A stretch of DNA of 64,000 nucleotides from Methanofollis aquaemaris (GTDB lineage Archaea; Halobacteriota; Methanomicrobia; Methanomicrobiales; Methanofollaceae), in contig NZ_CP036172.1 of assembly GCF_017357525.1 (NCBI RefSeq), positions 904,561 through 968,560 on the forward strand, in the 5' to 3' direction. The notes beneath the pieces were generated by a model. The model had not been told where the DNA came from. It was given only the letters and a program-made list of their open reading frames with translations, and searched no databases. Position 1 is the first letter of the stretch; each line of letters begins with the position of its first letter. Below are positions 1 through 64,000 of the stretch, one piece after another. The position numbers and the translations under genes are program-made.

Positions 1-828
1 CCCCAATCGCCATCCCAGGGGTCTGGGGGCAACACCCTCGGCGCGAAGATGGGTGAAGCATGTCGATCAGAAGGGCCACCCCACCAGAAGAATGAAGACG
101 TTTCAACGGTTCTCTCGCGCCGGGGGAGACCCCCGGACCCTCCAGGATGAAGATAGGGAAGGGGCGGCGATTGAGAGGGGTCACGGATCCTTCTACACTC
201 AGAAAAATCTGCGAGGGGCCCTGTAGAAACCATCCTCTTTTCATCACCTCAACCCCCCGGTGGACTGAATCCATCGCCTTCCCTCATGCTCACGCCGGGG
301 GCGCCGCCCCCGGACCCCGTGATGAAGAGAGAGGCGAGGAAGGCGAGAAGAGAAGACCATGATGTGGGGTTGCAGTCCGCCGCCCATCTTCGTGCGGGGG
401 GACCGGGGGGCGGCCAGCCCCCCGCAGAGATAGCCATTCTGGGCATTTACCATGAAAATGATCCAGACGTTCAATTCTGGAGTTATGGATGAGAATTTGA
501 ACACACAGATTTCTCTCATACCTGATATACGGAGAAAAAAACCGCCCTCAGAACGATCGGGCTCTCTGCCTTCCCGCCCCTATCTTCGTCCCGGGGGTCC
601 GGGGGCAGCGCCCCCGGCGTGTATGATGGAGGAAGGCACGTAGTTCAGAGATGCCGCCCCCAATCGTCGAATCTTCACCGCCGTCTCGCACCGGGGGGGC
701 GGTGCCCCCCGGATCCCCCCACGGATGAAGATAGCCGAGGAGCGGCAGTTGAACAGTATCCTTCAGGTGCCCTGTTGCGAGGAGAGGAATCAAGTATCCC
801 TTCGCACTCAGGAGAACTGCAACGAGAA
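1..828. repeat. Intergenic block of GC-rich hairpin repeats
   Basis: No convincing gene is present here. Short open frames are broken, overlap on both strands and show no recognisable domain. The block is instead built from copies of one element, seen near 15-60, 118-160, 285-335, 376-430, 568-632 and 682-740. Each copy has a core of G-runs facing C-runs, for example GGGGGCAGCGCCCCC near 600-618. The core is flanked by a 'cccctatcttcg' type arm and its complement 'gaagatag', so a transcript would fold into a long hairpin. A shorter piece at 214-262 resembles the terminator-associated repeat described at 829. Confidence 0.6.
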
Positions 829-955
829 ATTTTCATCACGTATGCTTGAGCCAGGGGTTCATGCCTGATTCTACAAAGTCCTGCGAGGGAAGATTTTCAT
901 TCGGTATGCCTGAGGCGTGTTCTCGACTCAGGAGCGACTCAACAGAGCCGAAAAA
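829..955 (-). repeat. Two copies of terminator-associated repeat
   Basis: Two adjacent copies (829-880 and 890-955) lie downstream of the minus-strand gene ending at 1015. Read on the minus strand, the inner copy begins with a T-rich tract, then GGCTCTGTTGAGTCG, then a short palindrome, then GCATACC and GAATGAAAAT. The same order of parts recurs at about 9539, 34456, 40444, 61362 and 62041, each time directly after a gene end. The T tract probably serves as the archaeal transcription terminator; the function of the conserved part behind it is unknown. Confidence 0.5.
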
Positions 956-1014
956 AGAATAAAATACCCACGTATTCGTCGCCCCCCCGAAGAGGGGGAA
1001 AAGAGTGGACCGGT

Positions 1015-1323
1015 TCAGTCCTTCTGCAACTTCTTCGCCCGTTCCTTGGAATTGTACCCGGTGACAGCATCGAGGTACTTCCTGAAGCGGCGGTTGGTGT
1101 CCAGGATCGTCTCGTCTTCGGCCGCCAGGTCGGACTCGGTGTCCACCACCACGGTCTTCCCCTTCTCGCCAAGACAGACCTCAAGCCGCTTGAGTGCACC
1201 GTACGAGATAACATAGTGTCCGTCCTTCTCCTCAGGCTCAATCCCGAAGCACTCGGAGAAGGAAGCGACCATCCGCTCCTCCAGTTCTTTCGTGAACCCC
1301 CGCTTGATCTTGTACTCCTGCAT
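1015..1323 (-). CDS. DUF5611-family conserved methanogen protein
   Basis: This 102-residue acidic and basic protein is soluble, with no signal peptide or membrane segment. It begins MQEYKIKRGFTKELEERM and ends in a lysine-rich tail. I recognise it as resembling the small DUF5611 proteins of Methanomicrobia, whose function is unknown. The ATG at 1323 gives the conserved N-terminus. It is transcribed alone, divergent from the PAC2 gene, and is followed by a T-rich tract at about 943-956 that would terminate it. The family call is from memory and was not checked by search. Confidence 0.55.
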   Translation of the reverse strand: MQEYKIKRGFTKELEERMVASFSECFGIEPEEKDGHYVISYGALKRLEVCLGEKGKTVVVDTESDLAAEDETILDTNRRFRKYLDAVTGYNSKERAKKLQKD

Positions 1324-1450
1324 ACGATCAGGTGTGCAGGCCGACCGGATAAACCCTTAGACACCGTGGGCATCCGCCGAAATACATGCCCCGGCCCCCA
1401 TAAAAACCATGCCCACAGGACCGGTCGGCCGCGCGACAGAATGCCTGAGA

Positions 1451-1460
1451 ATGTTTTTAT
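1451..1460 (+). promoter_or_regulatory. TATA-like box for PAC2-DUF473 operon
   Basis: The AT-rich stretch ATGTTTTTAT stands out in GC-rich surroundings and lies about 25-33 nt before the ATG at 1484. That is the usual distance for an archaeal promoter giving a very short leader. It supports the 1484 start over upstream in-frame ATGs. Confidence 0.45.
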
Positions 1461-1483
1461 GTTCCTCTGCCCATGGTAGGTTG

Positions 1484-2206
1484 ATGTCGTCCGAACCGGA
1501 TGTCAAAATCACATCTGAACCCCTGCGCGGGGAACACCCGGTGGTACTCATGGGCTTTCCCGGCAACGGGCTTGTCGGGAGCATCGCCCTCCAGTACCTC
1601 GTTGAACAACTGGACTTCAACCTGATCGGGAATATCACCAGCAAATACTTCCCGCCGGTCGCCATGATGGCAAACGGGGTCATCAACGTACCGGTCAGGA
1701 TCTATGAGAAAGGCGATGTCGTGGCCATCGTCGCAGACATTCCCATTCACCCGATGATCTGCTACGAGGTGGCGAACGGGATCATGGACTGGATCACCCC
1801 CTACCAGCCCAGAGAGATCATCGCGATCGCCGGGATCGTCACCAACGAACCTGAGAAACGGGTTTTCGGGGTTGCAACACAGAAGGGGATGCTTGAGAGG
1901 ATCCAGGAGCATACGGTTGTCCTGCCGATGGGGAGCATCTCGGGGATCGCCGGGAGTGTCCTGACCGAGTGCAAGATCAGAGACATTCCCGGCTTCGGAT
2001 TCCTGGGCGAGACGGTCAACACCCCCGACCCCAGGTCTTCGGCGGCCACCCTTGCGGTCCTCAACACCCTCTACGGCTTCGACGTCGATATCGACCCGCT
2101 CCTCGAACAGGCGGTCGATATCGAGGCGACGATGCACAAACTCGCCGAAGAGGTTCAGCGGAACGAGCCGGTACAGAAGAAAGAGTACCTTCCGATGTAC
2201 GGGTGA
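1484..2206 (+). CDS. PAC2-family protein (proteasome assembly chaperone-like)
   Basis: The 240-residue product has the PAC2 signature near its N-terminus: residues 20-35 read VVLMGFPGNGLVGSIA, and glycine-rich turns such as GIVTNEP and GSISGIAGSVL follow. PAC2 proteins include eukaryotic proteasome assembly chaperone 2, and archaeal members are often annotated as ATP-grasp superfamily enzymes; the biochemical role in methanogens is not established. The upstream in-frame ATG at 1409 was rejected because the TATA-like box sits inside that extension. The DUF473 gene follows after 5 nt, so the two are probably co-transcribed. A second PAC2 gene lies at 46714. Confidence 0.75.
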   Translation: MSSEPDVKITSEPLRGEHPVVLMGFPGNGLVGSIALQYLVEQLDFNLIGNITSKYFPPVAMMANGVINVPVRIYEKGDVVAIVADIPIHPMICYEVANGIMDWITPYQPREIIAIAGIVTNEPEKRVFGVATQKGMLERIQEHTVVLPMGSISGIAGSVLTECKIRDIPGFGFLGETVNTPDPRSSAATLAVLNTLYGFDVDIDPLLEQAVDIEATMHKLAEEVQRNEPVQKKEYLPMYG

Positions 2207-2211
2207 TCGAG

Positions 2212-2610
2212 ATGAAGATGACCGCATTGACAGGGATCTCAGGGGCCGTTCTCAACGAACTGAAGATGGGCAAGCCTCGGACCCTTGAACTGCAGAGCGC
2301 CCACAACGTGATCTCGATCGCCTCCCTTGAGGCCGGACCTGACACCTACCTCTTCCTCACCAATGTCGACCTCGAGGATCTTTCTCCGGGCGACGTCGGG
2401 ATCATCGTCAGGGTACTCTCGGTGAGCGTCAGCATGAAAAGGGTGGTCGACTACATCCATCCGGTCTATTATGAGGAGCGGGAACGGCTCACGGCACGGA
2501 CCCAACTCCGCTACTGCGCAAACTCGATGGTGAAGACCGTGCGGACCGGCACGATCTGCGAACCGGTGACCGTCGAGGTGGTCAAGGCAGCCCACTACCG
2601 GGCGATCTGA
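2212..2610 (+). CDS. DUF473-family protein
   Basis: This 132-residue soluble protein is conserved in methanogens and is of unknown function. Recognisable family features are the start MKMTALTGISGAVLNELK, the PRTLELQSAHNVIS segment and the central SPGDVGIIVRVLSV segment, suggesting a small beta-rich fold. The ATG at 2212 is 5 nt after the PAC2 stop with GATCGAG just before it; a longer frame opening at 1969 overlaps PAC2 and is a shadow. Position directly behind a PAC2 gene suggests a shared operon, but nothing in the sequence shows a joint function. Confidence 0.65.
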   Translation: MKMTALTGISGAVLNELKMGKPRTLELQSAHNVISIASLEAGPDTYLFLTNVDLEDLSPGDVGIIVRVLSVSVSMKRVVDYIHPVYYEERERLTARTQLRYCANSMVKTVRTGTICEPVTVEVVKAAHYRAI

Positions 2611-2622
2611 CCTCCTCCATTC

Positions 2623-2637
2623 AAAAATTTAATAATC
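2623..2637 (+). promoter_or_regulatory. TATA box of tRNA-Arg
   Basis: The AT-rich AAAATTTAATAATC stretch lies about 30-44 nt ahead of the mature 5' end of tRNA-Arg, in otherwise GC-rich DNA. This matches the normal spacing of an archaeal stable-RNA promoter. Confidence 0.55.
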
Positions 2638-2666
2638 TGGGAGAGCAATAGTTATTGGCTCAGCCG

Positions 2667-2741
2667 GGGCCTGTGGCTTAGCCAGGATATAGCGCCGGGC
2701 TTCTAACCCGGACGTCGGGGGTTCGAATCCCTCCAGGCCCG
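2667..2741 (+). tRNA. tRNA-Arg (anticodon TCT)
   Basis: The 75-nt sequence folds as a complete cloverleaf. The acceptor arm GGGCCTG (2667-2673) pairs with CAGGCCC (2734-2740), with discriminator G at 2741. The anticodon stem CCGGG/CCCGG (2695-2699, 2707-2711) encloses loop CTTCTAA, giving anticodon TCT for AGA codons. The T arm contains GGTTCGAATCC. No intron and no encoded CCA. Confidence 0.95.
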
Positions 2742-3184
2742 TCTAATTCTGCCAATGTCTCGATATTCTCCCGGATGATCATTCTTATAGTATCAACGCC
2801 TGGTTCTCCTTCTTCATAGCGAGGGGCGATGTTCTCGCCTGCTGCTCTATCATGAAGAGCATGATCGATGGGGGTCACCAGATTTCTTCTTCCGGTGACT
2901 CGTCTTTAGACGTCCATCAGTGAGGGCGATCTCCTCATCGGGATCTCCGGCGTGAGCGTGGGGGAAGGCGCGGGATCGATCAGCGCGAGATGAATCCGCA
3001 GGTGATCAGGATCTCCCGCGTAGCCTTCCCGCCCCAATCGCAGTCCCGGGTGTCCGGGGGTGGAGCCCCACCGTGAGGATGGGGAAAGGCGTGAGAAGTG
3101 ATCAGTGTGAGAGCCAGCAGGTGATCTGAGGGCCGCACAGCCCTAAAAACGTATGAAAAACTCTACAAAACCAAAAAAAGAATT
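2742..3184. other. Intergenic, repeat-bearing, no gene seen
   Basis: No supported gene lies here. One copy of the GC-rich hairpin repeat occupies about 3025-3100, with the 'ccgccccaatcgcagtcccgg' type arm. At 3148-3182 the minus-strand sequence gives a T-rich tract followed by GGTTTTGTAGAG, which terminates metG and resembles the terminator-associated repeat. Confidence 0.5.
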
Positions 3185-5185
3185 TTAGCAGATCTTCGTC
3201 CCCGGCTTGACGTCCCTGAGGGGCGTCAGGAGGGAGGCCTCCTCGCCGGCGGCCAGGATCATGCCGTTGCTCTCGATCCCGAAGATCTTTGCGGGCTTGA
3301 GGTTGGCGATCATCACCACGTTCTTGCCGACGAGGTCTTCAGGATCATAGAACGGCGCGATGCCCGAGACCACCTGGCGCTGCTCCTCTCCAAGGTCGAC
3401 CTGGATCTTGAGAAGTTTCTTCGAACCCTTCACCGGTTCGGCGGCGAGGACGCGGGCGACCCGCAGGTCCATCGTCGCAAAGTCATCGATAGAGATCTGG
3501 TTTGCTTCGGTCATAGTTTTCAGTTCCTTCTTCTTCGCTTCTGCGACGCGGCCTTCGAGGATCTTCTCAAGGACGGCAACCTGATCGTCCTCGAGTCTGG
3601 CAAAGAGCGGCGACGGCGCGGGGAGAGCGCCCTCCTGCACCGGTGCAAGTCCTTCGCTGACCGGATGGGTCGAGACAGAGTCCTCGTGGCCGAGCATCTC
3701 CCAGGCCCGCTGGGCGGCCTCGGGCAGCACCGGTTCGACCAGGAGAGTGAGAGCCTTGGCCACCTGGAGACAGTCGACGATGACCTGGGCGGCGGCCTCG
3801 CGGTCCTCCTTGATCAACTTCCAGGGGGCGTGGTTCTGGATATGGGTGTTCCCGTAGGCGGCCAGGGCCATCATGGCGTCGACCGCACCCTTGAACTCGT
3901 ACTCCCGCACCGCGTGGTCGACGGCCGCAAGCGACCGCTCGATCTCGGCCGTCACCTCGGGCGCCGCCGTCCCCGCCGGCACCCCGCCGAAGAACTTCTG
4001 GGCAAAGTGGAGCGTGCGGTACAGGAAGTTGCCGAGGGTGTTGACGATCTCAGAGTTCACCCGCTCCTGGAAGACCTTCCAGGAGAAGTTCAGTTCCTTG
4101 GTGTGGCTGGTGTACGAGAGGAGATAGTAGCGGAGATAGTCGGCGGGGAGGCCCTGGTCCAGGTAGTCCTCGTTCGTCCAGACCACGTACCCCCGCGACT
4201 TCGAGAACTTCTGGTCGTCGATCTTGACCATCCCTGAGGCCACGACCGCAGAGGGCGTGCCGTAACCGGCACCGCTGAGCAGGGCCGGCCAGAAGATGCA
4301 GTGGTGGTAGATGATGTCGCTGCCGATGAAGTGGACGATATCGCCGTCGCCGCACCAGTACCGCTTCCAGTCGTTCCCGGTCTCCTCGGCCCACTCCCTG
4401 GTGAAGGAGATGTAGCCGATGGGGGCGTCCACCCAGACATAGACGACCAGGTCGTCGCGGCCGGGGAACTTCACGCCCCAGTCGAGGGTGCGGGTGATGC
4501 ACCAGTCGTGCAGTTCTTCCCGCACCCACCCGGTGGCATAGTTGCGGGCATTGGCCGTGCCGCCGAGGTGGCTGAGATGGTCGAGGAGAAACTGCTGAAA
4601 CTCGCCGAGTTTGAAGAAGTAGTGCTCCTGCTCGCGCATCTCGGCCGGCGACCCGCAGACCTTGCAGATCGGGTTCTTGATCTCGCCGGGCTCCAGGTGG
4701 CGCCCGCAGCCCCGGTCGCACTCGTCGCCCCGCGCCTCGGCGCCGCAGTACGGGCAGACGCCCTCCACGTACCGGTCGGGGAGGAACCGCTTGCAGGTGG
4801 TGCAGTAACTCTGCTGGATCGTCTCGGAGTAGACATACCCGTTGTCGATCAGGGCCTGGACCATTGCCTGCGTCTGCCGGTGGTTCATCTCGTCGTCGGT
4901 CATCCCGAAGTGGTCGAAGGTGATCTCCATGCGCTTGAAGGTCTCGTCGAAGTGCGCGTGGTAGCGCATGGCGAGGTCGCGGGGGGTCGTGCCCTCCTGC
5001 TCGGCGCTGATCACGATCGGCGTGCCATGGTTGTCAGACCCGCAGATGAAGACCACGTCCTCCCCGCAGCGGCGGAGATATCTGACATAAAAGTCAGCCG
5101 GGACATAGGTCCGGAGATGCCCGAGGTGACAGGGGCCGTTCGTATAAGGGAGGCCGCATGTCACCAGCAACGGTTTGCCACTCAT
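3185..5185 (-). CDS. metG: Methionyl-tRNA synthetase
   Basis: This 666-residue class I synthetase charges tRNA-Met. Visible features, in order: the Rossmann start [19 protein letters not shown] with the HIGH-type CHLGHL; a zinc-knuckle insertion with CTTC, CPYC, CDRGC and CKVC pairs at about residues 130-190; the KMSKS-type loop KFSKSRG; an alpha-helical anticodon-binding domain; and a C-terminal OB-fold tRNA-binding domain (from about residue 565, [13 protein letters not shown]). The C-terminal domain is fused, whereas some archaea carry it as a separate protein. The start at 5185 is chosen because AGAGGT precedes it and the family begins at MSGKPLLVT; a frame opening at 5215 adds 10 unlikely residues. 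Confidence 0.95.
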
Positions 5186-5218
5186 CTCATACCTCTTGGT
5201 GGTGAAGATATACAAACA

Positions 5219-5226
5219 TTATTTAA
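5219..5226 (-). promoter_or_regulatory. TATA box of metG
   Basis: On the minus strand TTTAAATA lies about 35 nt before the metG ATG at 5185. This spacing is typical for an archaeal promoter with a short leader carrying the AGAGGT ribosome-binding site. Confidence 0.5.
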
Positions 5227-5237
5227 ACCGCATCCGC

Positions 5238-6083
5238 TCATCCGAGTTCAAAGGTCGTGACGCCGAAGACCCGGTCCAGGGGGACGGCCGGCGCCGGGCC
5301 GAGATAGATCCGTGCGGTCTCGAAGACCTGCTCCATCCCCCGCGCTTCGGTGAGGGCGAGGGCGGCGGCGTTCGGTTCGGGGACGTCGAAGAAGTACGCC
5401 TCGCCGGGGACCGAGGCCGCCAGGCCGTCGAGAAGCGTCCCGGCGGTCGCCGGCGAGTCGGCGAAGAGCGGACCGATCTTGTAGCCCTCGAAGCACGGCC
5501 TGACGACGCCGTATCCCTGCAGTCTCCGGTCGGCCCCCAGCGCGGCGAGGGCGGTCGCTCCCTCCTGCGCGAGCCATGGAGCAAGGAACCGCGGGCGCCC
5601 GGCCCGGAAGATTTCGGCGTCGTAGGCGACGACCTCCTCGAACGGCACCTCGGAGATCGGAACCAGTCCCTCGGGCATCTCCCCCCCTCCCATACCCCGG
5701 AACCTGATGTTCCGGTAATGGAGGGCAAACCCGAACCGGTCGCGGTACTTCGGCTGCATGGCCACGACCCCGTCGGCGCCGATCGCCCGGCCGCCGGCAT
5801 GGGCGAAGGCGGCCCTGGTGACAGCAAGCCCATAACCCAGGCCGCGGTATTCGGGCTTGACGATCAGGAGCCCCCAGAAGGCAAACTCATCGTCGTAGCA
5901 CACCATCGAGGAACAGGCGACCGGTTCGCCGTCCGCCTCACCGATAAAAAAACCCTCAGGATCCTGGGCATAGAAGGCCCCCGCATCGTGGAGGCCGGGG
6001 TTCCACCCCTCCTCCCGTGCGAGGCCGACGGCAAAGTCGACATCGGCGCGCTCCATTCGCCTGATGACACACTCTCTCTCCAT
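5238..6083 (-). CDS. GNAT-family N-acetyltransferase, two-domain
   Basis: The 281-residue protein carries an N-terminal GNAT fold: acetyl-CoA binding segment YRGLGYGLAVTRAAF after the beta strand FWGLLIVKPE (about residues 75-100). The C-terminal half (GEAYFFDVPEPNAAALALTEARGM) looks like the second, degenerate GNAT domain common in this two-domain group. The substrate cannot be told from sequence. The ATG at 6083 (MERECVIRRMERAD) fits the usual GNAT start; the frame extends to 6110 without clear support. It runs in the same direction as metG, 52 nt upstream of it, and is divergent from the gene at 6161. Confidence 0.75.
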   Translation of the reverse strand: MERECVIRRMERADVDFAVGLAREEGWNPGLHDAGAFYAQDPEGFFIGEADGEPVACSSMVCYDDEFAFWGLLIVKPEYRGLGYGLAVTRAAFAHAGGRAIGADGVVAMQPKYRDRFGFALHYRNIRFRGMGGGEMPEGLVPISEVPFEEVVAYDAEIFRAGRPRFLAPWLAQEGATALAALGADRRLQGYGVVRPCFEGYKIGPLFADSPATAGTLLDGLAASVPGEAYFFDVPEPNAAALALTEARGMEQVFETARIYLGPAPAVPLDRVFGVTTFELG

Positions 6084-6160
6084 GGAGAGGATGGGAGAGG
6101 AGGGGTACATCAGTGTTTCTCTTCATCACTCCTATATGGGGGGAAGGAGCATTTCTGGTT

Positions 6161-6934
6161 ATGAAGCGGATACCGGTCAGGACACGGGGCTTCGGGGCCG
6201 AGGTCGGGACGCCTGCGGTGGGGGATCTGGCCGATTGGGTGGAAAGGCGAAAGGGACGGGGCGGCGACCTGCTCGCGTACCGGATCGAACGCTCCGCCGC
6301 ACTCCAGGACGGCGTGGACTTCCCGGCCGCCGGCGGGCTCTTCTACGGCGAGCGGGTGCTCGAGTGTCTTGCCGGCGTCGTTGACGGGGCGGTGACCGGC
6401 GAGGTCGGGAGCGTGCCCGACGCCGCGCTCGACGATCTCAGGGGATGGAAGAAGAACGCCTGGATCTCCCTGCCCGCGCCCTCGGTGCTCGGGCTCGAAG
6501 ACCGGTACTTCGGCGATCCCGAAGAAGCGGAGGAGGAGGTCTGCCGGGCCTTCCGCCGCCTGCTGCGCGAGATGCGGGACGCGGGGGCCGGGGGGCACGT
6601 GCTCCTCATCGACGAGGCCAACGAGGTCGAACTCGATCTCCTGACAGGGACCAGGTGCATCGTCTTCCCGCTCACGCGCGATTCCTCCACCCTCGAAGCA
6701 GTGCTCGAACACCAGCACCTCCTCCCCCTCGCCCCGGCCGAACTGAGACTGGCCGCGGACCTCGTTGACCGCTACGAGATCCGCGAACTCTCGCTCCTCC
6801 ACCCCGACCACCAGGCCCTCGGCGAGGCGCTCGACTTCTTCGATCCCGACGAGATCTCGGCCGGGGGCTACACAAAAGCAGGTGAGGAGGAGGCCTGGGC
6901 CGCGCTCCTCGAAGAAGCGTACGTCCTCAAATAA
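6161..6934 (+). CDS. Conserved-looking hypothetical protein
   Basis: I do not recognise a family for this 257-residue acidic soluble protein. The coding call rests on length, GC-rich third positions like its neighbours, and a strong GGGGAAGGAG ribosome-binding site 8-10 nt before ATG 6161. It has no signal peptide and no transmembrane segment. A central segment (about 140-190) reads like an alternating strand-helix unit: HVLLIDEANEVELDLLTG, then CIVFPLTRDSSTLEAVL. Its last 8 bp overlap the convergent DHH gene, so both genes end inside each other. Confidence 0.6.
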   Translation: MKRIPVRTRGFGAEVGTPAVGDLADWVERRKGRGGDLLAYRIERSAALQDGVDFPAAGGLFYGERVLECLAGVVDGAVTGEVGSVPDAALDDLRGWKKNAWISLPAPSVLGLEDRYFGDPEEAEEEVCRAFRRLLREMRDAGAGGHVLLIDEANEVELDLLTGTRCIVFPLTRDSSTLEAVLEHQHLLPLAPAELRLAADLVDRYEIRELSLLHPDHQALGEALDFFDPDEISAGGYTKAGEEEAWAALLEEAYVLK

Positions 6935-7892
6935 CTTCAGCGACTTTGACGAGTTCCTTGAAGTGGCGGTTGCGCTTCAGGAGCCAGAAGAAAAAGCGGT
7001 CCATAAGAGAGAAGGTGAAACTCCCGCCGGCGGCGTTGGGGTGCCCGCCGCCCCCGAACTTGCGGGCGATGAGATGGCTGACCGGCGGGACCGATCGGAT
7101 AGAGAAGCGCCCGTTTTTGGAAACGATCACCTCGATGTCGGTGCCGAGGGCGTCCCTGATGGCGTGGGCGGTCTCCGAGGGGTAGCCGTGGAGGGGAGCG
7201 AAGGCGATGGTGTATTTCTCCCGGTAGATCTTCGCCTCACTGATGCTGGCCCCGATGGCGGCGTCCATCTCGGCCCTGATCTCCGCATAGATCTCCTCGA
7301 CCTTCCGATCAGTGAACTTCCCCTGCGAGAGAAGGTTTCTGATATGCGGAAGGAGGTGGCGGCGCTGAGTGACGAGCCCGAGGACGTCGGCGCGGGGATC
7401 CTCTTTCTTCCAGAGGTCGTAGTCGCAGACGACCCTGGCCACCTCCACGGCTGCACTGTCCCCCGGCCGAAGATCCTTTGCGACGATCCCGGTGGCGCAG
7501 ACCGAGGTGTCGATGGTGAGAAGGGCGCAGTGCGGCCTGACCAGATCGGCCTCGGCATCGGTCCACCGGTGGTGGTCCCGCCACTCGATCTTCCATCCGT
7601 TCGCGGCCGCGGCCTTCGCCGAGGCTTCGACCCCTCTTTTGTACCCGAGGTCGCTGATCGAGAGGACGTCACCGCGGCCAGGGAGTCCGGCGATGAGTGC
7701 AAGGGTCGAGTCATACCGCCCGACCGATGCGAAGATCGTGGTGATCTTCCCGTACACCATCCGGTGGATGGCATCGGCGCCGGCGGCGTCGAGGTCGTTG
7801 TGCGTGAGGTGGAGGATCCCGTTCTTCCGCCCCTCCACAGCGGCGACAATATCCTCGTCGGTGGTCTTCCTCCCTTCGATGACGCTTACCAT
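6927..7892 (-). CDS. DHH-family phosphoesterase
   Basis: The 321-residue protein has the DHH superfamily layout. Motif I is HLTHNDLDAAGADA (about 28-41), motif III is the DHH triad in IEWRDHHRW (about 105), and the DHHA1 domain ends with the glycine-rich GGGGHPNAAGG near residue 285. These residues bind two divalent metals and the phosphodiester. Archaeal relatives include nanoRNases and oligoribonuclease-like NrnB proteins; the exact substrate here is not certain. ATG 7892 is preceded by AATAGGTA. The gene is monocistronic and converges with the 6161 gene. Confidence 0.8.
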   Translation of the reverse strand: MVSVIEGRKTTDEDIVAAVEGRKNGILHLTHNDLDAAGADAIHRMVYGKITTIFASVGRYDSTLALIAGLPGRGDVLSISDLGYKRGVEASAKAAAANGWKIEWRDHHRWTDAEADLVRPHCALLTIDTSVCATGIVAKDLRPGDSAAVEVARVVCDYDLWKKEDPRADVLGLVTQRRHLLPHIRNLLSQGKFTDRKVEEIYAEIRAEMDAAIGASISEAKIYREKYTIAFAPLHGYPSETAHAIRDALGTDIEVIVSKNGRFSIRSVPPVSHLIARKFGGGGHPNAAGGSFTFSLMDRFFFWLLKRNRHFKELVKVAEVI

Positions 7893-7980
7893 TACCTATT
7901 CTTGGAACCATGGAGGGATAAAAAGGGCGGCGGTGGAGACCGCACCGTTTATTAATCAGGAGTGCCAACATGTAATGGCT

Positions 7981-8054
7981 GCCCTAGTAGCTCAGACTGG
8001 GAGAGCGCCAGACTGAAGATCTGGTTGTCCCCGGTTCAAATCCGGGCTGGGGCA
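7981..8054 (+). tRNA. tRNA-Phe (anticodon GAA)
   Basis: The acceptor stem GCCCTAG (7981-7987) pairs with CTGGGGC (8047-8053) including one G-T pair, with discriminator A at 8054. The anticodon loop CTGAAGA gives GAA for phenylalanine. The T arm contains GGTTCAAATCC. There is no intron and no encoded CCA. A TTTATTAAT promoter element lies at about 7948-7956. Confidence 0.95.
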
Positions 8055-8198
8055 CTCCTTCTTATTTTCTATTCAAATACTGAAAGCGCCAGTGCAAGCG
8101 CTTTTTATCACACTATTCATCTCGATGCATCCTCCTCAAAGCGCTCCCGCCCACGCGGGACGACACCCTTATCCCTCCTCCAGAGGAGAAACGAGGCC

Positions 8199-8864
8199 AT
8201 GCTGCTAGACGTGATCATCCATACGAGCATGAGCATCGACGGTGCGGTCACCGGATTTCTGCCCGACATCGGCCTCCACTACGAGGTCGCCGCAGAGTTC
8301 ACGCCCGACGCCATGCTGGTCGGGTCGATGACCGCCGTGAGCGGCGTCGAGCGCTACCTGGAGGAAGTCCCGCCCGAAGAGGTCGGGGACCTGGAACGGC
8401 CCGCGGTGCACGCAGGAGACACCCGCCCCCTCTGGGTCTTCGTAGACAGCAGAGGAAAACTGCACGGCCTTCTCCATGTCTACCGGCGCTCCGAATACTG
8501 CCGGGACATCGTCGTCCTCGTCGCCGAAGAGACGCCGGCGGCGTACCTCGAGTACCTCAGCGCACGCGACTACCCCATCATCAGGGCGGGGGGAGAGCGG
8601 GTCGACCTGCGAACCGCCCTGGAGGCGCTGCACAACCGGTTCGGCGTGCAGATTGTCGTCTCGGACAGCGGCGAGCGGTTGAACTCCGCACTCCTGGAGG
8701 CCGGTCTGGTGAAGACCCTCAGTCTCGTCCTCACCCCCACGCTCGCCGGCCGCGGCGCAAAGCACCTCTTCGAGAGCCTGGACGAGAAGAGAGAGAATTT
8801 TGTTCTGGAGCGGTTCGGCGAAGTGGGCGACGGGTGCGTCCATCTCGTCTACCGGGTCGGGTGA
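8199..8864 (+). CDS. RibD C-terminal / DHFR-like reductase
   Basis: The 221-residue protein shows the RibD C-terminal (dihydrofolate-reductase-like) fold. It opens with MLLDVIIHTSMSIDGAVTGF and carries MLVGSMTAVSG, PLWVFVDSRG, and the nucleotide-side loop GVQIVVSDSGERLNSALLEAGLV. Family members are NADPH-dependent reductases, the best known acting in riboflavin and F420 precursor synthesis. The true arfC-like gene is at 18188, so this copy is a more divergent paralogue of unknown substrate; its usual VEGG motif is replaced by VSDSG. ATG 8199 follows AGAGGAG at 8182-8188. Confidence 0.7.
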   Translation: MLLDVIIHTSMSIDGAVTGFLPDIGLHYEVAAEFTPDAMLVGSMTAVSGVERYLEEVPPEEVGDLERPAVHAGDTRPLWVFVDSRGKLHGLLHVYRRSEYCRDIVVLVAEETPAAYLEYLSARDYPIIRAGGERVDLRTALEALHNRFGVQIVVSDSGERLNSALLEAGLVKTLSLVLTPTLAGRGAKHLFESLDEKRENFVLERFGEVGDGCVHLVYRVG

Positions 8865-9590
8865 ATGGGATTAAGAGCTCTGTTAAAATCCCTGTCTGCA
8901 ATGGAACAGGATCACCATCTGAACGGTCCCTGGCGCAAGGGTGTGGGAAGGAGTGATGATCAGGCGTGCCGCCCTCAATCGCAGGATCGTCACCGGCATC
9001 TCGCACTGGGGGGAGATCCCCCGGACCCCCTACGGACGACGATACCCGAGGGGCGACGATTGAGTGCAATACTCACTGTTGCCCTGTCGTGAGGAGAGGG
9101 AACCCTCAAAACTCTGAAGCGCAGCTCTGAACAATATTCAACCGCGTATGCCTGAGCCCGGGGTTCATGCCTGCTCCAACAGAAGAAGGCGAGAAAATTC
9201 ATCGTCGTCCGGTTTGCACCTCTGCATCGGCATACACCTCTTTGCACTCAGCAACTATCACCAAATAAAAGATATTTAGATCTCCGTTCTTCAATACGGG
9301 CCTTTTCGTTCCGATCTCATCCTCATGTGCATCCAGATCTCGATCGCACACAGGCCCTCACAGAGAGCCAGAGAGATCAAGGGCGGTGTGTGTGTTCTCT
9401 CGTTCTGGTGCAATATAGTATTATGAGAGAGATCTCTCTCTCTCCTCTCTCTAGAATAGGTACTCTGAGCCCTCTTCTCCGTCCGCGTCCATCACACTTT
9501 TTCAGTGCATTTTCGGTGCAGATGAGGTGCAAATGTGCCAGGCATGCTCTCGACTCACGTCTGATTCTACCTGGCCGAAAAAAAGGAAAT
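8865..9590. other. Intergenic, repeat-rich, no gene seen
   Basis: No supported gene. From left to right it holds a GC-rich hairpin repeat (8990-9065), a terminator-type repeat (9135-9182), an AT-richer segment, a GA/CT palindrome (9411-9458) and a terminator-type repeat (9539-9584) whose minus-strand T tract (CCTTTTTTTCGGCC) lies directly downstream of the fluC stop. Apparent frames are interrupted and without domains. Confidence 0.5.
9411..9458. repeat. GA/CT-run imperfect palindrome
   Basis: The sequence runs AGTATTATGAGAGAGAT, then CTCTCTCTCTCCTCTCTC, and ends near ATAGGTACT, forming an inverted repeat with long purine and pyrimidine runs. A closely similar element sits at 22693-22744. 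It could form a hairpin or a protein-binding site; its role is unknown. Confidence 0.5.
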
Positions 9591-9965
9591 TCAGAGTGCC
9601 GCCGCCACCGCGCCGGCACATCCCCGCCCGGCATAGAGCGCGAGGACGGTCAGCAGGAGCGTCGCCCCTATATAGGCCCCAAAGCCGAAGAGATTGTCGT
9701 CCTCAAGGCGCCTGAACGACTCCAGCCCGAAGGTCGACATCGTCGTGAAGGCCCCGAGGAGCCCGACGGTCAGGAAGATCCGCATCTCCTCGCTCACCAC
9801 GCCGGTATACTCGGCAATATAACTCACCCAGCTGAGCGCAAAACAGCCGAGCACATTTACTCCAAGCGTCCCGACAGGGAAGGAGGCATACCCTTCATGG
9901 AGCCATCCGCTGATCTCGTAACGCAACAATGCACCGGCAAACCTGCCGGTCCCGATAAGCAGCAA
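9591..9965 (-). CDS. crcB: Fluoride exporter FluC/CrcB
   Basis: This 124-residue small membrane protein has four predicted helices and exports fluoride. Family motifs are present: GRFAGALLRYEIS near the N-terminus, PVGTLGVNVLGCF with the conserved Asn (about 31-43), and GLLGAFTTMSTFGLES (about 68-83), matching the usual GGFTTFSTF segment that lines the fluoride pore. The only good start in this frame is TTG at 9965, which opens directly at the first family motif; a nearby ATG is out of frame. A fluoride riboswitch lies about 40-90 nt upstream, which independently supports the assignment. FluC works as a dual-topology dimer. Confidence 0.9.
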   Translation of the reverse strand: MLLIGTGRFAGALLRYEISGWLHEGYASFPVGTLGVNVLGCFALSWVSYIAEYTGVVSEEMRIFLTVGLLGAFTTMSTFGLESFRRLEDDNLFGFGAYIGATLLLTVLALYAGRGCAGAVAAAL

Positions 9966-10001
9966 TCCATCATGGCCCCTGCGCGCTTGAAAACCCGTGG
10001 A

Positions 10002-10054
10002 AAAAAGAAGTCATCAGTTAGGACGGCGGTTCAAGGCGACTTCATCGCCCGGCC
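10002..10054 (-). promoter_or_regulatory. Fluoride riboswitch (crcB motif)
   Basis: On the minus strand, between a promoter region and fluC, the sequence reads GGGCGATGAAGTCGCC, then TTGAACCGCC, then TAACTGATGACTTC. These are the conserved blocks of the crcB fluoride-sensing RNA (GGCGATG...GCC, an internal AACC-type segment and CTGATG plus a closing strand). GAAGTC at the 5' side can pair with GACTTC at the 3' side. A run of six Ts follows at once (10001-10006), so ligand binding could control termination. The hit was made by eye and needs an Rfam crcB model to confirm. Confidence 0.85.
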
Positions 10055-10162
10055 CCCCGAAAAGGGGCTCGAATCTATGGTGTGTAATAACACGGCCCGG
10101 AGAGATCTCAAGATGGCGGAGTCCACCGATCCCCTACAAAAAGAGAAAAGGAAAGAGACCCC

Positions 10163-11341
10163 TCACTCGGCCGCCAGCGCCGTGATCGGGGAGAGACGCG
10201 AAGCCTTCCAGGCGGGATACACCCCGGAAAGCACGCAGATCCCGATACCCACCCCGATCCCGACGACCACGTTCATCAGCACCGACGGGGCGAAGAGATA
10301 CGAGATGTCCTGAAGCATCAGCACGATGAGGATCGCACCGGCTATCAGGCTGAGTATCCCACCGATCACCGCTCCGATCGCCCCCAGGATCCCGGCCTCG
10401 TACAGGAACATCTTGATGATCTCCCTGCTTTTGACCCCGATACTTCGGAGGATCCCGATCTCGCGCGTCCGCTCGGTCACCGACATCATCATCACATTGA
10501 AGATGCTCACTGCCGCGACTAAGAGCGAGATCCCGGCGATCCCGGTGACCGCCATCGATACCGCCCCGAGAACCCCCGAGATCATCTCGACCAGGGCCTT
10601 CGGGTCCGAGATATCGACCGTCTCCTTCCTTCCGTTGAGACTCTTGTCCAGGCTCTCTCGCACCTTCTCGACCCCGTCGAGATCCTCGACGATGACCAGG
10701 GCCCTATCGTACCCGCTGTCTTTCCCGTTGAGTTCCTGGTACAGCCGGTCGGTGATGATGATCGAACTGTAGGTCGAGATCCCGGTGCCGAACCCGGAGT
10801 TCTTCAGGATGCCGGCGACCCGCACCTTCTTGGCATGCTCATCGTCGCCGATGGTGATCCTGCTCCCGATCGTGAGGTCATGCTCCTCGGCGATGTCCGA
10901 GGAGATCAGCGCGCGGTCGCCGCCATGGATCATCACGCCTTCCTCGACCTTGACGACAAGAGGCATGTCGGCAGGGTCAAGCCCATAGACCGAGGCATAC
11001 CCATCCTCGCCGGCCGCCCTGAACTGCGAGAAGGTCGAACGGTACGGGACGACCGGGTTGCCCATGCTTGCCCGCTCGATCTTTCTCACCTCAGGGATGC
11101 TGAGCGTCTCCTTGCTCCCGCCGAAGAAACCGCCCCCGCCACTCGCGGGGGAGACGGTGATCTGCCCGCCTCCGTCGCCCAGGTCGCCGGTCACCGCGAC
11201 CTGGAGGGCCGAGCCCATGATCCCCATCGTGGTGATGGCAAAGACCCCGATGACGATCCCGATCGCCGCCAGGACCGACCTGAGGAAGTGGAGGCGGACA
11301 TTGCGCTTTGCCAGGTCGAAGTAGATGTCGGTGCCGATCAC
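10163..11341 (-). CDS. ABC transporter permease, MacB/FtsX type
   Basis: The 392-residue permease has the MacB layout: one N-terminal membrane helix (about 20-42, FLRSVLAAIGIVIGVFAITTMG), a large extracytoplasmic domain (about 45-265), and three C-terminal helices (about 270-385). The conserved cytoplasmic segment ERTREIGILRSIGVKSREI follows the second helix. The start is GTG 11341, overlapping the ATPase stop by 4 nt (GTGA). With the ATPase and the secreted CARDB-like protein upstream it makes a three-gene operon. Such transporters often extrude peptides or lipids or act as mechanotransmission devices; the substrate is unknown. Confidence 0.85.
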   Translation of the reverse strand: MIGTDIYFDLAKRNVRLHFLRSVLAAIGIVIGVFAITTMGIMGSALQVAVTGDLGDGGGQITVSPASGGGGFFGGSKETLSIPEVRKIERASMGNPVVPYRSTFSQFRAAGEDGYASVYGLDPADMPLVVKVEEGVMIHGGDRALISSDIAEEHDLTIGSRITIGDDEHAKKVRVAGILKNSGFGTGISTYSSIIITDRLYQELNGKDSGYDRALVIVEDLDGVEKVRESLDKSLNGRKETVDISDPKALVEMISGVLGAVSMAVTGIAGISLLVAAVSIFNVMMMSVTERTREIGILRSIGVKSREIIKMFLYEAGILGAIGAVIGGILSLIAGAILIVLMLQDISYLFAPSVLMNVVVGIGVGIGICVLSGVYPAWKASRLSPITALAAE

Positions 11342-12015
11342 GCCACCACCCTCCCGTCCATGAGCCTGACCACCCGGTCGGCGTACTCCGCCGTGCTCGG
11401 GTCATGGGTCACCATCACCACCGTCTTGCCGGCCTGGTTCAGTTCGGTCAGGAGTTCCATGATCTGGACCCCCATCTTCGAGTCCAGGTTCCCGGTCGGT
11501 TCGTCGCAGAGAAGGATCGCCGGGTCGTTGACCAGGGCCCTGGCGATGGCCACCCGCTGCTGCTGCCCGCCGGAGAGTTCGTTGGGAGTGTGAGTGGCGA
11601 GTTCGGCGTCGAGCCCGACCTTCTCCAGGAGTTCCAGGGCCTGCCCCTCCTCTTCCCCATGTTTGTGCTTGATGATATAGGGATACTCCACATTCTCCCT
11701 GGCCGTCAGGACCGGGATGAGGTTGAACTTCTGGAAGATGAACCCGATGGCGTCCCGGCGGAGATCGGTGAGAGCGTCGTCGGAGAGGTTTCTGGTGTTC
11801 ACCCCGTTGATGACGACGTCTCCTTCGGTCGGCGTGTCCAGGCAGCCGACCTGGTTGAGGAGGGTCGACTTGCCTGAGCCGGACGGGCCCATGATCGCCA
11901 CGAACTCCCCGGGGTCGATGGTGATCGAGACGCCGTCGAGCGACCTGACGTCTCCGGCGACCCTCGGATAGATCTTGACGACGTCAACGAGGCGGATGAC
12001 CGGCTCGTCTCCCAT
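11338..12015 (-). CDS. ABC transporter ATP-binding protein, MacB/LolD type
   Basis: This 225-residue ATPase shows Walker A GPSGSGKST (about 41-49), the Q loop FIFQKFNLIP, the signature LSGGQQQRVAIARAL, Walker B ILLCDEPTGNLDS and the H loop VTHDPST. The CDEPTGNLD sequence is typical of the LolD/MacB/FtsE subfamily. ATG 12015 is chosen because GGAGG lies 5 nt upstream; a frame opening at 12027 adds four residues. The start overlaps the stop of the upstream secreted protein (TAATG), indicating translational coupling. Confidence 0.92.
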   Translation of the reverse strand: MGDEPVIRLVDVVKIYPRVAGDVRSLDGVSITIDPGEFVAIMGPSGSGKSTLLNQVGCLDTPTEGDVVINGVNTRNLSDDALTDLRRDAIGFIFQKFNLIPVLTARENVEYPYIIKHKHGEEEGQALELLEKVGLDAELATHTPNELSGGQQQRVAIARALVNDPAILLCDEPTGNLDSKMGVQIMELLTELNQAGKTVVMVTHDPSTAEYADRVVRLMDGRVVA

Positions 12016-13205
12016 TATTTCCTCCACCTGTTCAGGAGCCCGCTGCTCTTCAGGATCGCCCCGAGGACACCCAGGCCGACCACGCCGAAGAGGATCATCA
12101 CCGGCAGGGGGATGGACTCGTCCTTTGTCTCGGTGGCGGCGGGGGCATGCACCCCGGTTGAGATAGTCTGGTGCTTGGTGATGGCGAGTGGCATCGTCCG
12201 GGTATACGGCGTGCCGTCGGCGTCGCGGTAGGTGATCACGAGCGGGACCGACGTGGCGTTCTCGGCGCTGAAGTCGAGTTCAAAACTCGCGAGGTCGTCG
12301 GGGTCGAGGCTGCCGATGGCGTACTCCGGATAGGGATTCTCAGGCACGGCCGGGTCGCCGGAGGTGACGACGACCGACTTGGCGGCCTCGAGCCCGGCAT
12401 TGGCGATGTCGCCGCTGACCGAGTACGAGCCGAAATTGCCGTGGACCTCGATATTGTTCACCACCAGCTCGGCCCGGGTGTTGGACTGGCCGAAGACGAC
12501 CGGAAGGGTGACGGTGGCGGTGTGGGTGTTGGGCCCGGTGTGGTAGGTGACGTCGAAGGCGAGGTCGGTCTCCTGGGTGGCGGTGACGTCGAGGGTCACG
12601 TTGGCCTGGGCCGAGGGGGCGAGGGTGCCGACAAACCACCCGGTCTGAGCGGCCTCGATCCCCTCGCCTCTGGGGGTGACGGTGATCCCGGTCACCGGGG
12701 AGGTGCGTGGATTGCCGACGACGAGAGTGATGTGCTCCTTCTTCCCTTCGGTGAAGGCGTCCGGACGGCCGGTGACGACGACCGTCAGGGGAGTCTCCTC
12801 GACCCTGACCGGGACACGGGTGCTCAGACTGCCGTCCTGACCGTAGTCCAGCGAGAACCATGGGTAGTAGACGCCATCATGGGTGTTTGGATCGGCCCTG
12901 ATCGTGAAGGTATACGAGACGGTGGTACCGGGTCCGATGGTTCCGGCAGCTTCGTAGGCCCCGTCGTTGAGGGTTTTGATTTCGGTGCCTTTCAGGACGG
13001 CCCTGCTGACCTGAACCGGTTCGGTGCCGCTGTTCATGACTTTGGCGGTGATTGTCCCGGTGTCGCCGGGCATGAGGGTGGCCGGGTCGACAGTCGTGTT
13101 CGTGACCGAGACATGCGAGGCCGCTCCGGTCGCGGAGGCCGCGGCGGCGGAGCAGACGAGGATCATCAGCCCGAGAATGAGGGCGAGAGGTGTGCGGTAT
13201 GTCAT
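12015..13205 (-). CDS. Secreted CARDB-like (S-layer domain) membrane-anchored protein
   Basis: The 396-residue product starts with a clear signal peptide (MTYRTPLALILGLMILVCSA, cut near ASA-TG) and ends with a single membrane helix (about 365-385) and a short basic tail LLNRWRK. The outside part looks like three successive Ig-like or CARDB beta-sandwich repeats, with phrases such as PATLMPGDTGTITAKVMNSG, TPLTVVVTGRPDAFTEGKK and AELVVNNIEVHGNFGSYSV. COG1361-type proteins of this build commonly precede MacB-like ABC genes in methanogens. It may hand cargo to, or anchor, the ABC complex; that is inference from operon position. Confidence 0.75.
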   Translation of the reverse strand: MTYRTPLALILGLMILVCSAAAASATGAASHVSVTNTTVDPATLMPGDTGTITAKVMNSGTEPVQVSRAVLKGTEIKTLNDGAYEAAGTIGPGTTVSYTFTIRADPNTHDGVYYPWFSLDYGQDGSLSTRVPVRVEETPLTVVVTGRPDAFTEGKKEHITLVVGNPRTSPVTGITVTPRGEGIEAAQTGWFVGTLAPSAQANVTLDVTATQETDLAFDVTYHTGPNTHTATVTLPVVFGQSNTRAELVVNNIEVHGNFGSYSVSGDIANAGLEAAKSVVVTSGDPAVPENPYPEYAIGSLDPDDLASFELDFSAENATSVPLVITYRDADGTPYTRTMPLAITKHQTISTGVHAPAATETKDESIPLPVMILFGVVGLGVLGAILKSSGLLNRWRK

Positions 13206-13378
13206 AGATATACTGATCTCCGTGGGTGGGCACCCGCGCCCACCTTTGTGTAAAGCATGTTGTACATTTTGTCTTTAATACCTTACCATATGTCAATAGT
13301 AGTATTCATATAGACAAACACATCTTACATTTCTCTGCACCAGGCCGCCGCAGCGGCCACTGCTCTAAGGAGAACACC

Positions 13379-13963
13379 ATGGACACAGACACATCCTTCA
13401 TCGACATCCTTACCGGCCCAGAACGGTTCTTCGAATCGCTGGGCGAACGTATCGAGAGCATCAAGATCCCCGGCATCATCATCCTCTTCACCGCCCTGCT
13501 GGCGGCGCTCACCGCCTACCTCGCCGCCGGGGCCGTGCCCCTGACCGGCCTGGAAGGCGCCGACGCAGAAGCCCTGAGACCATTTGTCGGGATCTTCGCC
13601 GCAGCCGCCATCTTCATCGGCATCTTCATCATCTGGGGCATCCAGTCGCTGATCCTCCATGTGATCGCAAAGGTTCTCGGCGGCACCGGCTCATTCAAGT
13701 CGACGCTCGCCGTCGTCGGGTACGGCAACCTCCCGCAGGTTCTGATGGGAGTCTTGGGCCTCGCCCTCCTCCTCGTCTACCACATGGACATCGAGAAACT
13801 GAGCGCCGCCCTCGGCCTCGTCATCATGGGACTCATCTTCACCCTCTGGTCGACGGTGATCTGGTTCTTCGGCTTCAAGCATGCCCACGAACTCACCACC
13901 GCAAAGGCCGGCGTAATCGCAGGGATCATCCTCATCATCTCGATGCTGTCCATCGCGATCTGA
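13379..13963 (+). CDS. Yip1-domain integral membrane protein
   Basis: The 194-residue protein has a short soluble start (FIDILTGPERFFESLGERIES) followed by five predicted membrane helices, the arrangement of archaeal and bacterial Yip1-family proteins. Eukaryotic Yip1 proteins act in membrane trafficking; the prokaryotic role is unknown. ATG 13379 follows AAGGAGA at 13367-13373, which settles the start; the frame upstream to 13226 runs through promoter DNA. A T-rich stretch (14045-14050) after a GC-rich stretch follows the stop and probably terminates it. Confidence 0.75.
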   Translation: MDTDTSFIDILTGPERFFESLGERIESIKIPGIIILFTALLAALTAYLAAGAVPLTGLEGADAEALRPFVGIFAAAAIFIGIFIIWGIQSLILHVIAKVLGGTGSFKSTLAVVGYGNLPQVLMGVLGLALLLVYHMDIEKLSAALGLVIMGLIFTLWSTVIWFFGFKHAHELTTAKAGVIAGIILIISMLSIAI

Positions 13964-14534
13964 GGGCGAACAGACACCTCCGGACCCTCCAACCAGCACA
14001 CACACAGATGGGCGGGAACATACCACCGTCTCCCCCGCCCCCACTTTTTTGGGACGTTCTTCCCCCGGTTTTGTAGGACCGGGCATGAGGTGAGAGCAGG
14101 CCGCAGGCACGATTACTATGGGGTCATCCCAGAACTTCTATGGCCCTGATAGGTGAGTGGAAGAAGTTTCCGAAGCACGGTTTCGTTCAAGAGATTGGTG
14201 CCGCCCCGCCCCTATCTTCGTGGTGGGGGGGTGGGGGGGTGGGGGGGTCTCCCCACGGCGAGGATCGGCGGGGGGCAATGAAGTGGTGGTCCTATGTGGT
14301 GTCCTACTCTGAAGAGGGAACAAGGATTCACTCACCAGAAACCAACAAGAATTTTCATCCCGTATGCTTGAACCCCGTGTTCATGGTGAATCTACAGAGC
14401 CCTCAACTGCCACCCCCTCCCCATCCTCGCCGTGGTGGGGGTGAGAGTCAGTGTTCCTCATCTGCTGTTCTGTCATGAAGTGAGGAGTCAGGATCTCCGG
14501 CATGCCCTTCCGGCACCCGGCAGACGCGAGGCGG
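13964..14534. other. Intergenic with terminator, G-runs and repeats
   Basis: No supported gene. It holds a likely terminator (CCCACTTTTTTGGG, 14040-14053), a GC-rich hairpin repeat (14205-14275) whose centre has three G7 runs separated by single Ts (14225-14247), and a terminator-type repeat (14350-14403, ATTTTCATCCCGTATGCTTG then TCTACAGAGCC). The short frame at 14140-14478 runs through all of these and is not credible. Confidence 0.5.
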
Positions 14535-14735
14535 TCACCGACCGTCATCCGGCGAGAAGATCTCCTCGATTGTCACATTAAAATAACGGGCGATCTTGAA
14601 AGCAAGGTCAAGGGAAGGGTCGTATTTTTTCTTCTCGATGGCGATGATCGTCTGCCGGGTCACCCCCAGAGCCACCGCCAGTTGCTCCTGGGTGAGGTCG
14701 TGCAGTGCCCGGTAGACCTTGAGTTTATTATTCAT
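14535..14735 (-). CDS. XRE/Cro-family HTH transcriptional regulator
   Basis: The 66-residue protein is a single helix-turn-helix domain. The recognition region reads LTQEQLAVALGVTRQTIIAIE, followed by KKKYDPSLDLAFKIARYF and IEEIF, which is typical of the short YozG-like regulators. ATG 14735 overlaps the stop of the upstream membrane protein by 8 nt, so the two are translated together. Regulators of this type are commonly paired with a DUF2178 membrane protein, as here, and probably control their own operon. Confidence 0.88.
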   Translation of the reverse strand: MNNKLKVYRALHDLTQEQLAVALGVTRQTIIAIEKKKYDPSLDLAFKIARYFNVTIEEIFSPDDGR

Positions 14736-15132
14736 CGTCCCCTTCATCCCAGAATGGCTTTATCGCGATGATCCAGAGGACCAGGTACAGCAGGATGATC
14801 CCGCCCGCAAGTTGGAGGAGGAACATCCCGTCATTCATCGCTCTCTCAAGTTGGAGGAGCGCCCCCGAAACAAAAAAGCCCAGTCCGAAAAAGATCATCA
14901 AGAAAAGCGCGATCTTCAAGGTCTTCTCGGCCACCTGCTCTTCAACCTGACTCAACCGCTCGTCCCAGATCACCCCCTTCACCCGCTGCCTGCAGACAAA
15001 GACCAGGAGCAGGGCGATATAGAAAGAGAGTTCTGCAAGGTTGTCAAAGCCCGCGCTCAGGACGAGCGTGAAGACGACAACCTCAACAACGGCGATGAGG
15101 GCGATACAGAGGAAAAACTGGCTTCGATTCAT
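14728..15132 (-). CDS. DUF2178-like four-helix membrane protein
   Basis: The 134-residue protein has four predicted membrane helices in two hairpins (about 5-24, 32-48, 72-92, 102-122), separated by a charged cytoplasmic loop (RQRVKGVIWDERLSQVEEQVAEKT). This loop and the pairing with a small XRE regulator are the hallmarks of the DUF2178 group. Function is unknown; a sensor role for the regulator is plausible but inferred. Confidence 0.7.
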   Translation of the reverse strand: MNRSQFFLCIALIAVVEVVVFTLVLSAGFDNLAELSFYIALLLVFVCRQRVKGVIWDERLSQVEEQVAEKTLKIALFLMIFFGLGFFVSGALLQLERAMNDGMFLLQLAGGIILLYLVLWIIAIKPFWDEGDDE

Positions 15133-15198
15133 GTACAGCCTTATAAAACGTGTTCGCGGCCACTGTTAATATACCTTGACATCAGGGGATGGAGAGGC

Positions 15199-15849
15199 TC
15201 ACTCCATCGCCAGATCATAGATCCTGGCATAATACCTGGCCTGGAAGATCGACAGCGGGATCGTAACCAGTGCGAGAAGTGCAAACGCAACCACGTCCAC
15301 CGGGATGAGCATGACAAGAGCGATGACTGCATTTGAAAAGGCGGCGACAAGGACCACGGCAGCTACATACTGCCAGAAGCCGATACGGTCGATGCACCTC
15401 CAGATCTTTCCGAACGAGAATGCGGCAAAAAATCTCCGCTCCCGGGCAAACAAGATCAATGCAATGTTTACAAACAGAGACAGCAGGATATAAAGTACCA
15501 GAACACCAAGGACTCCGCCGATTATCTCGGGCAGAAGAGGCTCGATCGCACCGACGCCTTCCATCTCGTAGAGAACCAGGACAGAACCGGCAAGCGCCAT
15601 GACCCCCACGATCACCGGGACGATATAGAACATCCAGATCATACAGATCTTGATCCCATCGACGAACATCCCCCAGGACCACCGCACCGGCGGCGCCGGA
15701 TCTTCCCCACGCAGAATCGAGACAAGATACCCGAAGAAGAGAGGGAAGATGACCAGACTGACAAGCAACTTGAGGTTATCCTTCCACCGCCCCCAGAATG
15801 CGCCCTTCGTATAATGGGCCGCGTCCATAAAGTGTGCACCAAGATCCAT
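15199..15849 (-). CDS. DUF4013-family membrane protein
   Basis: The 216-residue protein has about five hydrophobic segments, with the family-like start HYTKGAFWGRWKDNLKLLVSLVIFPLFFGYLVSIL and a C-terminal helix ending in FQARYYARIYDLA. DUF4013 proteins are common in methanogens and have no known function. It stands 66 nt upstream of the DUF2178-XRE pair on the same strand and may share a transcript with it. Confidence 0.7.
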   Translation of the reverse strand: MDLGAHFMDAAHYTKGAFWGRWKDNLKLLVSLVIFPLFFGYLVSILRGEDPAPPVRWSWGMFVDGIKICMIWMFYIVPVIVGVMALAGSVLVLYEMEGVGAIEPLLPEIIGGVLGVLVLYILLSLFVNIALILFARERRFFAAFSFGKIWRCIDRIGFWQYVAAVVLVAAFSNAVIALVMLIPVDVVAFALLALVTIPLSIFQARYYARIYDLAME

Positions 15850-16320
15850 CAGATACTCACGTCTCTCTCATAGGTGTGCCGGGGGGGTAGAGAAGACTTG
15901 CGGCGTCTACCCGGAGAGACGGAATCATGAATCCGAAGAAGTTCGATAGATAAGTATTCTCGCTCACAACACAGTAGCAGGCGAGAGCACAAACTATCAC
16001 CGTCCCCCGGCGCGAGAGAGCAGGTTAGCATATCCTTCTGGTGGGGCGGCCCTTCTGATCGACGTGCCTTCCCACTCCATCAGCAGGAGGCGCGGCCTCC
16101 GGACCTCCGGGATTGCGATGGGGACGGGAAGGCGGCGGGGAGATCATGAAGGGGGTGTTGCCGTCACAAGCGGAAGTGTCGGACAGGTGAGGGACGCCGC
16201 CCTCTCGACCAGCGGCACCGGAGTTACGGGGCCGGAGGACAACACGAAAACGCTCCATCGATACTCTCCAGGAGAGGGCGACGGGCGATCGAACAGGCAC
16301 TGAAAGAGAGCCTCGACGGA
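15850..16320. other. Intergenic with one GC-rich repeat
   Basis: No supported gene. A variant of the GC-rich hairpin repeat spans about 16060-16140 (CCTTCCC...GGGAAGG arms around CGGCCTCCGG). The AT-richer piece at about 15930-15970 probably holds promoter elements for the DUF4013 gene. Overlapping short frames on both strands lack any domain. Confidence 0.4.
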
Positions 16321-16689
16321 TCAACCTGCAAAAAAATGGTCCAGCACCTTTTTCAACTCCAGCGGTGCGATCGGTTTCTCGAGCACCTCGACGATTGAAC
16401 CCTGATGCCGTTCGTACTCGGCCGATTCCAGGGGACGCGCGGTGAAGAGCATCACCGGGGTCGCCGGGAGGTCCGGGTCTGCGGCCAGGGCATCGAGCAC
16501 CTGCCAGCCGTCGACCGGGGCCATCGTCACATCGAGGAGGAGGAGTTCAGGACGGGCCGACCTGACGAGGGCCAGACCTTCATCTGCCGAAGCGGCGAGA
16601 AGAGGCCGGTACCCGATCCGTTCCAGGACTATCTTCATCATCTCCAGGATGGGACGGTCATCGTCGATCACCAGGACCTCAGGTTTCAC
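16321..16689 (-). CDS. Response regulator receiver-domain protein
   Basis: This 122-residue protein is a stand-alone receiver domain. The acidic triad lies in VLVIDDDRP (residues 9-11), the phospho-acceptor is Asp53 in LLLLDVTM, a Thr sits in LFTARP, and the conserved Lys is in EKPIAP. There is no output domain. The start is GTG 16689, overlapping the kinase stop by 2 nt (GTGA); the frame continues upstream inside the kinase gene, which is a shadow. It is the evident partner of the kinase at 16686. Confidence 0.88.
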   Translation of the reverse strand: MKPEVLVIDDDRPILEMMKIVLERIGYRPLLAASADEGLALVRSARPELLLLDVTMAPVDGWQVLDALAADPDLPATPVMLFTARPLESAEYERHQGSIVEVLEKPIAPLELKKVLDHFFAG

Positions 16690-18092
16690 TGCCGTCCCTC
16701 CGCCTCCAGCACGATGGTGAAGGTGCTCCCCTCTCCAGGTGCGCTCTTCACCTCGATCCTCCCGCCGTTCTGGCGGGCATATCGCTCGGCTATGGGGAGA
16801 CCGAGCCCCATCCGCCCATATCGACGGCTCAGCACCTCGCCGTCTCCGATGGAGAAGGGCTCGAAGATCATACTCTGTTTGGCCGGGTCGATCCCCGGAC
16901 CGTTGTCCCTCACCCTCACCCACTGTCGCCGTCCCTCCTGACCGCAGGAGATCTCGACGAGACCTGGTCCTTCGCTGTACTCGACGGCATTGGAGACCAG
17001 ACCTTCCAGCACCTGGAAGAACTGTTCCCGGTCGACCAGGACCGTCATCCCCTCAGGGACCGACACCCTGAAGGTGGCCCTGGAGGTGAAGTCAGGGCGG
17101 TCGAGCACCTCCTCGACCAGGGCGGCAAGGTCTACCTCGGCAGGCCTGCTCTTCATCTCGCCGCTGTCAAGGAGACTCAGTTCAAGCATCCGGTTCACGA
17201 TACGCCGTTCCCGGTCGATATTCTCAAGGCAGACACCCAGCATCCTGGCCGCCTCATCTCCCACCCCATAGTGATCGCGGTCATCGAGGAGGAGGCTGAG
17301 ATAACCAAGGACCGGTTGGAGTGGGGTTCTGAGTTCATGGGCCGCCGTGGTGGTAAAATCCTGCCACCTCGCCGCCTCGGCCCCGGCCCTCTCTTCCATC
17401 TCTCTGAACAGGTAGAGCGAGGAGAGGTCGAGGACGGTGCACTGACACCCCCGATCTCCCGGGACACAGGATAGGAGGACCGGCACCTCCTCCCCTGATC
17501 GGTCACAGAAGATGGTCTCAAATCTGGCGACCTCCATCCCGCCACCAACCAACCCGGAGAACACCTCCGCCTCATTCGGATCGGTGCAGAGCGACGACAA
17601 CAGAATATTCCCGGAAGAAGACTCAGGAAATCCAAGACGGACTGCAAGATCCCGACTCATCTTGTTGACCTCAAGAGTTTCAGGGTTCAGAGAGAAGAAG
17701 AGAGACGATCCCCCGGGCATGGTCATAGGAGATGACTGTTCAGAAGAGAAGAGAGTGACCGCCGTCATCCCCCAGAGATAGAGCATGGTGAAGAGGAAGA
17801 GAAGGACCGGATCGAGGGAATAGCCACCGAAGGCGAGGAAGAGCGTTACGGTGGTGTATCCCAACGAGAGAGCAGCAGCCGTCCATATCGACCGGTTCGA
17901 GTACCAGACCGCCACCATAACGAGTGGGATATAATAGAGATATGATTGCGCCACCCCTACACTGGAGAAGAGTGAATAAAGGACGGTAAGAGAAAGAAAA
18001 GCCAGTATAAATCCTTTTACTCCTACGGTCTGGATGTATGCCATCCACTGAGTGAAAGGGACATCTGGTACGCTCAAACGCCTTGAAAACAT
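16686..18092 (-). CDS. Membrane sensor histidine kinase
   Basis: The 468-residue kinase has four or five N-terminal membrane helices (about 25-115), a PAS-like segment (about 130-240), and then the transmitter. The H box is TTAAHELRTPLQPVLGYL, the N box VLEGLVSNAVEYSEG, the G1 box VRDNGPGID, and the G2 region MGLGLPIAER. The signal it detects is unknown. Its ATG at 18092 lies about 27-35 nt after a CATAAATAA promoter element at about 18120. Kinase and receiver overlap and form a two-component pair of the kind common in methanogens. Confidence 0.9.
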   Translation of the reverse strand: MFSRRLSVPDVPFTQWMAYIQTVGVKGFILAFLSLTVLYSLFSSVGVAQSYLYYIPLVMVAVWYSNRSIWTAAALSLGYTTVTLFLAFGGYSLDPVLLFLFTMLYLWGMTAVTLFSSEQSSPMTMPGGSSLFFSLNPETLEVNKMSRDLAVRLGFPESSSGNILLSSLCTDPNEAEVFSGLVGGGMEVARFETIFCDRSGEEVPVLLSCVPGDRGCQCTVLDLSSLYLFREMEERAGAEAARWQDFTTTAAHELRTPLQPVLGYLSLLLDDRDHYGVGDEAARMLGVCLENIDRERRIVNRMLELSLLDSGEMKSRPAEVDLAALVEEVLDRPDFTSRATFRVSVPEGMTVLVDREQFFQVLEGLVSNAVEYSEGPGLVEISCGQEGRRQWVRVRDNGPGIDPAKQSMIFEPFSIGDGEVLSRRYGRMGLGLPIAERYARQNGGRIEVKSAPGEGSTFTIVLEAEGRQ

Positions 18093-18187
18093 TGTACAAA
18101 TGAGATGTAAACGGGATCGTTATTTATGCCCTTTCATTTCTTTCAAACAGGCACATGAATAAGTAATCATCCATCGAACCTCAGGAC

Positions 18188-18871
18188 ATGCGTCCATATG
18201 TCTTTGTCAACCTCGCGATGAGCGCAGACGGCAAGATTTCGACACGAGAACGACGACAGGTTAAGATCTCAGGCGCAGACGATTTCAAACGGGTCGACGA
18301 GATAAAAGCAGGCTCTGACGGGATCATGGTAGGGATCGGCACAGTCATGGCCGACGATCCGTCGCTCACCGTTAAATCGCCCGAACTGAAGGCCGCGCGC
18401 AGGGCGCGGGGAGAGGATGAGCACCCGCTCAGGGTCGTCGTCGACTCGATGGCCAGGACATCCCCGGACGCCGACATCCTCTGCAAGGGCGCGGGGCAAC
18501 GGGTCGTCGCGGTCTCGGCTGCGGCGCCGGCCGGAAGGGTCGAAGCCCTTCGAGAGAAGGCCGAGGTCGTCGTCGTCGGAGAGAAGGGCGTCGACCTCAC
18601 CCTCCTGATGCATGAACTGGCCACCCGCGGCGTGAAGCGACTGATGGTCGAGGGTGGAGGCACACTGATCTGGGGACTCTTCAAGGCAGGTCTGGTGGAC
18701 GAGTTGATCACTTATATCGGCTCAACCGTCATCGGAGGAGTAGACGCCCCGACCCCTGCCGACGGCGAGGGGTTCGTGAGAGAGGACGAGTTCCCGCGTC
18801 TCGAACTCGCCGGCGTCGAACGGGTCGACGACGGGGTGTTGCTGCGTTGGGTCGTGAAAAAAGAGGAGTAG
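18188..18871 (+). CDS. arfC: 2,5-diamino-6-ribosylaminopyrimidinone 5'-phosphate reductase
   Basis: The 227-residue protein catalyses the NADPH-dependent reduction of the ribosyl side chain to ribityl in archaeal riboflavin and F420 precursor synthesis. It matches the archaeal RibD-C family throughout: MRPYVFVNLAMSADGKIST at the start, GIMVGIGTVMADDPSL (about 44-59), HPLRVVVDS, RLMVEGGGTLIWGLFKAGLVDEL (about 155-177). The VEGGG motif lines the NADPH site. It is transcribed alone and stands back to back with the kinase gene. A weaker paralogue is at 8199. Confidence 0.88.
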   Translation: MRPYVFVNLAMSADGKISTRERRQVKISGADDFKRVDEIKAGSDGIMVGIGTVMADDPSLTVKSPELKAARRARGEDEHPLRVVVDSMARTSPDADILCKGAGQRVVAVSAAAPAGRVEALREKAEVVVVGEKGVDLTLLMHELATRGVKRLMVEGGGTLIWGLFKAGLVDELITYIGSTVIGGVDAPTPADGEGFVREDEFPRLELAGVERVDDGVLLRWVVKKEE

Positions 18872-18877
18872 TCCCGG

Positions 18878-19372
18878 TCACTCAAGAGGGAGAGCCGAGT
18901 CGTAGATCTTGAACACGGTCTTTCCGTCCGCACCGAGCGGCCGGTCCATGGTGGCCCAGACCTGGATCCTGTCCTGTTTTGCAGTCCCTGCAAACTCAAC
19001 GCTCTCTCCGGTCGAGAGTGACTTACCCGACGGCTTGGTCATCGTCTGTGTCTCGGTCGTGCCATCCGAGCGGGTGACCGTCACCTTGATCTCCTTCACA
19101 TTCTCCTGTCCCATGCCCCCGGCAAAGGTGACGGTGATCGTGTTGTAGATGGAGTCCTTCCGTGCGGATGCCTTGACCTGATAATTGGTCGGCATCTCAT
19201 CGGTTGGTTCAGGTTGAATAGATGGCGCAGGCGTCGTCTCAATCGGGGCCACGGTGGTGGTCTGGACCGGTGTCGGGGTGGGGGTCGCCTCCGGCGATGT
19301 GCCCGTGCATCCCGCAAATATCGCCGCTACGGCGACAAATGCAAGAGCAAGGAAGAAAGGTACTGTTTTCAT
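18878..19372 (-). CDS. Putative lipoprotein with Thr/Pro-rich spacer
   Basis: The 164-residue product begins with a signal peptide ending in a lipobox-like AIFAGC (Cys near residue 22). A Thr/Pro-rich linker (TPTPTPVQTTTVAP) follows, as is usual for methanogen cell-surface proteins, and then a beta-rich domain containing ITVTFAGGMGQENVKEIKV. The mature domain resembles the small beta-sandwich domains of archaeal pilin-associated or secreted proteins. ATG 19372 follows GAAGGT; the frame upstream to 19438 is promoter DNA. Function unknown. Confidence 0.65.
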   Translation of the reverse strand: MKTVPFFLALAFVAVAAIFAGCTGTSPEATPTPTPVQTTTVAPIETTPAPSIQPEPTDEMPTNYQVKASARKDSIYNTITVTFAGGMGQENVKEIKVTVTRSDGTTETQTMTKPSGKSLSTGESVEFAGTAKQDRIQVWATMDRPLGADGKTVFKIYDSALPLE

Positions 19373-19426
19373 ACCTTCGTGTCTGCGAAGTACCTCTATT
19401 TGAGTGTTGCGATTGTCAGCCAGGCA

Positions 19427-19436
19427 AAGATATATC
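19427..19436. promoter_or_regulatory. AT-rich promoter element between lipoprotein and korAB
   Basis: ATGATATATC stands out between the divergent lipoprotein (start 19372) and KorA (start 19471) genes. It lies about 35 nt from the KorA start and about 55 nt from the lipoprotein start, so either or both may use it. Confidence 0.4.
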
Positions 19437-19470
19437 ATAGGCCCGGTGCATCTCCCGCCGAGGGGGAGAT

Positions 19471-21126
19471 ATGGACGAGATCGCAGTGCTCATCGGAGGG
19501 AAAGCAGGTGAGGGGATCAACATCGCGGGTTCGGTGGTCATGCGCCTCATCTCGGGCTGCGGGCTGCGGACCGCGATGTACTACGACTATCCCTCCCTGA
19601 TCAAGGGAGGGCATAACTTTGCCGTGATTCGGGGGGCGGCAGTGCAACCGTACTGCCACCGGGAGGGGATCGACCTTGTCCTTGCCCTGGACCAGGAGAC
19701 GGTCCGCCGCCACCAGGGACGGATCCGTCCCGGCGGCCGGATCATCTACGACACCGGCAGGGTGCGGGAGTTGGATGGGACCGGTCTCCCCCTCGATGAG
19801 ATCGTGAAAGAAGAGGTAGCACCCGCAGTGACGCGGAACATGGGACTGATCGGGGCCTTCTGTAAGGCCTGCGCCATCCCGTGGGAGACAGTGGAAGCGG
19901 TGCTCCGTCGGACGGTGCCAAAGGCGGTGGAGGCGAACCTGCGGGTGGCCGGGCGCGGCTACGAAGCGGCCGGGACGGTCAGGTCCCTCCCGGCCCCGAC
20001 TGCAGGCAGGCGGGTGCTCCCGGCGCTCACCGGGAACGAGGCCGTCGCTCTCGGTCTGGTGGAGGCCGGGCTCGAAGGCTATATCGCCTACCCGATGACT
20101 CCCGCCTCAAGCATCCTCCACTTCCTGGCCGCGGGGCAGGAGGAGTTCGGGATAAGTGTCGTCCACCCAGAAAACGAAATCGGGGTGATGCTGATGGCAC
20201 TGGGTGCGGCGTACGCCGGGCGGAGGGTGGCGGTCGGCACTTCGGGCGGAGGGTTCTGTCTGATGACCGAGGGGTTCTCCCTGGCCGGGATGGCCGAACT
20301 CCCGGTGTTGGTCGTTCTCGCCCAGCGGCCGGGGCCGAGCACCGGCGTCCCGACCTACTCAGGCCAGGGCGATCTGTCTTTTACGCTTTCGGCCGGGCAG
20401 GGCGAGTTCCCGCGCCTGGTCGCCGCCCCGGCCACACTTGAAGAGGCATGGTACTGGGCCGGGGCACTCCTCGACCTTGCCTGGCGGTTCCAGACGCCGG
20501 CGGTCCTGCTCACCGACAAAAATCTCGGCGAGGGGATGTACACCTTCCACAGTGCGCCGGAGAGGCCTCCCCTCCCGCCGGTACGCTGGGACGGGGACGG
20601 CGGGTACCGCCGGTACGCTCCCGGCCCCGACGGTGTCTCGCCGCTCGCCGATCCCGGGACGGCCGGGGCGGTCGTGAAGGTGAACTCGTACGCCCACGAC
20701 GAGGCCGGGGTCACCGTCGAAGACCCGCCAACTGTTACCCGGATGGCCGAAAAACGGAAAAAAAAGGAGAAGGCCATGGCCGAGGTGCTCAGGGGCTACC
20801 CTTCGGTCATGACGGCCGGCGATCCCGCGGCCGGGACTGTCCTCCTCTGCTGGGGCTCGACCGCCGGGGTCTGCACCGAGGCGGCAGGAGACCTGGGGCT
20901 CCGGGTGGTCAGGCCGGTCGTCCTCTCTCCCTTCCCGACCGAACCATTCGGTGCGGCGCTTGCAGGGGCCGGGCGGGTCGTCGCCGTCGAAGAGAACCTG
21001 GACGGGCAACTCGCCCGACTGGTCAGAGGAGAGGGACACTGGGTGGACGCCATGATCGGGAAGTACGACGGACGGCCCTTCTTCCTGGAAGACCTGGAGC
21101 GGCGGCTGAAGGAGGTGGGGGTATGA
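19471..21126 (+). CDS. korA: 2-oxoacid:ferredoxin oxidoreductase, gamma-alpha fusion subunit
   Basis: The 551-residue subunit joins two domains. Residues 1-185 are the gamma domain (GGKAGEGINIAGSVV at the start, KGGHNFAVIRG at 45-55). From about 196 the alpha domain begins (GNEAVALGLVEAGLEGYIAYPMTP) and includes the Rossmann segment GTSGGGFCLMTEGFSLAG and the QRPGPSTG motif. This fused form, with a short beta subunit, is the two-subunit class of 2-oxoacid:acceptor oxidoreductases. 2-Oxoglutarate is the usual substrate for Kor, but the specificity cannot be fixed from sequence. GGGGGAGAT precedes the ATG. It overlaps the beta gene by 4 nt. Confidence 0.85.
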   Translation: MDEIAVLIGGKAGEGINIAGSVVMRLISGCGLRTAMYYDYPSLIKGGHNFAVIRGAAVQPYCHREGIDLVLALDQETVRRHQGRIRPGGRIIYDTGRVRELDGTGLPLDEIVKEEVAPAVTRNMGLIGAFCKACAIPWETVEAVLRRTVPKAVEANLRVAGRGYEAAGTVRSLPAPTAGRRVLPALTGNEAVALGLVEAGLEGYIAYPMTPASSILHFLAAGQEEFGISVVHPENEIGVMLMALGAAYAGRRVAVGTSGGGFCLMTEGFSLAGMAELPVLVVLAQRPGPSTGVPTYSGQGDLSFTLSAGQGEFPRLVAAPATLEEAWYWAGALLDLAWRFQTPAVLLTDKNLGEGMYTFHSAPERPPLPPVRWDGDGGYRRYAPGPDGVSPLADPGTAGAVVKVNSYAHDEAGVTVEDPPTVTRMAEKRKKKEKAMAEVLRGYPSVMTAGDPAAGTVLLCWGSTAGVCTEAAGDLGLRVVRPVVLSPFPTEPFGAALAGAGRVVAVEENLDGQLARLVRGEGHWVDAMIGKYDGRPFFLEDLERRLKEVGV

Positions 21127-21965
21127 AGTGGATCACCGGTGCGCAGAACACCTGGTGTCCTGGATGCGGCAACTTCGCCGTGCAGCACGCCCTCAAGGAC
21201 GTTTTCGCCGATCTCGTCGCAGAAGAGGAGCGGCGGGCCGAGGAATTCGTGCTCGTCGCAGGGATCGGGTGCCATGCCAAGATCGCCGACTACCTCGCGG
21301 TCAACAGTTTCTATGCCATCCATGGCCGGACCCTGCCGGTGGCGACCGGGATCACCCTGGCCAATCCGGAACTCACCGTGGTGGCCTGCGCCGGCGACGG
21401 CGACGCCTACGCCGAGGGGCTCGGCCACTTCGTCTTTGCGGCCAAGCGGAACACCGACATCACGGCCATTATCCACGACAACCGGGTCTACGGCCTCACC
21501 ACCGGGCAGTACACCCCGACCTCGTACACCGGGTTCAGGGGGCGCTCGACCCCCTCGGGTGTGAAAGAACGCCCCTTCAACCCGATCGAACTGGCCCTCG
21601 CCTCGGGAGCAACCTTTGTGGCCAGGGCCTACACCCGCCGCCTCGACCACCTCAGGGAGGTGCTGCGCCGGGCGATCCTTCACCGCGGCTTCTCGTTTGT
21701 GGAGGTGCTCCAGATCTGCGCCACGTACAACAACCTCACCGCTGCCTACAACGACCAGGTCTACGAACTCGACGGCCACGACACCTCTGACCTTAACGCC
21801 GCGCGGGAGCGGGCGCGTGAATGGGACTACTCGGACGGTGCCCCCATCGCCCTCGGGGTCTTCTACGAGACTGAGCGGGAGCGCGAGGCCTGGCCGCCGA
21901 TGGGACGGTTGCCCGACCACCAGCGCCGGGAGGTGGTCAGGGGGGTGCTTGAGGGGAGGAGGTAG
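21123..21965 (+). CDS. korB: 2-oxoacid:ferredoxin oxidoreductase, beta subunit
   Basis: The 280-residue subunit binds thiamine diphosphate and the 4Fe-4S cluster. It opens with NTWCPGCGNFAVQ (cluster cysteines), continues with GIGCHAKIADYL, and has the TPP-Mg motif AGDGDAYAEGLGH followed by DNRVYGLTTGQYTP, which is diagnostic of OFOR beta chains. ATG 21123 overlaps the alpha stop (ATGA) and is preceded by GGAGGT at 21111-21116. With KorA it would transfer electrons between a 2-oxoacid/CoA pair and ferredoxin, feeding carbon fixation by the incomplete reductive TCA path of methanogens. Confidence 0.88.
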   Translation: MKWITGAQNTWCPGCGNFAVQHALKDVFADLVAEEERRAEEFVLVAGIGCHAKIADYLAVNSFYAIHGRTLPVATGITLANPELTVVACAGDGDAYAEGLGHFVFAAKRNTDITAIIHDNRVYGLTTGQYTPTSYTGFRGRSTPSGVKERPFNPIELALASGATFVARAYTRRLDHLREVLRRAILHRGFSFVEVLQICATYNNLTAAYNDQVYELDGHDTSDLNAARERAREWDYSDGAPIALGVFYETEREREAWPPMGRLPDHQRREVVRGVLEGRR

Positions 21966-22058
21966 GGAATACCGTTCCTCACTCCCCGCACTTCGCCGCC
22001 GGCAGGGCCAAACGATCCCTTTATTGCCGGGCATGCCAAGGAGACATCTGGTGAGAGC

Positions 22059-22574
22059 ATGATCTCGCACACGATGCTTGAGGCGCTGAACCGCCAGATC
22101 AACCGCGAACTGTACTCTGCCTACCTGTACCTCTCGATGTCGTCCTGGTTCTCGGACCGCGGCCTTCTTGGTTTTGCGAACTGGATGCAGGTCCAGGTGC
22201 AGGAGGAGCAGTTCCACGCGATGAAACTTTACGACTACTGTATCGCACGGGGCGGACGGGTGACGATGCTCCCGATCGAAGCGCCGCCCAACGAGTGGGA
22301 GTCGCCGCTTGCGGTCTTCGAGGCCACCTATGCCCATGAACAGCGAGTGACCAGGATGATCAACGACCTCGTCGACCTCGCCATGGCCGAGAAAGACCAC
22401 GCCACCACCAACTTCCTCCTGTGGTATGTGGACGAGCAGGTCGAGGAAGAGGCAAACGACACCGAGATCATCGGGAAACTCCAGTTGATCGGGGACGAGA
22501 CCAACGGACTCTTCATGCTCGACAAAGAACTCGGGACAAGGGTCTTCACTCCCCCGGTACAGGGGGCACCCTGA
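22059..22574 (+). CDS. ftn: Ferritin (ferroxidase-type)
   Basis: The 171-residue protein is a classical non-haem ferritin that oxidises Fe(II) and stores iron in a 24-mer cage. The complete ferroxidase site is present: Glu17, Glu50, His53, Glu94, Gln127 and Glu130 fall exactly at the standard positions, with Tyr24 also conserved. Length and the four-helix pattern match FtnA. ATG 22059 follows GGTGAG. The gene is monocistronic and ends with a 12-T tract. No iron box is obvious upstream. Confidence 0.93.
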   Translation: MISHTMLEALNRQINRELYSAYLYLSMSSWFSDRGLLGFANWMQVQVQEEQFHAMKLYDYCIARGGRVTMLPIEAPPNEWESPLAVFEATYAHEQRVTRMINDLVDLAMAEKDHATTNFLLWYVDEQVEEEANDTEIIGKLQLIGDETNGLFMLDKELGTRVFTPPVQGAP

Positions 22575-22579
22575 GATTC

Positions 22580-22591
22580 TTTTTTTTTTTT
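22580..22591 (+). terminator. Poly-T terminator of ferritin gene
   Basis: A run of twelve Ts begins 5 nt after the ferritin stop codon. Uninterrupted T tracts are the standard archaeal intrinsic termination signal. Confidence 0.7.
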
Positions 22592-22612
22592 GCTCGTTGG
22601 GGTGATGAGAAG

Positions 22613-22941
22613 TTCAGCATTTCAGCAGATATTCAGCAGAACTTCAGCAGTTGCTGTCATGATCAAAAAGCCAGGAAAGGCGTTCAATCTCACTGTACTA
22701 TTACAGAGAGAGAGTTAGATCTCTCTCTCAGTATGAAAGTACAGCAGCACACACACCCGCACGGCGTCACCGGTTCCCCGGTCTCAGGGTGTGCGTGCGC
22801 ACCCCGGAATGCTGACACCGATCCTGTGATCTCGCCGTGTGAAGGCGAACTCCGTGATCAAACCCCTCGCCGCCGCTTTTTGAATGGCGTCACATGCTGA
22901 AACCTGCTGAAGATCACTGAATAACAGGGAGGTCTGCTGAA
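22613..22941. repeat. Iterated TTCAGCA / TGCTGAA inverted arrays
   Basis: TTCAGCA occurs four times at 22613, 22621, 22632 and 22643. The complementary TGCTGAA occurs three times at 22895, 22905 and 22935. The two arrays therefore face each other about 250 bp apart across a non-coding interval. The spacings are 8-11 bp on the left, and 10 and 30 bp on the right. This looks like a cluster of binding sites or the ends of a small element. No gene lies between the arrays. Confidence 0.5.
22693..22744. repeat. GA/CT-run palindrome with CTGTACT/AGTACAG ends
   Basis: The outer arms CTGTACT (22693-22699) and AGTACAG (22738-22744) are exact complements. Inside them AGAGAGAGAG faces CTCTCTCTC around TTAGAT. 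A related element lies at 9411-9458. It lies between the TTCAGCA and TGCTGAA arrays. Possible roles are a hairpin or an operator; neither is shown. Confidence 0.55.
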
Positions 22942-22969
22942 TGAACGGTTGTGTGCGATCGATCTGAAG

Positions 22970-23110
22970 GCTACCCCCCGGCCCCCCGCGCCAGGATAGG
23001 GGTGGAGACAGCAACACCCTTTTCATGTTCATCGATTTTATCTTCACGCCCCAATCGCCAGCCCGGGGGTCCGGGGGCAGAGCCCCCGGCGCGAACATGT
23101 GGGAAGGCAA
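22970..23110. repeat. GC-rich hairpin repeats (two copies)
   Basis: Two copies occur. The first is a partial one at about 22970-23010 (CCCCCCGGCCCCCC and AGGATAGGGG). The second is a full one at 23045-23110, with the arm 'ccccaatcgccagcccg', a GGGGGCAGAGCCCCC core and the closing 'gcgcgaacatgtgggaaggc'. It is nearly identical to the copies at 15, 568 and 61485. Confidence 0.6.
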
Positions 23111-23594
23111 ATGTTCTGAAGACTTGAACGGGATGACGCGAGATCAGAACTCCAATCAAACGCTCTCAAAATGAGAAAAACACAGAAATTCGCCGTTTTC
23201 GCACCATCCATTCTCCGCCACTATACCGCCCCTTCCGCAGGCGTACCGGTGAACATGATGGTTTGATTCCCTGTGATCGGATCGGCCATCAGAAGGCCGG
23301 GATTGAACCGGTTTCCTCTCCGCACCGGCTGAAAAAACGGCGATATGAGGAGATCTGAAACGAAGCCCACACCGACCCCCGATATGAGGGGATATTCCCG
23401 GAACGGGGGGAGGTATGACAGTATCCGGGGGTGGGTCACCCCTGCCTCCCAGACCTCTATCCCTGGGTGAAGGAGGAGCGATTTAACAATGTTTTTCGTT
23501 CTTTTGAGGGCCAATAAAAAATAGATCGCACATCTATCATATAATATTTATTATTTCCCAAATATATTCGATATTCGGGCACATTTGAGAGAAA
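23111..23594. other. Intergenic, no convincing gene
   Basis: A 97-codon minus-strand frame at 23221-23514 has no recognisable domain and no good ribosome-binding site. The right part (23515-23594) turns sharply AT-rich (for example ATATAATATTTATTATTT) and contains the near-repeat ATATTCGATATTCG at 23565-23579. It probably belongs to the control region of the DUF2193 operon. Confidence 0.4.
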
Positions 23595-23605
23595 CCTATA
23601 TATGG
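23595..23605 (+). promoter_or_regulatory. TATA box of DUF2193 operon
   Basis: CCTATATATGG is a strong TATA-like element at the end of an 80-bp AT-rich tract. With a start site about 25 nt downstream, the transcript would carry a leader of roughly 265 nt before the DUF2193 ATG. Confidence 0.55.
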
Positions 23606-23629
23606 AGCAATGACGTATTCTCGGATCAG

Positions 23630-23896
23630 AGGGAGGTGACAGTAGCCTGACAAACACGCGTCCGGGAAGAGTTCACCACCGGCCTGATCCCTGCACGGGC
23701 AGCAGGCAGGCCAGACAGGGATGTCCGGTCATCTGAGACAGACCATTATAGTTCAACATTCTTCTTTCATCCGCCCACCGGACCGGAGACCGTCTTTCAA
23801 GACCGGGATCTATCCAGAACCTGAGTGCATCTGTACAAAGTCCGCTCGAAAGAGCGGAAGCTCGAACGATGAATACTGAACCTGGAGGAGAATCGT
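23630..23896 (+). promoter_or_regulatory. Long structured 5' leader of DUF2193 operon
   Basis: The interval between the TATA box and the ATG at 23897 is free of genes and rich in hairpins. GGCCTG (23681-23686) pairs with CAGGCC (23707-23712) around an inner CTGC-acgg-GCAG hairpin. A perfect TCCGCTC-GAAA-GAGCGGA hairpin with a GNRA tetraloop lies at 23841-23858. CTGGAGGAGAATC then supplies a strong ribosome-binding site. Most genes nearby have leaders under 50 nt, so a leader this long suggests cis-regulation. I could not match it to a known riboswitch. Confidence 0.5.
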
Positions 23897-25396
23897 ATGA
23901 ACGCGATATATACCAAAATGGTAGACGAAGCCATGGCGGCCCAGCGTGCCGACGTGGCGACGATCAAAGAGAAGCGGGGGACGAAGTACACCGTCTCTGA
24001 CGGGAAGGCGTACCTCGATGCCGTCACGCAGATGCGGGTCGGCGAGGGGCAGAGCAAGGAGGTGATCGACCTCCACGTAGAGTCGGTGAAGACTCATTAC
24101 AAACACCTCTCCACCCTCACCGATTATGTCAGGCCTGAGGACGACCCCTTCGTCGAGCACTACCAGACGCCGCCGGTGCTTGAGATCCTCTGCGAGGAAG
24201 ACCCGGCCTTCAAGAAGAGCATGGAGGTCTTCATCGAGGGGATCGGAAAAGCCGAAGCCCTTATAGGGCGCGAGTCGGCCCGCCGGTACGCCGGGTTCTA
24301 CGGCCCGACCTGTGTCGTGGACTTCGCCCTCATCCCTGGAAGCACCTCGAACGTCGTCAACCAGATCCTCAGGACCGTCGATATCCCTACACCGCACAAA
24401 CAGGCGATCCTCGCGGCAAAGTCCTGGGGGATGAACACCAGTTACGGCGTCGGCGAGGTCTTCGCCCAGGCGGTTGAGGCCGGCGACACGCTGGCCGACG
24501 CTACCCGGAAAGAGATCGAGCAGCTCCAGGCAATCTACGACCACCCGGTCGAGGCGCAGGTCGATTTGATGGAACGGGCCGGGATGAACTCCTTCGACCC
24601 GAAGAAGTACATGGAGGGGTACAAACAGGACATCAAACCCTTCGTGAAGGCCGCGATCGACGCCGGCGTCCACTACGGCAACATCGCCACCGTGCCGGCC
24701 TACTGTGTCGGCGACATCTCCCACCACATCGCCCAGTCCACCTACAACATGTGCAAGGACGACGTGATCATGGGGGTGATCGAGGCGGTGACCGAGGTGA
24801 TGGAGCAGAGCCTGCGGGCCTCGCTCGACAAAGTCAGGAGCGAGTATCAGATCCTCTCCCTTGCCACCGGCTCATCGGCGGCGGCGACCGAGTACATCCT
24901 CGAACTCGACGGCTTCAACGCCCCCACCGTCGTCGACCTCCTCACCAAACGCTTCCACAACTATGTCCAGCTCTACCCCACCCGCGGGGCGGCAGCGGAG
25001 TTGCACAACTGCGACTTCATGGACATGATCTGGCGGGGCTGGCGGCTCCTGGATTCGGCCAGGCGCAAACGCAACGGCGCCGGCGACGACCTCGTCCCGC
25101 TCGTCGCGGGGTACCCGGTCGACCTCTCGCCCATCCACGAGAATGAAGTGCTGATGAACCCGCAGCGCTACGCCTACCCGGCCTCGGCGATCACGGTGCG
25201 CTTCTCGGCCCTGATGCGCCTTGCCGACTACCCCTGCCTGTTGACCAGCGAACCGGTGACCGCGACGATGATGACCAATGTCATCGCCCTCCACCCCGAG
25301 CAGATCGCCGCCCCGGTGCGGGCCTGCAAAGACTGCGCTTCGGCCTCGATGGTCGACTTCAGGCACGAGTACTGCCAGTGGAGAGAGGCGGTCTGA
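23897..25396 (+). CDS. DUF2193-family protein, conserved in methanogens
   Basis: This large soluble protein of 499 residues matches in length and text the DUF2193 family, which as far as I know is restricted to methanogenic archaea and has no assigned function. It is rich in phrases that look catalytic: RYAGFYGPTCVVDFALIPGSTSNVVNQIL (split about 131-160), GVHYGNIATVPAYCVGDI, HHIAQSTYNMCKDD, AELHNCDFMDMIWRGW, and a C-terminal CKDC...DFRHEYCQW. Cys and His residues clustered in these blocks suggest metal or cofactor binding. I first considered MtaB, but its motifs and start are absent. It begins an operon with DUF2180 and AqpM. The family call is from memory. Confidence 0.7.
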   Translation: MNAIYTKMVDEAMAAQRADVATIKEKRGTKYTVSDGKAYLDAVTQMRVGEGQSKEVIDLHVESVKTHYKHLSTLTDYVRPEDDPFVEHYQTPPVLEILCEEDPAFKKSMEVFIEGIGKAEALIGRESARRYAGFYGPTCVVDFALIPGSTSNVVNQILRTVDIPTPHKQAILAAKSWGMNTSYGVGEVFAQAVEAGDTLADATRKEIEQLQAIYDHPVEAQVDLMERAGMNSFDPKKYMEGYKQDIKPFVKAAIDAGVHYGNIATVPAYCVGDISHHIAQSTYNMCKDDVIMGVIEAVTEVMEQSLRASLDKVRSEYQILSLATGSSAAATEYILELDGFNAPTVVDLLTKRFHNYVQLYPTRGAAAELHNCDFMDMIWRGWRLLDSARRKRNGAGDDLVPLVAGYPVDLSPIHENEVLMNPQRYAYPASAITVRFSALMRLADYPCLLTSEPVTATMMTNVIALHPEQIAAPVRACKDCASASMVDFRHEYCQWREAV

Positions 25397-25423
25397 ACCG
25401 ACCCCGCGCTCAGGTGAGGCATC

Positions 25424-25630
25424 ATGAAGTGCTATGTCTGCGCCCAGGAGGGCAAGGAGACCGAGGCCGCAGGGATCTGCATCGTCTGCGGGATGGGCCT
25501 CTGCACCAGGCACATGGTGCGGGAGGACGTCGACCTCTGGGAGGGGGGCTACCCCTTCCCTGCACAGAAACTCGAGAAGAAACTCCCCAGGATCCTCTGT
25601 CCTGAGTGTGCGGTGGCGTTGAAGGAGTGA
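25424..25630 (+). CDS. DUF2180-family small zinc-binding protein
   Basis: The 68-residue protein has Cys pairs MKCYVC (3,6) and CIVC (19,22), then LCTRH (27-31) and a C-terminal LCPEC, forming a two-site treble-clef or B-box-like zinc fold. It matches the archaeal DUF2180 family of unknown function. ATG 25424 follows AGGTGAGG. It stands 27 nt after the DUF2193 stop and 6 nt before the aquaporin start, so the three genes are very likely one transcript. Confidence 0.72.
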   Translation: MKCYVCAQEGKETEAAGICIVCGMGLCTRHMVREDVDLWEGGYPFPAQKLEKKLPRILCPECAVALKE

Positions 25631-25636
25631 CGACCT

Positions 25637-26380
25637 ATGGTATCACTCATAAAACGGAGCGTCGCCGAACTGGTCGGGACCTTCATCCTGGTATTCTTCG
25701 GCGCCGGAGCGGCGGCGGTCACCCTGATGATCGCCCACGGGGCAGCGGCGCCGAACGAGTTCAACGTCGGGATCGGCGCCCTCGGCGGCCTGGCCGACTG
25801 GCTTGCCATCGGTCTGGCCTTCGGGATCGCCATCGCGGCGGCGATCTACGCCTTCGGCCGGGTCTCGGGGGCGCATATCAACCCGGCTGTAACCGTCGCC
25901 CTCTGGGCCATCGGGAAGTTCCCGGCAAGAGACAGTGTCGCCTATATCGTCGCCCAGCTCGTCGGCGCCGCCCTCGCCAGTCTGGCCTTCTTCGCCTGCG
26001 CCGGTATGGACGCCGTGTCCATCGGCGGACTCGGTGCCACGACACCCTTCCCTGGCATCTCAATGGGGCAGGCGGTCCTGGTCGAGGCGATCGGCACCTT
26101 CCTTTTGATGCTTGCCATCATGGGGGTGGCCGTGGACAAAAAGGCCCCGGTGGGATTTGCCGGCCTGGTCATCGGGCTGACCGTCGCCGGGATCATCACG
26201 ACGACCGGGAACATCGCCGGCGCGTCGCTCAACCCGGCCCGTACCTTCGGGCCGTTCCTCGGCGACTGGCTCATCGGCGGCACCAACCTCTGGGGTTTCT
26301 TCCCCATCTACATCATCGGACCCGTCATCGGGGCGGTCGTCGCGGCGTTCCTATACCAGTGGATCGCCGCCGAGGACTGA
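25637..26380 (+). CDS. aqpM: Aquaporin / glycerol facilitator (MIP family, AqpM-like)
   Basis: The 247-residue channel has six membrane helices and both half-helix NPA motifs: HINPAVTVALW (about 76-86) and SLNPARTFGP (about 199-208). Length and sequence (ELVGTFILVFFGAGAAAV at the start) match AqpM of Methanothermobacter, which conducts water and, more slowly, glycerol. Archaeal AqpM has also been proposed to pass small gases or H2S-like solutes. Its place behind DUF2193 and DUF2180 is unusual and may point to a neutral substrate or product of that enzyme; this is inference. Confidence 0.9.
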   Translation: MVSLIKRSVAELVGTFILVFFGAGAAAVTLMIAHGAAAPNEFNVGIGALGGLADWLAIGLAFGIAIAAAIYAFGRVSGAHINPAVTVALWAIGKFPARDSVAYIVAQLVGAALASLAFFACAGMDAVSIGGLGATTPFPGISMGQAVLVEAIGTFLLMLAIMGVAVDKKAPVGFAGLVIGLTVAGIITTTGNIAGASLNPARTFGPFLGDWLIGGTNLWGFFPIYIIGPVIGAVVAAFLYQWIAAED

Positions 26381-26386
26381 ACCCCT

Positions 26387-26395
26387 CTTTTTTTC
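26387..26395. terminator. T tract after aqpM
   Basis: CTCTTTTTTTCC follows the aqpM stop by 7 nt and would terminate the DUF2193-DUF2180-aqpM transcript. Confidence 0.55.
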
Positions 26396-26405
26396 CGCCC
26401 GCCCT

Positions 26406-26732
26406 TCACTGAACGCCTCCGCTCAGGTTCAGTCCGACGACGCCGACGACAATGAGGAGGACAGATACAGCCTTGAAGAGGGTGAATGATTCCTTGAAGA
26501 CGAGGAATCCGATCACCGCGACGAGTGCGGTGCCGAGGCCCGCCCAGACGGCATAGGTGACACCGACGTCCAGTTCCTTCAGGACAAGGGAGAGGAGCCA
26601 GAAGGAGGTCGCATACCCCGCCACCACCCCCAGAGACGGGAGAGGCTGGGTGAACCCGTTGGAGAGTTTGAGACAGGTCGTGGCGCAAACCTCGATAGCG
26701 ATCGCACCGAGAAGGGTGAAGAGTGCATTCAT
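26406..26732 (-). CDS. Small multidrug resistance (SMR) family transporter
   Basis: The 108-residue protein has four membrane helices and the SMR signature, with the essential Glu14 in AIAIEVCATTCLKLSNGFT. SFWLLSLVLKELDVGVTYAVWAGLGTALV corresponds to the EmrE middle region (split about 46-74), and GLNLSGG ends helix four. It exports cations or guanidinium-like compounds in exchange for protons. ATG 26732 places the Glu at position 14, exactly as in EmrE. A TTAATAAC element about 26 nt upstream suggests a near-leaderless mRNA. It converges on aqpM. Confidence 0.88.
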   Translation of the reverse strand: MNALFTLLGAIAIEVCATTCLKLSNGFTQPLPSLGVVAGYATSFWLLSLVLKELDVGVTYAVWAGLGTALVAVIGFLVFKESFTLFKAVSVLLIVVGVVGLNLSGGVQ

Positions 26733-26850
26733 GCAAGACACTGATGCGTGATGCCAGGTTATTAAGGAAGATGAAACCGGCGGGGTTGCAAACCGTCGTC
26801 TCCTCCTGGGTCCGGGTAACGGTGATGACCGACGATCCGGTATAGCATGC

Positions 26851-26961
26851 CTGAAGGCGATCTGGCGGAACGAATACGAGGCGCGAACCTACGTCGCCCT
26901 CGTCGGCATGGGAGAGGGTACGGCCAGGACGATCACGCAGATGAGAGATGTATCCGGGACG
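26851..26961 (+). pseudogene. Remnant of a TrmB-family HTH regulator
   Basis: Translation in the frame beginning at 26851 gives LKAIWRNEYEARTYVALV, then GMGEGTARTITQMRDVSG. This is the opening of the TrmB-type winged HTH (the family pattern is LKxLGLxEYEARxYLALLxLG followed by TAxEIAxxSGV). After about 36 codons the similarity stops and the frame runs into low-quality sequence, with no wing or effector domain. There is no good start codon at the front. It is best read as a decayed gene. Confidence 0.55.
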
Positions 26962-27148
26962 GCACCAACCTCTTCACGATCATCTCTCTGCCTTCCTGCC
27001 CAATCTTCACAGGGAGTCAGGTGGTCGCAAAGACCTGGCACAAAGATAGGAGAAAGCGTGGGATCAGAGAGTTATAACCAAAAATATGAGGTTTTCTCCA
27101 CGGTCGGGGCACCATCTTTTTTCTTGAAGCAATGATAGACGGAGTACT

Positions 27149-28258
27149 ATGACAGCCACGGTCTACTTTGCAGAGGCCGGGATCGGCCCCCGGCGGGAGA
27201 ACACCCTCACGAAAATCAGGCGGCTCTTCGACGCCGCGGGGATCGCTTCGTGCATCGGCGACGGCGACCTGACGGCGATCAAACTTCACTTCGGTGAGTG
27301 GGGTAACGATACCCATATCAGCCCGGTCTGGGTGCGGGAGGTGGTCGACGGCGTGCGGACGGCCGGGGGCAACCCCTTCCTCACCGACACCAACACCCTG
27401 TACTCGGGGATGCGGGAGAACACCGTCGACCACCTCGCCACCGCCCTCCGTCACGGCTTCGGGTACGAGGTGACCGGGGCGCCGCTGGTGATCGCCGACG
27501 GCCTCAGGTCAGGGAACTGGCGTGAGGTCGCGATCAGGAAGAACTATTTCGAGCAGGTGAAGATCGCCGGCGATATCCTGGACGCCGGGAGCATGATCGT
27601 CCTCTCCCATGTGAAGGGACACGGGATGGCCGGGTTCGGGGGCGCGATCAAGAACCTCGCGATGGGGTGCGCCCCGGCCGCCGGAAAGATGGCGCAGCAC
27701 CAGGGGCTCTGCCCGGTCGTGGACGAGGACGCCTGCGAGGGGTGTTGGGCCTGCGTCAATGCCTGCCCAAAGGGCGCCCTCGAAGCCGGGGCCGAGACGG
27801 TGGAGGTGGTCTCGACACGGTGCATCGGGTGCGGCGAGTGCATGACCGTCTGCCCGACCGGGGCGCTCGACTTCGACTGGGCAAACGGGCTGGTGCCCTT
27901 CATGGAGATGATGACCGAATACGCCCTCGGCGCTGTGCAGGGGAAGGAGGGGAAAGTTGGGTACCTCAACTTCCTGGTGGACATCACCCCGGACTGCGAC
28001 TGCTGCCCGTGGAGCGACTCGCGGATCGTCCCCGACATCGGGATACTCGCCTCCACCGACCCGGTCGCCATCGATGCGGCAAGTTTCGACCTGGTCAATG
28101 CCAGGCAAGGGATCAAGGAGAGCCGTCTTCTCGGCAACCATGCGCCCGGCGAGGACAAGTTCAAGGGCGTCGCCCCGTACACCGACGGGATGCGGCAGGT
28201 ACGGTACGGCGAGGAGATCGGACTGGGCGATGCCGACTATGAACTCATCACCATCTGA
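27149..28258 (+). CDS. DUF362 protein with two 4Fe-4S clusters
   Basis: The 369-residue protein has an N-terminal DUF362 domain (TAIKLHFGEWGNDTHISP, then VLSHVKGHGMAGFGGAIKNLAMG at about 150-172) and an inserted bacterial-type ferredoxin: CEGCWACVNACPKG (about 194-207) and CIGCGECMTVCPTG (about 223-236). A further CDCCPW follows. DUF362 proteins are common in methanogens and anaerobes; their electron-transfer or ligand role is unknown. GGAG at 27141 supports ATG 27149. The downstream VOC gene starts inside its 3' end. Confidence 0.85.
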   Translation: MTATVYFAEAGIGPRRENTLTKIRRLFDAAGIASCIGDGDLTAIKLHFGEWGNDTHISPVWVREVVDGVRTAGGNPFLTDTNTLYSGMRENTVDHLATALRHGFGYEVTGAPLVIADGLRSGNWREVAIRKNYFEQVKIAGDILDAGSMIVLSHVKGHGMAGFGGAIKNLAMGCAPAAGKMAQHQGLCPVVDEDACEGCWACVNACPKGALEAGAETVEVVSTRCIGCGECMTVCPTGALDFDWANGLVPFMEMMTEYALGAVQGKEGKVGYLNFLVDITPDCDCCPWSDSRIVPDIGILASTDPVAIDAASFDLVNARQGIKESRLLGNHAPGEDKFKGVAPYTDGMRQVRYGEEIGLGDADYELITI

Positions 28259-29210
28259 AGGGCCCGACCTCGCAGGACTCAGGGAGGAGGAGGCCGGGCT
28301 TGCGGCGGCGGCTGCCGGGGTCACTGGGGCGCCGGGGGTGACCGCCCTCGACCACCTCGTCATCAGGGCCGGGGCGGGAGAGGCGACGGCGGTGGCCGGT
28401 GAAATCCTCGGGCTCTCCAGGTACTGCCCGGCACGGGCGACTGAGGCCGACGGTCTTCTCACCATCGTCCTGGAGCGTCCGAACTGTCCGCCGCTTCTGG
28501 TCAGAGAGGAGAGAACGATCGGGAAAGGGACCGGATGTGCGGCGGTGGCGTTCAGGGTGCGCGATCTCTCTGCGTTCACCAGAGCGTGTGCGGCCGCGGG
28601 CGTCCCGTACCGCCCGGCCGGTGCCGTCATGGTCGAGGCTGGCCGCCCGACCCTCACCGGTGTGCGTTACCTCTTCACCGCCAGCGGAATGCCTGAGTCC
28701 GAAGGGCGGGAGGTCAATCTCTCCCTCAACGTCCCGGATCGTCCCTACCTCGCGGCCGCCGGATGCCCGGACCACCTGGCCGTACGCCTCGACCCCCGCG
28801 ACCGTGCGGCGGCGGTGATCGAGTGTCTCCACCTCACCGGTGGGATCTTCGAGGGTTCGGAGTATGTCACCCCCTTCCGCTCGGTCAACAGCGTGGTGCG
28901 AGTGAAGAATGCAGACTTCGCTCTCAATTTTGTCTCAGGAACAACACCCGGCGCACCCGACCCCTTCCTCGCCCGCTTCGGCCCCGGTGTCCACCACCTT
29001 GCCTTTACGACTCGCGGCGTCGCGACCGTGGCGGCGGGGCTGGAGGAGGACGGCGTCGGGTTCGCCCTCCCGCTCACCGAGTCGCCGGCTGCCGGCGTCA
29101 GGCAGATGATGGCCGCGAGGTCCGAACTGACCGGGTTGATCGTCGAGTACATCGAACGGTTCGAAGAGTTTGCGGGCTACTTCGATCCAGGCGCCACCGT
29201 GCGGCTCTGA
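28230..29210 (+). CDS. Two-domain VOC (glyoxalase/HPPD-like) protein
   Basis: The 326-residue protein is built from two vicinal-oxygen-chelate modules. The first begins VTALDHLVIRAGAGEATAVA and the second PDHLAVRLDPRDRA. The arrangement of the second, with HHLAFTT and IVEYIER, resembles the C-terminal domain of 4-hydroxyphenylpyruvate dioxygenase, and His, His and Glu metal ligands appear to be kept. Whether it is a dioxygenase is doubtful in a strict anaerobe; an isomerase or lyase role is more plausible. ATG 28230 lies inside the DUF362 gene (29-nt overlap) behind GAGGAG; ATG 28239 is an alternative. Confidence 0.65.
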   Translation: MPTMNSSPSEGPDLAGLREEEAGLAAAAAGVTGAPGVTALDHLVIRAGAGEATAVAGEILGLSRYCPARATEADGLLTIVLERPNCPPLLVREERTIGKGTGCAAVAFRVRDLSAFTRACAAAGVPYRPAGAVMVEAGRPTLTGVRYLFTASGMPESEGREVNLSLNVPDRPYLAAAGCPDHLAVRLDPRDRAAAVIECLHLTGGIFEGSEYVTPFRSVNSVVRVKNADFALNFVSGTTPGAPDPFLARFGPGVHHLAFTTRGVATVAAGLEEDGVGFALPLTESPAAGVRQMMAARSELTGLIVEYIERFEEFAGYFDPGATVRL

Positions 29211-29214
29211 TAAC

Positions 29215-29913
29215 TTATTCGACAGGAGGCTCGCCGGCCAGAGCCCGCACCACCAGTCCCCTGAGGTACACCACCTGACCGTGCTCAGGGCAGACCTCCA
29301 GAACGGCATCGCAGGTCTCAAGCGCTTTCTCATACTGTCCGAGTTGGTACAGGGACCAGGCCGCGTTCTTGCGGGCGTCAAGGTCGGTCGGGTCGAGTTC
29401 GATGGCCCGGTCAAAGTTTGCGACCGCCTCCTCATGCTGTTCCATGAGGGCGAGGACGATCCCGCGCATGAACCAGACCGCCTGGTTCTCGGGCTCGATC
29501 TCCGCGGCCCGGTTATAGGCGTTGAGGGCGCTATGCAGGTGGCCCACCGCCTTCAGGGATCGGCCGAGAACATACCAGGCGTAGGCGTATCCCGGGTCGA
29601 TCGCGACCGCCTGGCGGGCGCTCTCCGCCGCCTCCCAGAACCGGTCCACATAGTACAGGGCCACCCCCCGCCGCAGCCAGACCTCAGGGAGGTCGGGGTT
29701 GACGGCAAGCGCCCGATCAAAACACGCGATCCCCTCGTCGGTCCGCCCGGTCTCGGCGAGGACCATACCCTTTCGATACAGGGCACCGGGATGGGCCGGT
29801 TCTTCCTTCAAGGCGGCGTCATATCTCTCCAGCGCCCCGGCATAGTCGCCCTGCTCCATGCGGGCATCCCCCTCAGCGACCAGCCGCGCCGCACTCTCAA
29901 CCAACTGCTGCAT
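29215..29913 (-). CDS. Tetratricopeptide-repeat protein
   Basis: The 232-residue protein consists of about six TPR units of 34 residues, each with the A-G-Y-F-A-P pattern, for example AGALERYDAALKEEPAHPGAL, DEGIACFDRALAVNPDLPE and EEAVANFDRAIELDPTDLDA. It has no signal peptide. TPR arrays bind partner proteins; the partner is unknown. The ATG lies next to an AT-rich AAAATATAC element at about 29940 that is shared with the divergent mntP gene. Confidence 0.88.
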   Translation of the reverse strand: MQQLVESAARLVAEGDARMEQGDYAGALERYDAALKEEPAHPGALYRKGMVLAETGRTDEGIACFDRALAVNPDLPEVWLRRGVALYYVDRFWEAAESARQAVAIDPGYAYAWYVLGRSLKAVGHLHSALNAYNRAAEIEPENQAVWFMRGIVLALMEQHEEAVANFDRAIELDPTDLDARKNAAWSLYQLGQYEKALETCDAVLEVCPEHGQVVYLRGLVVRALAGEPPVE

Positions 29914-29996
29914 GGGGCCGGGATCGGTGCGTCCCCTGATAAAATATACGGTGAAGCGAGGGTTTCATCATCTTACGTTTCCTACCCTGAGAGGCA

Positions 29997-30554
29997 ATGG
30001 ACCTCCCCACAGTATTCCTCATCGCGGTCGGCCTGGCCATGGACGCCACCGCCGTCTCGGTCGCGGGCGGCGTCTCGGTCAGGGAAGGGCGAGCCAGGAC
30101 CGCCCTCACCCTCGCCCTCATCTTCGGCGGGTTCCAGACTGGAATGACCGTGCTCGGTTGGTATGCCGGGTCGGCCCTCGCCGGTTTCATCGGCTGGATC
30201 GACCACTGGATCGCCTTCTTCCTCCTCCTCGTCATCGGCGGGAGGATGGTCTACGATGGAATGAAAGGGGAAGACGGCGAACCGGTCGCCTTCGAGAGCC
30301 CGCTCGTCCTCCTCACCCTGGGTATCGCCACCTCCATCGACGCCCTTGCCGTCGGCCTCTCCTTCGCTGTCCTCGGGTCGGCCGTGCTGGTGCCGGCTGC
30401 GATCATCGGGATCGTGAGCGCCCTCCTCTCGCTCGTCGGGTTCTGGTTCGGCGGAGTCTTTGGCGGCAGGCACCGGGAGTGGGCCGAGGTCGTCGGTGGG
30501 GCGGTGCTGATCTTCATCGGGGTGCGGATCCTCTTCGAGCACCTCTTCATCTGA
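29997..30554 (+). CDS. mntP: Manganese efflux pump MntP
   Basis: The 185-residue protein has six membrane helices in two homologous halves, each carrying the acidic motif of the family: GLAMDATAVSVAGGVS (about 12-27) and GIATSIDALAVGLSFAVLG (about 108-126). These Asp residues line the Mn(II) path. ATG 29997 follows GAGAGG. I saw no yybP-ykoY manganese riboswitch in the short upstream region. Its last 8 bp overlap the convergent msrA gene. Confidence 0.9.
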   Translation: MDLPTVFLIAVGLAMDATAVSVAGGVSVREGRARTALTLALIFGGFQTGMTVLGWYAGSALAGFIGWIDHWIAFFLLLVIGGRMVYDGMKGEDGEPVAFESPLVLLTLGIATSIDALAVGLSFAVLGSAVLVPAAIIGIVSALLSLVGFWFGGVFGGRHREWAEVVGGAVLIFIGVRILFEHLFI

Positions 30555-31026
30555 CCGGCCCGACACGCCGGCGCATCTTCTCGAAATAGCGCTGGTGATA
30601 CTCTTCGGCCCGCCAGAACCGGCTGGCGGGCGAGATCTCGGTGACGACCGGCCGCCGATATTTCCCGGACCGATCAAGTTCTTCTTTTTCTGCAAGGGCG
30701 AGATCCCGCTCCCCCTCGTCGGTGGAAAAGACCGCCGAGCGGTACTGGCTCCCGACGTCTGGCCCCTGCCGGTCAGGTGTCGTCGGGTCGTGGAGCGTCC
30801 AGAAGTGCCGGAGGAGGTCGGCAAAGGTGACTTTCTCGGGATCGTAGATCACCTCCACCGTCTCGGCATGCCCGGTCTTCCCGGTGCAGACCTGCCCGTA
30901 GGTGGGACGGTCGACGGTCCCGCCCATGTACCCGACCGCGGTCTCGACGACGCCCGGCACCTTCCGAAACGCCTCCTCCACTCCCCAGAAACAGCCGGCC
31001 GCAAAGTATGCCTTCTTCAGGCTCAT
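30547..31026 (-). CDS. msrA: Peptide-methionine (S)-S-oxide reductase MsrA
   Basis: The 159-residue enzyme repairs oxidised methionine. The catalytic motif is AAGCFWGVEEAF, with the nucleophilic Cys at residue 11, followed by VGYMGGTVDRPTYGQVCTGKTGHAE and LRHFWTLHDPTTPDRQGPDVGSQYRSAVF (each family-diagnostic). ATG 31026 directly follows GGAGGGGGC. A frame to 31176 overlaps endonuclease V and is a shadow. It diverges from the endoV gene at 31086 with only 59 bp between them. Confidence 0.93.
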   Translation of the reverse strand: MSLKKAYFAAGCFWGVEEAFRKVPGVVETAVGYMGGTVDRPTYGQVCTGKTGHAETVEVIYDPEKVTFADLLRHFWTLHDPTTPDRQGPDVGSQYRSAVFSTDEGERDLALAEKEELDRSGKYRRPVVTEISPASRFWRAEEYHQRYFEKMRRRVGPVR

Positions 31027-31085
31027 GCCCCCTCCTCTGCAGGAGGGATGATAGTCCTTATGGGGAGGAGACGCCACCTCCCTCC

Positions 31086-31754
31086 ATGCACCCGATCTGG
31101 GCCGACGATCCCGCCGAGGCTCTGGCTCTCCAGGCACGCCTCCGCCGCCGGGTCGTCGCCAGAGGTGCGCCAGCACCCGCTCTCGTCGCCGGGCTCGACG
31201 CGGCGTACTCCCGCGACGGCGCGACTATCTACGGAGCCGCCGTCCTTTTTTTGTTTCCGGGCCTGGAGCAGGTCGGCGAGGCATGGACCGAGTGTGAGGC
31301 GCGGTTCCCATACATCCCAGGGCTCTTCGCCTTCAGGGAAGGCCCCGCGCTCTGTGCCGCCCTCGAAGCGCTGGACCGAACCCCCGACCTCATCCTTGTC
31401 CACGGCCACGGTATTGCTCACCCGCGGCGGTGCGGGATCGCCTCGCACCTCGGCGTCCTCCTCGGCACCCCTTCCATCGGCGTCGCCGACCTCCTCCTCG
31501 TCGGCGAGGCCGGGGAACCAAGGGGTGAGAGGGGCGCCGCCGCCCCGGTCCGCTTCGAGGGCGAGGTGGTCGGGTGGGCGGTGCGGACGAGGACCGGCGC
31601 CCGCCCGATCTATGTCTCCCCCGGCCACCTGGTAGGCCACGCCGCCGCGGTCGAGTTGGTCCTCGCCATGACCGGGAATTACCGGAGACCCGAACCCCTC
31701 AGGGCCGCCCACCGCTGCGCCGTCTCGGTCAGGGCGGGCAAAACCAAGCGTTGA
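31086..31754 (+). CDS. nfi: Endonuclease V with Asp-to-His active-site change
   Basis: The 222-residue protein matches endonuclease V, which nicks DNA (or RNA) 3' to deoxyinosine. The first metal Asp is Asp38 in AGLDAAYS, the second acidic residue is Glu85 in [14 protein letters not shown], and [13 protein letters not shown] follows. However, the third carboxylate, normally in DGxGxAHPR, is replaced: the sequence is [11 protein letters not shown], so His106 stands where the essential Asp (Asp110 in Thermotoga) is expected. The codon is CAC. The protein may therefore be weak, inactive or altered in metal use. A distinct endonuclease Q gene lies at 47460. Confidence 0.85.
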
Positions 31755-31780
31755 TATCAGGGCAGGGCATAGAGAGGCGC

Positions 31781-34240
31781 ATGGAGACCGGGGAGGGGGA
31801 AGAGAAGAAGGAGAAGGAGACCCGCACCGAGACCCTGAAAGTGACCGGGATGCACTGCGCCACCTGCGCCATCACCGTCGAGAAGGCACTCAAAGAGATG
31901 AAAGGGGTGAGCAGCGCCTCGGTGAACCTCGGGGCCGAACAGGCATCGGTGGAGTACGACCCTTCCAAGGTCTCGCCGGTCGAGATCGAGCAGGCGGTCA
32001 CCGGCGCAGGCTACGGGGTCGTCACCGGCAGGGCCACCCTCAAGGTCGGCGGGATGATGTGCGCCACCTGCGTGAAGACCGTCGAAGCGGCGCTGCAGGC
32101 CATCCCCGGCGTCCACACCGCGATGGTGAACCTCGGGGCCGAACGGGCCTATGTCACCTACAACCCCACGGCAGTCGGCGTTCCTGAGATGAAGGCGGCG
32201 ATCGAGGCCGCGGGATACCAGTACCTGGGGATGGAGGGGGAGGAGACCGGTGAGATCGAACGCAAAGCGCGGGAGGCCGACCTTCAGGACCGACTCCGGC
32301 GGACCGTCGTCGGTGCCGTCGCCTCGGTGGCCCTGATTGCGCTGATGTTCTTTGCGCCGCCGCTCCCGGTGACGATGCCCTACGTCCTCCTAGTCGTCGC
32401 CACCCCGCCGTTCCTCTACCTCTCATGGCCAATCTTCCTGGCGGCCTGGCGGGCCCTGAAGAACCGGTCCCTGAATATGGACGTGATGTACTCGATGGGC
32501 ATCGGCGTCGCCTTCGGCGCTTCGGTGCTGGGGACCTTCAGGGTCGTGCTCACCACCGACTTCCTCTTCTACGAGACGGCGGTGATGCTCGCCACCTTCC
32601 TCACCCTGGGCCGGTACCTGGAGGCCAGGGCGAAGGGACGGACCGGCGAGGCGATCGCCGCCCTCGTCCGTCTCAGGCCGAAGACCGCCACGGTGCTCGT
32701 CGACGGCGAGCGGGTGGAGCGGCCCATCGACGAGGTGAAGCCCGGAGACGTGGTGCTGGTCCTGCCCGGCGCACAGGTTCCGGTCGACGGCGAGGTGAGA
32801 AAGGGAGAGAGTTATGTGGACGAGTCGATGGTCACCGGCGAACCGGTCCCGGTCGGGAAAGGGCCGGGCGAGAACGTCGTCGGTGGGACGGTCAACGGCG
32901 ACGGCGTGCTGGAGGTGACGGCGACGCGGGTCGGGAGGGACACCGTCCTTGCCCAGATCATCAGACTCGTCGAGGAGGCCCAGGGGACGAGGCCGCCGGT
33001 CCAGCGGATCGCCGACACCGCGGTCACCTACTTTATCCCGACCGTCCTCGCCATCGCCGCGGCCTCTTTTGTGACCTGGTATTTTGTCCTGGATGCCCCG
33101 CTCATCTTCGCTCTCTCCACGCTCATCGCCGTCCTGGTCGTCGCCTGCCCCTGCGCTCTGGGGCTTGCCACACCGACAGCGATCACCGTCGGGGTCGGGC
33201 GCGGGGCCGAACTCGGGATCCTGATCAAGAGCGGCGAGGCGCTGGAGGTGGCCGAGGGCCTGGACGTCGTCGCCTTCGACAAGACCGGCACCCTCACCAG
33301 GGGGACGCCGGCCGTCACCGACGTGGTGGGTATCGGTGAGGACGAGACCGGGGTGCTTGCCCTGGCCGCCGGCGTCGAACAGAACTCGCAGCACCCGGTG
33401 GCCGCCGCCATCGTCCGCCGGGCCGAAGAAGAGGGACTCGCGCTCCCGGAGAGCACGGGCTTTGAGACGGTCCGCGGCAAGGGGATCGTCGCCGCGGTCG
33501 GCGGACGCCGGGTGGCCCTCGGCAACCGCGCCCTGCTCGCGGACGAGGGGGTCGTCCTGGCGGGCCGGGCCGCGGAGGAAGGGGCGCGGTACGAGGGCGA
33601 GGGCAAGACCGTCTCGTACCTCGCGGCCGACGGCGAGATCATCGGGGTCGTCGCCGTCGCCGACACTCTCAAACCGACGGCGGCGAGAGCGGTCGAGGCG
33701 CTCATGAAGATGGGGCTCTCGATCGTGATGGTCACCGGGGACAACCCACGTACGGCCAGGGCCATCGCCGACCAGGTCGGGATCGAACGGGTTCTGGCCG
33801 AGGTGCTCCCCGACCGGAAGGCGGCCGAGGTGAGGGCGCTCCAGGACAGGGGCAGTCATGTCGCCTTTGTCGGGGACGGGATCAACGACGCCCCGGCGCT
33901 GGCCCAGGCCGACCTCGGGATCGCCATCGGCGGCGGGACCGACGTGGCCATCGAGAGCGGCGACGTGGTCCTGGTCAGGGACGACCTCACCGATGTCCCC
34001 GCTGCGGTGCAACTCGCAAGAAAGACCATCGGCCGGGTGAAACTCAACCTCTTCTGGGCCTTCGCCTACAACGCCGCCCTCATCCCGGTGGCCGCCGGCG
34101 TGCTCTACCCCTCCTTCGGGATCGTCTTCAGGCCCGAACTGGCAGGCCTCGCCATGGCCGCCAGTTCGGTCACGGTCGTCTCCCTCTCGCTCCTCCTGAA
34201 AGGATATATACCGGAAGCAAAGAGGGGAGAGACGAGGTAA
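31781..34240 (+). CDS. copA: Copper-translocating P1B-type ATPase with two HMA domains
   Basis: The 819-residue pump exports Cu(I). Two N-terminal heavy-metal domains carry GMHCATC (Cys26/29) and GMMCATC (about 97-101). Eight membrane helices follow; the metal-binding CPC motif is in [15 protein letters not shown]. The actuator loop has the TGE motif in [10 protein letters not shown], the phosphorylation site is DKTGTLTRG, and the nucleotide domain has HPVAAAIV and [13 protein letters not shown] 31781 follows AGAGAGG; the frame to 31574 overlaps endonuclease V. A 48-residue YHS protein follows after 5 nt. Confidence 0.95.
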
Positions 34241-34245
34241 ATCAG

Positions 34246-34392
34246 ATGGAGATCGACCCGGTCTGCAAGATGAAAGTCGACCCGGCGACGGCGAGACACA
34301 CCACGGAGTACCGAGGAAAGACCTACTATTTTTGCGCCCCGGGGTGCAAGAAGGCGTTTGAGGCGGAGCCTGAAAAGTATCTTAAGGAGTGA
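34246..34392 (+). CDS. 48-residue YHS-domain protein
   Basis: This short gene encodes a complete YHS domain: MEIDPVCKMKVDPATA at the start and the TYYFCAPGCKKAFEAEPEKY core, with the metal-binding Cys7 and the CAPGC pair. YHS domains are found at the ends of copper and other heavy-metal ATPases and in metal-handling enzymes. Here it is a separate protein 5 nt behind copA, with GAGGT upstream, so it is probably co-transcribed and may deliver or buffer the metal for CopA. Its size makes it easy to miss. Confidence 0.85.
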   Translation: MEIDPVCKMKVDPATARHTTEYRGKTYYFCAPGCKKAFEAEPEKYLKE

Positions 34393-34455
34393 GGCGGGAG
34401 CGGAGGGAATACAGTTCAATCGCCGGAGACCCCGACCTTTTTCTTCACGAAATTA

Positions 34456-34507
34456 CGGCTTTATAGAATCGTTCATGAACCCCGGGCTCAAGCATACGCG
34501 ATGAAAA
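34456..34507 (+). repeat. Terminator-associated repeat, full copy
   Basis: Following a T tract (34438-34442) after the YHS gene, the element reads GGCTTTATAGAATCG, TTCATGAACCCCGGGCTC, AAGCATACGCGATGAAAAT. It is the most complete copy and serves as reference for those at 829, 9135, 14350, 40444 and 62041. Confidence 0.6.
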
Positions 34508-35069
34508 TAATTCTGAGCGGTACTTTTAAGTGTGGAGGTATTTCTGATCACATTCCTTACAGCAGGGCAGTGGGCGGGGACACGGTTCTATCGCCGCCCC
34601 CTATGTCCATAATCATACCCCCTCCTTCCGGCCTCTATCGCGATCCCGCCCCTTCGAAAGAGTGCCAGGAGGGGCAGGAACCGGATTGTGGTTTGATACA
34701 GCATCGGTCTGATTCCCGATCTACGACGCATCTATATGCGATCTCTGATCACTTCCTCTACATATCACTTCCCGGACAAACGAGAGACTTTGAAAAATAT
34801 CTGACACTTTCTGACCTCTAAAAGAGGAGGTAATCACTCTAAAATAACTCCCTACAATAATTCCGATATATCCAGTCTCCAGATGGCAGAGTATGAGGAC
34901 ACCACCACTTGATCACCATGATGAAATCAATTTCAGACCGGAAAACAAGGAAAACCCGTCTCAACAGACAATATCACGAAATCTCGAAAATATTCTGCAA
35001 AGAAATATACTTTTAAGTAGGGGCGGGTCTCAAATAGAGACGCAATTGATTTTACGGGTGAGCGATGGA
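34508..35069. other. Intergenic AT-richer control region of pdaD
   Basis: No supported gene. An AT-rich stretch with ATACTTTTAAGTA at about 35006-35018 looks like the pdaD promoter. A similar TTTTAAGTG occurs at 34524-34532. The reading frame of pdaD stays open upstream to 34893, but this part is compositionally unlike coding DNA here and is not conserved in the family. Confidence 0.45.
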
Positions 35070-35573
35070 TTGACCAGAACATTTGTGCCAAAACGGGTGT
35101 TTTTCACCTGCGGCGTGGGACGGGACTCCGAGTATCTCGGGTCCTTTGAGATGGCGTTGCGAGCAGCAAAGATCGAGTGCTACAACCTGGTGACGGTGAG
35201 TTCGATCCTGCCCCCCAAGTGCCGGATCATATCGCGCCCCGACGGCCTCGCCGACCTCGAACCGGGAAGCATCGTCTTCACCGTCATGTCGCGGATCGCC
35301 TCCAACGAACCGCACCGGCGGATCTCGGCCTCTATCGGCGTGGCCATCCCCGAAGACATGGAGAACCAGTGGGGATACTTTGCCGAGCACCACGCCTTCG
35401 GCGACAACAAAGAGAAGACCGGAGAGTACGCCGAACGCCTTGCCTACAATATGTATAACAGCATCACCGACAAGATCCCGGAAAAAACCCTTAATATCAC
35501 CGAGAGTGCAGTCGTAGATGAAGAAGGCACATGGACCACCGTACTCGCGGCCACCGTCTTCCTCATGGAGTAG
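35070..35573 (+). CDS. pdaD: Pyruvoyl-dependent arginine decarboxylase
   Basis: The 167-residue pro-enzyme cleaves itself between two serines (Ser44-Ser45 in VTVSSILPPKC) to make the pyruvoyl cofactor, then converts arginine to agmatine, the first step of polyamine and agmatidine supply. The family blocks KRVFFTCGVGRDSEYL, SRIASNEPHRRISASIGVAIP and WGYFAEHHAFGD are all present. The start is uncertain: TTG 35070 sits 6 nt after GGTGAG and matches family length; GTG 35058 and GTG 35085 are alternatives, and the ATG at 35065 is out of frame. It forms a pair with the zinc-ribbon gene 2 nt downstream. Confidence 0.88.
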   Translation: MTRTFVPKRVFFTCGVGRDSEYLGSFEMALRAAKIECYNLVTVSSILPPKCRIISRPDGLADLEPGSIVFTVMSRIASNEPHRRISASIGVAIPEDMENQWGYFAEHHAFGDNKEKTGEYAERLAYNMYNSITDKIPEKTLNITESAVVDEEGTWTTVLAATVFLME

Positions 35574-35575
35574 AG

Positions 35576-36034
35576 ATGACATCACGCACACGCGCACACC
35601 ATACCGTCTGTCCGTATTGCAACGAAGAGGTCTACCTTGAGGAGTTAATCGGCGGAAAGTGCCCACTCTGCGGCTCCGCCCTCGAAGACCTCGAAGACGA
35701 TTGCCTCGAGATCGATGACGGACTCGAACGCTCCGACCTCTCCTGGCTCATCTGCCACTACTTCCTCTTCAAGAAACTCGACGACCTCGGAGCCAACCCC
35801 CTCCAGGCCATGCAGATCATCGAGAAGTTCGAGGAGAAGAGAGAGAGCGGAAACGATGGCGAAAGCGTCACCTTCGAGATCGAACTGCCATACACCCGCC
35901 GGGAACAACTGCTCCCTAAACGCTGCGCAGACTGCGGCCACCTCTTCCTCAGGGGCGGCAAAAAAATCTTCACCGGGGACACGGAGAAGCCGGGATATTC
36001 CGTCTTCTTCCGATGCCCCGTCTGTTCTCAGTAA
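35576..36034 (+). CDS. Zinc-ribbon hypothetical protein
   Basis: I do not recognise a named family for this 152-residue protein. It has CPYC (12-15) and CPLC (29-32) near the N-terminus and CADC and CPVC pairs near the C-terminus, giving two likely zinc ribbons around an acidic helical middle ([18 protein letters not shown]). It starts 2 nt after the pdaD stop and ends overlapping the convergent proS gene by 7 bp. The paired knuckles suggest nucleic-acid or protein binding. Confidence 0.65.
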
Positions 36035-37464
36035 GTCCGTGCGATCACGGTCGAAGTTCCCTGCCGGCCACAGACCGCACACGGACCCTCTGACTTTTTG
36101 ATATGCGGGCTGCGCACCTCGGTCCCGAGGACGCTCCCGTTGGTCACTTTTTCCAGTTCTTCGGCGCATGCCTCGTCACCACACCAGTGGACGACCGCGA
36201 TCCCGGTCTTGACCGCCTCAGCCGCCTCCTCGACACTCCCGGCCTCGGTGATGTGCGAGGTGAGGAACTCCTCGGCCTTCGTGCGCAGACGGGCCGCATA
36301 AGCTCCCAGGATCTCGGGAACCGCGGTGACGACCTCGTCCCGCTGCACCGTCATCTTCTCGCCGTCCCTGGTGGCGGCGACGACCGTGCCGGCGTCCAGG
36401 TCGCGCGGCCCGACCTCGATCCGCAGGGGCACGCCGTGCATCTCCCAGTGATAATACTTCGCGCCCGGACGCATATCCCTGGTATCGATCTTCACCTTGA
36501 GACCTGAGGTTTCGAGTTCGGCCTTCAGCGCCTCGGCCGCCGCCAGCACCTCGTCGGCGCGCTTCTTCATGATGATCGGGATGACGACCACCTGGACCGG
36601 GGCCACCTTCGGCGGGAGGACCAGACCTTTGTCGTCGCCGTGGACCCCAATCGTCGCCGCAATACACCGCTCCGAGATCCCGTAGCAGGTCTGGTGGACA
36701 TACTGCTGCTGCCCCTCGGCGTCCTCGTAGGTGATCTCGAAAGTCTTCGAGAAGTGGTCGCCGAGATGGTGGACCGTTCCCACCTGGAGCGTCCGGCCGT
36801 CAGGCATCAGGGCATCGACGGCCATCGTGTAGTCGGCGCCCGGGAACTTGTCCCAGTCGGGCCGGCGGGAGATGGTGATCGGGATGCAGAGGTCGTCGTA
36901 GAACCGGGTGTACAGCGAGAGGGCGATCTCCACCTGTGCTGCCGCCTCATCCCAGGTGGCATGGGCGGTGTGGGCCTCCTTGAACGAGGTGATCTCCCGC
37001 AGACGGATGAGCGGTCTCGTGTGCTTGGTCTCGTACCTGAAGGTGTTGACGATCTGGTAGACCTTGAGCGGGAGGTCGGCATGCGACCTGATCCAGAGGG
37101 CGAACATCGGGTAGATGGATGTCTCGCTCGTCGGCCGCAGGGCCAGGGGGATGTCGAGTTCGGAGAGACCACCGTGGGTGACCCAGTAGACCTCGTCCTC
37201 GAAACCCTTGATGTGCTCGGCCTCTTTCATGAACTCGGTCTTTGGAATGAGAAGCGGAAAAAGCGTCTCCTCATGCTCCGAACCGTCGAGGAGGTTGCGG
37301 AGGATGGCATAGGTCTGCCGCCGCAGCCCGAACCCGAAGGGGTACCAGACATACAGCCCCTTGACCGGGTAGCGGACGTCCATGATCTCCGCCCGCCAGA
37401 GCACGTCATTGTACCATGCCGAAAAGTCAGATTTTGATGGGAGTGAACCGCTCTCTTCTTCCAT
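36028..37464 (-). CDS. proS: Prolyl-tRNA synthetase, archaeal/eukaryotic type
   Basis: The 478-residue class II synthetase charges tRNA-Pro. Motif 1 lies around [19 protein letters not shown], motif 2 around [27 protein letters not shown] (split about 144-170), and motif 3 near the [13 protein letters not shown] end. The anticodon-binding domain follows ([17 protein letters not shown]), and then the archaeal C-terminal zinc domain with CGDEACAEE and CAVCG. The C-terminal TY ending is typical of this group. It is the last gene of a DUF63-SpoIIM-ProS run on the minus strand. Confidence 0.95.
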
Positions 37465-37473
37465 TGGGGTACC

Positions 37474-38040
37474 TCAAATCACTACCTGTAGGAGTGCGGG
37501 CGTAATAAATGCCTCTATAACGGCCGCCACAACGAGAAGAGGGACGACAATACGGAGAAATTGTCCGCCCATCCTGGTGGCCTCGGCCACCGCGTCGCCC
37601 CGGCCCATCAACTCCGCCACCATCGCCCTGGCCAGGGCAAGACCAAGGGCGCCGGAGATGAAGATGGCAGGAAGCTCGAAGATTCCGTGGGGAACGATCC
37701 CCGCCGCCAGGCCGAGGGGCCCGAGGGTGTCGATGATCTCGTTGACGAAGATGCCGACGACCAGGCCGTTGGAGAAGAGGATGAAGAACGTGAGCAGCCC
37801 GAAGGTCGCCCCTCCGAGGAAGAGGATTGCACAGGCCTGGAGGTTGTTGAGGAAGATCTTTGCGGCGAGCATGAGGGGTGCATCATCGGCGACCTGGGCG
37901 AAGACGCCTTCTTTAACGGTATCCAGGAGCATCTGGGCCGCGGGGTCGCCCGAGGCCGCAAAGACGTAGCCGGCACCGGCCCCGCCGAAGAAGAGGAGGA
38001 GGGCGACGGCCAGCGGGAGGAGGAGGGCGTCTCTAGACAT
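37474..38040 (-). CDS. SpoIIM/DUF95-family membrane protein
   Basis: The 188-residue protein has five or six membrane helices with the family blocks FLNNLQACAILFLGGATFGL, ILFSNGLVVGIFVNE and GIVPHGIFELPAIFISGA. The last block (HGIFELPAI) is the most diagnostic. SpoIIM in sporulating bacteria works in peptidoglycan hydrolysis at engulfment; the archaeal role is unknown and cannot be that. ATG 38040 overlaps the DUF63 stop by 8 nt. Confidence 0.85.
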   Translation of the reverse strand: MSRDALLLPLAVALLLFFGGAGAGYVFAASGDPAAQMLLDTVKEGVFAQVADDAPLMLAAKIFLNNLQACAILFLGGATFGLLTFFILFSNGLVVGIFVNEIIDTLGPLGLAAGIVPHGIFELPAIFISGALGLALARAMVAELMGRGDAVAEATRMGGQFLRIVVPLLVVAAVIEAFITPALLQVVI

Positions 38041-38878
38041 AGAGCACCATACGCATCAGATCCCTGATCCCCGGCGCCATCCCGACAACGATCATCGCCA
38101 GCAGGACCAGGTGCCAGAAGGCGGGGTTCCCCTCTTTCCGGTAGAGTTCGAGGATGTAGATCGCCGGGACGATCACCGCCAGTTTCAGGAGGAACATCGA
38201 AAAGGCCGTGCCGGTCAGGTCGATGAGATGGGAACCGACGACGTGCTGCTCCACATAGTGGAGGGGGTGGAGGTCGATCCCGAAACTCGTGGCACTCGCA
38301 TCGAGCATGTGTCCGAAGATGAGGAGGGCGTACAGGGGCTCGGTGACATATTCCCAGCCGGCAAGGTAGCGGAGGGCGCCCCAGACGGCGGCCGTCGTGG
38401 CCACTGCCATCGCCGGGATGACGAAGAGGACGACAAAGTCGATCTGCGTGTGCGTCGCACCCCAGACCATAAGCAGGAGGAAGGACGCCACCGAGAGGGC
38501 GATGCCGGTCCAGGCATAGGGCCGGGTGTAGTCGGAGACCACGCCTTTGAGTTCGAGGAGACGGGAGACAAACAGGGCCCCGGCGGTGATGAAGAAGATC
38601 GCAAAGAAGATGAGCGGGGTAATCAGCAGGAACCTGATGTCGGAGGTGATCATCCCGGTGTCCTCGACCACCCGCAGGAGACCGCCGAGCACGACGAAGG
38701 GGATGGTGGAGAGGACGAACTTCCGGTCCACCGGAATTCCAAACCGCTGGAGGCCCCGGTAGACGAGATATACCGCGATGATCAGGATTATCGCATACGT
38801 GAGCGTATCGACGACCGTGTACGCCTGACCATACCTGATCGGATCGATGTAATATTTGTAGATGAAGTCCCTAATCAT
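38033..38878 (-). CDS. DUF63-family membrane protein
   Basis: The 281-residue protein has about eight membrane helices. FGHMLDASATSFGIDLH (about 185-201) is the most conserved-looking part, with His and Asp residues inside the membrane. DUF63 is a euryarchaeal family without known function. ATG 38878 (MIRDFIYKYYIDP) is taken as start; ATG 38890 is possible. A frame continuing to 39442 overlaps egsA and is a shadow. It diverges from egsA and is followed in an overlapping run by spoIIM and proS. Confidence 0.8.
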   Translation of the reverse strand: MIRDFIYKYYIDPIRYGQAYTVVDTLTYAIILIIAVYLVYRGLQRFGIPVDRKFVLSTIPFVVLGGLLRVVEDTGMITSDIRFLLITPLIFFAIFFITAGALFVSRLLELKGVVSDYTRPYAWTGIALSVASFLLLMVWGATHTQIDFVVLFVIPAMAVATTAAVWGALRYLAGWEYVTEPLYALLIFGHMLDASATSFGIDLHPLHYVEQHVVGSHLIDLTGTAFSMFLLKLAVIVPAIYILELYRKEGNPAFWHLVLLAMIVVGMAPGIRDLMRMVLYV

Positions 38879-38945
38879 CTGTGATCTCATGGGTGGAGAG
38901 GGTATTAAAGTACTGAGGGAGAAGGTCTTTGACAAGTCCAGATGG

Positions 38946-39968
38946 ATGCAGCTCCCGCGTGACGTGCTCATCGGGCATAACATGCTCGAAGAACTCCCCT
39001 CAGTCTGCCAGGACCTTGGTCTGGGCAGACATGCCCTGCTTATCACCGGTGAACGGACACGGGAGATCGCGGGCAATCGGATCGCCTCCCTTCTGGAAGG
39101 GCGGTGCGAAGTAACCACCTTTATCGTCCGCACCGGTTCTCTCGACGAGATTGCAGCCGCCGAGGAATTTGGGACCGGATCGGACTTCGTCATCGGGGCC
39201 GGGGGGGGTCGGGTCATCGACACCGCCAAGATCGTCTCGTACAACCTCGACCGCCAGTTCGTCTCGGTCCCGACCGCAGGGGCCCACGACGGGATCGCCT
39301 CGGCGCGGGCCTCGATTCCGACCCCTGAAGGGAGTGTTTCCCTCGACGCCCACCCGCCGATCGCCGTCGTCGCCGACACCGCGATCATCGCCGCCGCCCC
39401 GACCCGCCTCCTGGCCGCGGGGTGTGCCGACATCATCTCCAACTACACCGCGATCCTGGACTGGGAACTTGCCCACCGCCTCAGGGGTGACACTGTCTCT
39501 GAGTATGCGATAGCCCTCTCGAAGATGACCGCAGAGATAATCGTCAAGAACACCGGCGTGATCAACGCCCGGACCGAGGAAAGCGCCTGGATCGTGATGA
39601 AGGCTCTCGTCTCCTCAGGCGTGGCGATGTCCATTGCAGGTTCCTCCAGACCCGCGAGCGGGGGCGAACACAAGTTCTCCCACGCCCTCGACCGCCTCGC
39701 ACCAGGGCAGGCGCTCCACGGGGAACAGTGCGGGGTCGGGGCGATCATGACGATGTACCTCCACGGCGGGGACTGGCGGTGGATCCGGGACTCACTCAAG
39801 AGAATCGGGGCGCCGACGACCCCGGCAGAACTCGGGATCGACGACGAGACCGCGGTCGAGGCTCTCCTGGAGGCCCGGACCATCAGGCCTGAGCGGTTCA
39901 CGATCCTGGACATGGGCCTCTCCAGGGAGAGTGCCCGGCGACTTGTCAGGATGCTCTATGAGGAGTGA
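38946..39968 (+). CDS. egsA: sn-glycerol-1-phosphate dehydrogenase
   Basis: The 340-residue NAD(P)-dependent enzyme makes sn-glycerol-1-phosphate from dihydroxyacetone phosphate, setting the archaeal lipid stereochemistry. The dinucleotide site GAGGGRVIDTAK (about 79-90), the VPTAGAHDGIASARAS block and the zinc ligands in HDG, GGEHKFSHALD and LHGEQCGVGAIM are present. Its best start is ATG 38946, about 37-44 nt after a TATTAAAG promoter element at 38902; in-frame ATGs upstream at 38862 and 38889 fall in front of or inside that element. UPF0179 follows 6 nt after the stop. Confidence 0.92.
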   Translation: MQLPRDVLIGHNMLEELPSVCQDLGLGRHALLITGERTREIAGNRIASLLEGRCEVTTFIVRTGSLDEIAAAEEFGTGSDFVIGAGGGRVIDTAKIVSYNLDRQFVSVPTAGAHDGIASARASIPTPEGSVSLDAHPPIAVVADTAIIAAAPTRLLAAGCADIISNYTAILDWELAHRLRGDTVSEYAIALSKMTAEIIVKNTGVINARTEESAWIVMKALVSSGVAMSIAGSSRPASGGEHKFSHALDRLAPGQALHGEQCGVGAIMTMYLHGGDWRWIRDSLKRIGAPTTPAELGIDDETAVEALLEARTIRPERFTILDMGLSRESARRLVRMLYEE

Positions 39969-39974
39969 ATAGTC

Positions 39975-40430
39975 ATGGCCAAACCAAAAGCAAAAGTGAC
40001 CCTGCTCGGGACGTGTCTCGCGGAGAAAGGGCTTGAATTCGTGTACGAAAGCGAGGCGACGGCATGCAGGAACTGCAAACTCTGGAAGGTCTGCCACAAT
40101 CTCCAGCCAGGGAAAAAGTATCAGGTCGTCGGGGTCAGGCCGAACACCAAGCAGGAATGTGCCGTCCATAAAGATGGGATCTGTGCGGTCGAGGTGATCG
40201 AGGCCCCGGTCACCACCCTCATCCCGGCCGACCGGGCCATCCTCAACTCCAGTATCCACTTCGAGTCTCCCTGCACCAGAACCAGGTGCCGGAGTTATCA
40301 TCTCTGCCACCCCGACGGGATCATCGAGGGCGAGAAATACATCGTCGCCAAAGTGCTGGGCACCGGGCCGGACGTCTGCGAGAAGGGACGGAACCTAAAA
40401 CTCGTAGAACTGCGCCCGGCGGGGGCCTGA
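39975..40430 (+). CDS. UPF0179-family protein
   Basis: The 151-residue protein is a Cys-rich euryarchaeal family member of unknown function. Conserved cysteines lie in ACRNCKLWKVCHNL, QECAVHKDGICAV and TRTRCRSYHLCHPDG, enough to hold an Fe-S cluster or zinc. It lacks membrane segments. ATG 39975 is 6 nt after the egsA stop, making a two-gene unit, and a terminator-type repeat follows at 40444. Confidence 0.85.
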   Translation: MAKPKAKVTLLGTCLAEKGLEFVYESEATACRNCKLWKVCHNLQPGKKYQVVGVRPNTKQECAVHKDGICAVEVIEAPVTTLIPADRAILNSSIHFESPCTRTRCRSYHLCHPDGIIEGEKYIVAKVLGTGPDVCEKGRNLKLVELRPAGA

Positions 40431-40443
40431 TCAGAGGAACTTA

Positions 40444-40482
40444 GACCCTATAGAATCGCTCATGAATTGAAACCTCATACAT
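40444..40482 (+). repeat. Terminator-associated repeat, short copy
   Basis: Starting 14 nt after the UPF0179 stop, the sequence GACCCTATAGAATCG, CTCATGAATTGAAACCTCATAC repeats the front half of the 34456 element. There is no long T tract before it, so this copy is less clearly a terminator. Confidence 0.45.
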
Positions 40483-40591
40483 TTTTCGTAACCCTCTGTT
40501 CTCACGCCATCCCCCATCAAATCGCGCCGGGAGGGGCATGATAGACATGGTGCCGCCCCCCCATAAGGCAAACACCAGATCACAAACCCCC

Positions 40592-41455
40592 TCAACCCGG
40601 GGCCGCAGCGCAGAGTCTCCTCGAGAGGGCGAGGAGCCTGCCAGTGTGGCGGAGGTCAACGAGCCACCGGTGCGGTATGGATGGAAAACCGTAGCAGGCC
40701 CCGGCAAGCGCCCCCGCGATCGCGCCCACCGTGTCGGCGTCGCCACCCAGGTTTATTGCCCGCACCACCGTATTTTCAAACCCGTCCGAGCCCATGAAGA
40801 CAGCCACGGCCGCGTGGGTGGCGAGTACAGCGTCGAGAGATGGTTCGATCGGCCATCGGTCGAACTCGCCCAGGCGTTCGGCGACCTCAGGGCTCTGGCA
40901 CCGGTCGAGAGCATGGGTGAAGGCCCGCACCTTCGGGACGCCCCGGCACATCTCCGAAACCATCTGGTTCACGAAGGCCGAGCATTCGCCGGCGACCGGG
41001 TCATAGTGGGTGAGGGCGGAGCACACAAGGCTCACCTCACGCACCGCGTGCGGCGGGTAATAGATCCCGAGAGGCGGGGCACGCATCACGCTCCCGTTTG
41101 TTCTGCTCCCCTTGTTCATGAGGTGCGCGACGGCCGCAGCCTGTTCTAGAGCGCACCCCTGCCTGACCAGGGTGAAGACTGTCCGTGAGGTGGGCCCGTA
41201 AAATTCAGGTGCCCCTTCGAAGGCCCTGACCAGTCTCTCCATGAAGTCCTCGGGCGAGAATCCGCGGCACGAGACGAGGGACTCGGCAAGTCCGATGGCC
41301 TGAAGGGCATCGTCAGTGAACTCACCCCTTTGAATATCATGAATTCCTCCCCCAAGCATTCTGGTCACGCGGTTTTCAGGCGGGGGCAGCCCCTCGAGGG
41401 GCGCACCCAACGCGTCGCCTACAGCAAGCCCAACAAGGCACCCGGCCGCTCTCAT
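40592..41455 (-). CDS. ADP-ribosylglycohydrolase-family protein
   Basis: The 287-residue protein is an all-helical ARH/DraG-type hydrolase that removes ADP-ribose from proteins or related substrates. The two magnesium-binding blocks are present: GEFTDDA near residue 45 and INLGGDADTVGAIAGALAGA near residue 235. NGSVMRAPPLGI and the start GCLVGLAVGDALGAPLEG also match. No dinitrogenase reductase ADP-ribosyltransferase is seen nearby, so the target is unknown. ATG 41455 is preferred over a TTG at 41479, with GGTGATC upstream. It diverges from the UPF0058 gene. Confidence 0.87.
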   Translation of the reverse strand: MRAAGCLVGLAVGDALGAPLEGLPPPENRVTRMLGGGIHDIQRGEFTDDALQAIGLAESLVSCRGFSPEDFMERLVRAFEGAPEFYGPTSRTVFTLVRQGCALEQAAAVAHLMNKGSRTNGSVMRAPPLGIYYPPHAVREVSLVCSALTHYDPVAGECSAFVNQMVSEMCRGVPKVRAFTHALDRCQSPEVAERLGEFDRWPIEPSLDAVLATHAAVAVFMGSDGFENTVVRAINLGGDADTVGAIAGALAGACYGFPSIPHRWLVDLRHTGRLLALSRRLCAAAPG

Positions 41456-41530
41456 GAAGTCCGATATAAAGATCACCAATAAACTATATCAATCGAAGAA
41501 AAAATGTAATTTTTGAAGTTAGGTGATTGC

Positions 41531-41722
41531 GTGCAGAAGGAAGAGTTGCTCCACTTACACATGCTCTTGATGCATATCAAGAAATATTACGAAACTACCA
41601 CCGGAGATGAGGTTTACACCCCGGATTACGATGTGCTTGGCGTCTCCCCCGCCCACATCCACAAGAACAAGATCTCCCACAAGAAGGCGATCCTTGCACT
41701 CGGCGAGGACCTGGTTCACTAG
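41531..41722 (+). CDS. UPF0058-family small protein
   Basis: The 63-residue protein is the conserved euryarchaeal UPF0058 family, recognised by the start QKEELLHLHMLLMHIKKY and by LGVSPAHIHKNKISHKKAI. It forms a small helical bundle; function is unknown. The start is GTG 41531, placed 4 nt behind GGTGA at 41522-41526 and matching the family length; the TTG at 41513 would add six residues. It opens the elp3-priS-gins51 run. Confidence 0.85.
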   Translation: MQKEELLHLHMLLMHIKKYYETTTGDEVYTPDYDVLGVSPAHIHKNKISHKKAILALGEDLVH

Positions 41723-41812
41723 CTGCGCAGTTCCACTCCCCTCGCCCAGCAGGTGGAAGGGATCCACAAGGCAACCCATAATGAGGGCGTAGCACAAGAA
41801 CATTAAGACGGT

Positions 41813-43384
41813 ATGGATGATGTCGACCTCTGCCGGGAGATCATCTCCCGCATCTCTTCTCAGCCCTGCGGGACATCAGATCTCCAGCGGGTTAAGATTG
41901 CGGTCTGCCGAAAATATAGCGTGAGTTCCATCCCCAAGAACTCCGCGATCCTCGCCGCAGCCACGCCCGACGAGGAGAAGGTGCTGCGCGAGGTGCTCAT
42001 GGTCAAACCGACCCGGACGATCTCGGGCGTCGCCCCGATTGCGACGATGACCTCACCGGCCCCCTGCCCGCATGGCAAGTGTCTCCCCTGCCCGGGCGGC
42101 CCTGAACACCCCTTCGGTTCGCCGCAGAGTTACACCGGCCAGGAACCGGCGGCCCTCAGGGGCACCCAGCACGAGTTCGATCCCTATGCCCAGGTGCAGG
42201 CCAGACTCTCGCAACTCGAGGCCCTGGGTCATCATGTGGACAAGGCCGAACTGATCGTGATGGGCGGGACGATGACCGCACGCCCAAGAGAGTATCAGGA
42301 GTGGTTTGTCCACTCGTGCGTCCACGCGATGAACGAGTACCGCTCCGGCGAACACCGTCCCTTCGACCCGGCGACGGTCCTGGAGGAGAACGAATCAGCA
42401 CCGGTGCGGTGCATTGCCACGACCTTCGAGACCCGTCCCGACTGGTGCCGGCGCGAGCACCTCGACGGGATGCTTGACCTCGGGGTGACCAAGGTCGAAC
42501 TCGGTGTCCAGCACACCGACGACGCCGTCCTCACCCTCAACCGGCGCGGGTGCATGGTGGCCGATGCGGTCGAAGCGAACCGTCTCCTGCGGGACGCCGG
42601 GATCAAGGTCGGGTTTCACATGATGCCAAACCTCCCGGGAAGCGATCTCGAAAAGGACCGGGAGATGTTTCAGACACTCTTTGCAGACGAGGGGTTCAGG
42701 CCTGACTTTCTCAAGATCTATCCCACCCTGGTGACGCCCGGCTCAGAGATCGAAACCCTCTGGGAAGAGGGGGGGTACGCCCCATACCCTGAAGACGACC
42801 TGGTGGATCTCGTCGCCTATGCAAAGTCTCTCCTGCCCGAATATGTCCGTCTCCAGCGGGTGCAGCGCGACATCCCGGCGCGGTTGATCGTCGCGGGGTC
42901 GCGCCACTCCAACTTCAGGCAACTCGCCCAGCAGCGGTTGCACGAACATGGCGGGGCGTGCCGGTGCATCAGGTGCCGGGAGGCCGGGCGACGCCGGCCC
43001 ACCGGCACCCCGGCGGTGCGAGACCTGACCTATGCGTGCTGCGGCGGGACCGAACACTTCATCCAGGTCGAGGCCGGCGACGCCCTCATCGGCTTCGCGC
43101 GCCTCCGCTATCCGGGGGAGGCGGTCAGGCCCGAACTCGACGGGGCGGCCCTCCTGCGCGAGCTCCATGTCTACGGGGCGATGGTCCCCCTCGGGACGAA
43201 CAGCGGAGAGGGAGAATTCCAGCACCGCAACTTCGGCAGAGAACTTCTTGCCAGGGCCGAGGAGACCGCACGCGCAGACGGCTTCGGCCGCCTCGCCGTC
43301 AACAGCGGGGTGGGGGTCAGACCCTATTATCGGGGTCAGGGCTATGAACGCGAAGGGCCATACATGGTAAAGAGACTGCAATGA
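41813..43384 (+). CDS. elp3: Elp3-type tRNA uridine-34 modification enzyme
   Basis: The 523-residue protein joins a radical-SAM domain and a C-terminal GNAT domain. It installs the carboxymethyl group on wobble uridine. The cluster cysteines are 85, 90 and 93 (PCPHGKCLPCPGG), followed by PQSYTGQEPA. A later CRCIRC zinc site lies at about 383-388. The GNAT part (about 400-523) ends VRPYYRGQGYEREGPYMVK. Archaeal Elp3 acts alone without the other Elongator subunits. Its stop overlaps the priS start by 4 nt. Confidence 0.93.
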   Translation: MDDVDLCREIISRISSQPCGTSDLQRVKIAVCRKYSVSSIPKNSAILAAATPDEEKVLREVLMVKPTRTISGVAPIATMTSPAPCPHGKCLPCPGGPEHPFGSPQSYTGQEPAALRGTQHEFDPYAQVQARLSQLEALGHHVDKAELIVMGGTMTARPREYQEWFVHSCVHAMNEYRSGEHRPFDPATVLEENESAPVRCIATTFETRPDWCRREHLDGMLDLGVTKVELGVQHTDDAVLTLNRRGCMVADAVEANRLLRDAGIKVGFHMMPNLPGSDLEKDREMFQTLFADEGFRPDFLKIYPTLVTPGSEIETLWEEGGYAPYPEDDLVDLVAYAKSLLPEYVRLQRVQRDIPARLIVAGSRHSNFRQLAQQRLHEHGGACRCIRCREAGRRRPTGTPAVRDLTYACCGGTEHFIQVEAGDALIGFARLRYPGEAVRPELDGAALLRELHVYGAMVPLGTNSGEGEFQHRNFGRELLARAEETARADGFGRLAVNSGVGVRPYYRGQGYEREGPYMVKRLQ

Positions 43385-44514
43385 AACCCGCAACCCTCGA
43401 ATTCCTCAACCAGCGCTTCAATTCGTATTATCGCGAGAATTTCCTCGCCATGCCCCCAGGGCTCCAGCAGCGGGAGTGGGGTTTCGTCTTCTTCGGCCAG
43501 GAGCAGGGGATACGGATGCGCCGTCACCTGGGCTTCGGGTCGCGCGAGGAGTGCACCGACTACATCAGGTCGATGGCACCGGCGCACGCCTATTATTCGA
43601 CAGCCTACTACACCGATCCCGGCGCGGGGACGATGGGGGAGAAGGGTTGGACCGGGGCCGATCTCATCTTCGACATCGATGCCGACCACCTGGTGAAGGG
43701 CGTGCCCTACGATGCGATGCTCGCGCGGGTCAAGGAGGAGACCGAGAAACTCCTGACCATGCTCACCGAAGAACTTGGCTTCTCCCGAAAGTCGCTCACT
43801 CTCGTCTTCTCAGGCGGGCGAGGATATCATGTCCATGTCAGAGACCCAAGAGTCCTCGGCTGGGAGAGCCAGGAGCGCAGGGAAATCGTCGACTATCTCT
43901 GCGCCACCGGTCTCGCCCCCGGTTCCCTCTTTGCCATGGGGAATAGTGGGGGCTGGCAGGGCAGGTTCGCCTCGGCCCTCCAGGAGTACGCCAACCGGCT
44001 TTTTGCCGACGGTGAGAAGGCCGCCCGCAAACACCTGCTCGAGATGGAGGGGGTAGGGGAGATCTATGCCGGGCGTTTCCTTGCGTCGATGCAGTCTGCA
44101 GAGTTCGCCGCAGGCAGAATCCCCAGAGATCTCCTCTCCTCCTCGGTACTGCAGACTCTCCTCTCTGGAGAAGGTGGAGAACTCATACCCCTGATCAAGG
44201 ACCGGGCCGCCCTGGTCGACGAACCGGTGACGACCGACATCAAACGGTTGATCAGAATGCCGACCTCCCTCCACGGCGGGAGCGGACTGCGGGTCGTCGA
44301 AGTCCCGCTCAAGGAACTTCCCGACTTCGACCCGCTCGTCGACGCCGTCGTCTTCTCTGAGCGGGAGGTGAAGGTGGACGCGGCCTTCGGACTCTCGATG
44401 CCGATCCTCGGGAAGACCTACACTGTGAAGAAGGGGACCAACCTCGTCCCCGAGGCCCTGGCCGTCTTCCTCTGCTGTCGCGGGATCGCCGAGATCGGGG
44501 GTGGGCGGCGATGA
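43381..44514 (+). CDS. priS: DNA primase small (catalytic) subunit PriS
   Basis: The 377-residue polymerase starts chains for DNA replication together with PriL, which is not in this window. The metal-binding aspartates are Asp98 and Asp100 (LIFDIDADH), and the nucleotide loop is FSGGRGYHVHVRD (about 143-155). The C-terminal part carries VTTDIKRLIRMPTSLHGGSGLRV, which is also family-diagnostic. The start overlaps elp3 (ATGA) and the end overlaps gins51, giving tight translational coupling. Confidence 0.94.
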   Translation: MKPATLEFLNQRFNSYYRENFLAMPPGLQQREWGFVFFGQEQGIRMRRHLGFGSREECTDYIRSMAPAHAYYSTAYYTDPGAGTMGEKGWTGADLIFDIDADHLVKGVPYDAMLARVKEETEKLLTMLTEELGFSRKSLTLVFSGGRGYHVHVRDPRVLGWESQERREIVDYLCATGLAPGSLFAMGNSGGWQGRFASALQEYANRLFADGEKAARKHLLEMEGVGEIYAGRFLASMQSAEFAAGRIPRDLLSSSVLQTLLSGEGGELIPLIKDRAALVDEPVTTDIKRLIRMPTSLHGGSGLRVVEVPLKELPDFDPLVDAVVFSEREVKVDAAFGLSMPILGKTYTVKKGTNLVPEALAVFLCCRGIAEIGGGRR

Positions 44515-45146
44515 TGGACCTCGACGATCTCAGGATCATTGTCTGGAACGAGCGGGAGAGCGGGAAACTCTCCGAGATCCCGGGCGACCTCTTCAGGACG
44601 GCGAAGCGCTCTCTGGACGAACTCTACGAGGAGATCAATCAGATCCATGACCCCTTCTCCGAGGAGAGCGCGGTCCTCCAGGACCGGTTCCAGGCGATCA
44701 AGGAGACGCTCAATGGCATCATCAAGATCAGACTCAAGAAGATCATGAGACTTGCCGAGGCCCAGAACGAGGCCGAGTACTCGGACAAGGAGGAACTGAA
44801 ATTGATGCTCCCGGCAGAACGAACGATGTTCGATGCGGTCTGCCGCGAGATCGCCGCATGCCGCGAGGGCCTCCTCGAAGGAACAGAGAGAGAGTTCACC
44901 CCCACGGCGCCGGTCGAGGACGAACTGATCTTCCCCGCCGGTGAAGAGGAAGAAGTGCCGGCACCGGGGGCCGCGGCCGCGGCCGGGACTGCGCTGGTGT
45001 TGATCAGAGAGGAAGTCCCTGAGTTCATGGGACTTGACGGCCGCACCTACGCCCTTGAGACAGAGGACATCGTCACCCTCCCCAGGGAGAATGCGGACGT
45101 GCTCTGCGGGCGCAACATAGCCTTAAATATAAGGCTTATCAAATAA
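44511..45146 (+). CDS. GINS complex subunit (Gins51-like)
   Basis: The 211-residue protein fits archaeal Gins51/Gins15: a helical A domain (about 1-120; LSEIPGDLFRTAKRSLDELYEEI), a variable acidic and alanine-rich linker (EEEEVPAPGAAAAAG), and a small C-terminal beta domain (about 155-211; YALETEDIVTLPRENADVL). GINS joins Cdc45/RecJ-like protein and MCM in the replicative helicase. The overlap with priS strengthens the call. ATG 44511 overlaps the priS stop; ATG 44514 is equivalent. Confidence 0.85.
   Translation: MMDLDDLRIIVWNERESGKLSEIPGDLFRTAKRSLDELYEEINQIHDPFSEESAVLQDRFQAIKETLNGIIKIRLKKIMRLAEAQNEAEYSDKEELKLMLPAERTMFDAVCREIAACREGLLEGTEREFTPTAPVEDELIFPAGEEEEVPAPGAAAAAGTALVLIREEVPEFMGLDGRTYALETEDIVTLPRENADVLCGRNIALNIRLIK
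45123..45131 (+). promoter_or_regulatory. TATA box of rpl44e operon
   Basis: TTAAATATA lies inside the last codons of gins51. A start about 25 nt downstream (near 45155) would produce a transcript beginning just before the structured leader, giving the ribosomal-protein genes a promoter separate from priS-gins51. Confidence 0.5.
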
Positions 45147-45159
45147 TACAGATATTCGA

Positions 45160-45280
45160 GAGAATAGTGCCGGGCAATCAGGGTGGGAAGAAAATGGGAT
45201 ATCCTTCATTGGATCCCGGATTCCCCCCGATAATAGGTCGGACCCGGCACTGCCGCCAAGCCCGGAACGGGCTGCAACGA
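45160..45280 (+). ncRNA. Structured RNA leader upstream of rpl44e
   Basis: Three nested pairings are visible. AGTGCCGGG (45166-45174) pairs perfectly with CCCGGCACT (45243-45251). GGGTGGGAA (45181-45189) pairs with TTCCCCCC (45221-45228) with one bulged T. GGGATATCC (45195-45203) pairs with GGATCCC (45210-45216) with an AT bulge and a TTCATT loop. A second hairpin, AGCCCG-GAA-CGGGCT (45259-45273), follows. The internal loop is asymmetric (CAATCA against GATAATAGGTCGGA). It is unusually stable for an mRNA leader. It may be a ribosomal-protein regulatory leader or an independent small RNA. Confidence 0.6.
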
Positions 45281-45301
45281 CCATCGTGAGGGGCTTATTT
45301 C

Positions 45302-45580
45302 ATGAAAATGCCAGCAAAATTTAGGGCTTACTGTCCGCACTGCAGATCGCATGAGGTACACGAAGTTGAGAAGGTGAAGAAGGGCCGCGTCAACGGTCTG
45401 CACTGGATCGACCGGCAGAAAGCCCGGAGAGGGAAAGTGGGCAACATGGGCAAGTTCTCAAAGGTACCTGGTGGCGACAAGCCAACCAAGAAGGTTAACG
45501 TCAGGTACCGTTGCACCAAGTGCGGGAAGGCACACCTCCGTGCGGGATGGAGAGCAGGCAAGTTCGAGATTGTGGAGTGA
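45302..45580 (+). CDS. rpl44e: 50S ribosomal protein L44e
   Basis: The 92-residue basic protein is archaeal/eukaryotic L44e (eL42), which sits near the ribosomal E site. The two zinc-knuckle pairs are YCPHC (10-14) and CTKC (72-75), with the conserved [13 protein letters not shown]-like loop here as [19 protein letters not shown] 45302 starts it behind the structured leader; [14 protein letters not shown] matches the family. S27e follows after 4 nt. Confidence 0.95.
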
Positions 45581-45584
45581 AAAT

Positions 45585-45773
45585 ATGGTACATCAGCACA
45601 GAGAAAACAGGAGCAAGTTCTACAGGGTCAAGTGTCCTGACTGCGAGAACGAGCAGGTGATCTTCGAGAAGGCCGCCACGGTCGTCGACTGTGCGGTCTG
45701 CGGGCATGTCCTCGCCGAACCCACCGGTGGCAAGGCAACGATCAAAGCTGAGATCACGGCAGAACTCCAGTGA
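45585..45773 (+). CDS. rps27e: 30S ribosomal protein S27e
   Basis: The 62-residue protein has the four-cysteine zinc finger of S27e: [13 protein letters not shown] and [17 protein letters not shown]. It binds 16S rRNA on the small subunit. ATG 45585 has GGAGTGA 6 nt upstream, inside the end of rpl44e. A frame opening at 45471 overlaps rpl44e and is a shadow. The gene pair L44e-S27e is a conserved archaeal unit. Confidence 0.95.
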
Positions 45774-45782
45774 GATTGTCAG

Positions 45783-46568
45783 ATGCACGATATAGACGAA
45801 TGGCCGGAAGAGAGCGAACTCGTCGTATGCACCGTTGAAGACGTCAAGGACTTTGTAGCCTTTGTGCGTCTGGACGAATACGCGAGCAAGAAAGGTCTTA
45901 TTCACATCTCCGAGATCGCAACCGGCTGGGTCAAGCACATCAGAGACTACGTCAGAGAGGGTCAGAAGGTCGTTTGCAAGGTTCTCAGCGTCGATCCCAA
46001 GCGCGGACACATCGATCTCTCCCTCAAGGATGTCAACGACCACCAGCGGCGTGAGAAGATCCAGGAGTGGAAGAACGAGCAGAAGGCCGAGAAGTGGATC
46101 GGTTTTGTCGCAAAAGGTACCGGCGCCGATCCCCAACTGATCAGGGATGCCTTCTACTCCAACTTCGGACTGCTCTATTCGGCATTCGAGGAGATCGTGA
46201 CAAAAGGCGACGCCGCACTGAAGGATCTGGACTTCAAGACAGAGGTCAACGAAGCCCTCAAGACCGTCGCTCAGGAAAACGTAAAGATTCCGAAGGTGAC
46301 GATCACCGGGACTCTCGTCCTTGCCTCGACGAAGCCGGACGGAGTGAACATCATCCGCAGGGCTCTCCGGAGCGCACAGCCGAAGGTTGAGGAAGAAGTC
46401 GACATCGAACTCGTCTACCTTGGGGCCCCGAACTACCGGATCAAGGTCACCGCACCTGACTATAAGATGGCCGAAAAGACCATCGATAAAGCGTCATCTG
46501 CGGCGATCGGGGTCATGGAACGGGCCGGTGACACCGGAAAGTTTGTAAGAAAGGCAAAGAGCGCATGA
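45783..46568 (+). CDS. eif2a: Translation initiation factor aIF2 alpha subunit
   Basis: The 261-residue protein has an N-terminal S1-type OB domain (about 8-85; GLIHISEIATGWVKHIRDYVREGQ split), a helical middle domain and a C-terminal alpha-beta domain (from about 175; VTITGTLVLASTKPDGVNIIRRAL) that contacts the gamma subunit. aIF2 carries initiator Met-tRNA to the ribosome. It stands 9 nt after rps27e, and its stop overlaps the nop10 start. Confidence 0.95.
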   Translation: MHDIDEWPEESELVVCTVEDVKDFVAFVRLDEYASKKGLIHISEIATGWVKHIRDYVREGQKVVCKVLSVDPKRGHIDLSLKDVNDHQRREKIQEWKNEQKAEKWIGFVAKGTGADPQLIRDAFYSNFGLLYSAFEEIVTKGDAALKDLDFKTEVNEALKTVAQENVKIPKVTITGTLVLASTKPDGVNIIRRALRSAQPKVEEEVDIELVYLGAPNYRIKVTAPDYKMAEKTIDKASSAAIGVMERAGDTGKFVRKAKSA

Positions 46569-46726
46569 GCGGGCGGATCCGGTACTGCGAGCGGGACCAC
46601 CGCTACACCCTCTTTTTCCGCTGTCCAGTCTGTGGGGAACCGACAAGGACGGCACATCCCGCCAGGTACTCTCCCCAGGACCATTACGGTGCTTACAGGA
46701 GGCTGGCGAAGCAATGGACGACATAG
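46565..46726 (+). CDS. nop10: H/ACA RNP protein Nop10
   Basis: The 53-residue gene encodes Nop10, which scaffolds Cbf5 in the H/ACA pseudouridylation particle. RYTLFFRCPVCGEPTRTAH and PARYSPQDHYGAYRRLAKQW match the family. The first zinc pair, usually CPxC, is CERD here (Cys8 then Asp11, with His12), so one ligand is substituted. The start overlaps the aIF2-alpha stop (ATGA), and the end overlaps the PAC2 start by 13 nt. It is shorter than many gene finders report. Confidence 0.9.
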   Translation: MSGRIRYCERDHRYTLFFRCPVCGEPTRTAHPARYSPQDHYGAYRRLAKQWTT

Positions 46727-47457
46727 GCGTAGCATATCTCACCGAAGACAAGGTCCAGGCAGACATTCTCGTCGAGGGGCTGCCGGGGATCGGTCAAGTC
46801 GGCAAACTCGTCGTCGAGCATATGATCCAAGAACTCGGCGCGGAGAAGATCGTGGATATCATCTCCGTTTTCCTCCCGCCGCAGGTGCTCATCGACCCTG
46901 GCGGCGTCGTCCGCTTGCCGGCCAACGAGATCTATCTCTGGAAGGGTGAGGAGAAGTCAATCGCGTTTCTCATCGGCGACTTCCAGAGCACTTCCAACGA
47001 GGGGCACTACCTCCTTGCCGACGCGTATCTCGATGTCGCCGAGGAACTCGGGGTGAAGCGGGTCTACACCCTGGGCGGCTTCGGAGTCGGCCACCTGGTC
47101 GAGGAACCGAGGGTGCTCGGTGCAGTGAACGACGAGAAGCTTATCGAAGAGGTGACCGAAGCCGGCGGTGTGATGGCCGGCGACGAGCCCGGCGGGATCG
47201 TCGGGGCCGCGGGTCTCCTCCTCGGGCTTGCTACGGAGCGCGGGATGGACGGGATCTGCCTGATGGGCGAGACCCCCGGCTATCTCGTCGACCCGAAGAG
47301 TGCCGGCGGGGTGCTCGCGGTTCTCACCAGACTCCTCGGGGTCGAGGTCGATCCCACACAACTCGCAGTGCATGCGGCTGAGATGGAAAAGATCCTCGCC
47401 AGGTACGAAGAGATGGAGCGGGGCAAAGAGGAAGAGTCCCTCAACTATATCGGGTGA
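46714..47457 (+). CDS. PAC2-family protein (proteasome assembly chaperone-like), cluster copy
   Basis: The 247-residue protein shares the PAC2 pattern ADILVEGLPGIGQVGKLVVEHM at the start and TLGGFGVGHLVEEPRVLGAVND in the middle. GGIVGAAGLLLGLATERGMDGICLMGETPGYLVDP (split about 168-202) is highly conserved in this group. It is about 30% of the way from the 1484 copy in sequence feel and clearly a different orthologue. It follows nop10 with a 13-nt overlap, as in many archaea, and ends 2 nt before endonuclease Q. Confidence 0.82.
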   Translation: MDDIGVAYLTEDKVQADILVEGLPGIGQVGKLVVEHMIQELGAEKIVDIISVFLPPQVLIDPGGVVRLPANEIYLWKGEEKSIAFLIGDFQSTSNEGHYLLADAYLDVAEELGVKRVYTLGGFGVGHLVEEPRVLGAVNDEKLIEEVTEAGGVMAGDEPGGIVGAAGLLLGLATERGMDGICLMGETPGYLVDPKSAGGVLAVLTRLLGVEVDPTQLAVHAAEMEKILARYEEMERGKEEESLNYIG

Positions 47458-47459
47458 GC

Positions 47460-48578
47460 ATGGCCGTCTACGCCGACCTCCACATCCACTCTCCTTTCTC
47501 GATGGCCACTTCGCCCTCGATGACACCGACGGCCCTCTGCGAGGCCGCGGCCCTCAAGGGGATCAGGGTGCTGGGAAGCGGGGACGCCCTCCACCCGGAG
47601 TGGCGGGCGGCCTGGAAGATGTATGAGGACGGGACCGGGACGGTCGTCCTCCCGACCACCGAGGTGGAAGGGAAGGGGCGGGTCCACCATCTTATCATCA
47701 TGGAGGACTTCTCCCTCTTCGAGGAACTCGCCCGGGTCTTCGCCCCCCATTCCCGAAACCTCCTGACCGGGGGGAGACCGCATGTGCATCTTGAGGGAGA
47801 GGCGATCGCCGCGGCGGTCCATGACCTCGGCGGACTGGTCGGTCCGGCCCATGCCTTCACCCCCTGGACCTCGCTCTATGCCTCCCATGACTCAGTCGCC
47901 TCCTGTTATGGCGAGGAGTCGATCGATTTTCTTGAACTCGGACTCTCGGCTGACACCACGTACGGCGCCGGGATCCCCGAACTCGACGGCGTCCCCTTCC
48001 TCTCCAACTCCGACGCCCACTCGGCCCACCCGGTCAAACTGGGCCGCGAGTTCAACCGCCTCGACCTCGGAGAGGCCACCCCGAAGGCCGCCTTCGACGC
48101 GTTGAAGCGGGGGAAGATCATGCTCAATGCCGGGTTTTTCCCTGAAGAGGGGAAGTACAACCGCACGGCCTGCACCAGGTGCTACCGGCAGTACTCTCTC
48201 GAAGAGGCGGGGACCCATGCCTGGACCTGCCCGGTCGACGGTGGGAAGATCAAGAAGGGGGTGCAGAACCGCGCCCATGAACTCGGCGGCGGTGGCGACC
48301 TCTCGGATCGCCCCCCGTACTATCACATTATCCCGCTTGGTGAGATCATCAGGGTGGTCCTTGGCGTCTCCTCCCCCAAGACCAGGAAGGTGGAGGCGCG
48401 ATATGCCAGGCTAACCGAGACCTTCGAGACCGAGATCGCTGTCCTCGCCGAGGTGCCGCCAGCCGAGATCAGAGCGGTGGACCCCGAGGTCGGGGACGCC
48501 ATCGCCGCCTTCAGGGAGGGACGGGTGAACCTTGTCCCCGGCGGCGGCGGGAAATACGGCACGTTTTCTTTTCTTTAG
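47460..48578 (+). CDS. Endonuclease Q (PHP domain, deaminated-base repair)
   Basis: The 372-residue protein has a PHP metallophosphoesterase domain (YADLHIHSPFSMATS at the start, GSGDALHPEW, LPTTEVEGKGRVHHLI, GPAHAFTPW, LSNSDAHSAHP) followed by a zinc finger with CTRC and CPVDG and a helical tail. This is the build of EndoQ of Thermococcales and some methanogens, which cleaves 5' to deoxyuridine, hypoxanthine and abasic sites. ATG 47460 follows GGGTGAGC; GTG 47454 is possible. It ends the information-processing cluster. Confidence 0.82.
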   Translation: MAVYADLHIHSPFSMATSPSMTPTALCEAAALKGIRVLGSGDALHPEWRAAWKMYEDGTGTVVLPTTEVEGKGRVHHLIIMEDFSLFEELARVFAPHSRNLLTGGRPHVHLEGEAIAAAVHDLGGLVGPAHAFTPWTSLYASHDSVASCYGEESIDFLELGLSADTTYGAGIPELDGVPFLSNSDAHSAHPVKLGREFNRLDLGEATPKAAFDALKRGKIMLNAGFFPEEGKYNRTACTRCYRQYSLEEAGTHAWTCPVDGGKIKKGVQNRAHELGGGGDLSDRPPYYHIIPLGEIIRVVLGVSSPKTRKVEARYARLTETFETEIAVLAEVPPAEIRAVDPEVGDAIAAFREGRVNLVPGGGGKYGTFSFL

Positions 48579-49335
48579 GTGCGGGAGAGAGAGGCCGGAC
48601 TGATCGGTCTGGACCTCCCTTTTGAAGATGCAGTACAATTTTTGAGAACTGGATTCCCATCCTCTCCTCGTGGCGAATCAATACCAGAAGGTCGCCAATA
48701 GAGTGTACCCGGACGATAGAGAACTCTGGCCGTGAAAAAATATTCTGTACTCTCTTGCGAAGATAGCGCCGGGAACGACACCATTTTCTTCACGATCTCT
48801 CCTCCACCTTTCCGGCCCAATCGCAATCACGGGGGTCCGGTGGTCTCCCCGGTGCGAGAGGGCGATGAAAATTCTTTGATGGGGGCGGCCCCCCGATCAC
48901 CTGACGTCCCCTCCTCAATCGTTCCTGCTCTCACGTCTTCCCACAGATTCTCGCCGGGGGCACTGCCCCCGGACCCCTGCACGATGAGAATAGGTGAGGG
49001 AGCGACGATAGCGTTGTTCATGCCCACTGTCCAGTCGTGGGGAGCGGATCAAGGGGCCCTACAGGTTGAGATTTGAGCGATGACGTGCCACAAAGTGCCT
49101 CGCGCCCCCGTTCCATCTGCAATGGCGAGTGGCGAGGGACAGAAGAGCAGAACAACCTGCGAGTGCGATCCCCTCCCCCCACCTGCGCGCGCCCCCCTCC
49201 AACGGCGGCACGACAGTCAGGTTCATATCAGAGGAGATCACGTCGTCCAGAGGGACAGCGCAGGATAAATATCATGACCACACAAAAGTACGATCGACTT
49301 TCCCTAAATCAAATAAAATTGTTAATGGTGAGATC
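48579..49335. other. Intergenic with GC-rich repeats and cbi promoter
   Basis: No supported gene. Two GC-rich hairpin repeats lie at about 48815-48870 and 48935-49000 (CGCCGGGGGCACTGCCCCCGG). The right end is AT-rich, with GATAAATAT at 49264-49272 and AAATAAAATT at 49311-49320 as candidate promoter elements for cbiM. I saw no cobalamin-riboswitch box. Confidence 0.45.
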
Positions 49336-50031
49336 GTGCATATTATGGAAGGATTCCTCCCACCGGCCTGGTGCCTCTTCTGGTTCCTGGTCTCGGCCCC
49401 GTTCGTCGTCTACGGGATGTACCAACTGAGAATACTGATGAGAGAGAAGAGAGAGGCGCTCCCCCTCCTCGCCGTCGCAGGCGCCTTCATCTTCGTCCTC
49501 TCCTCCCTCAAACTCCCCTCGGTGAGCGGGAGCTGTTCCCACCCGACAGGGACCGGGCTTGGCGCCATCCTCTTCGGCCCCTTCATCACCTCGATCCTCG
49601 GGCTGATCGTCCTCCTGTACCAGGCGGTCTTCCTGGCCCACGGCGGCCTCACCACCCTAGGCGCAAACCTCTTCTCCATGGGGATCGCCGGCCCGCTCCT
49701 CGCCTATGCAATCTACCGGGGCGGCCAGAAGGTCGGGCTCAACACCTACCTTACCGTCTTCCTCGCCGCAGCCCTCGCCGACCTCTTCACCTACGTGGTA
49801 ACCGCGGCTCAGCTCGCCCTCGCCTTCCCGGCAGAGGCCGGAGGGTTTGTCACCTCGTTCATCGCCTTCGCCGCCGTCTACGCAGTCACCCAGATCCCCC
49901 TCGCGATCATCGAGGGCGCGGTCATCGCCCTGACCTTCAAGTACATCATCGACGTCCGCTCCGAGATCCTGGTCAGGCTCGGCGTGCTCTCCGACGCAGT
50001 GGCCGCACGCCTGCAGGAGGTGAAGGCATGA
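49336..50031 (+). CDS. cbiM: Cobalt ECF transporter S component CbiM
   Basis: The 231-residue membrane protein is the substrate-binding component for cobalt, needed for B12-type corrinoids. The start is GTG 49336, giving [12 protein letters not shown]; the N-terminal Met-His pair is part of the metal site in this family, so the exact start matters. The ATG three codons later would remove it. GGTGA lies 5 nt upstream. [19 protein letters not shown] carries the other conserved His (about residue 70). Seven helices are predicted. Confidence 0.92.
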
Positions 50032-50318
50032 AGTACACCATGGAACTCGCGGTCCTTGCGGTCGTCCTCCTCTTCGCCGGGTCCTTCGTCATCGCCCTCA
50101 ACACCGGCGAGCACGAGTGGGGCGGGACCGACGACCAGGCCGGCGACGTCATCAACAAGATGACCGGCACCGAGTACGAACCCTGGGCCGACCCCATCTA
50201 CGAACCTGCGAGCGGCGAGATCGAGTCGCTCTTCTTCTGTCTCCAGGCAGCCGTCGGGGCGCTGGTGATCGGGTTCTTCTTCGGGTATTATTACCGCGGA
50301 CGGCGGATAAATACCTGA
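50028..50318 (+). CDS. cbiN: Cobalt transport protein CbiN
   Basis: The 96-residue protein has two membrane helices and the extracytoplasmic loop [21 protein letters not shown], matching CbiN. CbiN inserts into CbiM to load cobalt. ATG 50028 overlaps the cbiM stop by 4 nt. The frame to 49371 is a shadow of cbi[10 protein letters not shown] ends the second helix. Confidence 0.9.
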
Positions 50319-50362
50319 AAACTCTCCCCTTTATGCAAAGAGGGGGAAAACCGGAGAGAGAC

Positions 50363-51145
50363 ATGCAGAATATCCTGGACGATTATGCTCACCAGAACGC
50401 CCTGCGGGACGTCGACACCAGGCTCAAACTCGTCCTCGGCGGAGGGGCGATCGTCGTCGGCATCCTCTCGACAGGCCCGGTCGCGCCGCTCTTCATCGCC
50501 ATCTCCATGGCGGCGATCACCCTCTTCCTTGCCCGGATACCGGGGAGGTTCTACGCGACCCTCCTCACCATCCCCCTCTCCTTCGCCGTCCTCTCCGCAG
50601 GCGTGATCCTCTTTCTCCAGGGCGGAGGAGAGACCCTCTTCGCCCTGCCCGTCGGCGGGTTCACGCTCACCGCCACCACCGGCAGCGCCGACCAGGCCGC
50701 CCTGGTCCTGGCCCGGACCTTCGGGGGGATGTGCTCCCTCTTCTTCATCGCGCTCACCACACCGATGGTCGAGATCTTCGCGGTGATGCGGGCGCTCAGG
50801 CTCCCGGCCGAGTTCGTCGACCTCGCCATGCTTATCTACCACTTCATCTTCATGCTCATCGGGGAGGCAGTGGCAACCCACAACGCCCAGGAGATCCGCC
50901 AGGGGTACGCGGGTTTCAGAAACTCGCTCCGCTCTTTTCCGATGCTTGCCGGGGCGCTCTTCGTGCGGGCCTGGGAGAAAGGAGAAGATTTGATCCTCGC
51001 CATGGACGCCCGGTGTTATGACGGGAAACTCGCCCTCGAAGAAGAGGGAGACAGCCCCTCGCCCCTGAGCACCGCCGGCGTCGCCGTCTACCTCGTCACC
51101 GCCGGTGCGATCGCCCTCCTGACCGGAGGCGTACAGTTATTCTGA
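50363..51145 (+). CDS. cbiQ: Cobalt ECF transporter T component CbiQ
   Basis: The 260-residue protein is the transmembrane energy-coupling subunit. Diagnostic segments are FLARIPGRFYATLLTIPLSF, MRALRLPAEFVDLAMLIYHFIFMLI and the coupling region MLAGALFVRAWEKGEDLILAMDARCYDG. ATG 50363 is placed 4 nt behind GGAGAG; a frame to 50333 adds 10 residues. It lies 44 nt behind cbiN and 8 nt before cbiO. Confidence 0.88.
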   Translation: MQNILDDYAHQNALRDVDTRLKLVLGGGAIVVGILSTGPVAPLFIAISMAAITLFLARIPGRFYATLLTIPLSFAVLSAGVILFLQGGGETLFALPVGGFTLTATTGSADQAALVLARTFGGMCSLFFIALTTPMVEIFAVMRALRLPAEFVDLAMLIYHFIFMLIGEAVATHNAQEIRQGYAGFRNSLRSFPMLAGALFVRAWEKGEDLILAMDARCYDGKLALEEEGDSPSPLSTAGVAVYLVTAGAIALLTGGVQLF

Positions 51146-51153
51146 GAACGACC

Positions 51154-52449
51154 ATGAGAGACGCAATTGAATTCCAGGACGTACACTTCGCCTACCCGAA
51201 CCGCCCCGACTCCCTCCGCGGCATCGATATCGCCGTCAGAGCGGGGAGCAAGGTCGCCCTGGTCGGCCCGAACGGCGCCGGCAAGACGACCCTCCTCTTG
51301 ATGTGCAACGGGATGCTCAGGCCGACGAAAGGGGTAGTGCGGGTCGGGGGGGTGCCGGTGAAGTACGACGCTCGCTCCCTCCGCGAGGTGAGACGGAAGG
51401 TCGGGCTCGTCTTCCAGAACTCCGACGCCCAACTCTTCGCCCCCACCGTCCGACAGGACGTGGCCTTCGGCCCCCTCAACCTCGGGATGGAGAAGGACGA
51501 GATCAAGGAGGCGGTCGAGCGGGCCCTTCACCAGGTCGGGATGAACGGGTATGAGCGACGCCCGCCCCACCACCTCTCCGGAGGAGAGAAAAAACGGGTC
51601 GCCATCGCCGGGGTGCTTGCGATGGACCCCGAAGTGCTGGTCTTCGACGAACCGACCAGCGCCCTCGACCCTGCCACCGCCGAGGAGGTGATGGACCTCC
51701 TGGACGAACTGAACCATGAGGGCAGGACCGTCCTCCTCTCCACGCACGACGTCGAACTTGCCTACCGCTGGGCCGACGAGGTCGTCCTGATGGAGAACGG
51801 AGCGGTGCTCAGGCATGGGAGCCCGGAGGCGATCTTCTCTGACACCGCCCTCCTGCACCAGGCCAGGCTCAAACCGCCTGCGGTGCTGGACCTCTACCGG
51901 GAACTCTCCGACCGCGGCCTCTTCAAGGACGAGACGCCGCCACGCAGCGCACTTGAGTTCACCGACCTGGTCGAGGGTCTGGCCGGCGACCAGCGGTCGC
52001 ACGACAGTTGCGGGGCCATCCATATCTGGGACGCCGCAGGAGTCGACAGCACCGCCCTCGAAACCCTTCTTTCCTCAGGCGCCGTCACCCGGGTGGGAGC
52101 GATGGGCACCAGGGCGAAACAACGGGCCTCCGAGGAGGGGATCGTCCCTGACTTCACCTACGGCGTCATCGACAAGTGTCTCCTGCGGGCGGTCGCCGGC
52201 GAGGACTCGCTCATCCTCACCTCAGGCGGAATGCTCGCCCACACCCGCGAGCGGATCGATACCTATGCCATGGAGAGCGGGCGGGAAATCGGGATCCGAA
52301 CTGTCGAAACTGGCTTTCTGGGCCGGAGGAGCACAGGGCCCGAAGCCCCTGCCAGAACCAAAGACCAGGACGGACGCAGCAAGAATGAGATCGCACCTGA
52401 CTGCGAGCAGTCGGGGCGGGAAGATAATATTAATGGAATGGCGGGATAA
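51154..52449 (+). CDS. cbiO: Cobalt ECF transporter ATPase CbiO with C-terminal extension
   Basis: Residues 1-240 form a standard ECF ATPase: Walker A GPNGAGKTT, Q loop VFQNSDAQLFAPTV, signature LSGGEKKRVAIAGVL, Walker B VLVFDEPTSALDP, and H loop STHDVEL. Residues from about 285 to 395 add a second domain (GAIHIWDAAGVDSTALETLL, VTRVGAMGTRAKQRA, DKCLLRAVAGEDSLILTSGGML), which I cannot name. The last 40 residues are charged and low in complexity. Total length (431) is about 150 more than ordinary CbiO. The overlap of domains suggests an added sensing or regulatory function, by inference. Confidence 0.9.
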   Translation: MRDAIEFQDVHFAYPNRPDSLRGIDIAVRAGSKVALVGPNGAGKTTLLLMCNGMLRPTKGVVRVGGVPVKYDARSLREVRRKVGLVFQNSDAQLFAPTVRQDVAFGPLNLGMEKDEIKEAVERALHQVGMNGYERRPPHHLSGGEKKRVAIAGVLAMDPEVLVFDEPTSALDPATAEEVMDLLDELNHEGRTVLLSTHDVELAYRWADEVVLMENGAVLRHGSPEAIFSDTALLHQARLKPPAVLDLYRELSDRGLFKDETPPRSALEFTDLVEGLAGDQRSHDSCGAIHIWDAAGVDSTALETLLSSGAVTRVGAMGTRAKQRASEEGIVPDFTYGVIDKCLLRAVAGEDSLILTSGGMLAHTRERIDTYAMESGREIGIRTVETGFLGRRSTGPEAPARTKDQDGRSKNEIAPDCEQSGREDNINGMAG

Positions 52450-52460
52450 TATTGAGTACA

Positions 52461-52640
52461 ATGCTCAATATTCGCCGGGAGATATGTGGGTACTGTGGTG
52501 CCTGTGTCTCTGTATGCCCTGAAGGGGCTCTCGAACTGATCGACGCATACCTGACCGTCGACAGCGAGACCTGCATCAGCTGTGGCATCTGCACGAAGGC
52601 GTGCCCACTCGGGGCTCTGGAGGTAACCGATGAAGTCTGA
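52461..52640 (+). CDS. 2x[4Fe-4S] ferredoxin
   Basis: The 59-residue protein carries two CxxCxxCxxxCP motifs: [12 protein letters not shown] and [12 protein letters not shown]. It is a clostridial-type ferredoxin. The start is ATG 52461; TTG 52452 adds MST. Its end overlaps the geranylgeranyl reductase start by 11 nt, so it is very likely that enzyme's electron donor. This agrees with published work on Methanosarcina showing that the reductase needs a ferredoxin encoded next to it. Confidence 0.9.
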
Positions 52641-53829
52641 GTACGACGTCCTCGTCATCGGGGGCGGACCCGGTGGTGCCGTCGCAGCGTGGACCGCTGC
52701 CAGGAAGGGACTCTCGGCCTGTCTCATCGAGAAGAGACCGGCGATCGGGGCCCCGGTCAGGTGTGCAGAAGGGATCGGGAAGAAACTTCTCACCGATTTT
52801 CTTGAGCCTGACCCGCGCTGGATCTCCGCAGACATCAAACGCGCCCGGATTGTCGCACCTGACGGAACACAGATCCAGCTCAAGGAAGATCAAGCCGGCG
52901 CGGAGGTTGGTTACGTCCTCGACCGGAAATTCTTCGATCGTGAACTGGTCTGGAAGGCCTCACAAGCCGGTGCCGATGTCTTTGTCAAGACACGGGCCGT
53001 CGAACCGATCATCGAGGATGGCATCCTCAGGGGAGCAGTCGTCGAGTCCTGTGGCAGGAGACAGGAGGTCAGGGCACAGGTCACCATCGCCGCCGACGGT
53101 GTGGAGTCGAAGTTCGCCCGCTGGTGTGGGATCGACACGACCGTCCCGGTGCAGGATCTGATGAGTTGTATCCAGTACCTCGTCACCGACATTGACATCG
53201 ATCCGGTCTGCAACGACTTCTACCTCGGCAACGAGGTCGCCCCGCAGGGGTACCTCTGGGTCTTTGCCAAGGGGGAACGGTGCGCCAATGTCGGGATCGG
53301 GATCCCGGCCTCGAAGACCGGACCAGGCAACCGCGCCAAGGACCATCTCGACCGCTTTATGGCTGAACACTTCCCTGACGGCAAGATCATCGAATGTGTC
53401 TTTGGTGGCGACCCGGTCTGCCGGCCTCTCGACTGCACGGTCTCAGACGGGTTGATGATCATCGGCGACGCCGCACGGGTCGTCGACCCCATCACCGGCG
53501 GCGGCATTGGCAATGCCATGCTCACCGGCAGACTTGCCGTAGAGGTGGCGGCGAAGGCGATCGCCACAGGCGACACCTCGAAGGCTGCCCTGATGCCGTA
53601 CGACGAGGGATGGCGGAATGCAAAGATGGGTCGGGATCTTGAGCGCAACTACAAGGTCAAGGAGTTCTTTATCAAACTCTCCGACGAGAAGATGAACGAC
53701 CTCGCCGATTCGATCGCAAACATCGACTTCGACGAGTTCTCGGTCAAGGCCCTGGTCCTGGAACTGATCAAGAGAAACCCGAAGATGCTCTTTGAGTTGA
53801 AAGAGCTCAAAGACGCTATCAAGCATTAG
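52630..53829 (+). CDS. Digeranylgeranylglycerophospholipid reductase (GGR family)
   Basis: The 399-residue flavoenzyme saturates the isoprenoid chains of archaeal lipids. The FAD-binding GxGxxG is [19 protein letters not shown] (about 8-26), and the C-terminal FAD contact is [21 protein letters not shown] (about 277-297). [13 protein letters not shown] and [15 protein letters not shown] are typical of this group. ATG 52630 lies inside the ferredoxin gene. Two T tracts follow, at 53872 and, for the opposite strand, 53931. Confidence 0.92.
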
Positions 53830-53870
53830 ACCGATCGGTGCCGGGTCACGGACCATATAGGGCTCCCGGC

Positions 53871-53940
53871 CCTCTTTTTCCGACTGATTGTCTTGAAGAG
53901 GTTTTGAGGGATGATCGGACACCTGAGGGCAAAAAAAAAG
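53871..53940. terminator. T tracts for convergent GGR and trkA genes
   Basis: The + strand has CTCTTTTTCC at 53871-53880 after the reductase. The minus strand has nine Ts at 53931-53939, 18 nt after the trkA stop. Each would end one of the two convergent transcripts. Confidence 0.55.
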
Positions 53941-53956
53941 GAGAGACGCGACTGTT

Positions 53957-54625
53957 TCAGTCTTCTGAGCCCTTCAACTGCCGGTTGAGGATGGTGATGC
54001 ACTCTTTTTCGGCTTCTTTCTTGGTGAAGACCGTGATAATGTCGCCGGGCCGGATCTTGACGTCCCCGCTCGGGATGATCAGTTCGCCGCCCGCCCGTCT
54101 GATCGCGATGAAGACGAAGTTCTTCACCTCAAGTTCTCTGATCTCATGGTCGATGATCGGGGCGTCGTCCTCTGCCACAACCTCGAAGATCGTCCCGCCC
54201 GGAATGGAAGCGAGTTGTTGCATGTTCGGGCTTTCGGCCCAGTAGTAGAGACGAGTCGCCACGAGTTCGTCCGGGTTCTCACTGATCTTCACTCCCACCT
54301 CTTTGAAGAGGGCCGAGTGCTCCTTCTGGTTCACGATGGAGACGACGTTTGGGACCTTGAAGCGTTTTGCCAGCCAGCAGGTCATCAGGTTCACGGCATC
54401 ATCGCTTGTCGTCGCTACGAGGCTTTGCGCCCGATCGATCCCGGCGTCATCGAGAACCGAACTGTCAGTGGAGTCACCGGCAATCGCGAGCACGTCGTAG
54501 TGCTCCAGGATGTCGTTGCATTTCGCTTCGTCCTGGTCGATGACAACGACGCTGTTCCCTTGATTCGCCGATATCGCTGTCAGGTTTCTTCCGATCCCAC
54601 CGAGACCAACGATGATGATGTACAC
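53957..54625 (-). CDS. trkA: TrkA-type K+ uptake regulator (RCK domain)
   Basis: The 222-residue protein has an N-terminal Rossmann RCK_N domain (IIIVGLGGIGRNLTAI, then VVVIDQDEAKC and AGDSTDSSVLDDAGI) and a C-terminal RCK_C ligand-binding domain (from about 135, TIFEVVAEDDAPIIDHEI to GDIITVFTKKEAE). It binds NAD(H) and ATP and controls a TrkH-type potassium channel, which is not in the window. The start is GTG 54625. It diverges from rnhB. Confidence 0.88.
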   Translation of the reverse strand: MYIIIVGLGGIGRNLTAISANQGNSVVVIDQDEAKCNDILEHYDVLAIAGDSTDSSVLDDAGIDRAQSLVATTSDDAVNLMTCWLAKRFKVPNVVSIVNQKEHSALFKEVGVKISENPDELVATRLYYWAESPNMQQLASIPGGTIFEVVAEDDAPIIDHEIRELEVKNFVFIAIRRAGGELIIPSGDVKIRPGDIITVFTKKEAEKECITILNRQLKGSED

Positions 54626-54679
54626 ACACCAGTTTGCCGCCCCCGGCTTGAAATATCTTGTGCATCCAATCTATCCCAC

Positions 54680-55315
54680 ATGATCTGTGGTGTCGATGAG
54701 GCGGGAAAGGGCGCAGTCTTTGGCCCCATGGTGGTGGGGGTCGTCGGGTGCGAGGCCGACGACGATCTCCCGGCAGGGGTGCGGGATTCAAAGACTCTCA
54801 CGCCCAGACGGCGGGAGGCGCTCTATACCGAGATCACCGGATCGTTCCCCTGGCAGGTGGTCGAGATCCCGGCGGCCGAGATCGACCGGCTCAGGGAGGA
54901 GATGACGATGAACGATGTGGTGGCGAGGGCCCACGCCGAGGCGGTCAGGAGTCTTGGCGCGGGGCGGGCCTTTCTCGATGCCTGCGATGTCGACGAGGAG
55001 CGGTACCGTTCGAAGGTCGCCGCCCTCGTCGGAGGTGGCTGCGAGGTGGTCGCCCGCCACCATGGGGACGCCCTCTTCCCGGTGGTGAGCGCCGCAAGCA
55101 TCGTCGCCAAGGTGACGAGGGACCGGGCGCTCGAAGATCTCAGGGCCGAGTATGGTGCGATCGGGAGTGGCTATCCCTCCGATAAAGTCACGATCGCCTA
55201 TCTCAAGGACTACGTCGCGGGACACGGCACCGCCCCGATCTTCGCCCGCACGAGCTGGGAGACGGTGGCGCGGCTCTTCGACCAACGGCGGCAGACAAGT
55301 CTCGGCGACTTTTAG
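54680..55315 (+). CDS. rnhB: Ribonuclease HII
   Basis: The 211-residue enzyme removes RNA from RNA-DNA hybrids. It has the opening CGVDEAGKGAVFGPMVVG (catalytic Asp and Glu), RDSKTLTPRRRE, FLDACDVDEERY (catalytic Asp), and SAASIVAKVTRDRALEDL. ATG 54680 is about 25-30 nt behind a GAAATATCTT element, suggesting a near-leaderless mRNA. The long upstream frame crosses trkA and is a shadow. The stop overlaps the convergent 55312 gene by 4 nt. Confidence 0.94.
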   Translation: MICGVDEAGKGAVFGPMVVGVVGCEADDDLPAGVRDSKTLTPRRREALYTEITGSFPWQVVEIPAAEIDRLREEMTMNDVVARAHAEAVRSLGAGRAFLDACDVDEERYRSKVAALVGGGCEVVARHHGDALFPVVSAASIVAKVTRDRALEDLRAEYGAIGSGYPSDKVTIAYLKDYVAGHGTAPIFARTSWETVARLFDQRRQTSLGDF

Positions 55316-56385
55316 GGTGTGAGCGCCGGGGCCAACCAGCCGGTGAGCACCATCAGCACTCCGGTGAGGAGGGTGACCAGGAGGAGGAGGGTGATCGCCC
55401 TGACGGTCCGGTGAGGGTAGATTTCCGACCGGCGCGACCGCCATAATCGCCCTCTATCAGTGTAATGGGACGCGATGACAAGAGAGACCATGGCTGCGGC
55501 CAGCGTCCCGGCAAGTGCGTGATAGTACCCTCCCGGTCCGGTCTGCCCAGGATATCCGATCTCGACGACCGCAACCCCCACAGCGGCCAGGATCAGGAGC
55601 ATCCCGATAAGGGTCTCCCGCTCCGATCCCTCCGGGAGCACGCCGCGGGACGCCGCCCGACTGCGGCTGTACGCAAGGAGAGCGATGCCGAGGAGAGCGG
55701 GGAGCCAGTGGAACATCAGGCCCCGGCCTCTGGTGTTTGCGGGGGTGAGAGAGGTGGGCGTCGACGTGACGGTGGGCTGGCCCTCATCCCCGGTCTCATT
55801 CTCAATTCTGGGATCGTCCCCTCCGGCTGGCGGAGAGGGGATCGGATTCACCACCCCGCTGCCCCGCATCCCTGATAAGGAAGGGGAAGAGGGGATCTCG
55901 GTGAGGAGATAGGTGACCTCAAAGGAGAGGGTGTCGCCCTGGGCGTCGTTCTGGGGTTTGTAGATCTCCTGAAATTTCCAGTGCCAGGTGAGGGCGACGC
56001 TCTCCCCGGCATCGAGTCTGGAGATCGTGATCATGTTCTGATCGTCCGGTCCGTGCGGGAAGGCCGCAAGCGGCGCCGGGAACGTAACCCCACTCTCCAG
56101 TCGCTCGCCCGAGAGGGTGAAGAGGAGGTAGCGGCCGAGGGCAGCACCGTCACCCTCGCCGTCGGTCTCGATGACGCCGCTCACCCAGAGGGAGAGGGTG
56201 CCGGCGCTGATCCCGGCGTTCCTGAGCATGACGACATTTTCGCCTTCCTCTCCCGGCGCGAGACCGCTCTCGTTCCAGGGGACGGCCGTCCCCTCGTCGA
56301 CGACCAGGTCGATTGTCGCGGCGGAGGCGGGGGCGGCGAGAGTTAGAGCGAGGGCCGCGATGAGGAGGAGCGCGGTGACTCGCAC
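55312..56385 (-). CDS. Surface protein: TasA-like ectodomain plus membrane helices
   Basis: The 357-residue product has a signal peptide (LLLIAALALTLAAPASA) and an ectodomain (about 23-165) that lines up by eye with the 59015 protein: TIDLVV, LAPGEEGENVVMLRNAGISAG (split), NDAQGDTLSFEVTYLL. A Thr/Pro-rich spacer (about 190-220) follows, and then about five membrane helices. I suggest a camelysin/TasA-type beta-sandwich tethered to the membrane. The start is GTG 56385, 2 nt after the DUF2341 stop. It is last in the sipW-type operon. The family call is my inference from the alignment. Confidence 0.6.
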   Translation of the reverse strand: MRVTALLLIAALALTLAAPASAATIDLVVDEGTAVPWNESGLAPGEEGENVVMLRNAGISAGTLSLWVSGVIETDGEGDGAALGRYLLFTLSGERLESGVTFPAPLAAFPHGPDDQNMITISRLDAGESVALTWHWKFQEIYKPQNDAQGDTLSFEVTYLLTEIPSSPSLSGMRGSGVVNPIPSPPAGGDDPRIENETGDEGQPTVTSTPTSLTPANTRGRGLMFHWLPALLGIALLAYSRSRAASRGVLPEGSERETLIGMLLILAAVGVAVVEIGYPGQTGPGGYYHALAGTLAAAMVSLVIASHYTDRGRLWRSRRSEIYPHRTVRAITLLLLVTLLTGVLMVLTGWLAPALTP

Positions 56386-56387
56386 CG

Positions 56388-58481
56388 TCAGTACCCTCCT
56401 GGCGTGTACCAGACCCGCACCTCCTCGAGGACCGAGGTTCGAGTGTTATCGGTCGTAGAGAGGTTTGCCCGCCACTGGAGGTAGCGGCCGGAGGAGAGAT
56501 TTGTGCTTACCGGGGAGGTGTTCCCCACTGGTTTCCAAGGAAGGGTCGCGTTGTTATATGAAAAGCTGGCGTTGGAGGCCCGCACTTCGAACGATATATT
56601 GATTTCTGGAGAGGTGATGGCATTCCAGGCGAGGGAGTCCCACTTTGAGTCGTTGGCGCCGGTGTCGAAGACGTTTGAGGTGATGGTGCCGTTCGTGTGG
56701 TAGCCAAAGGTCGGCGAGTACTTGCGGACGATGTGTTCGTCGCGGAGTTGTTCAGTTAAATCATTTACATAGAGACCGGTCTTCCCCGAGATTGGGGCAT
56801 TATCTGGCAGGTTGGCACTGCCAAGCCATTGACCGTCGACAAAGAGGTCAGCCCGCCGCCCGGAGAGACCAAGTTCTTCCGTATGCCATGCATCCCAGAC
56901 CCCAGAGACATCCCAGTATTCACCATTCGACCATTCATTACCCTGAATACAGCCAGAGATCATGACACGAGCAGATATAGAGAACAAGTCTTTCCGAAAC
57001 TCTGCCGAAACATAGTTATTTTTACCCACATATCGAGTTGTGATCTTACCCCGTCCAACGAGGTCACTCAACTTGATACGCTCTCTGACAGCGACATCAG
57101 ACCATTCTCCTTGATTTACAGTGAGATATCCTCCCTCAAAATTGAATAGACCAGTATTTTTTACAGACAATTCGTGATCTCCGGTCACTTCGGCCCGAAT
57201 CCGCCCCGTTTTTGTCCATCCGTCTGGTATTTCTCCGATAGTATCATCATCAAAGTCGTCATAGAAGAGGAATGTGGCCGTCCCATTGCTCGCATCCTGT
57301 GCATCCCCATTCCCATAGTGAAGGTCGATGGTTGAATCTCCGGGGGGTATAGTCGGCACCCGCACCCAGAAGACGGCAGGATTAGATCCAGCGTGCCCAT
57401 CATGCCAGTGCGGGAGAAGATGGCCCTTGTCATTCGTAAATCTGATATCACTAAAATTATCCAGCATCCCCTCTTGATGCGACACATTAACCCTCACTTG
57501 ATAATCAGTGAGAATATTCTCACCGAGGTTGGTGATGGTGACCAGCGCACAATGGGTCCAGATCCCCCCTTTGGCCGCCATCACACGGGGAGGGGCGGCC
57601 GGTGCGGCGGCCTGTTCATTGCCATCGATGAACACCTGGTCTGATGGTTTCTGAAGAGGTTTTTCTCCCACGCTCTCGTTGCACGCCCCGGCTCCGTGAG
57701 GAGTGAGGATATCTGCGCCCGGAGAAGAGGGCCCTTCAAACACACTTTCATTCAGATCTTTGTCTCTTACCGCGGATGATTCATTGAATCCTATCAAAGC
57801 ATCGGCCTCGCCTTCCCCTACTATCGTTTCCACAGCAGTTGCGTTTTCTCCGGCCACAGAGGATAGAAAAGCTTCCGCACCGGCATCTCCCTCAAGAACA
57901 GGGGGGGGTTCAGGCGCCTCACCGCTCACTTCTCCCTTCCCTATGATCGATTGATCAGGTGCTCTCGACCCTCCCGTCTCATTACCCACTACCGGAGCAC
58001 TCACATTCGTCGCATTTTCGCAGGAAATGGTGAAAGAGATGGGTTCTTCTTCTGTGATCCCCTCAGGGATGGCAGGGGTTCCAAAATACCCGTCGTCTCC
58101 CGACTCACCAGCAGGCGTGGCTACATCATCATCATCGACACTCTGGGCCGTAGCGTACGACGCTGTCTCAGGCTCAGACCAGAGAATTAAATTCCCGGCT
58201 CCCACAATGGCTCTGGGCTCTATCGGTCCTCCGCTCTCATTTTTAGCGAGGATTACGTCACCTTGCTGTATGGTCGCATTAACATTCAGGAGGGTACAGT
58301 TCAAAAAGTCCCCCTTCGTCGTCCAGATTCGACACTCCGAGTGCCACGCCTCGAAGGTGATCTGCCCGGTCTTCTCAGTATCAACAAAGACACACCCGCT
58401 CTCGCCGAACGGAACGGTGCAGAGGGCGAAGACAAGGAAAAAAAGTATTACCAGTCTGGTTCCCCGCACGCCGGGGCCCAC
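56388..58481 (-). CDS. Large secreted DUF2341-domain surface protein
   Basis: The 697-residue protein has a signal peptide (LVILFFLVFALCTVPFG), a long low-complexity acidic region (about 110-300), and then a DUF2341 domain (about 310-400; ALVTITNLGENILTDYQVRV, FWVRVPTIPPGDSTIDLHYG). A LamG or concanavalin-like region follows (about 410-560), and the tail is a beta-sandwich (SPEINISFEVRASNASFSY). DUF2341 domains are common in methanogen adhesins. The region 56800-57560 is markedly AT-richer than its neighbours. GTG 58481 starts it directly after the signal-peptidase stop. There is no C-terminal membrane helix, so it is probably released or bound by partners. Confidence 0.75.
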   Translation of the reverse strand: MGPGVRGTRLVILFFLVFALCTVPFGESGCVFVDTEKTGQITFEAWHSECRIWTTKGDFLNCTLLNVNATIQQGDVILAKNESGGPIEPRAIVGAGNLILWSEPETASYATAQSVDDDDVATPAGESGDDGYFGTPAIPEGITEEEPISFTISCENATNVSAPVVGNETGGSRAPDQSIIGKGEVSGEAPEPPPVLEGDAGAEAFLSSVAGENATAVETIVGEGEADALIGFNESSAVRDKDLNESVFEGPSSPGADILTPHGAGACNESVGEKPLQKPSDQVFIDGNEQAAAPAAPPRVMAAKGGIWTHCALVTITNLGENILTDYQVRVNVSHQEGMLDNFSDIRFTNDKGHLLPHWHDGHAGSNPAVFWVRVPTIPPGDSTIDLHYGNGDAQDASNGTATFLFYDDFDDDTIGEIPDGWTKTGRIRAEVTGDHELSVKNTGLFNFEGGYLTVNQGEWSDVAVRERIKLSDLVGRGKITTRYVGKNNYVSAEFRKDLFSISARVMISGCIQGNEWSNGEYWDVSGVWDAWHTEELGLSGRRADLFVDGQWLGSANLPDNAPISGKTGLYVNDLTEQLRDEHIVRKYSPTFGYHTNGTITSNVFDTGANDSKWDSLAWNAITSPEINISFEVRASNASFSYNNATLPWKPVGNTSPVSTNLSSGRYLQWRANLSTTDNTRTSVLEEVRVWYTPGGY

Positions 58482-58982
58482 CTAGGCCCCCCCCTTTCTG
58501 ACCTGCCGCAGGAGCGACACAGCCTCGGTCAGGAGGAGGAGGGAGGCGGGGACGACGATCAACAGGACAAATCCAGGAGGGCTCCGGATAAAGTGGCTGA
58601 CATAACCAAGGAAGGGCAGGTGAAGAAACACGACGCCGACCACCTCCTTCGCCGCCACCGGCGAGGGATCAGGATCTTCGTTGGCGTCGCCCTTCGTCAC
58701 GAAGGCGCGCGGCGGGCCGGGGATGACCTCGACGACGCGGTGGGTGGTGAGGTGGCCGCCCTCCCGGTAGGTGATGACCTCGCCCTCACCTATCTCGGAG
58801 GCCGCCGCCGGCCTTGTGACCACCACCCCGCCGACGTGAATCGCGGGTTCCATGCTCCCCGAGAGCACGGTGTCCACCCGCCACCCTCCCATCGCCGCAA
58901 GGAGTATGGCACCCGCTGCCACGACCAGGAGCAGGAGGAGCACCCCCCGCCTCCCGGTCAGCGCCTTTCCTATTTCTGCCAT
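58482..58982 (-). CDS. Signal peptidase I, SipW-like (S26B)
   Basis: The 166-residue protease has an N-terminal membrane helix (14-33), then the catalytic Ser in VLSGSMEPAIHVGG, the ER/archaeal-type histidine in TTHRVVEV (in place of bacterial Lys), and the GDANEDPDPSPV block with a catalytic Asp. A second helix (about 140-158) closes it. SipW-like enzymes cut the SipW-type leaders of TasA family proteins, one of which lies immediately upstream at 59015. It is followed without gap by the DUF2341 gene. Confidence 0.88.
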   Translation of the reverse strand: MAEIGKALTGRRGVLLLLLVVAAGAILLAAMGGWRVDTVLSGSMEPAIHVGGVVVTRPAAASEIGEGEVITYREGGHLTTHRVVEVIPGPPRAFVTKGDANEDPDPSPVAAKEVVGVVFLHLPFLGYVSHFIRSPPGFVLLIVVPASLLLLTEAVSLLRQVRKGGA

Positions 58983-59014
58983 TGATCAGTTGTGTGCCGT
59001 TTCAAGACTGTCGT

Positions 59015-59668
59015 TCAAGCCTGTTTCAGCATGAAGGTGATGTTAAACGAGCAACTGTCGCCCTGTACCTCGTTGCCGGTCTCGTAAGGAAGTTTGTAGG
59101 CGATTGTGAAGGTGCCGATGTTTGGTGAAGCATCAACTTGGGGGGAACCCGTTGTTGTATTCGTATTGCTGAAATTATCCAGGAGGAAGTAGTTGTTGTC
59201 ATTACTGGGATCGCCTGAAGAGGCCCATACTAGAGAAGAATCTCCAATATCAGGAATAAGATGATAACCAGAACCGGTCCCATTATCAAGCAATAAAGCG
59301 ACTTTTAGTCTCTTCTCAAGACCAATTGGTCCACCTAATAAAGCCTCGGACACATTCTCAGGTTCAGTCCCCACACCCCCTTCATTGGTCGCCAATCCAC
59401 CCACCGAGACATTGAGCACGCCAGCAACATTTCCAGTGTTGTTAAGGATCAACTCGGCATAGGACTCATTATAATCTCCTGGCTTCAGCGGATTGACAAC
59501 AACCGGTAGAGTGGTATTCCCAACCACTAGGTCAAGCGTCCCGGCCGTGAAGGTACTGTTCTGAACCTCTTCGACATCACTGAAGTACGCGTACGTCCCG
59601 CCTCCGATGAAGAAGGCGATTAAAGCCACCCCCAGAGACGTTAAAATAATTTTTTTTGTCTGATCCAT
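59015..59668 (-). CDS. TasA/camelysin-family surface protein with SipW-type leader
   Basis: The 217-residue protein starts MDQTKKIILTSLGVALIAFF and continues GGTYAYFSDVEEVQNSTFTA, which is the SipW-dependent leader pattern (a membrane helix then TYAYFSD). The mature part (TAGTLDLVV, LKPGDYNESYAELILNNTGN, GDSCSFNITFMLKQA) is Asn/Thr-rich with many NxT/S glycosylation sites. TasA relatives form extracellular fibres in Bacillus. ATG 59668 follows GGTGAT, with an ACATATAAAC promoter box 23-32 nt upstream; the frame to 59812 is not supported. It leads the operon with the signal peptidase. Confidence 0.82.
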   Translation of the reverse strand: MDQTKKIILTSLGVALIAFFIGGGTYAYFSDVEEVQNSTFTAGTLDLVVGNTTLPVVVNPLKPGDYNESYAELILNNTGNVAGVLNVSVGGLATNEGGVGTEPENVSEALLGGPIGLEKRLKVALLLDNGTGSGYHLIPDIGDSSLVWASSGDPSNDNNYFLLDNFSNTNTTTGSPQVDASPNIGTFTIAYKLPYETGNEVQGDSCSFNITFMLKQA

Positions 59669-59689
59669 GGTTTCTATCACCCAATGTTT

Positions 59690-59700
59690 ATATGTATGAT
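59690..59700 (-). promoter_or_regulatory. Promoter of the TasA-like operon
   Basis: On the minus strand ACATATAAAC lies 23-32 nt ahead of the ATG at 59668, within a broader AT-rich tract (59685-59730) that includes TTATAATTTAAG. It is the only clear promoter before the four-gene run down to 55312. Confidence 0.5.
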
Positions 59701-59975
59701 CATAAGATATGCTTAAATTATAAATAAATTCCGATATGCCTGGTCGCGACCTTTGCGGAAAAATATCATCGCAGAAAGGCGACAGAGCATCGCCCCTGCC
59801 CCATGCACTCACCCAATCGCCGGGAACGATGTAGAATAAATCGGCAACAGGATCACAGCACCCTCAAAAAAAGTTCGGGCACGGCACCCGCCCCCATTCA
59901 ATCTCTGACGGCGGCTTCGCCCTGTGTCAGGAGGCCGGCACTTTAATCAGAGAGGGACAACCATCAGTATTTCAG

Positions 59976-61289
59976 ATGGACTGGTCACTGGTACTTGCAT
60001 TTCTCCTCGCGATCTACATCGCTATCTCCCTCTATATCTGGAAAACCGGGCGATTCAGCGATCACATATCGTTCTATGGCCCGATCATGATGATCCGGAC
60101 CTCCAGAGTAGGGTTCTTCGACCGCTTCAAACCGATCTCCGGGTTCCTCCGCGCCTACGGGACGTTCGGGGTGGTGATGGTCGTGGTGGCATCCATCGGG
60201 ATGGCGCTCATGGTCATCCTCTCCTTCCAGTTGACCCTCACCCACATCGAAGAGCAGGCCGGTTCGCTCTCTCCCCAGGCCGTTCTCCTCATCCCCGGAC
60301 TCAACCCCTTCATCCCCTCGACCATCGCCGTCTGGCTCGCCTTCTTCGTCACCCTCCTCGTGCATGAATGCGGCCACGGCGTCCTCTGCAGGATCGAGGA
60401 CATCAAGGTGAAGAGCGCCGGCCTCCTGTACGCCGTCATCCCCATCGGCGCCTTCGTCGAGCCCGACGAAGAAGACGTCGAGAAGACCACCGGCATGCCG
60501 AAGGCCAGGATGTACGGGGCAGGGATCACGAACAACATCGTCCTCGGTGCGGTCTGCATCGTCCTCTTCGTCCTCCTCATGGGGATGGTTGTGCCGACGA
60601 CCGCACCGGTGGTCTACGGCATCTACCAGGACGGCCCTGCCGACCATGCCGACATCCCGACGCCCGGCATCATCACCGAAGTGAACGGCATCGATGTCTC
60701 GACCCAGGCCGACGTCGCCGCCGTCCTCAACACCACCAGGCCGGGCGACACCCTGGACCTCGTCCTGGAGAAAGACGGAGCAGAGACACCATACACCCTC
60801 ACCCTCGACGCCTGGCCCGAGAGCATCACCGCTCAGACCGGACCGCGAGAGAGCGGATACATGGGCATCTACTATTACCAGCCCCAGATCGTGACCAATA
60901 CCGCCGAAAGTATCCTCTCGGTACCGGGATTCTTCCTCTTCATCTCGATCCCCCTCGCGCACCTCTATAACCCGGTGATCGGGCAGCACCTACTGATCCT
61001 CACCTCGCCCTCGCCGGACATCCAGTTCTTCACCGTCCCCTTCCCCTACTTCTGGGAAACGGTCCACCTCCTCTTCTGGATGGCCTGGATCAACATCAAC
61101 GTCGGGATCTTCAACGCCATCCCCATGCTCCCCCTCGACGGTGGATACATCCTCAAGGAAGGCCTGGACCGCGTCCTCGAACCGCGGGGACTGAAGCGAT
61201 ACTCCCAGACGATCATCTCGGCCATCACCTGGACTTTCTTCGCCCTCATCGCAACGACCATCTGGATCATGGTCTTCTACCAACCATGA
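59976..61289 (+). CDS. Site-2-protease-family zinc metalloprotease (M50) with PDZ domain
   Basis: The 437-residue membrane protease has the zinc motif HECGH (residues 129-133, in LLVHECGHGVL), a PDZ-like insert (about 210-270; IITEVNGIDVSTQADV) and the third ligand motif PMLPLDGGYILKEG near residue 388. Six or more membrane helices are predicted. It cleaves transmembrane proteins within the membrane, often to release a regulator. ATG 59976 starts it. It has no obvious operon partner. A T-rich tract and terminator-type repeat follow at 61356-61402. Confidence 0.9.
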   Translation: MDWSLVLAFLLAIYIAISLYIWKTGRFSDHISFYGPIMMIRTSRVGFFDRFKPISGFLRAYGTFGVVMVVVASIGMALMVILSFQLTLTHIEEQAGSLSPQAVLLIPGLNPFIPSTIAVWLAFFVTLLVHECGHGVLCRIEDIKVKSAGLLYAVIPIGAFVEPDEEDVEKTTGMPKARMYGAGITNNIVLGAVCIVLFVLLMGMVVPTTAPVVYGIYQDGPADHADIPTPGIITEVNGIDVSTQADVAAVLNTTRPGDTLDLVLEKDGAETPYTLTLDAWPESITAQTGPRESGYMGIYYYQPQIVTNTAESILSVPGFFLFISIPLAHLYNPVIGQHLLILTSPSPDIQFFTVPFPYFWETVHLLFWMAWININVGIFNAIPMLPLDGGYILKEGLDRVLEPRGLKRYSQTIISAITWTFFALIATTIWIMVFYQP

Positions 61290-61361
61290 GGGGGGAGGCC
61301 GACAGCCTCCCCTTGAAAGACCTCCTTCTCATTTCTTACCCCGGCCAACGGCAAGAACATC

Positions 61362-61402
61362 TTTTTTCGGCTCTGTTGAAAACCTCTTCTTGAGTGTGAA
61401 CC
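61362..61402 (+). repeat. Terminator-associated repeat, variant
   Basis: After CTTTTTTCGG the sequence GGCTCTGTTGAAAACC, TCTTCTTGAGTGTGAACCC resembles the 829-955 copies. It follows the site-2-protease gene by about 70 nt. Confidence 0.45.
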
Positions 61403-62040
61403 CGGTGCTGACCACACCTCCCCCGGCATGGACTTGATAGACCGGGGACGTCACCGATCTCAGAACAATTCCTTTCTCTGCCTTCCCGCCCCTATCGCAA
61501 TCCCAGGAGTCCGGGGGCAGCGCCCCCGGCGCGAGCGTGTGAGAAGGGGTGAGAGCATGAACGATTGAGGGGGAGACGTCAGGTGATCGGGGGGCCGCTA
61601 TCGAAGAATTTTCATCGTCCTCTCGCGCCGGGGAGACCCCCGGACCCTCACAGACAAAGAGAGCCAGGGGGCGGCAACGGGTCCTGTATAACCTCCCCCC
61701 GCAGAAGATACGGACGGAGGATAGCGTATCGCCCTCATGATGGCATGCATGGATCAATCCATCCCACAGACGACTTACCATGGGATTCTTCCACTTCTGC
61801 ATGGAGAAGGTTGCCGACCCCTCACCTTCATTCGAGGGGGTCCGGCGGGGAAGAGCAGTTCAGAATTCCTGGCCCCGTAAAATTCCTCTTCTCGAGCGAA
61901 CATCAGGGGTTGACCACACCCCGCCCCCGTGTGACTGAGAGACAGAGGACAGGAACACCCTCCGAATGATCACCCCACTACCCCACTGCCCGGCAGCGAG
62001 GAGCGGGATCTAGGATCACTATGAAATTGCCCTCATGCGA
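61403..62040. other. Intergenic, GC-rich repeats, no gene seen
   Basis: GC-rich hairpin repeats lie at about 61485-61550 (with a near-perfect GGGGGCAGCGCCCCC core) and 61612-61675 (CGCGCCGGGGAGACCCCCGG). A weak terminator-type fragment is at about 61890-61930 (GGCCCCGTAAAATTCC). The apparent frames are repeat-derived and have no domains. Confidence 0.5.
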
Positions 62041-62105
62041 CATGCCTGAGGCATACGTTCGCTTCATGAGCGATTCTACAAAGCCAAAAAAAAAGAAAAA
62101 GAAAA
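62041..62105 (-). repeat. Terminator-associated repeat after stomatin gene
   Basis: On the minus strand a T tract (62085-62105) is followed by GGCTTTGTAGAATCGCTCAT, then GAAGCGAACGTATGCCTCAGG (split). It lies immediately downstream of the stomatin stop at 62109 and would terminate that operon. Confidence 0.6.
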
Positions 62106-62108
62106 AGA

Positions 62109-63182
62109 TCAGTCTAATCCTTTCTTTCCTGATTTCAATTCCTCGATCGATTCTCCTTCCTCGATCTTCTCTTCAAGCTGGCGGAGGAGGATGTCGACCT
62201 CTTCAGGGCTCGGGATCTCTCCAAGGATCGTCTCGTCAAGACCCTCAACCGCCTCGGTCCCCTCTTCCTCGGGCATCTCCTCGGTCGCCCCGAGGAACTT
62301 TGCGCTCTGCTTCACCAGACTTGAAATCTCGAACGGGAAGATGATCTTCGTCGCCTGACCCTCGGCCATCTGCTTGAGGGCATCGAGAGAGAGAACCGTG
62401 ATCGCCTTCTTGTCCAGCGGCCTCGAACCGAGGGAGAGGATCCGCAGCCCCTGGGCCTCGCCCTGTGCCTGGAGGATCTTCGAGAGCCGCTCGCCCTCGG
62501 CACGGAGCACTTTGCTCTGCCGCTCACCCTCGGCCTGGAGGATCATGGACTGCCGCTCACCCTCGGCACGAAGGATGGCGGAACGCTTGTCACCCTCGGC
62601 ACGAAGGATCGCCGCACGCCGCTCACGCTCGGCCGCGGTCTGCTCGGTCATCGCCTGCTTGACCACACCCACCGGATCGACCTCCTTGATCTCCACCCGC
62701 TCGACCTTCACGCCCCACTGGTCGGTCTCACGGTCCAGAATGTCGCGGAGTTTGGTATTGATCAGGTCCCGGTTGTAGAGAACCTCATCGAGTTCCATAT
62801 CACCGATGATCCCTCTCAGACTCGTCTGGGCCAGAGCGACCGTCGCCATCCGATAGTTCGAGACCTCGAAGAACGCCTTCTCGGGGTCGACCACCCGGGT
62901 ATACACAATCGCATCGACATTAGTCGGCGAGTTGTCCTTGGTGATCACCTCCTGCGAGGGGACGTCCATCACCTGGGTTCTGAGATCAAGTTTCTCCACC
63001 GTCGTGATGATCGGGACAACCCACCGGAAACCGGGGTTCAACCTCCCGATATATTTCCCGAGCCTGATCTGCAACCCCTGCTCATACGGCTGGACGATCA
63101 CAACCCCCCTGGACATGATATAGATCACGACCAGGATCAGAAAGATCGTGATGAGATTGCTTGCGATCTCTTCAAGTACCAT
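62109..63182 (-). CDS. Stomatin/prohibitin-like SPFH (Band 7) membrane protein
   Basis: The 357-residue protein has one N-terminal membrane helix (about 5-25), an SPFH domain (RGVVIVQPYEQGLQIRLGKY to about 190), a coiled coil rich in ILRAEGERQS repeats (about 190-245), and an acidic C-terminal tail. SPFH proteins form ring-shaped membrane assemblies often paired with NfeD proteases or scaffolds, as here. ATG 63182 overlaps the NfeD stop (TAATG), showing coupling. A frame to 63281 overlaps nfeD and is a shadow. Confidence 0.92.
   Translation of the reverse strand: MVLEEIASNLITIFLILVVIYIMSRGVVIVQPYEQGLQIRLGKYIGRLNPGFRWVVPIITTVEKLDLRTQVMDVPSQEVITKDNSPTNVDAIVYTRVVDPEKAFFEVSNYRMATVALAQTSLRGIIGDMELDEVLYNRDLINTKLRDILDRETDQWGVKVERVEIKEVDPVGVVKQAMTEQTAAERERRAAILRAEGDKRSAILRAEGERQSMILQAEGERQSKVLRAEGERLSKILQAQGEAQGLRILSLGSRPLDKKAITVLSLDALKQMAEGQATKIIFPFEISSLVKQSAKFLGATEEMPEEEGTEAVEGLDETILGEIPSPEEVDILLRQLEEKIEEGESIEELKSGKKGLD
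62485..62620 (-). repeat. 33-bp tandem repeat inside the stomatin gene
   Basis: The octamer CCCTCGGC recurs at exactly 33-bp spacing (62494, 62527, 62560, 62593). This corresponds to an 11-residue hendecad (xxILRAEGERQ) in the coiled coil. Such repeats can expand or contract by slippage. Confidence 0.75.
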
Positions 63183-63640
63183 TATTTCATCTCCTCCACC
63201 ACAATGTGCACCCCCTCGGAACGCACAACAACCACCTTCATCCCTTTCGGGATGATGCCATCTGTTGAGCGGGCACTCCACTCAACCCCCTCGATCGAGA
63301 CCTTGCCGCGGATACTCTCAGGTTCGACCTCTTTTATCACCAGCCCTTCAAGCCCAACGACCGAGTCGCGGCTGAGAGTCGTCGGCGGGTTCTCATCCGG
63401 GGTGATCCTGGAATAGAGCCAGACCGTTACGGCTGCAGCAGCAAGGGCTGTAACAACGCCCACGATGACCCCGATAGATGAGCCGAAGACATCGACCCCG
63501 AGTACGAAGAGAATCCCGAGGATGATCATCACCGTACCCGGAACTGCGATGAAAAAACCCGGGTTTGTTGCTTCGATCAAGAAAAAGAGGGCGCCGAGGA
63601 CGATGAGAATCCATCCGATAGAGATGCCCAGCAGTTCCAT
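63182..63640 (-). CDS. NfeD-family membrane protein
   Basis: The 152-residue protein has two or three membrane helices (about 3-75; IGWILIVLGALFFLIEATNPGFFIAVPG split) and a C-terminal OB domain (from about 85; VVGLEGLVIKEVEPESIRGKVSIEGVEWSA split). This is the short NfeD form, without the N-terminal ClpP-like protease. It is a regular partner of stomatin genes. ATG 63640 is supported by a CTTTATATCC element at 63662-63671; the frame to 63682 runs through that promoter. Confidence 0.88.
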   Translation of the reverse strand: MELLGISIGWILIVLGALFFLIEATNPGFFIAVPGTVMIILGILFVLGVDVFGSSIGVIVGVVTALAAAAVTVWLYSRITPDENPPTTLSRDSVVGLEGLVIKEVEPESIRGKVSIEGVEWSARSTDGIIPKGMKVVVVRSEGVHIVVEEMK

Positions 63641-63661
63641 GTGTTGGAATTGAGTTCTCAG

Positions 63662-63671
63662 GATATAAAGA
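63662..63671 (-). promoter_or_regulatory. TATA box of nfeD-stomatin operon
   Basis: On the minus strand CTTTATATCC lies about 22-31 nt before the nfeD ATG at 63640, the normal spacing for a near-leaderless archaeal transcript. Confidence 0.5.
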
Positions 63672-63682
63672 TGCTCAATCAA

Positions 63683-64000
63683 GAGAATAGCAGATATAGC
63701 AGGACATATGGAATATGGAATCTATGGGGCCCCATAGGGGGCCGATGAGAATCTCACAACTACCGTCGCGTCAACCCCCAAATGTCTGATAGGAGGCCCA
63801 CCGCACTCTTCACGGCAGAGCAGCGAGCAGGATCACCACTTCGTCGCCGCCCCGCCCCTATCCTCATCGTGGAGGGTCCGGGGGGATCTTCCACCACTCG
63901 CACCGGGGGTGTTGCCCCTGCGGACTCCCGGGATAAAGATCCGGACGGGAAGGCAGCGGGGTGATCGTTCAGAGGGTGTTCCCGTCCTCTGCCGATTCAT
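63683..64000. repeat. Intergenic end block with GC-rich hairpin repeats
   Basis: No gene is seen up to the window end. Two GC-rich repeats occupy about 63840-63963 (CCCCGCCCCTATCCTCATCG and the complementary GGGATAAAGATCC). A GGGGCCCCATAGGGGGCC palindromic stretch is at 63726-63744. Confidence 0.5.

Follow-up and report, generated by a model that had tools for sequence, protein, structure and literature searches.

Fluoride (crcB) riboswitches are a well-known RNA family (Rfam RF01734), and archaeal members of it are already known. Among the closest described systems is the fluoride switch of the Thermococcales (Speed et al. 2018; through PMC11077080, PMC8241225 and PMC11549558), a natural archaeal fluoride aptamer that is tied to fluoride export and was assayed in cells. 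The relevant passage of PMC11077080 calls this switch translational, and that of PMC8241225 calls it "presumably" translational and describes it as the only natural archaeal riboswitch that has been experimentally determined. The RNA considered here is likewise archaeal, belongs to a natural fluoride aptamer family and lies next to a fluoride export gene, but it is damaged. It is found in a stretch of 64,000 nucleotides (the window) from Methanofollis aquaemaris, so that the methanogen host named in the original prediction is correct; the genome of origin, G000, is a single contig of 2.75 Mb with 99.76% completeness. The main comparison is with G027, another genome of the genus, which carries the corresponding locus. 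In our reading, to which we assign a probability of roughly 0.72, the window holds a redundant fluC locus in decay with a switch that is probably broken: a copy that is ordinary in kind and damaged in detail. The whole case rests on the comparison of sequences.

All of the conserved blocks named in the original prediction are present on the minus strand at positions 10002-10054, upstream of fluC, although one of them, AACTGATGAC, reads GGCTGATGAC in G027 and is therefore not identical in the ortholog. In a 301-base search (cmscan), the RNA matched RF01734 over the full model length (9998-10058, minus strand) at 28.2 bits with an E-value of 4.4e-6. The Rfam gathering score is 34 bits, and a gathering-level scan of the whole window therefore listed two tRNAs only. 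Genome-wide, the window copy is the fourth-ranked match (E 9.3e-6), behind three over-cut-off copies of 51.8, 48.8 and 47.8 bits and ahead of a match of 21.6 bits, at which the background begins. Weak matches (E up to 10) were found in all 14 well-known genomes used as controls, four of which also have over-cut-off matches, which means that the score by itself would leave family membership undecided. The copy is more than a chance match since G027 has an over-cut-off aptamer (47 bits) of nearly identical sequence in the matching position, with the same FtsX/MacB-like permease gene preceding it and a fluC of 94% identity following it. The original prediction had offered a low Rfam score as a ground for dropping the family assignment; the score is indeed low, and the assignment is kept through synteny with the over-cut-off copy. 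Judged by this synteny, the window RNA is a real member of the crcB/fluoride family by descent, as had been proposed. It shares with RF01734 the order of elements, P1, both pseudoknot strands, the AACC and TGATG blocks and the position before fluC, and differs from it in its sub-gathering score, a hairpin that is one base short and a P3 that is almost gone.

In the alignment from P1 through the T tract, the window lacks one base that G027 has, shows AA for GG (GG>AA) in P3 and differs from G027 at two C/T sites of the tract. The missing base falls in the P1/pseudoknot hairpin GGCGATGAAGTCGCC (10035-10049, minus strand), which has 15 nt in the window and 16 nt, with one extra C, in G027. The P1 stem GGCG/CGCC is present (10046-10049 with 10035-10038), as are the pseudoknot 5' strand GAAGT (10039-10043) and TGATG with the 3' strand GACTTC (10007-10016), the latter being the same as in G027. 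GAAGT and ACTTC are complementary; the sixth base of the 5' strand is the C at 10038, for which P1 and the sixth pseudoknot pair compete. In the 15-nt hairpin this one C must serve both, so the GAAGTC/GACTTC pairing put forward in the original prediction is sound in its complementarity but costs P1 a pair, one C of G027 being absent.

We searched 120 genomes of the order for aptamers. Leader statistics refer to 71 sequences (the window copy and all 70 over-cut-off order-level aptamers), and hairpin and P3 counts refer to 74, that is, those 71 and three under-cut-off matches of 25.1, 18.2 and 25.5 bits; G014 (L036, 26.5 bits) and the remaining under-cut-off order-level matches stand outside all counts. 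The P1/pseudoknot hairpin is 16 nt long in 72 of the 74 matches, 17 nt in one and 15 nt in the window only. A pattern search across 392 genomes of the phylum, with likeness to crcB judged by eye, returned 50 matches of the 16-nt form (37 crcB-like) and 21 of the 15-nt form, two of which were crcB-like: the window copy and L182. The latter still scores 44.2 bits, which softens the case for the short hairpin as a defect of the window alone; by eye its pseudoknot strand has a mismatch, and no open reading frame longer than 70 amino acids starts 30-300 nt from its P1.

Folded in isolation, the hairpin forms six pairs at -7.0 kcal/mol in the window and four pairs at -5.1 kcal/mol in G027. The window fold has the lowest energy and is the sole six-pair fold among the 71 leaders, and it ties up bases beside the pseudoknot. 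One such base is paired in a five-pair isolated P1 fold in 20 of the 70 other aptamers, and sequestration of ligand bases is accordingly weakened as a defect unique to the window. The second hairpin, P3 (10017-10027, minus strand), reads GCC-GTCCT-AAC against GCC-GTCCT-GGC in G027, a pair of G/A differences that leaves one Watson-Crick (G-C) pair in the normal register. In isolation, the G027 P3 folds at -3.9 kcal/mol; the window lacks this fold and reaches -0.9 kcal/mol in another register. The longest contiguous P3 pairing is at least three pairs in 63 of the 74 matches and two pairs in nine, the window included, with two matches unscorable. By eye, in six of the other eight two-pair stems a single C-A mismatch interrupts the pairing, which then continues, and two are GC/GC, whereas the window has C-A at two consecutive pairs. 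Most of the aptamer core is the same as in G027, including the bases that we take to be ligand contacts (in the numbering of the Thermotoga petrophila aptamer).

The downstream gene is fluC, as originally assigned: its product scores 80 bits against PF02537 (CRCB, cut-off 32.9) over profile positions 1-102 of 103. The reading frame (9591-9965, minus strand) lies 32 nt beyond the end of the Rfam match and has 124 codons from a TTG, which is the first in-frame start when ATG, GTG and TTG are considered and agrees with the start proposed earlier. Upstream of its fluC, G027 has the Shine-Dalgarno (SD) sequence GGAGG followed by ATGCACTATGGATTG with an ATG; both lie inside a 57-nt gap in the window (approximate junction 9974/9975, minus strand), and the gap accounts for the TTG start of the window gene. 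A GGGG stretch is located about 10 nt upstream of the TTG.

The FluC proteins of the window and G027 differ at seven residues, the window frame being open and dN/dS 0.11. Among 86 relatives, the G027 residue outnumbers that of the window at all seven sites, at residue 99 by only 21 to 20; there the close relatives (at least 50% identity) match the window, with 10 Ile against 6 Val. Two of the changes are radical. Residue 8 is Arg in the window only, where 76 of the 77 relatives have Gly and the other has Ala, and residue 86 is Arg in the window only, with a hydrophobic residue in 86 of 86 (Leu 65, Met 15, Phe 5, Val 1). Thus, although it covers nearly the whole PF02537 profile, the window FluC departs from the family in its two Arg residues, at a Gly and at a hydrophobic position, and in having no ATG; Gly8>Arg and Leu86>Arg would argue against fluoride export by this protein. 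An earlier regular-expression count had found GG in 73 of 76 FluC sequences, including those of the window and its ortholog. For the hairpin, P3, Gly8 and Leu86, comparison with relatives speaks for the G027 state as the ancestral one; for the C/T sites and the gap, where two sequences are compared, either state may be ancestral. Of 203 relatives, the related-locus search of genome contigs covered the 80 best, none above 61% identity; the window's own genome may be absent from them.

The 711 nt directly after fluC (8869-9579) are without a counterpart at the same place in G027. Part of this stretch, at about 8927-9184, is a dispersed repeat that is also found at window positions 652-875 and, with 40 of 185 candidates scored, has at least 46 other matches in the genome (E up to 0.001, overlapping query positions 396-653, identity 70-88%). 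From the same scoring of 40 of 185 candidates, a second part (query 40-390) occurs in at least two other places in the genome.

The original prediction also held that the T tract next to the pseudoknot strand implies control at transcription termination. The six Ts (10001-10006, minus strand) directly follow that strand, and published passages lend termination at such tracts some plausibility, with Pyrococcus furiosus polymerase terminating at T runs of five to six nucleotides at 90 °C (PMC2253867) and termination in Methanococcus maripaludis being associated with U tracts (PMC8716108). In the 60 nt that follow the pseudoknot, however, a T run of five or more occurs in 1 of the 71 leaders, the window itself (T4 in 18), and G027 has TCTCTTCT in place of T6, with C at two sites. 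Termination at the T tract as a conserved platform is rejected on these grounds. By geometry, RNA polymerase would in addition reach T6 before the 3' strand of the pseudoknot is free, and the tested archaeal switch is described as translational in the passages cited above. A fluoride switch acting through termination at T6 is therefore a very improbable reading, although T6 may still stop some transcripts. We give slightly less credit to a re-wired leader in which the shorter hairpin, the lost P3 and T6 have turned an ancestral, probably translational switch into a transcription attenuator with fluC translated from TTG; that reading we hold to be highly improbable as well.

Nor did pairing of the pseudoknot strand with a segment further downstream, or pairing of the SD, emerge as a shared platform: of the 71 leaders in a longest-complement test, 4 reached p<0.05 against an expectation of 3.6, and 11 reached p<0.1 against 7.1, with no clear enrichment. 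The values were 0.94 for the window and 0.695 for G027. The test is a weak one, as only base composition was preserved in the shuffles and the tested strand started at TGAC or TAAC. A TATA-like element lies 39 nt before P1 (10079-10088, minus strand). With a matrix fitted on the same 71 leaders it ranks 35th of 71, and the best G027 site, at the same distance, ranks 27th; these ranks are weak evidence, the matrix not being held out. A weak promoter as an added lesion is not supported by them.

Seven of the 12 genomes of the genus have a CRCB gene, and only G000 has two. Its second fluC, at 286.9 kb, stands behind the 47.8-bit riboswitch and has an ATG and an SD-like motif, whereas G027 has a single CRCB gene, the window copy's ortholog in intact form. 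With another FluC in the genome that has an over-threshold riboswitch of its own, the window locus would be redundant, and for this reason decay appears the most likely course for it. In the intact form, the aptamer would bind Mg-fluoride, close the pseudoknot and turn fluC on, most likely at translation by analogy with the papers on the Thermococcales switch. In the window, the shortened P1/pseudoknot hairpin together with the missing P3 probably stops fluoride from stabilising the fold, and the gene has neither the SD and ATG of its ortholog nor non-polar residues at two conserved positions. The lesions themselves come from direct comparison; the loss of binding, the loss of expression and the redundancy we infer from them and from the second copy. 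The simplest account is of a spare copy in which the switch, the start site and two conserved residues are being lost, and the locus looks like an ordinary switch under loss and not like a new mode of transcription control. The proposal that the riboswitch controls fluC today is thus not borne out, given the short hairpin, the nearly lost P3, the missing SD and ATG of the ortholog and the two radical changes in FluC.

Several observations speak against decay. The FluC frame is open and dN/dS is low, so that any decay would have to be recent or incomplete. The core largely matches G027, the TATA-like element is no weaker than usual, two-pair P3 stems are seen in other over-cut-off aptamers (GC/GC in two), and 20 of 70 share the side pairing in the P1 fold. 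L182 scores well with a 15-nt hairpin, and the close relatives side with the window at residue 99. The case for decay moreover concerns one genome only. Part of this evidence would also fit a leader that is still a working fluoride switch, in which P1, the pseudoknot and the ligand bases are enough for function and translation of fluC from TTG is set to a lower, tuned level, with the open frame and its dN/dS, the shared core bases, the two-pair P3 stems of some over-cut-off aptamers and the GGGG stretch before the TTG all in its favour. Against it stand the single C shared between P1 and the pseudoknot, the one in-register Watson-Crick pair of P3, the loss of SD and ATG and the two Arg residues, and we consider it unlikely. 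That an intact riboswitch was made to look broken by sequencing or assembly errors is extremely improbable. One genome of the species was sampled and a one-base loss in CC is a typical error, but such errors would have to account for several independent differences (the lost base, GG>AA, two C/T sites, the 57-nt gap and two radical residues) in a one-contig genome of high completeness.

The window and G027 copies are a natural degraded and intact pair for gauging how much loss of P3 and of the P1/pseudoknot hairpin can be tolerated. They also give reason for caution, as conserved blocks and a T tract can pass for a working switch where the ortholog reveals remnants.

The wider fluoride regulon of the order is probably more interesting than the window copy. 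The commonest genes behind its over-cut-off aptamers form a BLAST-linked group of 21 leaders, of which the one member tested is a Dynamin_N GTPase, followed by a group of 16 leaders whose two tested members match the prenyltransferase alpha-alpha toroid. Examples of genes in the leader groups are L126 5762-7540 and 11866-12699, and both kinds also occur in the window's own genome. With script-chosen start codons, 14 of the 16 prenyltransferase-type genes start 4-18 nt past the Rfam match, and 5 of the 16 have an SD-like motif. In the dynamin-linked group, with starts chosen in the same way, 20 of the 21 genes begin 13-86 nt past the match and 18 of the 21 have an SD-like motif; most of these leaders carry a CUCC-type pseudoknot strand. 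There may be two kinds of expression platform in the order.

One locus, L129 (G096:C16:68500-84000), holds seven over-cut-off fluoride aptamers spread across some 12 kb and another of 25.1 bits. The products of the genes behind them match Prenyltrans, glutamine synthetase, F420-0:gamma-glutamyl ligase, an Na/H exchanger (two tandem aptamers), an MFS transporter and a TCP-1/cpn60 chaperonin; a literature search for fluoride riboswitches with chaperonin or with dynamin returned no match for either. Tandem aptamers were also seen (L049 2770-2831 and 2889-2965, L130, L156): two before fluC in Methanogenium cariaci, two before an Na/H-exchanger-type gene in G068 and two back to back in G005. A small inserted hairpin of the GGCA..TGCC type lies between P1 and the AACCG block at L047 2900-2973, L049 2889-2965 and L051 2908-2977, in each case before fluC.

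Follow-up and report, generated by a model that had tools for sequence, protein, structure and literature searches.

The genes for a DUF2193 protein, a small DUF2180 protein and an AqpM-type aquaporin (MIP) form one operon in Methanofollis aquaemaris. Across genomes, the arrangement of DUF2193 with the channel is far beyond chance, and functional coupling between these two is well supported. That DUF2193 is nearly always found beside a channel suggests joint work on a small uncharged molecule, and it seems, with a probability that we put at roughly 35%, that the operon is one unit in which a DUF2193 metalloenzyme of methanopterin (H4MPT)-linked one-carbon (C1) metabolism would be combined with a channel of its own that passes a small neutral solute. 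The operon and its boundaries were located as follows in the window (i.e. the whole analysed stretch of 64,000 nucleotides, positions 904,561 to 968,560 of contig NZ_CP036172.1):

23596..23605, forward strand: TATA-like element CTATATATGG, a putative promoter (archaeal consensus only)
23630..23713, forward strand: conserved 5' leader element of 84 nt, possibly a structured RNA (covariance model R1)
23897..25396, forward strand: DUF2193 protein of the main type, 499 aa (PF09959, 897 bits)
25325..25375, forward strand: codons of the C-terminal metal-type motif C477-x2-C480-x9-H490-x2-C493, a putative metal site by conservation
25424..25630, forward strand: DUF2180 protein, 68 aa, a putative two-zinc protein (PF09947, 127 bits)
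25637..26380, forward strand: AqpM-type aquaporin (MIP), 247 aa (TIGR00861, 191 bits), nearest to solved AqpM
26387..26396, forward strand: T tract 3' of the channel gene, a likely terminator (from the sequence)

The three open reading frames are separated by 27 nt (DUF2193 to DUF2180) and 6 nt (DUF2180 to MIP), which, together with the Pfam matches, confirms the operon described in the first-pass annotation; the promoter that it placed in front and the T tract behind were likewise recovered as candidate signals, starting at 23596 and 26387. Its label of "methanogen-only" was wrong, because Archaeoglobaceae also have the module (the trio is present in the Archaeoglobus/Archaeoglobaceae loci L020, L053 and L060). 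The DUF2193 gene is the only copy in the genome. A ferritin gene is located upstream of the operon within the window, as is a REP-like palindrome (GGTCCGGGGGCAGAGCCCCCGG, window 23068-23089) with ~125 near-copies genome-wide at two mismatches or fewer (69 forward, 56 reverse), compared to none for the reversed control.

The TATA-like box is followed by a leader of ~290 nt up to the start codon of DUF2193. The 84-nt leader element occurs in 6 of the 11 genomes of the genus, as a single copy that is always directly 5' of DUF2193, and was not found by covariance model R1 in the other sampled genomes of the order. Compensatory change is seen in only 4 of its 27 pairs and the fold of the window copy has a z-score of -1.24; it is possibly a structured RNA, with weak support for the fold. 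A known riboswitch was considered and rejected for want of an Rfam match; the element that is left is limited to the genus and thinly supported by covariation.

The recurrence of the linkage was scored in 295 genomes sampled evenly from the window's phylum, 86 of which have a DUF2193 match. Matches of >800 bits constitute the main type and those of 575-686 bits the divergent type. A co-oriented MIP gene stands 3' of the main-type gene in 79 out of 81 cases (one of the two exceptions being near a contig end), while in a second phylum group, entered via a Methanobrevibacter locus, the pair is present in 69 of the 70 loci examined (in the remaining one, the sequence breaks off 3 nt downstream). 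Recurrent linkage across archaea, which the first-pass annotation had proposed as a check on its trio, was thus borne out very strongly in these two groups for DUF2193 and the channel. DUF2180 is often absent.

Truly solo main-type genes do exist (L030, L042, L045, L052, L055 and L095), with neighbours that show no common theme, and some AqpM genes occur without DUF2193. No DUF2193 gene was found on plasmids. Extra partner genes across the DUF2193 loci are lineage-limited only; for instance, 19 second-group loci have a PF04018 gene 3' of the channel. Many Archaeoglobaceae have an HTH_10-family regulator next to the main-type operon, mostly in divergent orientation, and a homologue lies 1.5 kb from one divergent-type paralog. 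Our literature search, confined to sources outside subscription, returned one paper naming DUF2193, none naming DUF2180 and none on the operon. In one family (f10), AqpM-type channels without DUF2193 are present at four loci (L137, L138, L140 and L141), in the last three of which an HbpS-like (haem-degrading family) gene is directly upstream of the channel. Decayed DUF2193 genes were seen at three loci of the second phylum group (L151, L152 and L153), the first two of which have a 3' channel gene that likewise appears shortened or broken.

The window channel matches PF00230 (MIP) with 162 bits (cut-off 25) and exceeds the cut-off of 171 bits of the NCBIfam model TIGR00861. It falls in the AqpM group of the tree, and its nearest solved structures are AqpM of A. 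fulgidus (3ne2, 3e-109) and of M. marburgensis (2evu, 3e-106). As a member of this group (2evu/2f2b, 3ne2) it has the same NPA motifs (at residues 82 and 199) and the same Phe/Ile/small/Arg pore filter (F62/I187/A196/R202), differing in having Ala at LE1, where AqpM has Ser. All 151 DUF2193-linked MIPs have Phe at H2, Ile at H5 (Val in one), a small residue at LE1 and Arg at LE2, and unlinked AqpM genes carry this filter too, compared to FHTR in an E. coli plasmid AqpZ and WGFR in a GlpF-like protein. Two Methanosarcinaceae loci (L168 and L170) pair DUF2193 with a channel from a different MIP clade: the PDB structure nearest to the L168 channel is AQP4, and placing both with AqpM was rejected in a tree with bacterial outgroups (p-AU 0.002). 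An unlinked relative of these swapped channels has the filter TIAR. A second candidate swap, in Archaeoglobaceae (L074/L077), was not accepted, since a diverged AqpM is possible there (p-AU 0.26). A MIP on a cyanobacterial plasmid (L220, 198-1072; filter HIAR) directly adjoins a manganese catalase gene.

That the channel was swapped and the filter remained unchanged supports one shared kind of small neutral solute, and the DUF2193-MIP pair looks selected, not only inherited. It could be argued that the two have no functional link and that an old operon arrangement simply persists by descent, given that most pairs could stem from one ancestral pair and that a few solo copies exist. However, the pair has been retained in both phylum groups, even where the channel comes from a different clade, and in a genome where DUF2193 was not found (G107), no more is left than a fragment of the channel and a weak DUF2180 match, all of which makes mere persistence very improbable.

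The DUF2193 protein itself matches PF09959 over its full length (positions 2-498 of 498, cut-off 25), with no convincing match to a second Pfam family in any member; a weak match to nitronate monooxygenase (E 0.08) was dismissed as chance. The AlphaFold2 model of the window protein is all-helical and of high confidence (pLDDT 93, pTM 0.92), with a closely similar helix series in that of the divergent type (pLDDT 89.4, pTM 0.89). A comparison with known folds, as the first-pass annotation had suggested, yielded no match naming a known enzyme: by Foldseek, neither type has a PDB counterpart (best E 0.07 and 0.22, TM <0.2), nor has the main type one in a viral library, and a profile search of PDB sequences gave chance matches only. 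A TIM barrel like that of MtaB/MttB, prompted by the MtrH neighbour of the divergent type (see below), was rejected because of the all-helical models and the lack of such a Pfam or NCBIfam match; a corrinoid protein because the DxHxxG cobalamin-binding motif is present in none of 66 sequences; and a carbonic anhydrase because none of these 66 members has such a Pfam match. As far as tested, DUF2193 thus lies outside the known methyltransferase, corrinoid-protein and carbonic anhydrase families.

Across both types (66 sequences), some 45 polar residues are conserved, including H67, E87, E126, R129, D142, E206, H276, H277, D288, R363, H370, D373, D376, D444, C447 and E452. C447, C477, C480 and C493 are invariant in these sequences and C286 is nearly so. 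Of the Cys/His blocks highlighted by the first-pass annotation, the Cys of GPTC and AYCVGD is conserved in the main type alone, and in HNCDFMD the Cys is not conserved, in contrast to H370, D373 and D376; the conserved set as a whole is nevertheless compatible with the metal site that it proposed. Judged by conservation, DUF2193 is likely to be a metalloenzyme. The main type has His at position 490, where most divergent-type sequences have Cys, an exchange that suggests zinc. A different metal is implied by a Methanococcus voltae study, in which the DUF2193 protein Mvol_0354 was more abundant on FeS2 and the C-terminal motif was proposed as an iron-sulfur ligand (PMC9431491). Mvol_0354 belongs to the same Pfam family and has the same C-terminal Cys motif as the window protein, and is known by abundance data only. 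On that basis DUF2193 would carry a labile iron-sulfur cluster or metal, with the channel being secondary; this is very unlikely, as the exchange at 490 is more usual for zinc, and the pairing with the channel, as well as that with MtrH, would be left unexplained.

DUF2193 could also be no enzyme at all, but a protein that binds, gates or assembles AqpM, for channel regulation or as part of an osmotic or pressure response. A near-obligate pairing that is kept with a channel of another clade would fit such a role, as would the response of AqpM to pressure (PMC12727201). Yet conserved polar residues in such numbers would rather be expected of an active site, no channel accompanies the divergent type, and the main type also occurs in solo copies, so that a regulatory role is decidedly unlikely.

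The divergent type, found mainly in Archaeoglobaceae, has a different partner. Its genes of the Archaeoglobaceae kind lie directly 3' of an MtrH-family gene in all 10 loci (gap -14 to +12 nt), and in five of these genomes (G034, G043, G087, G132 and G155) a single MtrH match was found genome-wide. The clusters at L092 and L093 comprise MtrH, Mer and aldehyde ferredoxin oxidoreductase genes with DUF2193, to which L093 adds an MtaA-family gene. The intermediate DUF2193 gene at L091 is without MtrH context and stands alone, and no main-type gene, including that of the window, has an MtrH neighbour. For MtrH relatives that stand alone, a role as methylcorrinoid:H4MPT methyltransferases has been proposed (PMC8630106). 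Because of this paralog context, we infer that the chemistry of DUF2193 is H4MPT-linked C1 chemistry. The divergent pairs resemble MtoABC and MtgABC, whose substrate methyltransferases likewise pair with an MtrH-family gene, but differ from them in that DUF2193 is all-helical and without a corrinoid motif, that MtrH is missing beside the main type, and that no gene for a corrinoid protein could be identified next to the divergent DUF2193-MtrH pair.

For hosts that are archaea of CO2 and C1 metabolism, CO2 itself is a candidate solute, and it has in fact been proposed as that of AqpM (PMC3287591); the studies consulted treated AqpM alone, apart from its gene neighbours. At 25 MPa, Methanocalculus had about four times as much AqpM transcript, under conditions for which the authors calculated that CO2 declines, with no change in the annotated carbonic anhydrase (PMC12727201). 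DUF2193 could then be a new zinc carbonic anhydrase or another CO2-handling protein. High pressure alters many things besides CO2, however, and since DUF2193 matches no carbonic anhydrase family and it would go unexplained why the divergent type is paired with MtrH, a role in CO2 supply is quite unlikely.

DUF2180, the third member of the operon, matches PF09947 over its full length (1-68 of 68, cut-off 22.2) and has eight conserved ligand-type residues (C3, C6, C19, C22, C27, H30, C59 and C62; 98 sequences), by which it is a putative binder of two zinc ions. It is present in most loci of the first group and in 12 of the 70 loci of the second, and since it is often missing, it is an optional, dispensable member. 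In a Methanosarcina-like genome, tandem DUF2180 genes lie far from any DUF2193 (L099, 5207-10607), with neighbours encoding an AhpD-like protein, desulfoferrodoxin, a multihaem cytochrome, an FMN-reductase-type flavoprotein and rubrerythrin.

The location of this DUF2180 pair within an oxygen-defence cluster is one of several hints at protection against peroxide or oxygen, in which the channel would pass H2O2 and DUF2193, with DUF2180, would remove it or repair the damage. An FMN-reductase-type flavoprotein is encoded 3' of the channel in Methanocalculus-type loci (L004, L016 and L162), the ferritin gene of the window lies upstream, the plasmid relative of the swapped channel adjoins a manganese catalase gene, and Ile at H5 also occurs in channels of plants and animals that conduct H2O2 or NH3. 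Stress genes are, however, no general feature of DUF2193 loci, many operons are without DUF2180, and the divergent type is grouped with methyl-H4MPT genes, which makes peroxide protection unlikely.

The C1 reading can draw on the recurrent linkage, the filter kept after the channel swap, the conserved polar residues and the MtrH pairing of the paralog. DUF2193 would be a soluble metalloenzyme of H4MPT-linked C1 metabolism, whose small uncharged substrate or product would pass the membrane through the AqpM-type channel, with DUF2180 as a small optional zinc protein assisting it; the divergent paralog would partner an MtrH-type methyl-H4MPT methyltransferase in place of a channel. The leading guess for the solute is methanol, followed by other C1 compounds. 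A known precedent is the glpF-glpK operon, in which the glycerol facilitator (a MIP) is co-transcribed with a soluble kinase. By analogy, the DUF2193-MIP pair may work like such an enzyme-plus-facilitator operon, a MIP channel with a soluble protein that possibly acts on its solute, except that the fold of DUF2193 is neither that of a kinase nor any other known one and that the filter of the linked channels is not of the GlpF kind (WGFR in a GlpF-like protein). The suggestion of the first-pass annotation, that the channel points to an enzyme using or making a neutral molecule, is partly supported, by the linkage and the retained filter. Against the C1 reading count the lack of an adjacent C1 gene in the main type, a fold unlike that of any known methyltransferase, the absence of DxHxxG in the 66 sequences, and the existence of solo main-type genes, of the solo L091 gene and of AqpM without DUF2193; moreover, the paralog need not share the chemistry of the main type.

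A bolder form of the proposal, which is doubtful, is that DUF2193 defines a new class of all-helical, metal-dependent enzymes transferring C1 (methyl) units to or from H4MPT, and that AqpM serves it as a dedicated channel, for methanol or a C1 compound of that kind. If true, there would be an unrecognised entry or exit for C1 compounds in supposedly CO2-only methanogens and in Archaeoglobus. AqpM is among the few archaeal aquaporins with solved structures, and its physiological solute has been unsettled since its first characterisation in 2003. With a near-obligate partner that has no fold counterpart in the PDB and a paralog tied to methyl-H4MPT, the question of the AqpM solute becomes directly testable: once the role of DUF2193 is found, the solute should follow, which would also aid the assignment of a function to a family that is spread over many methanogens and Archaeoglobaceae.
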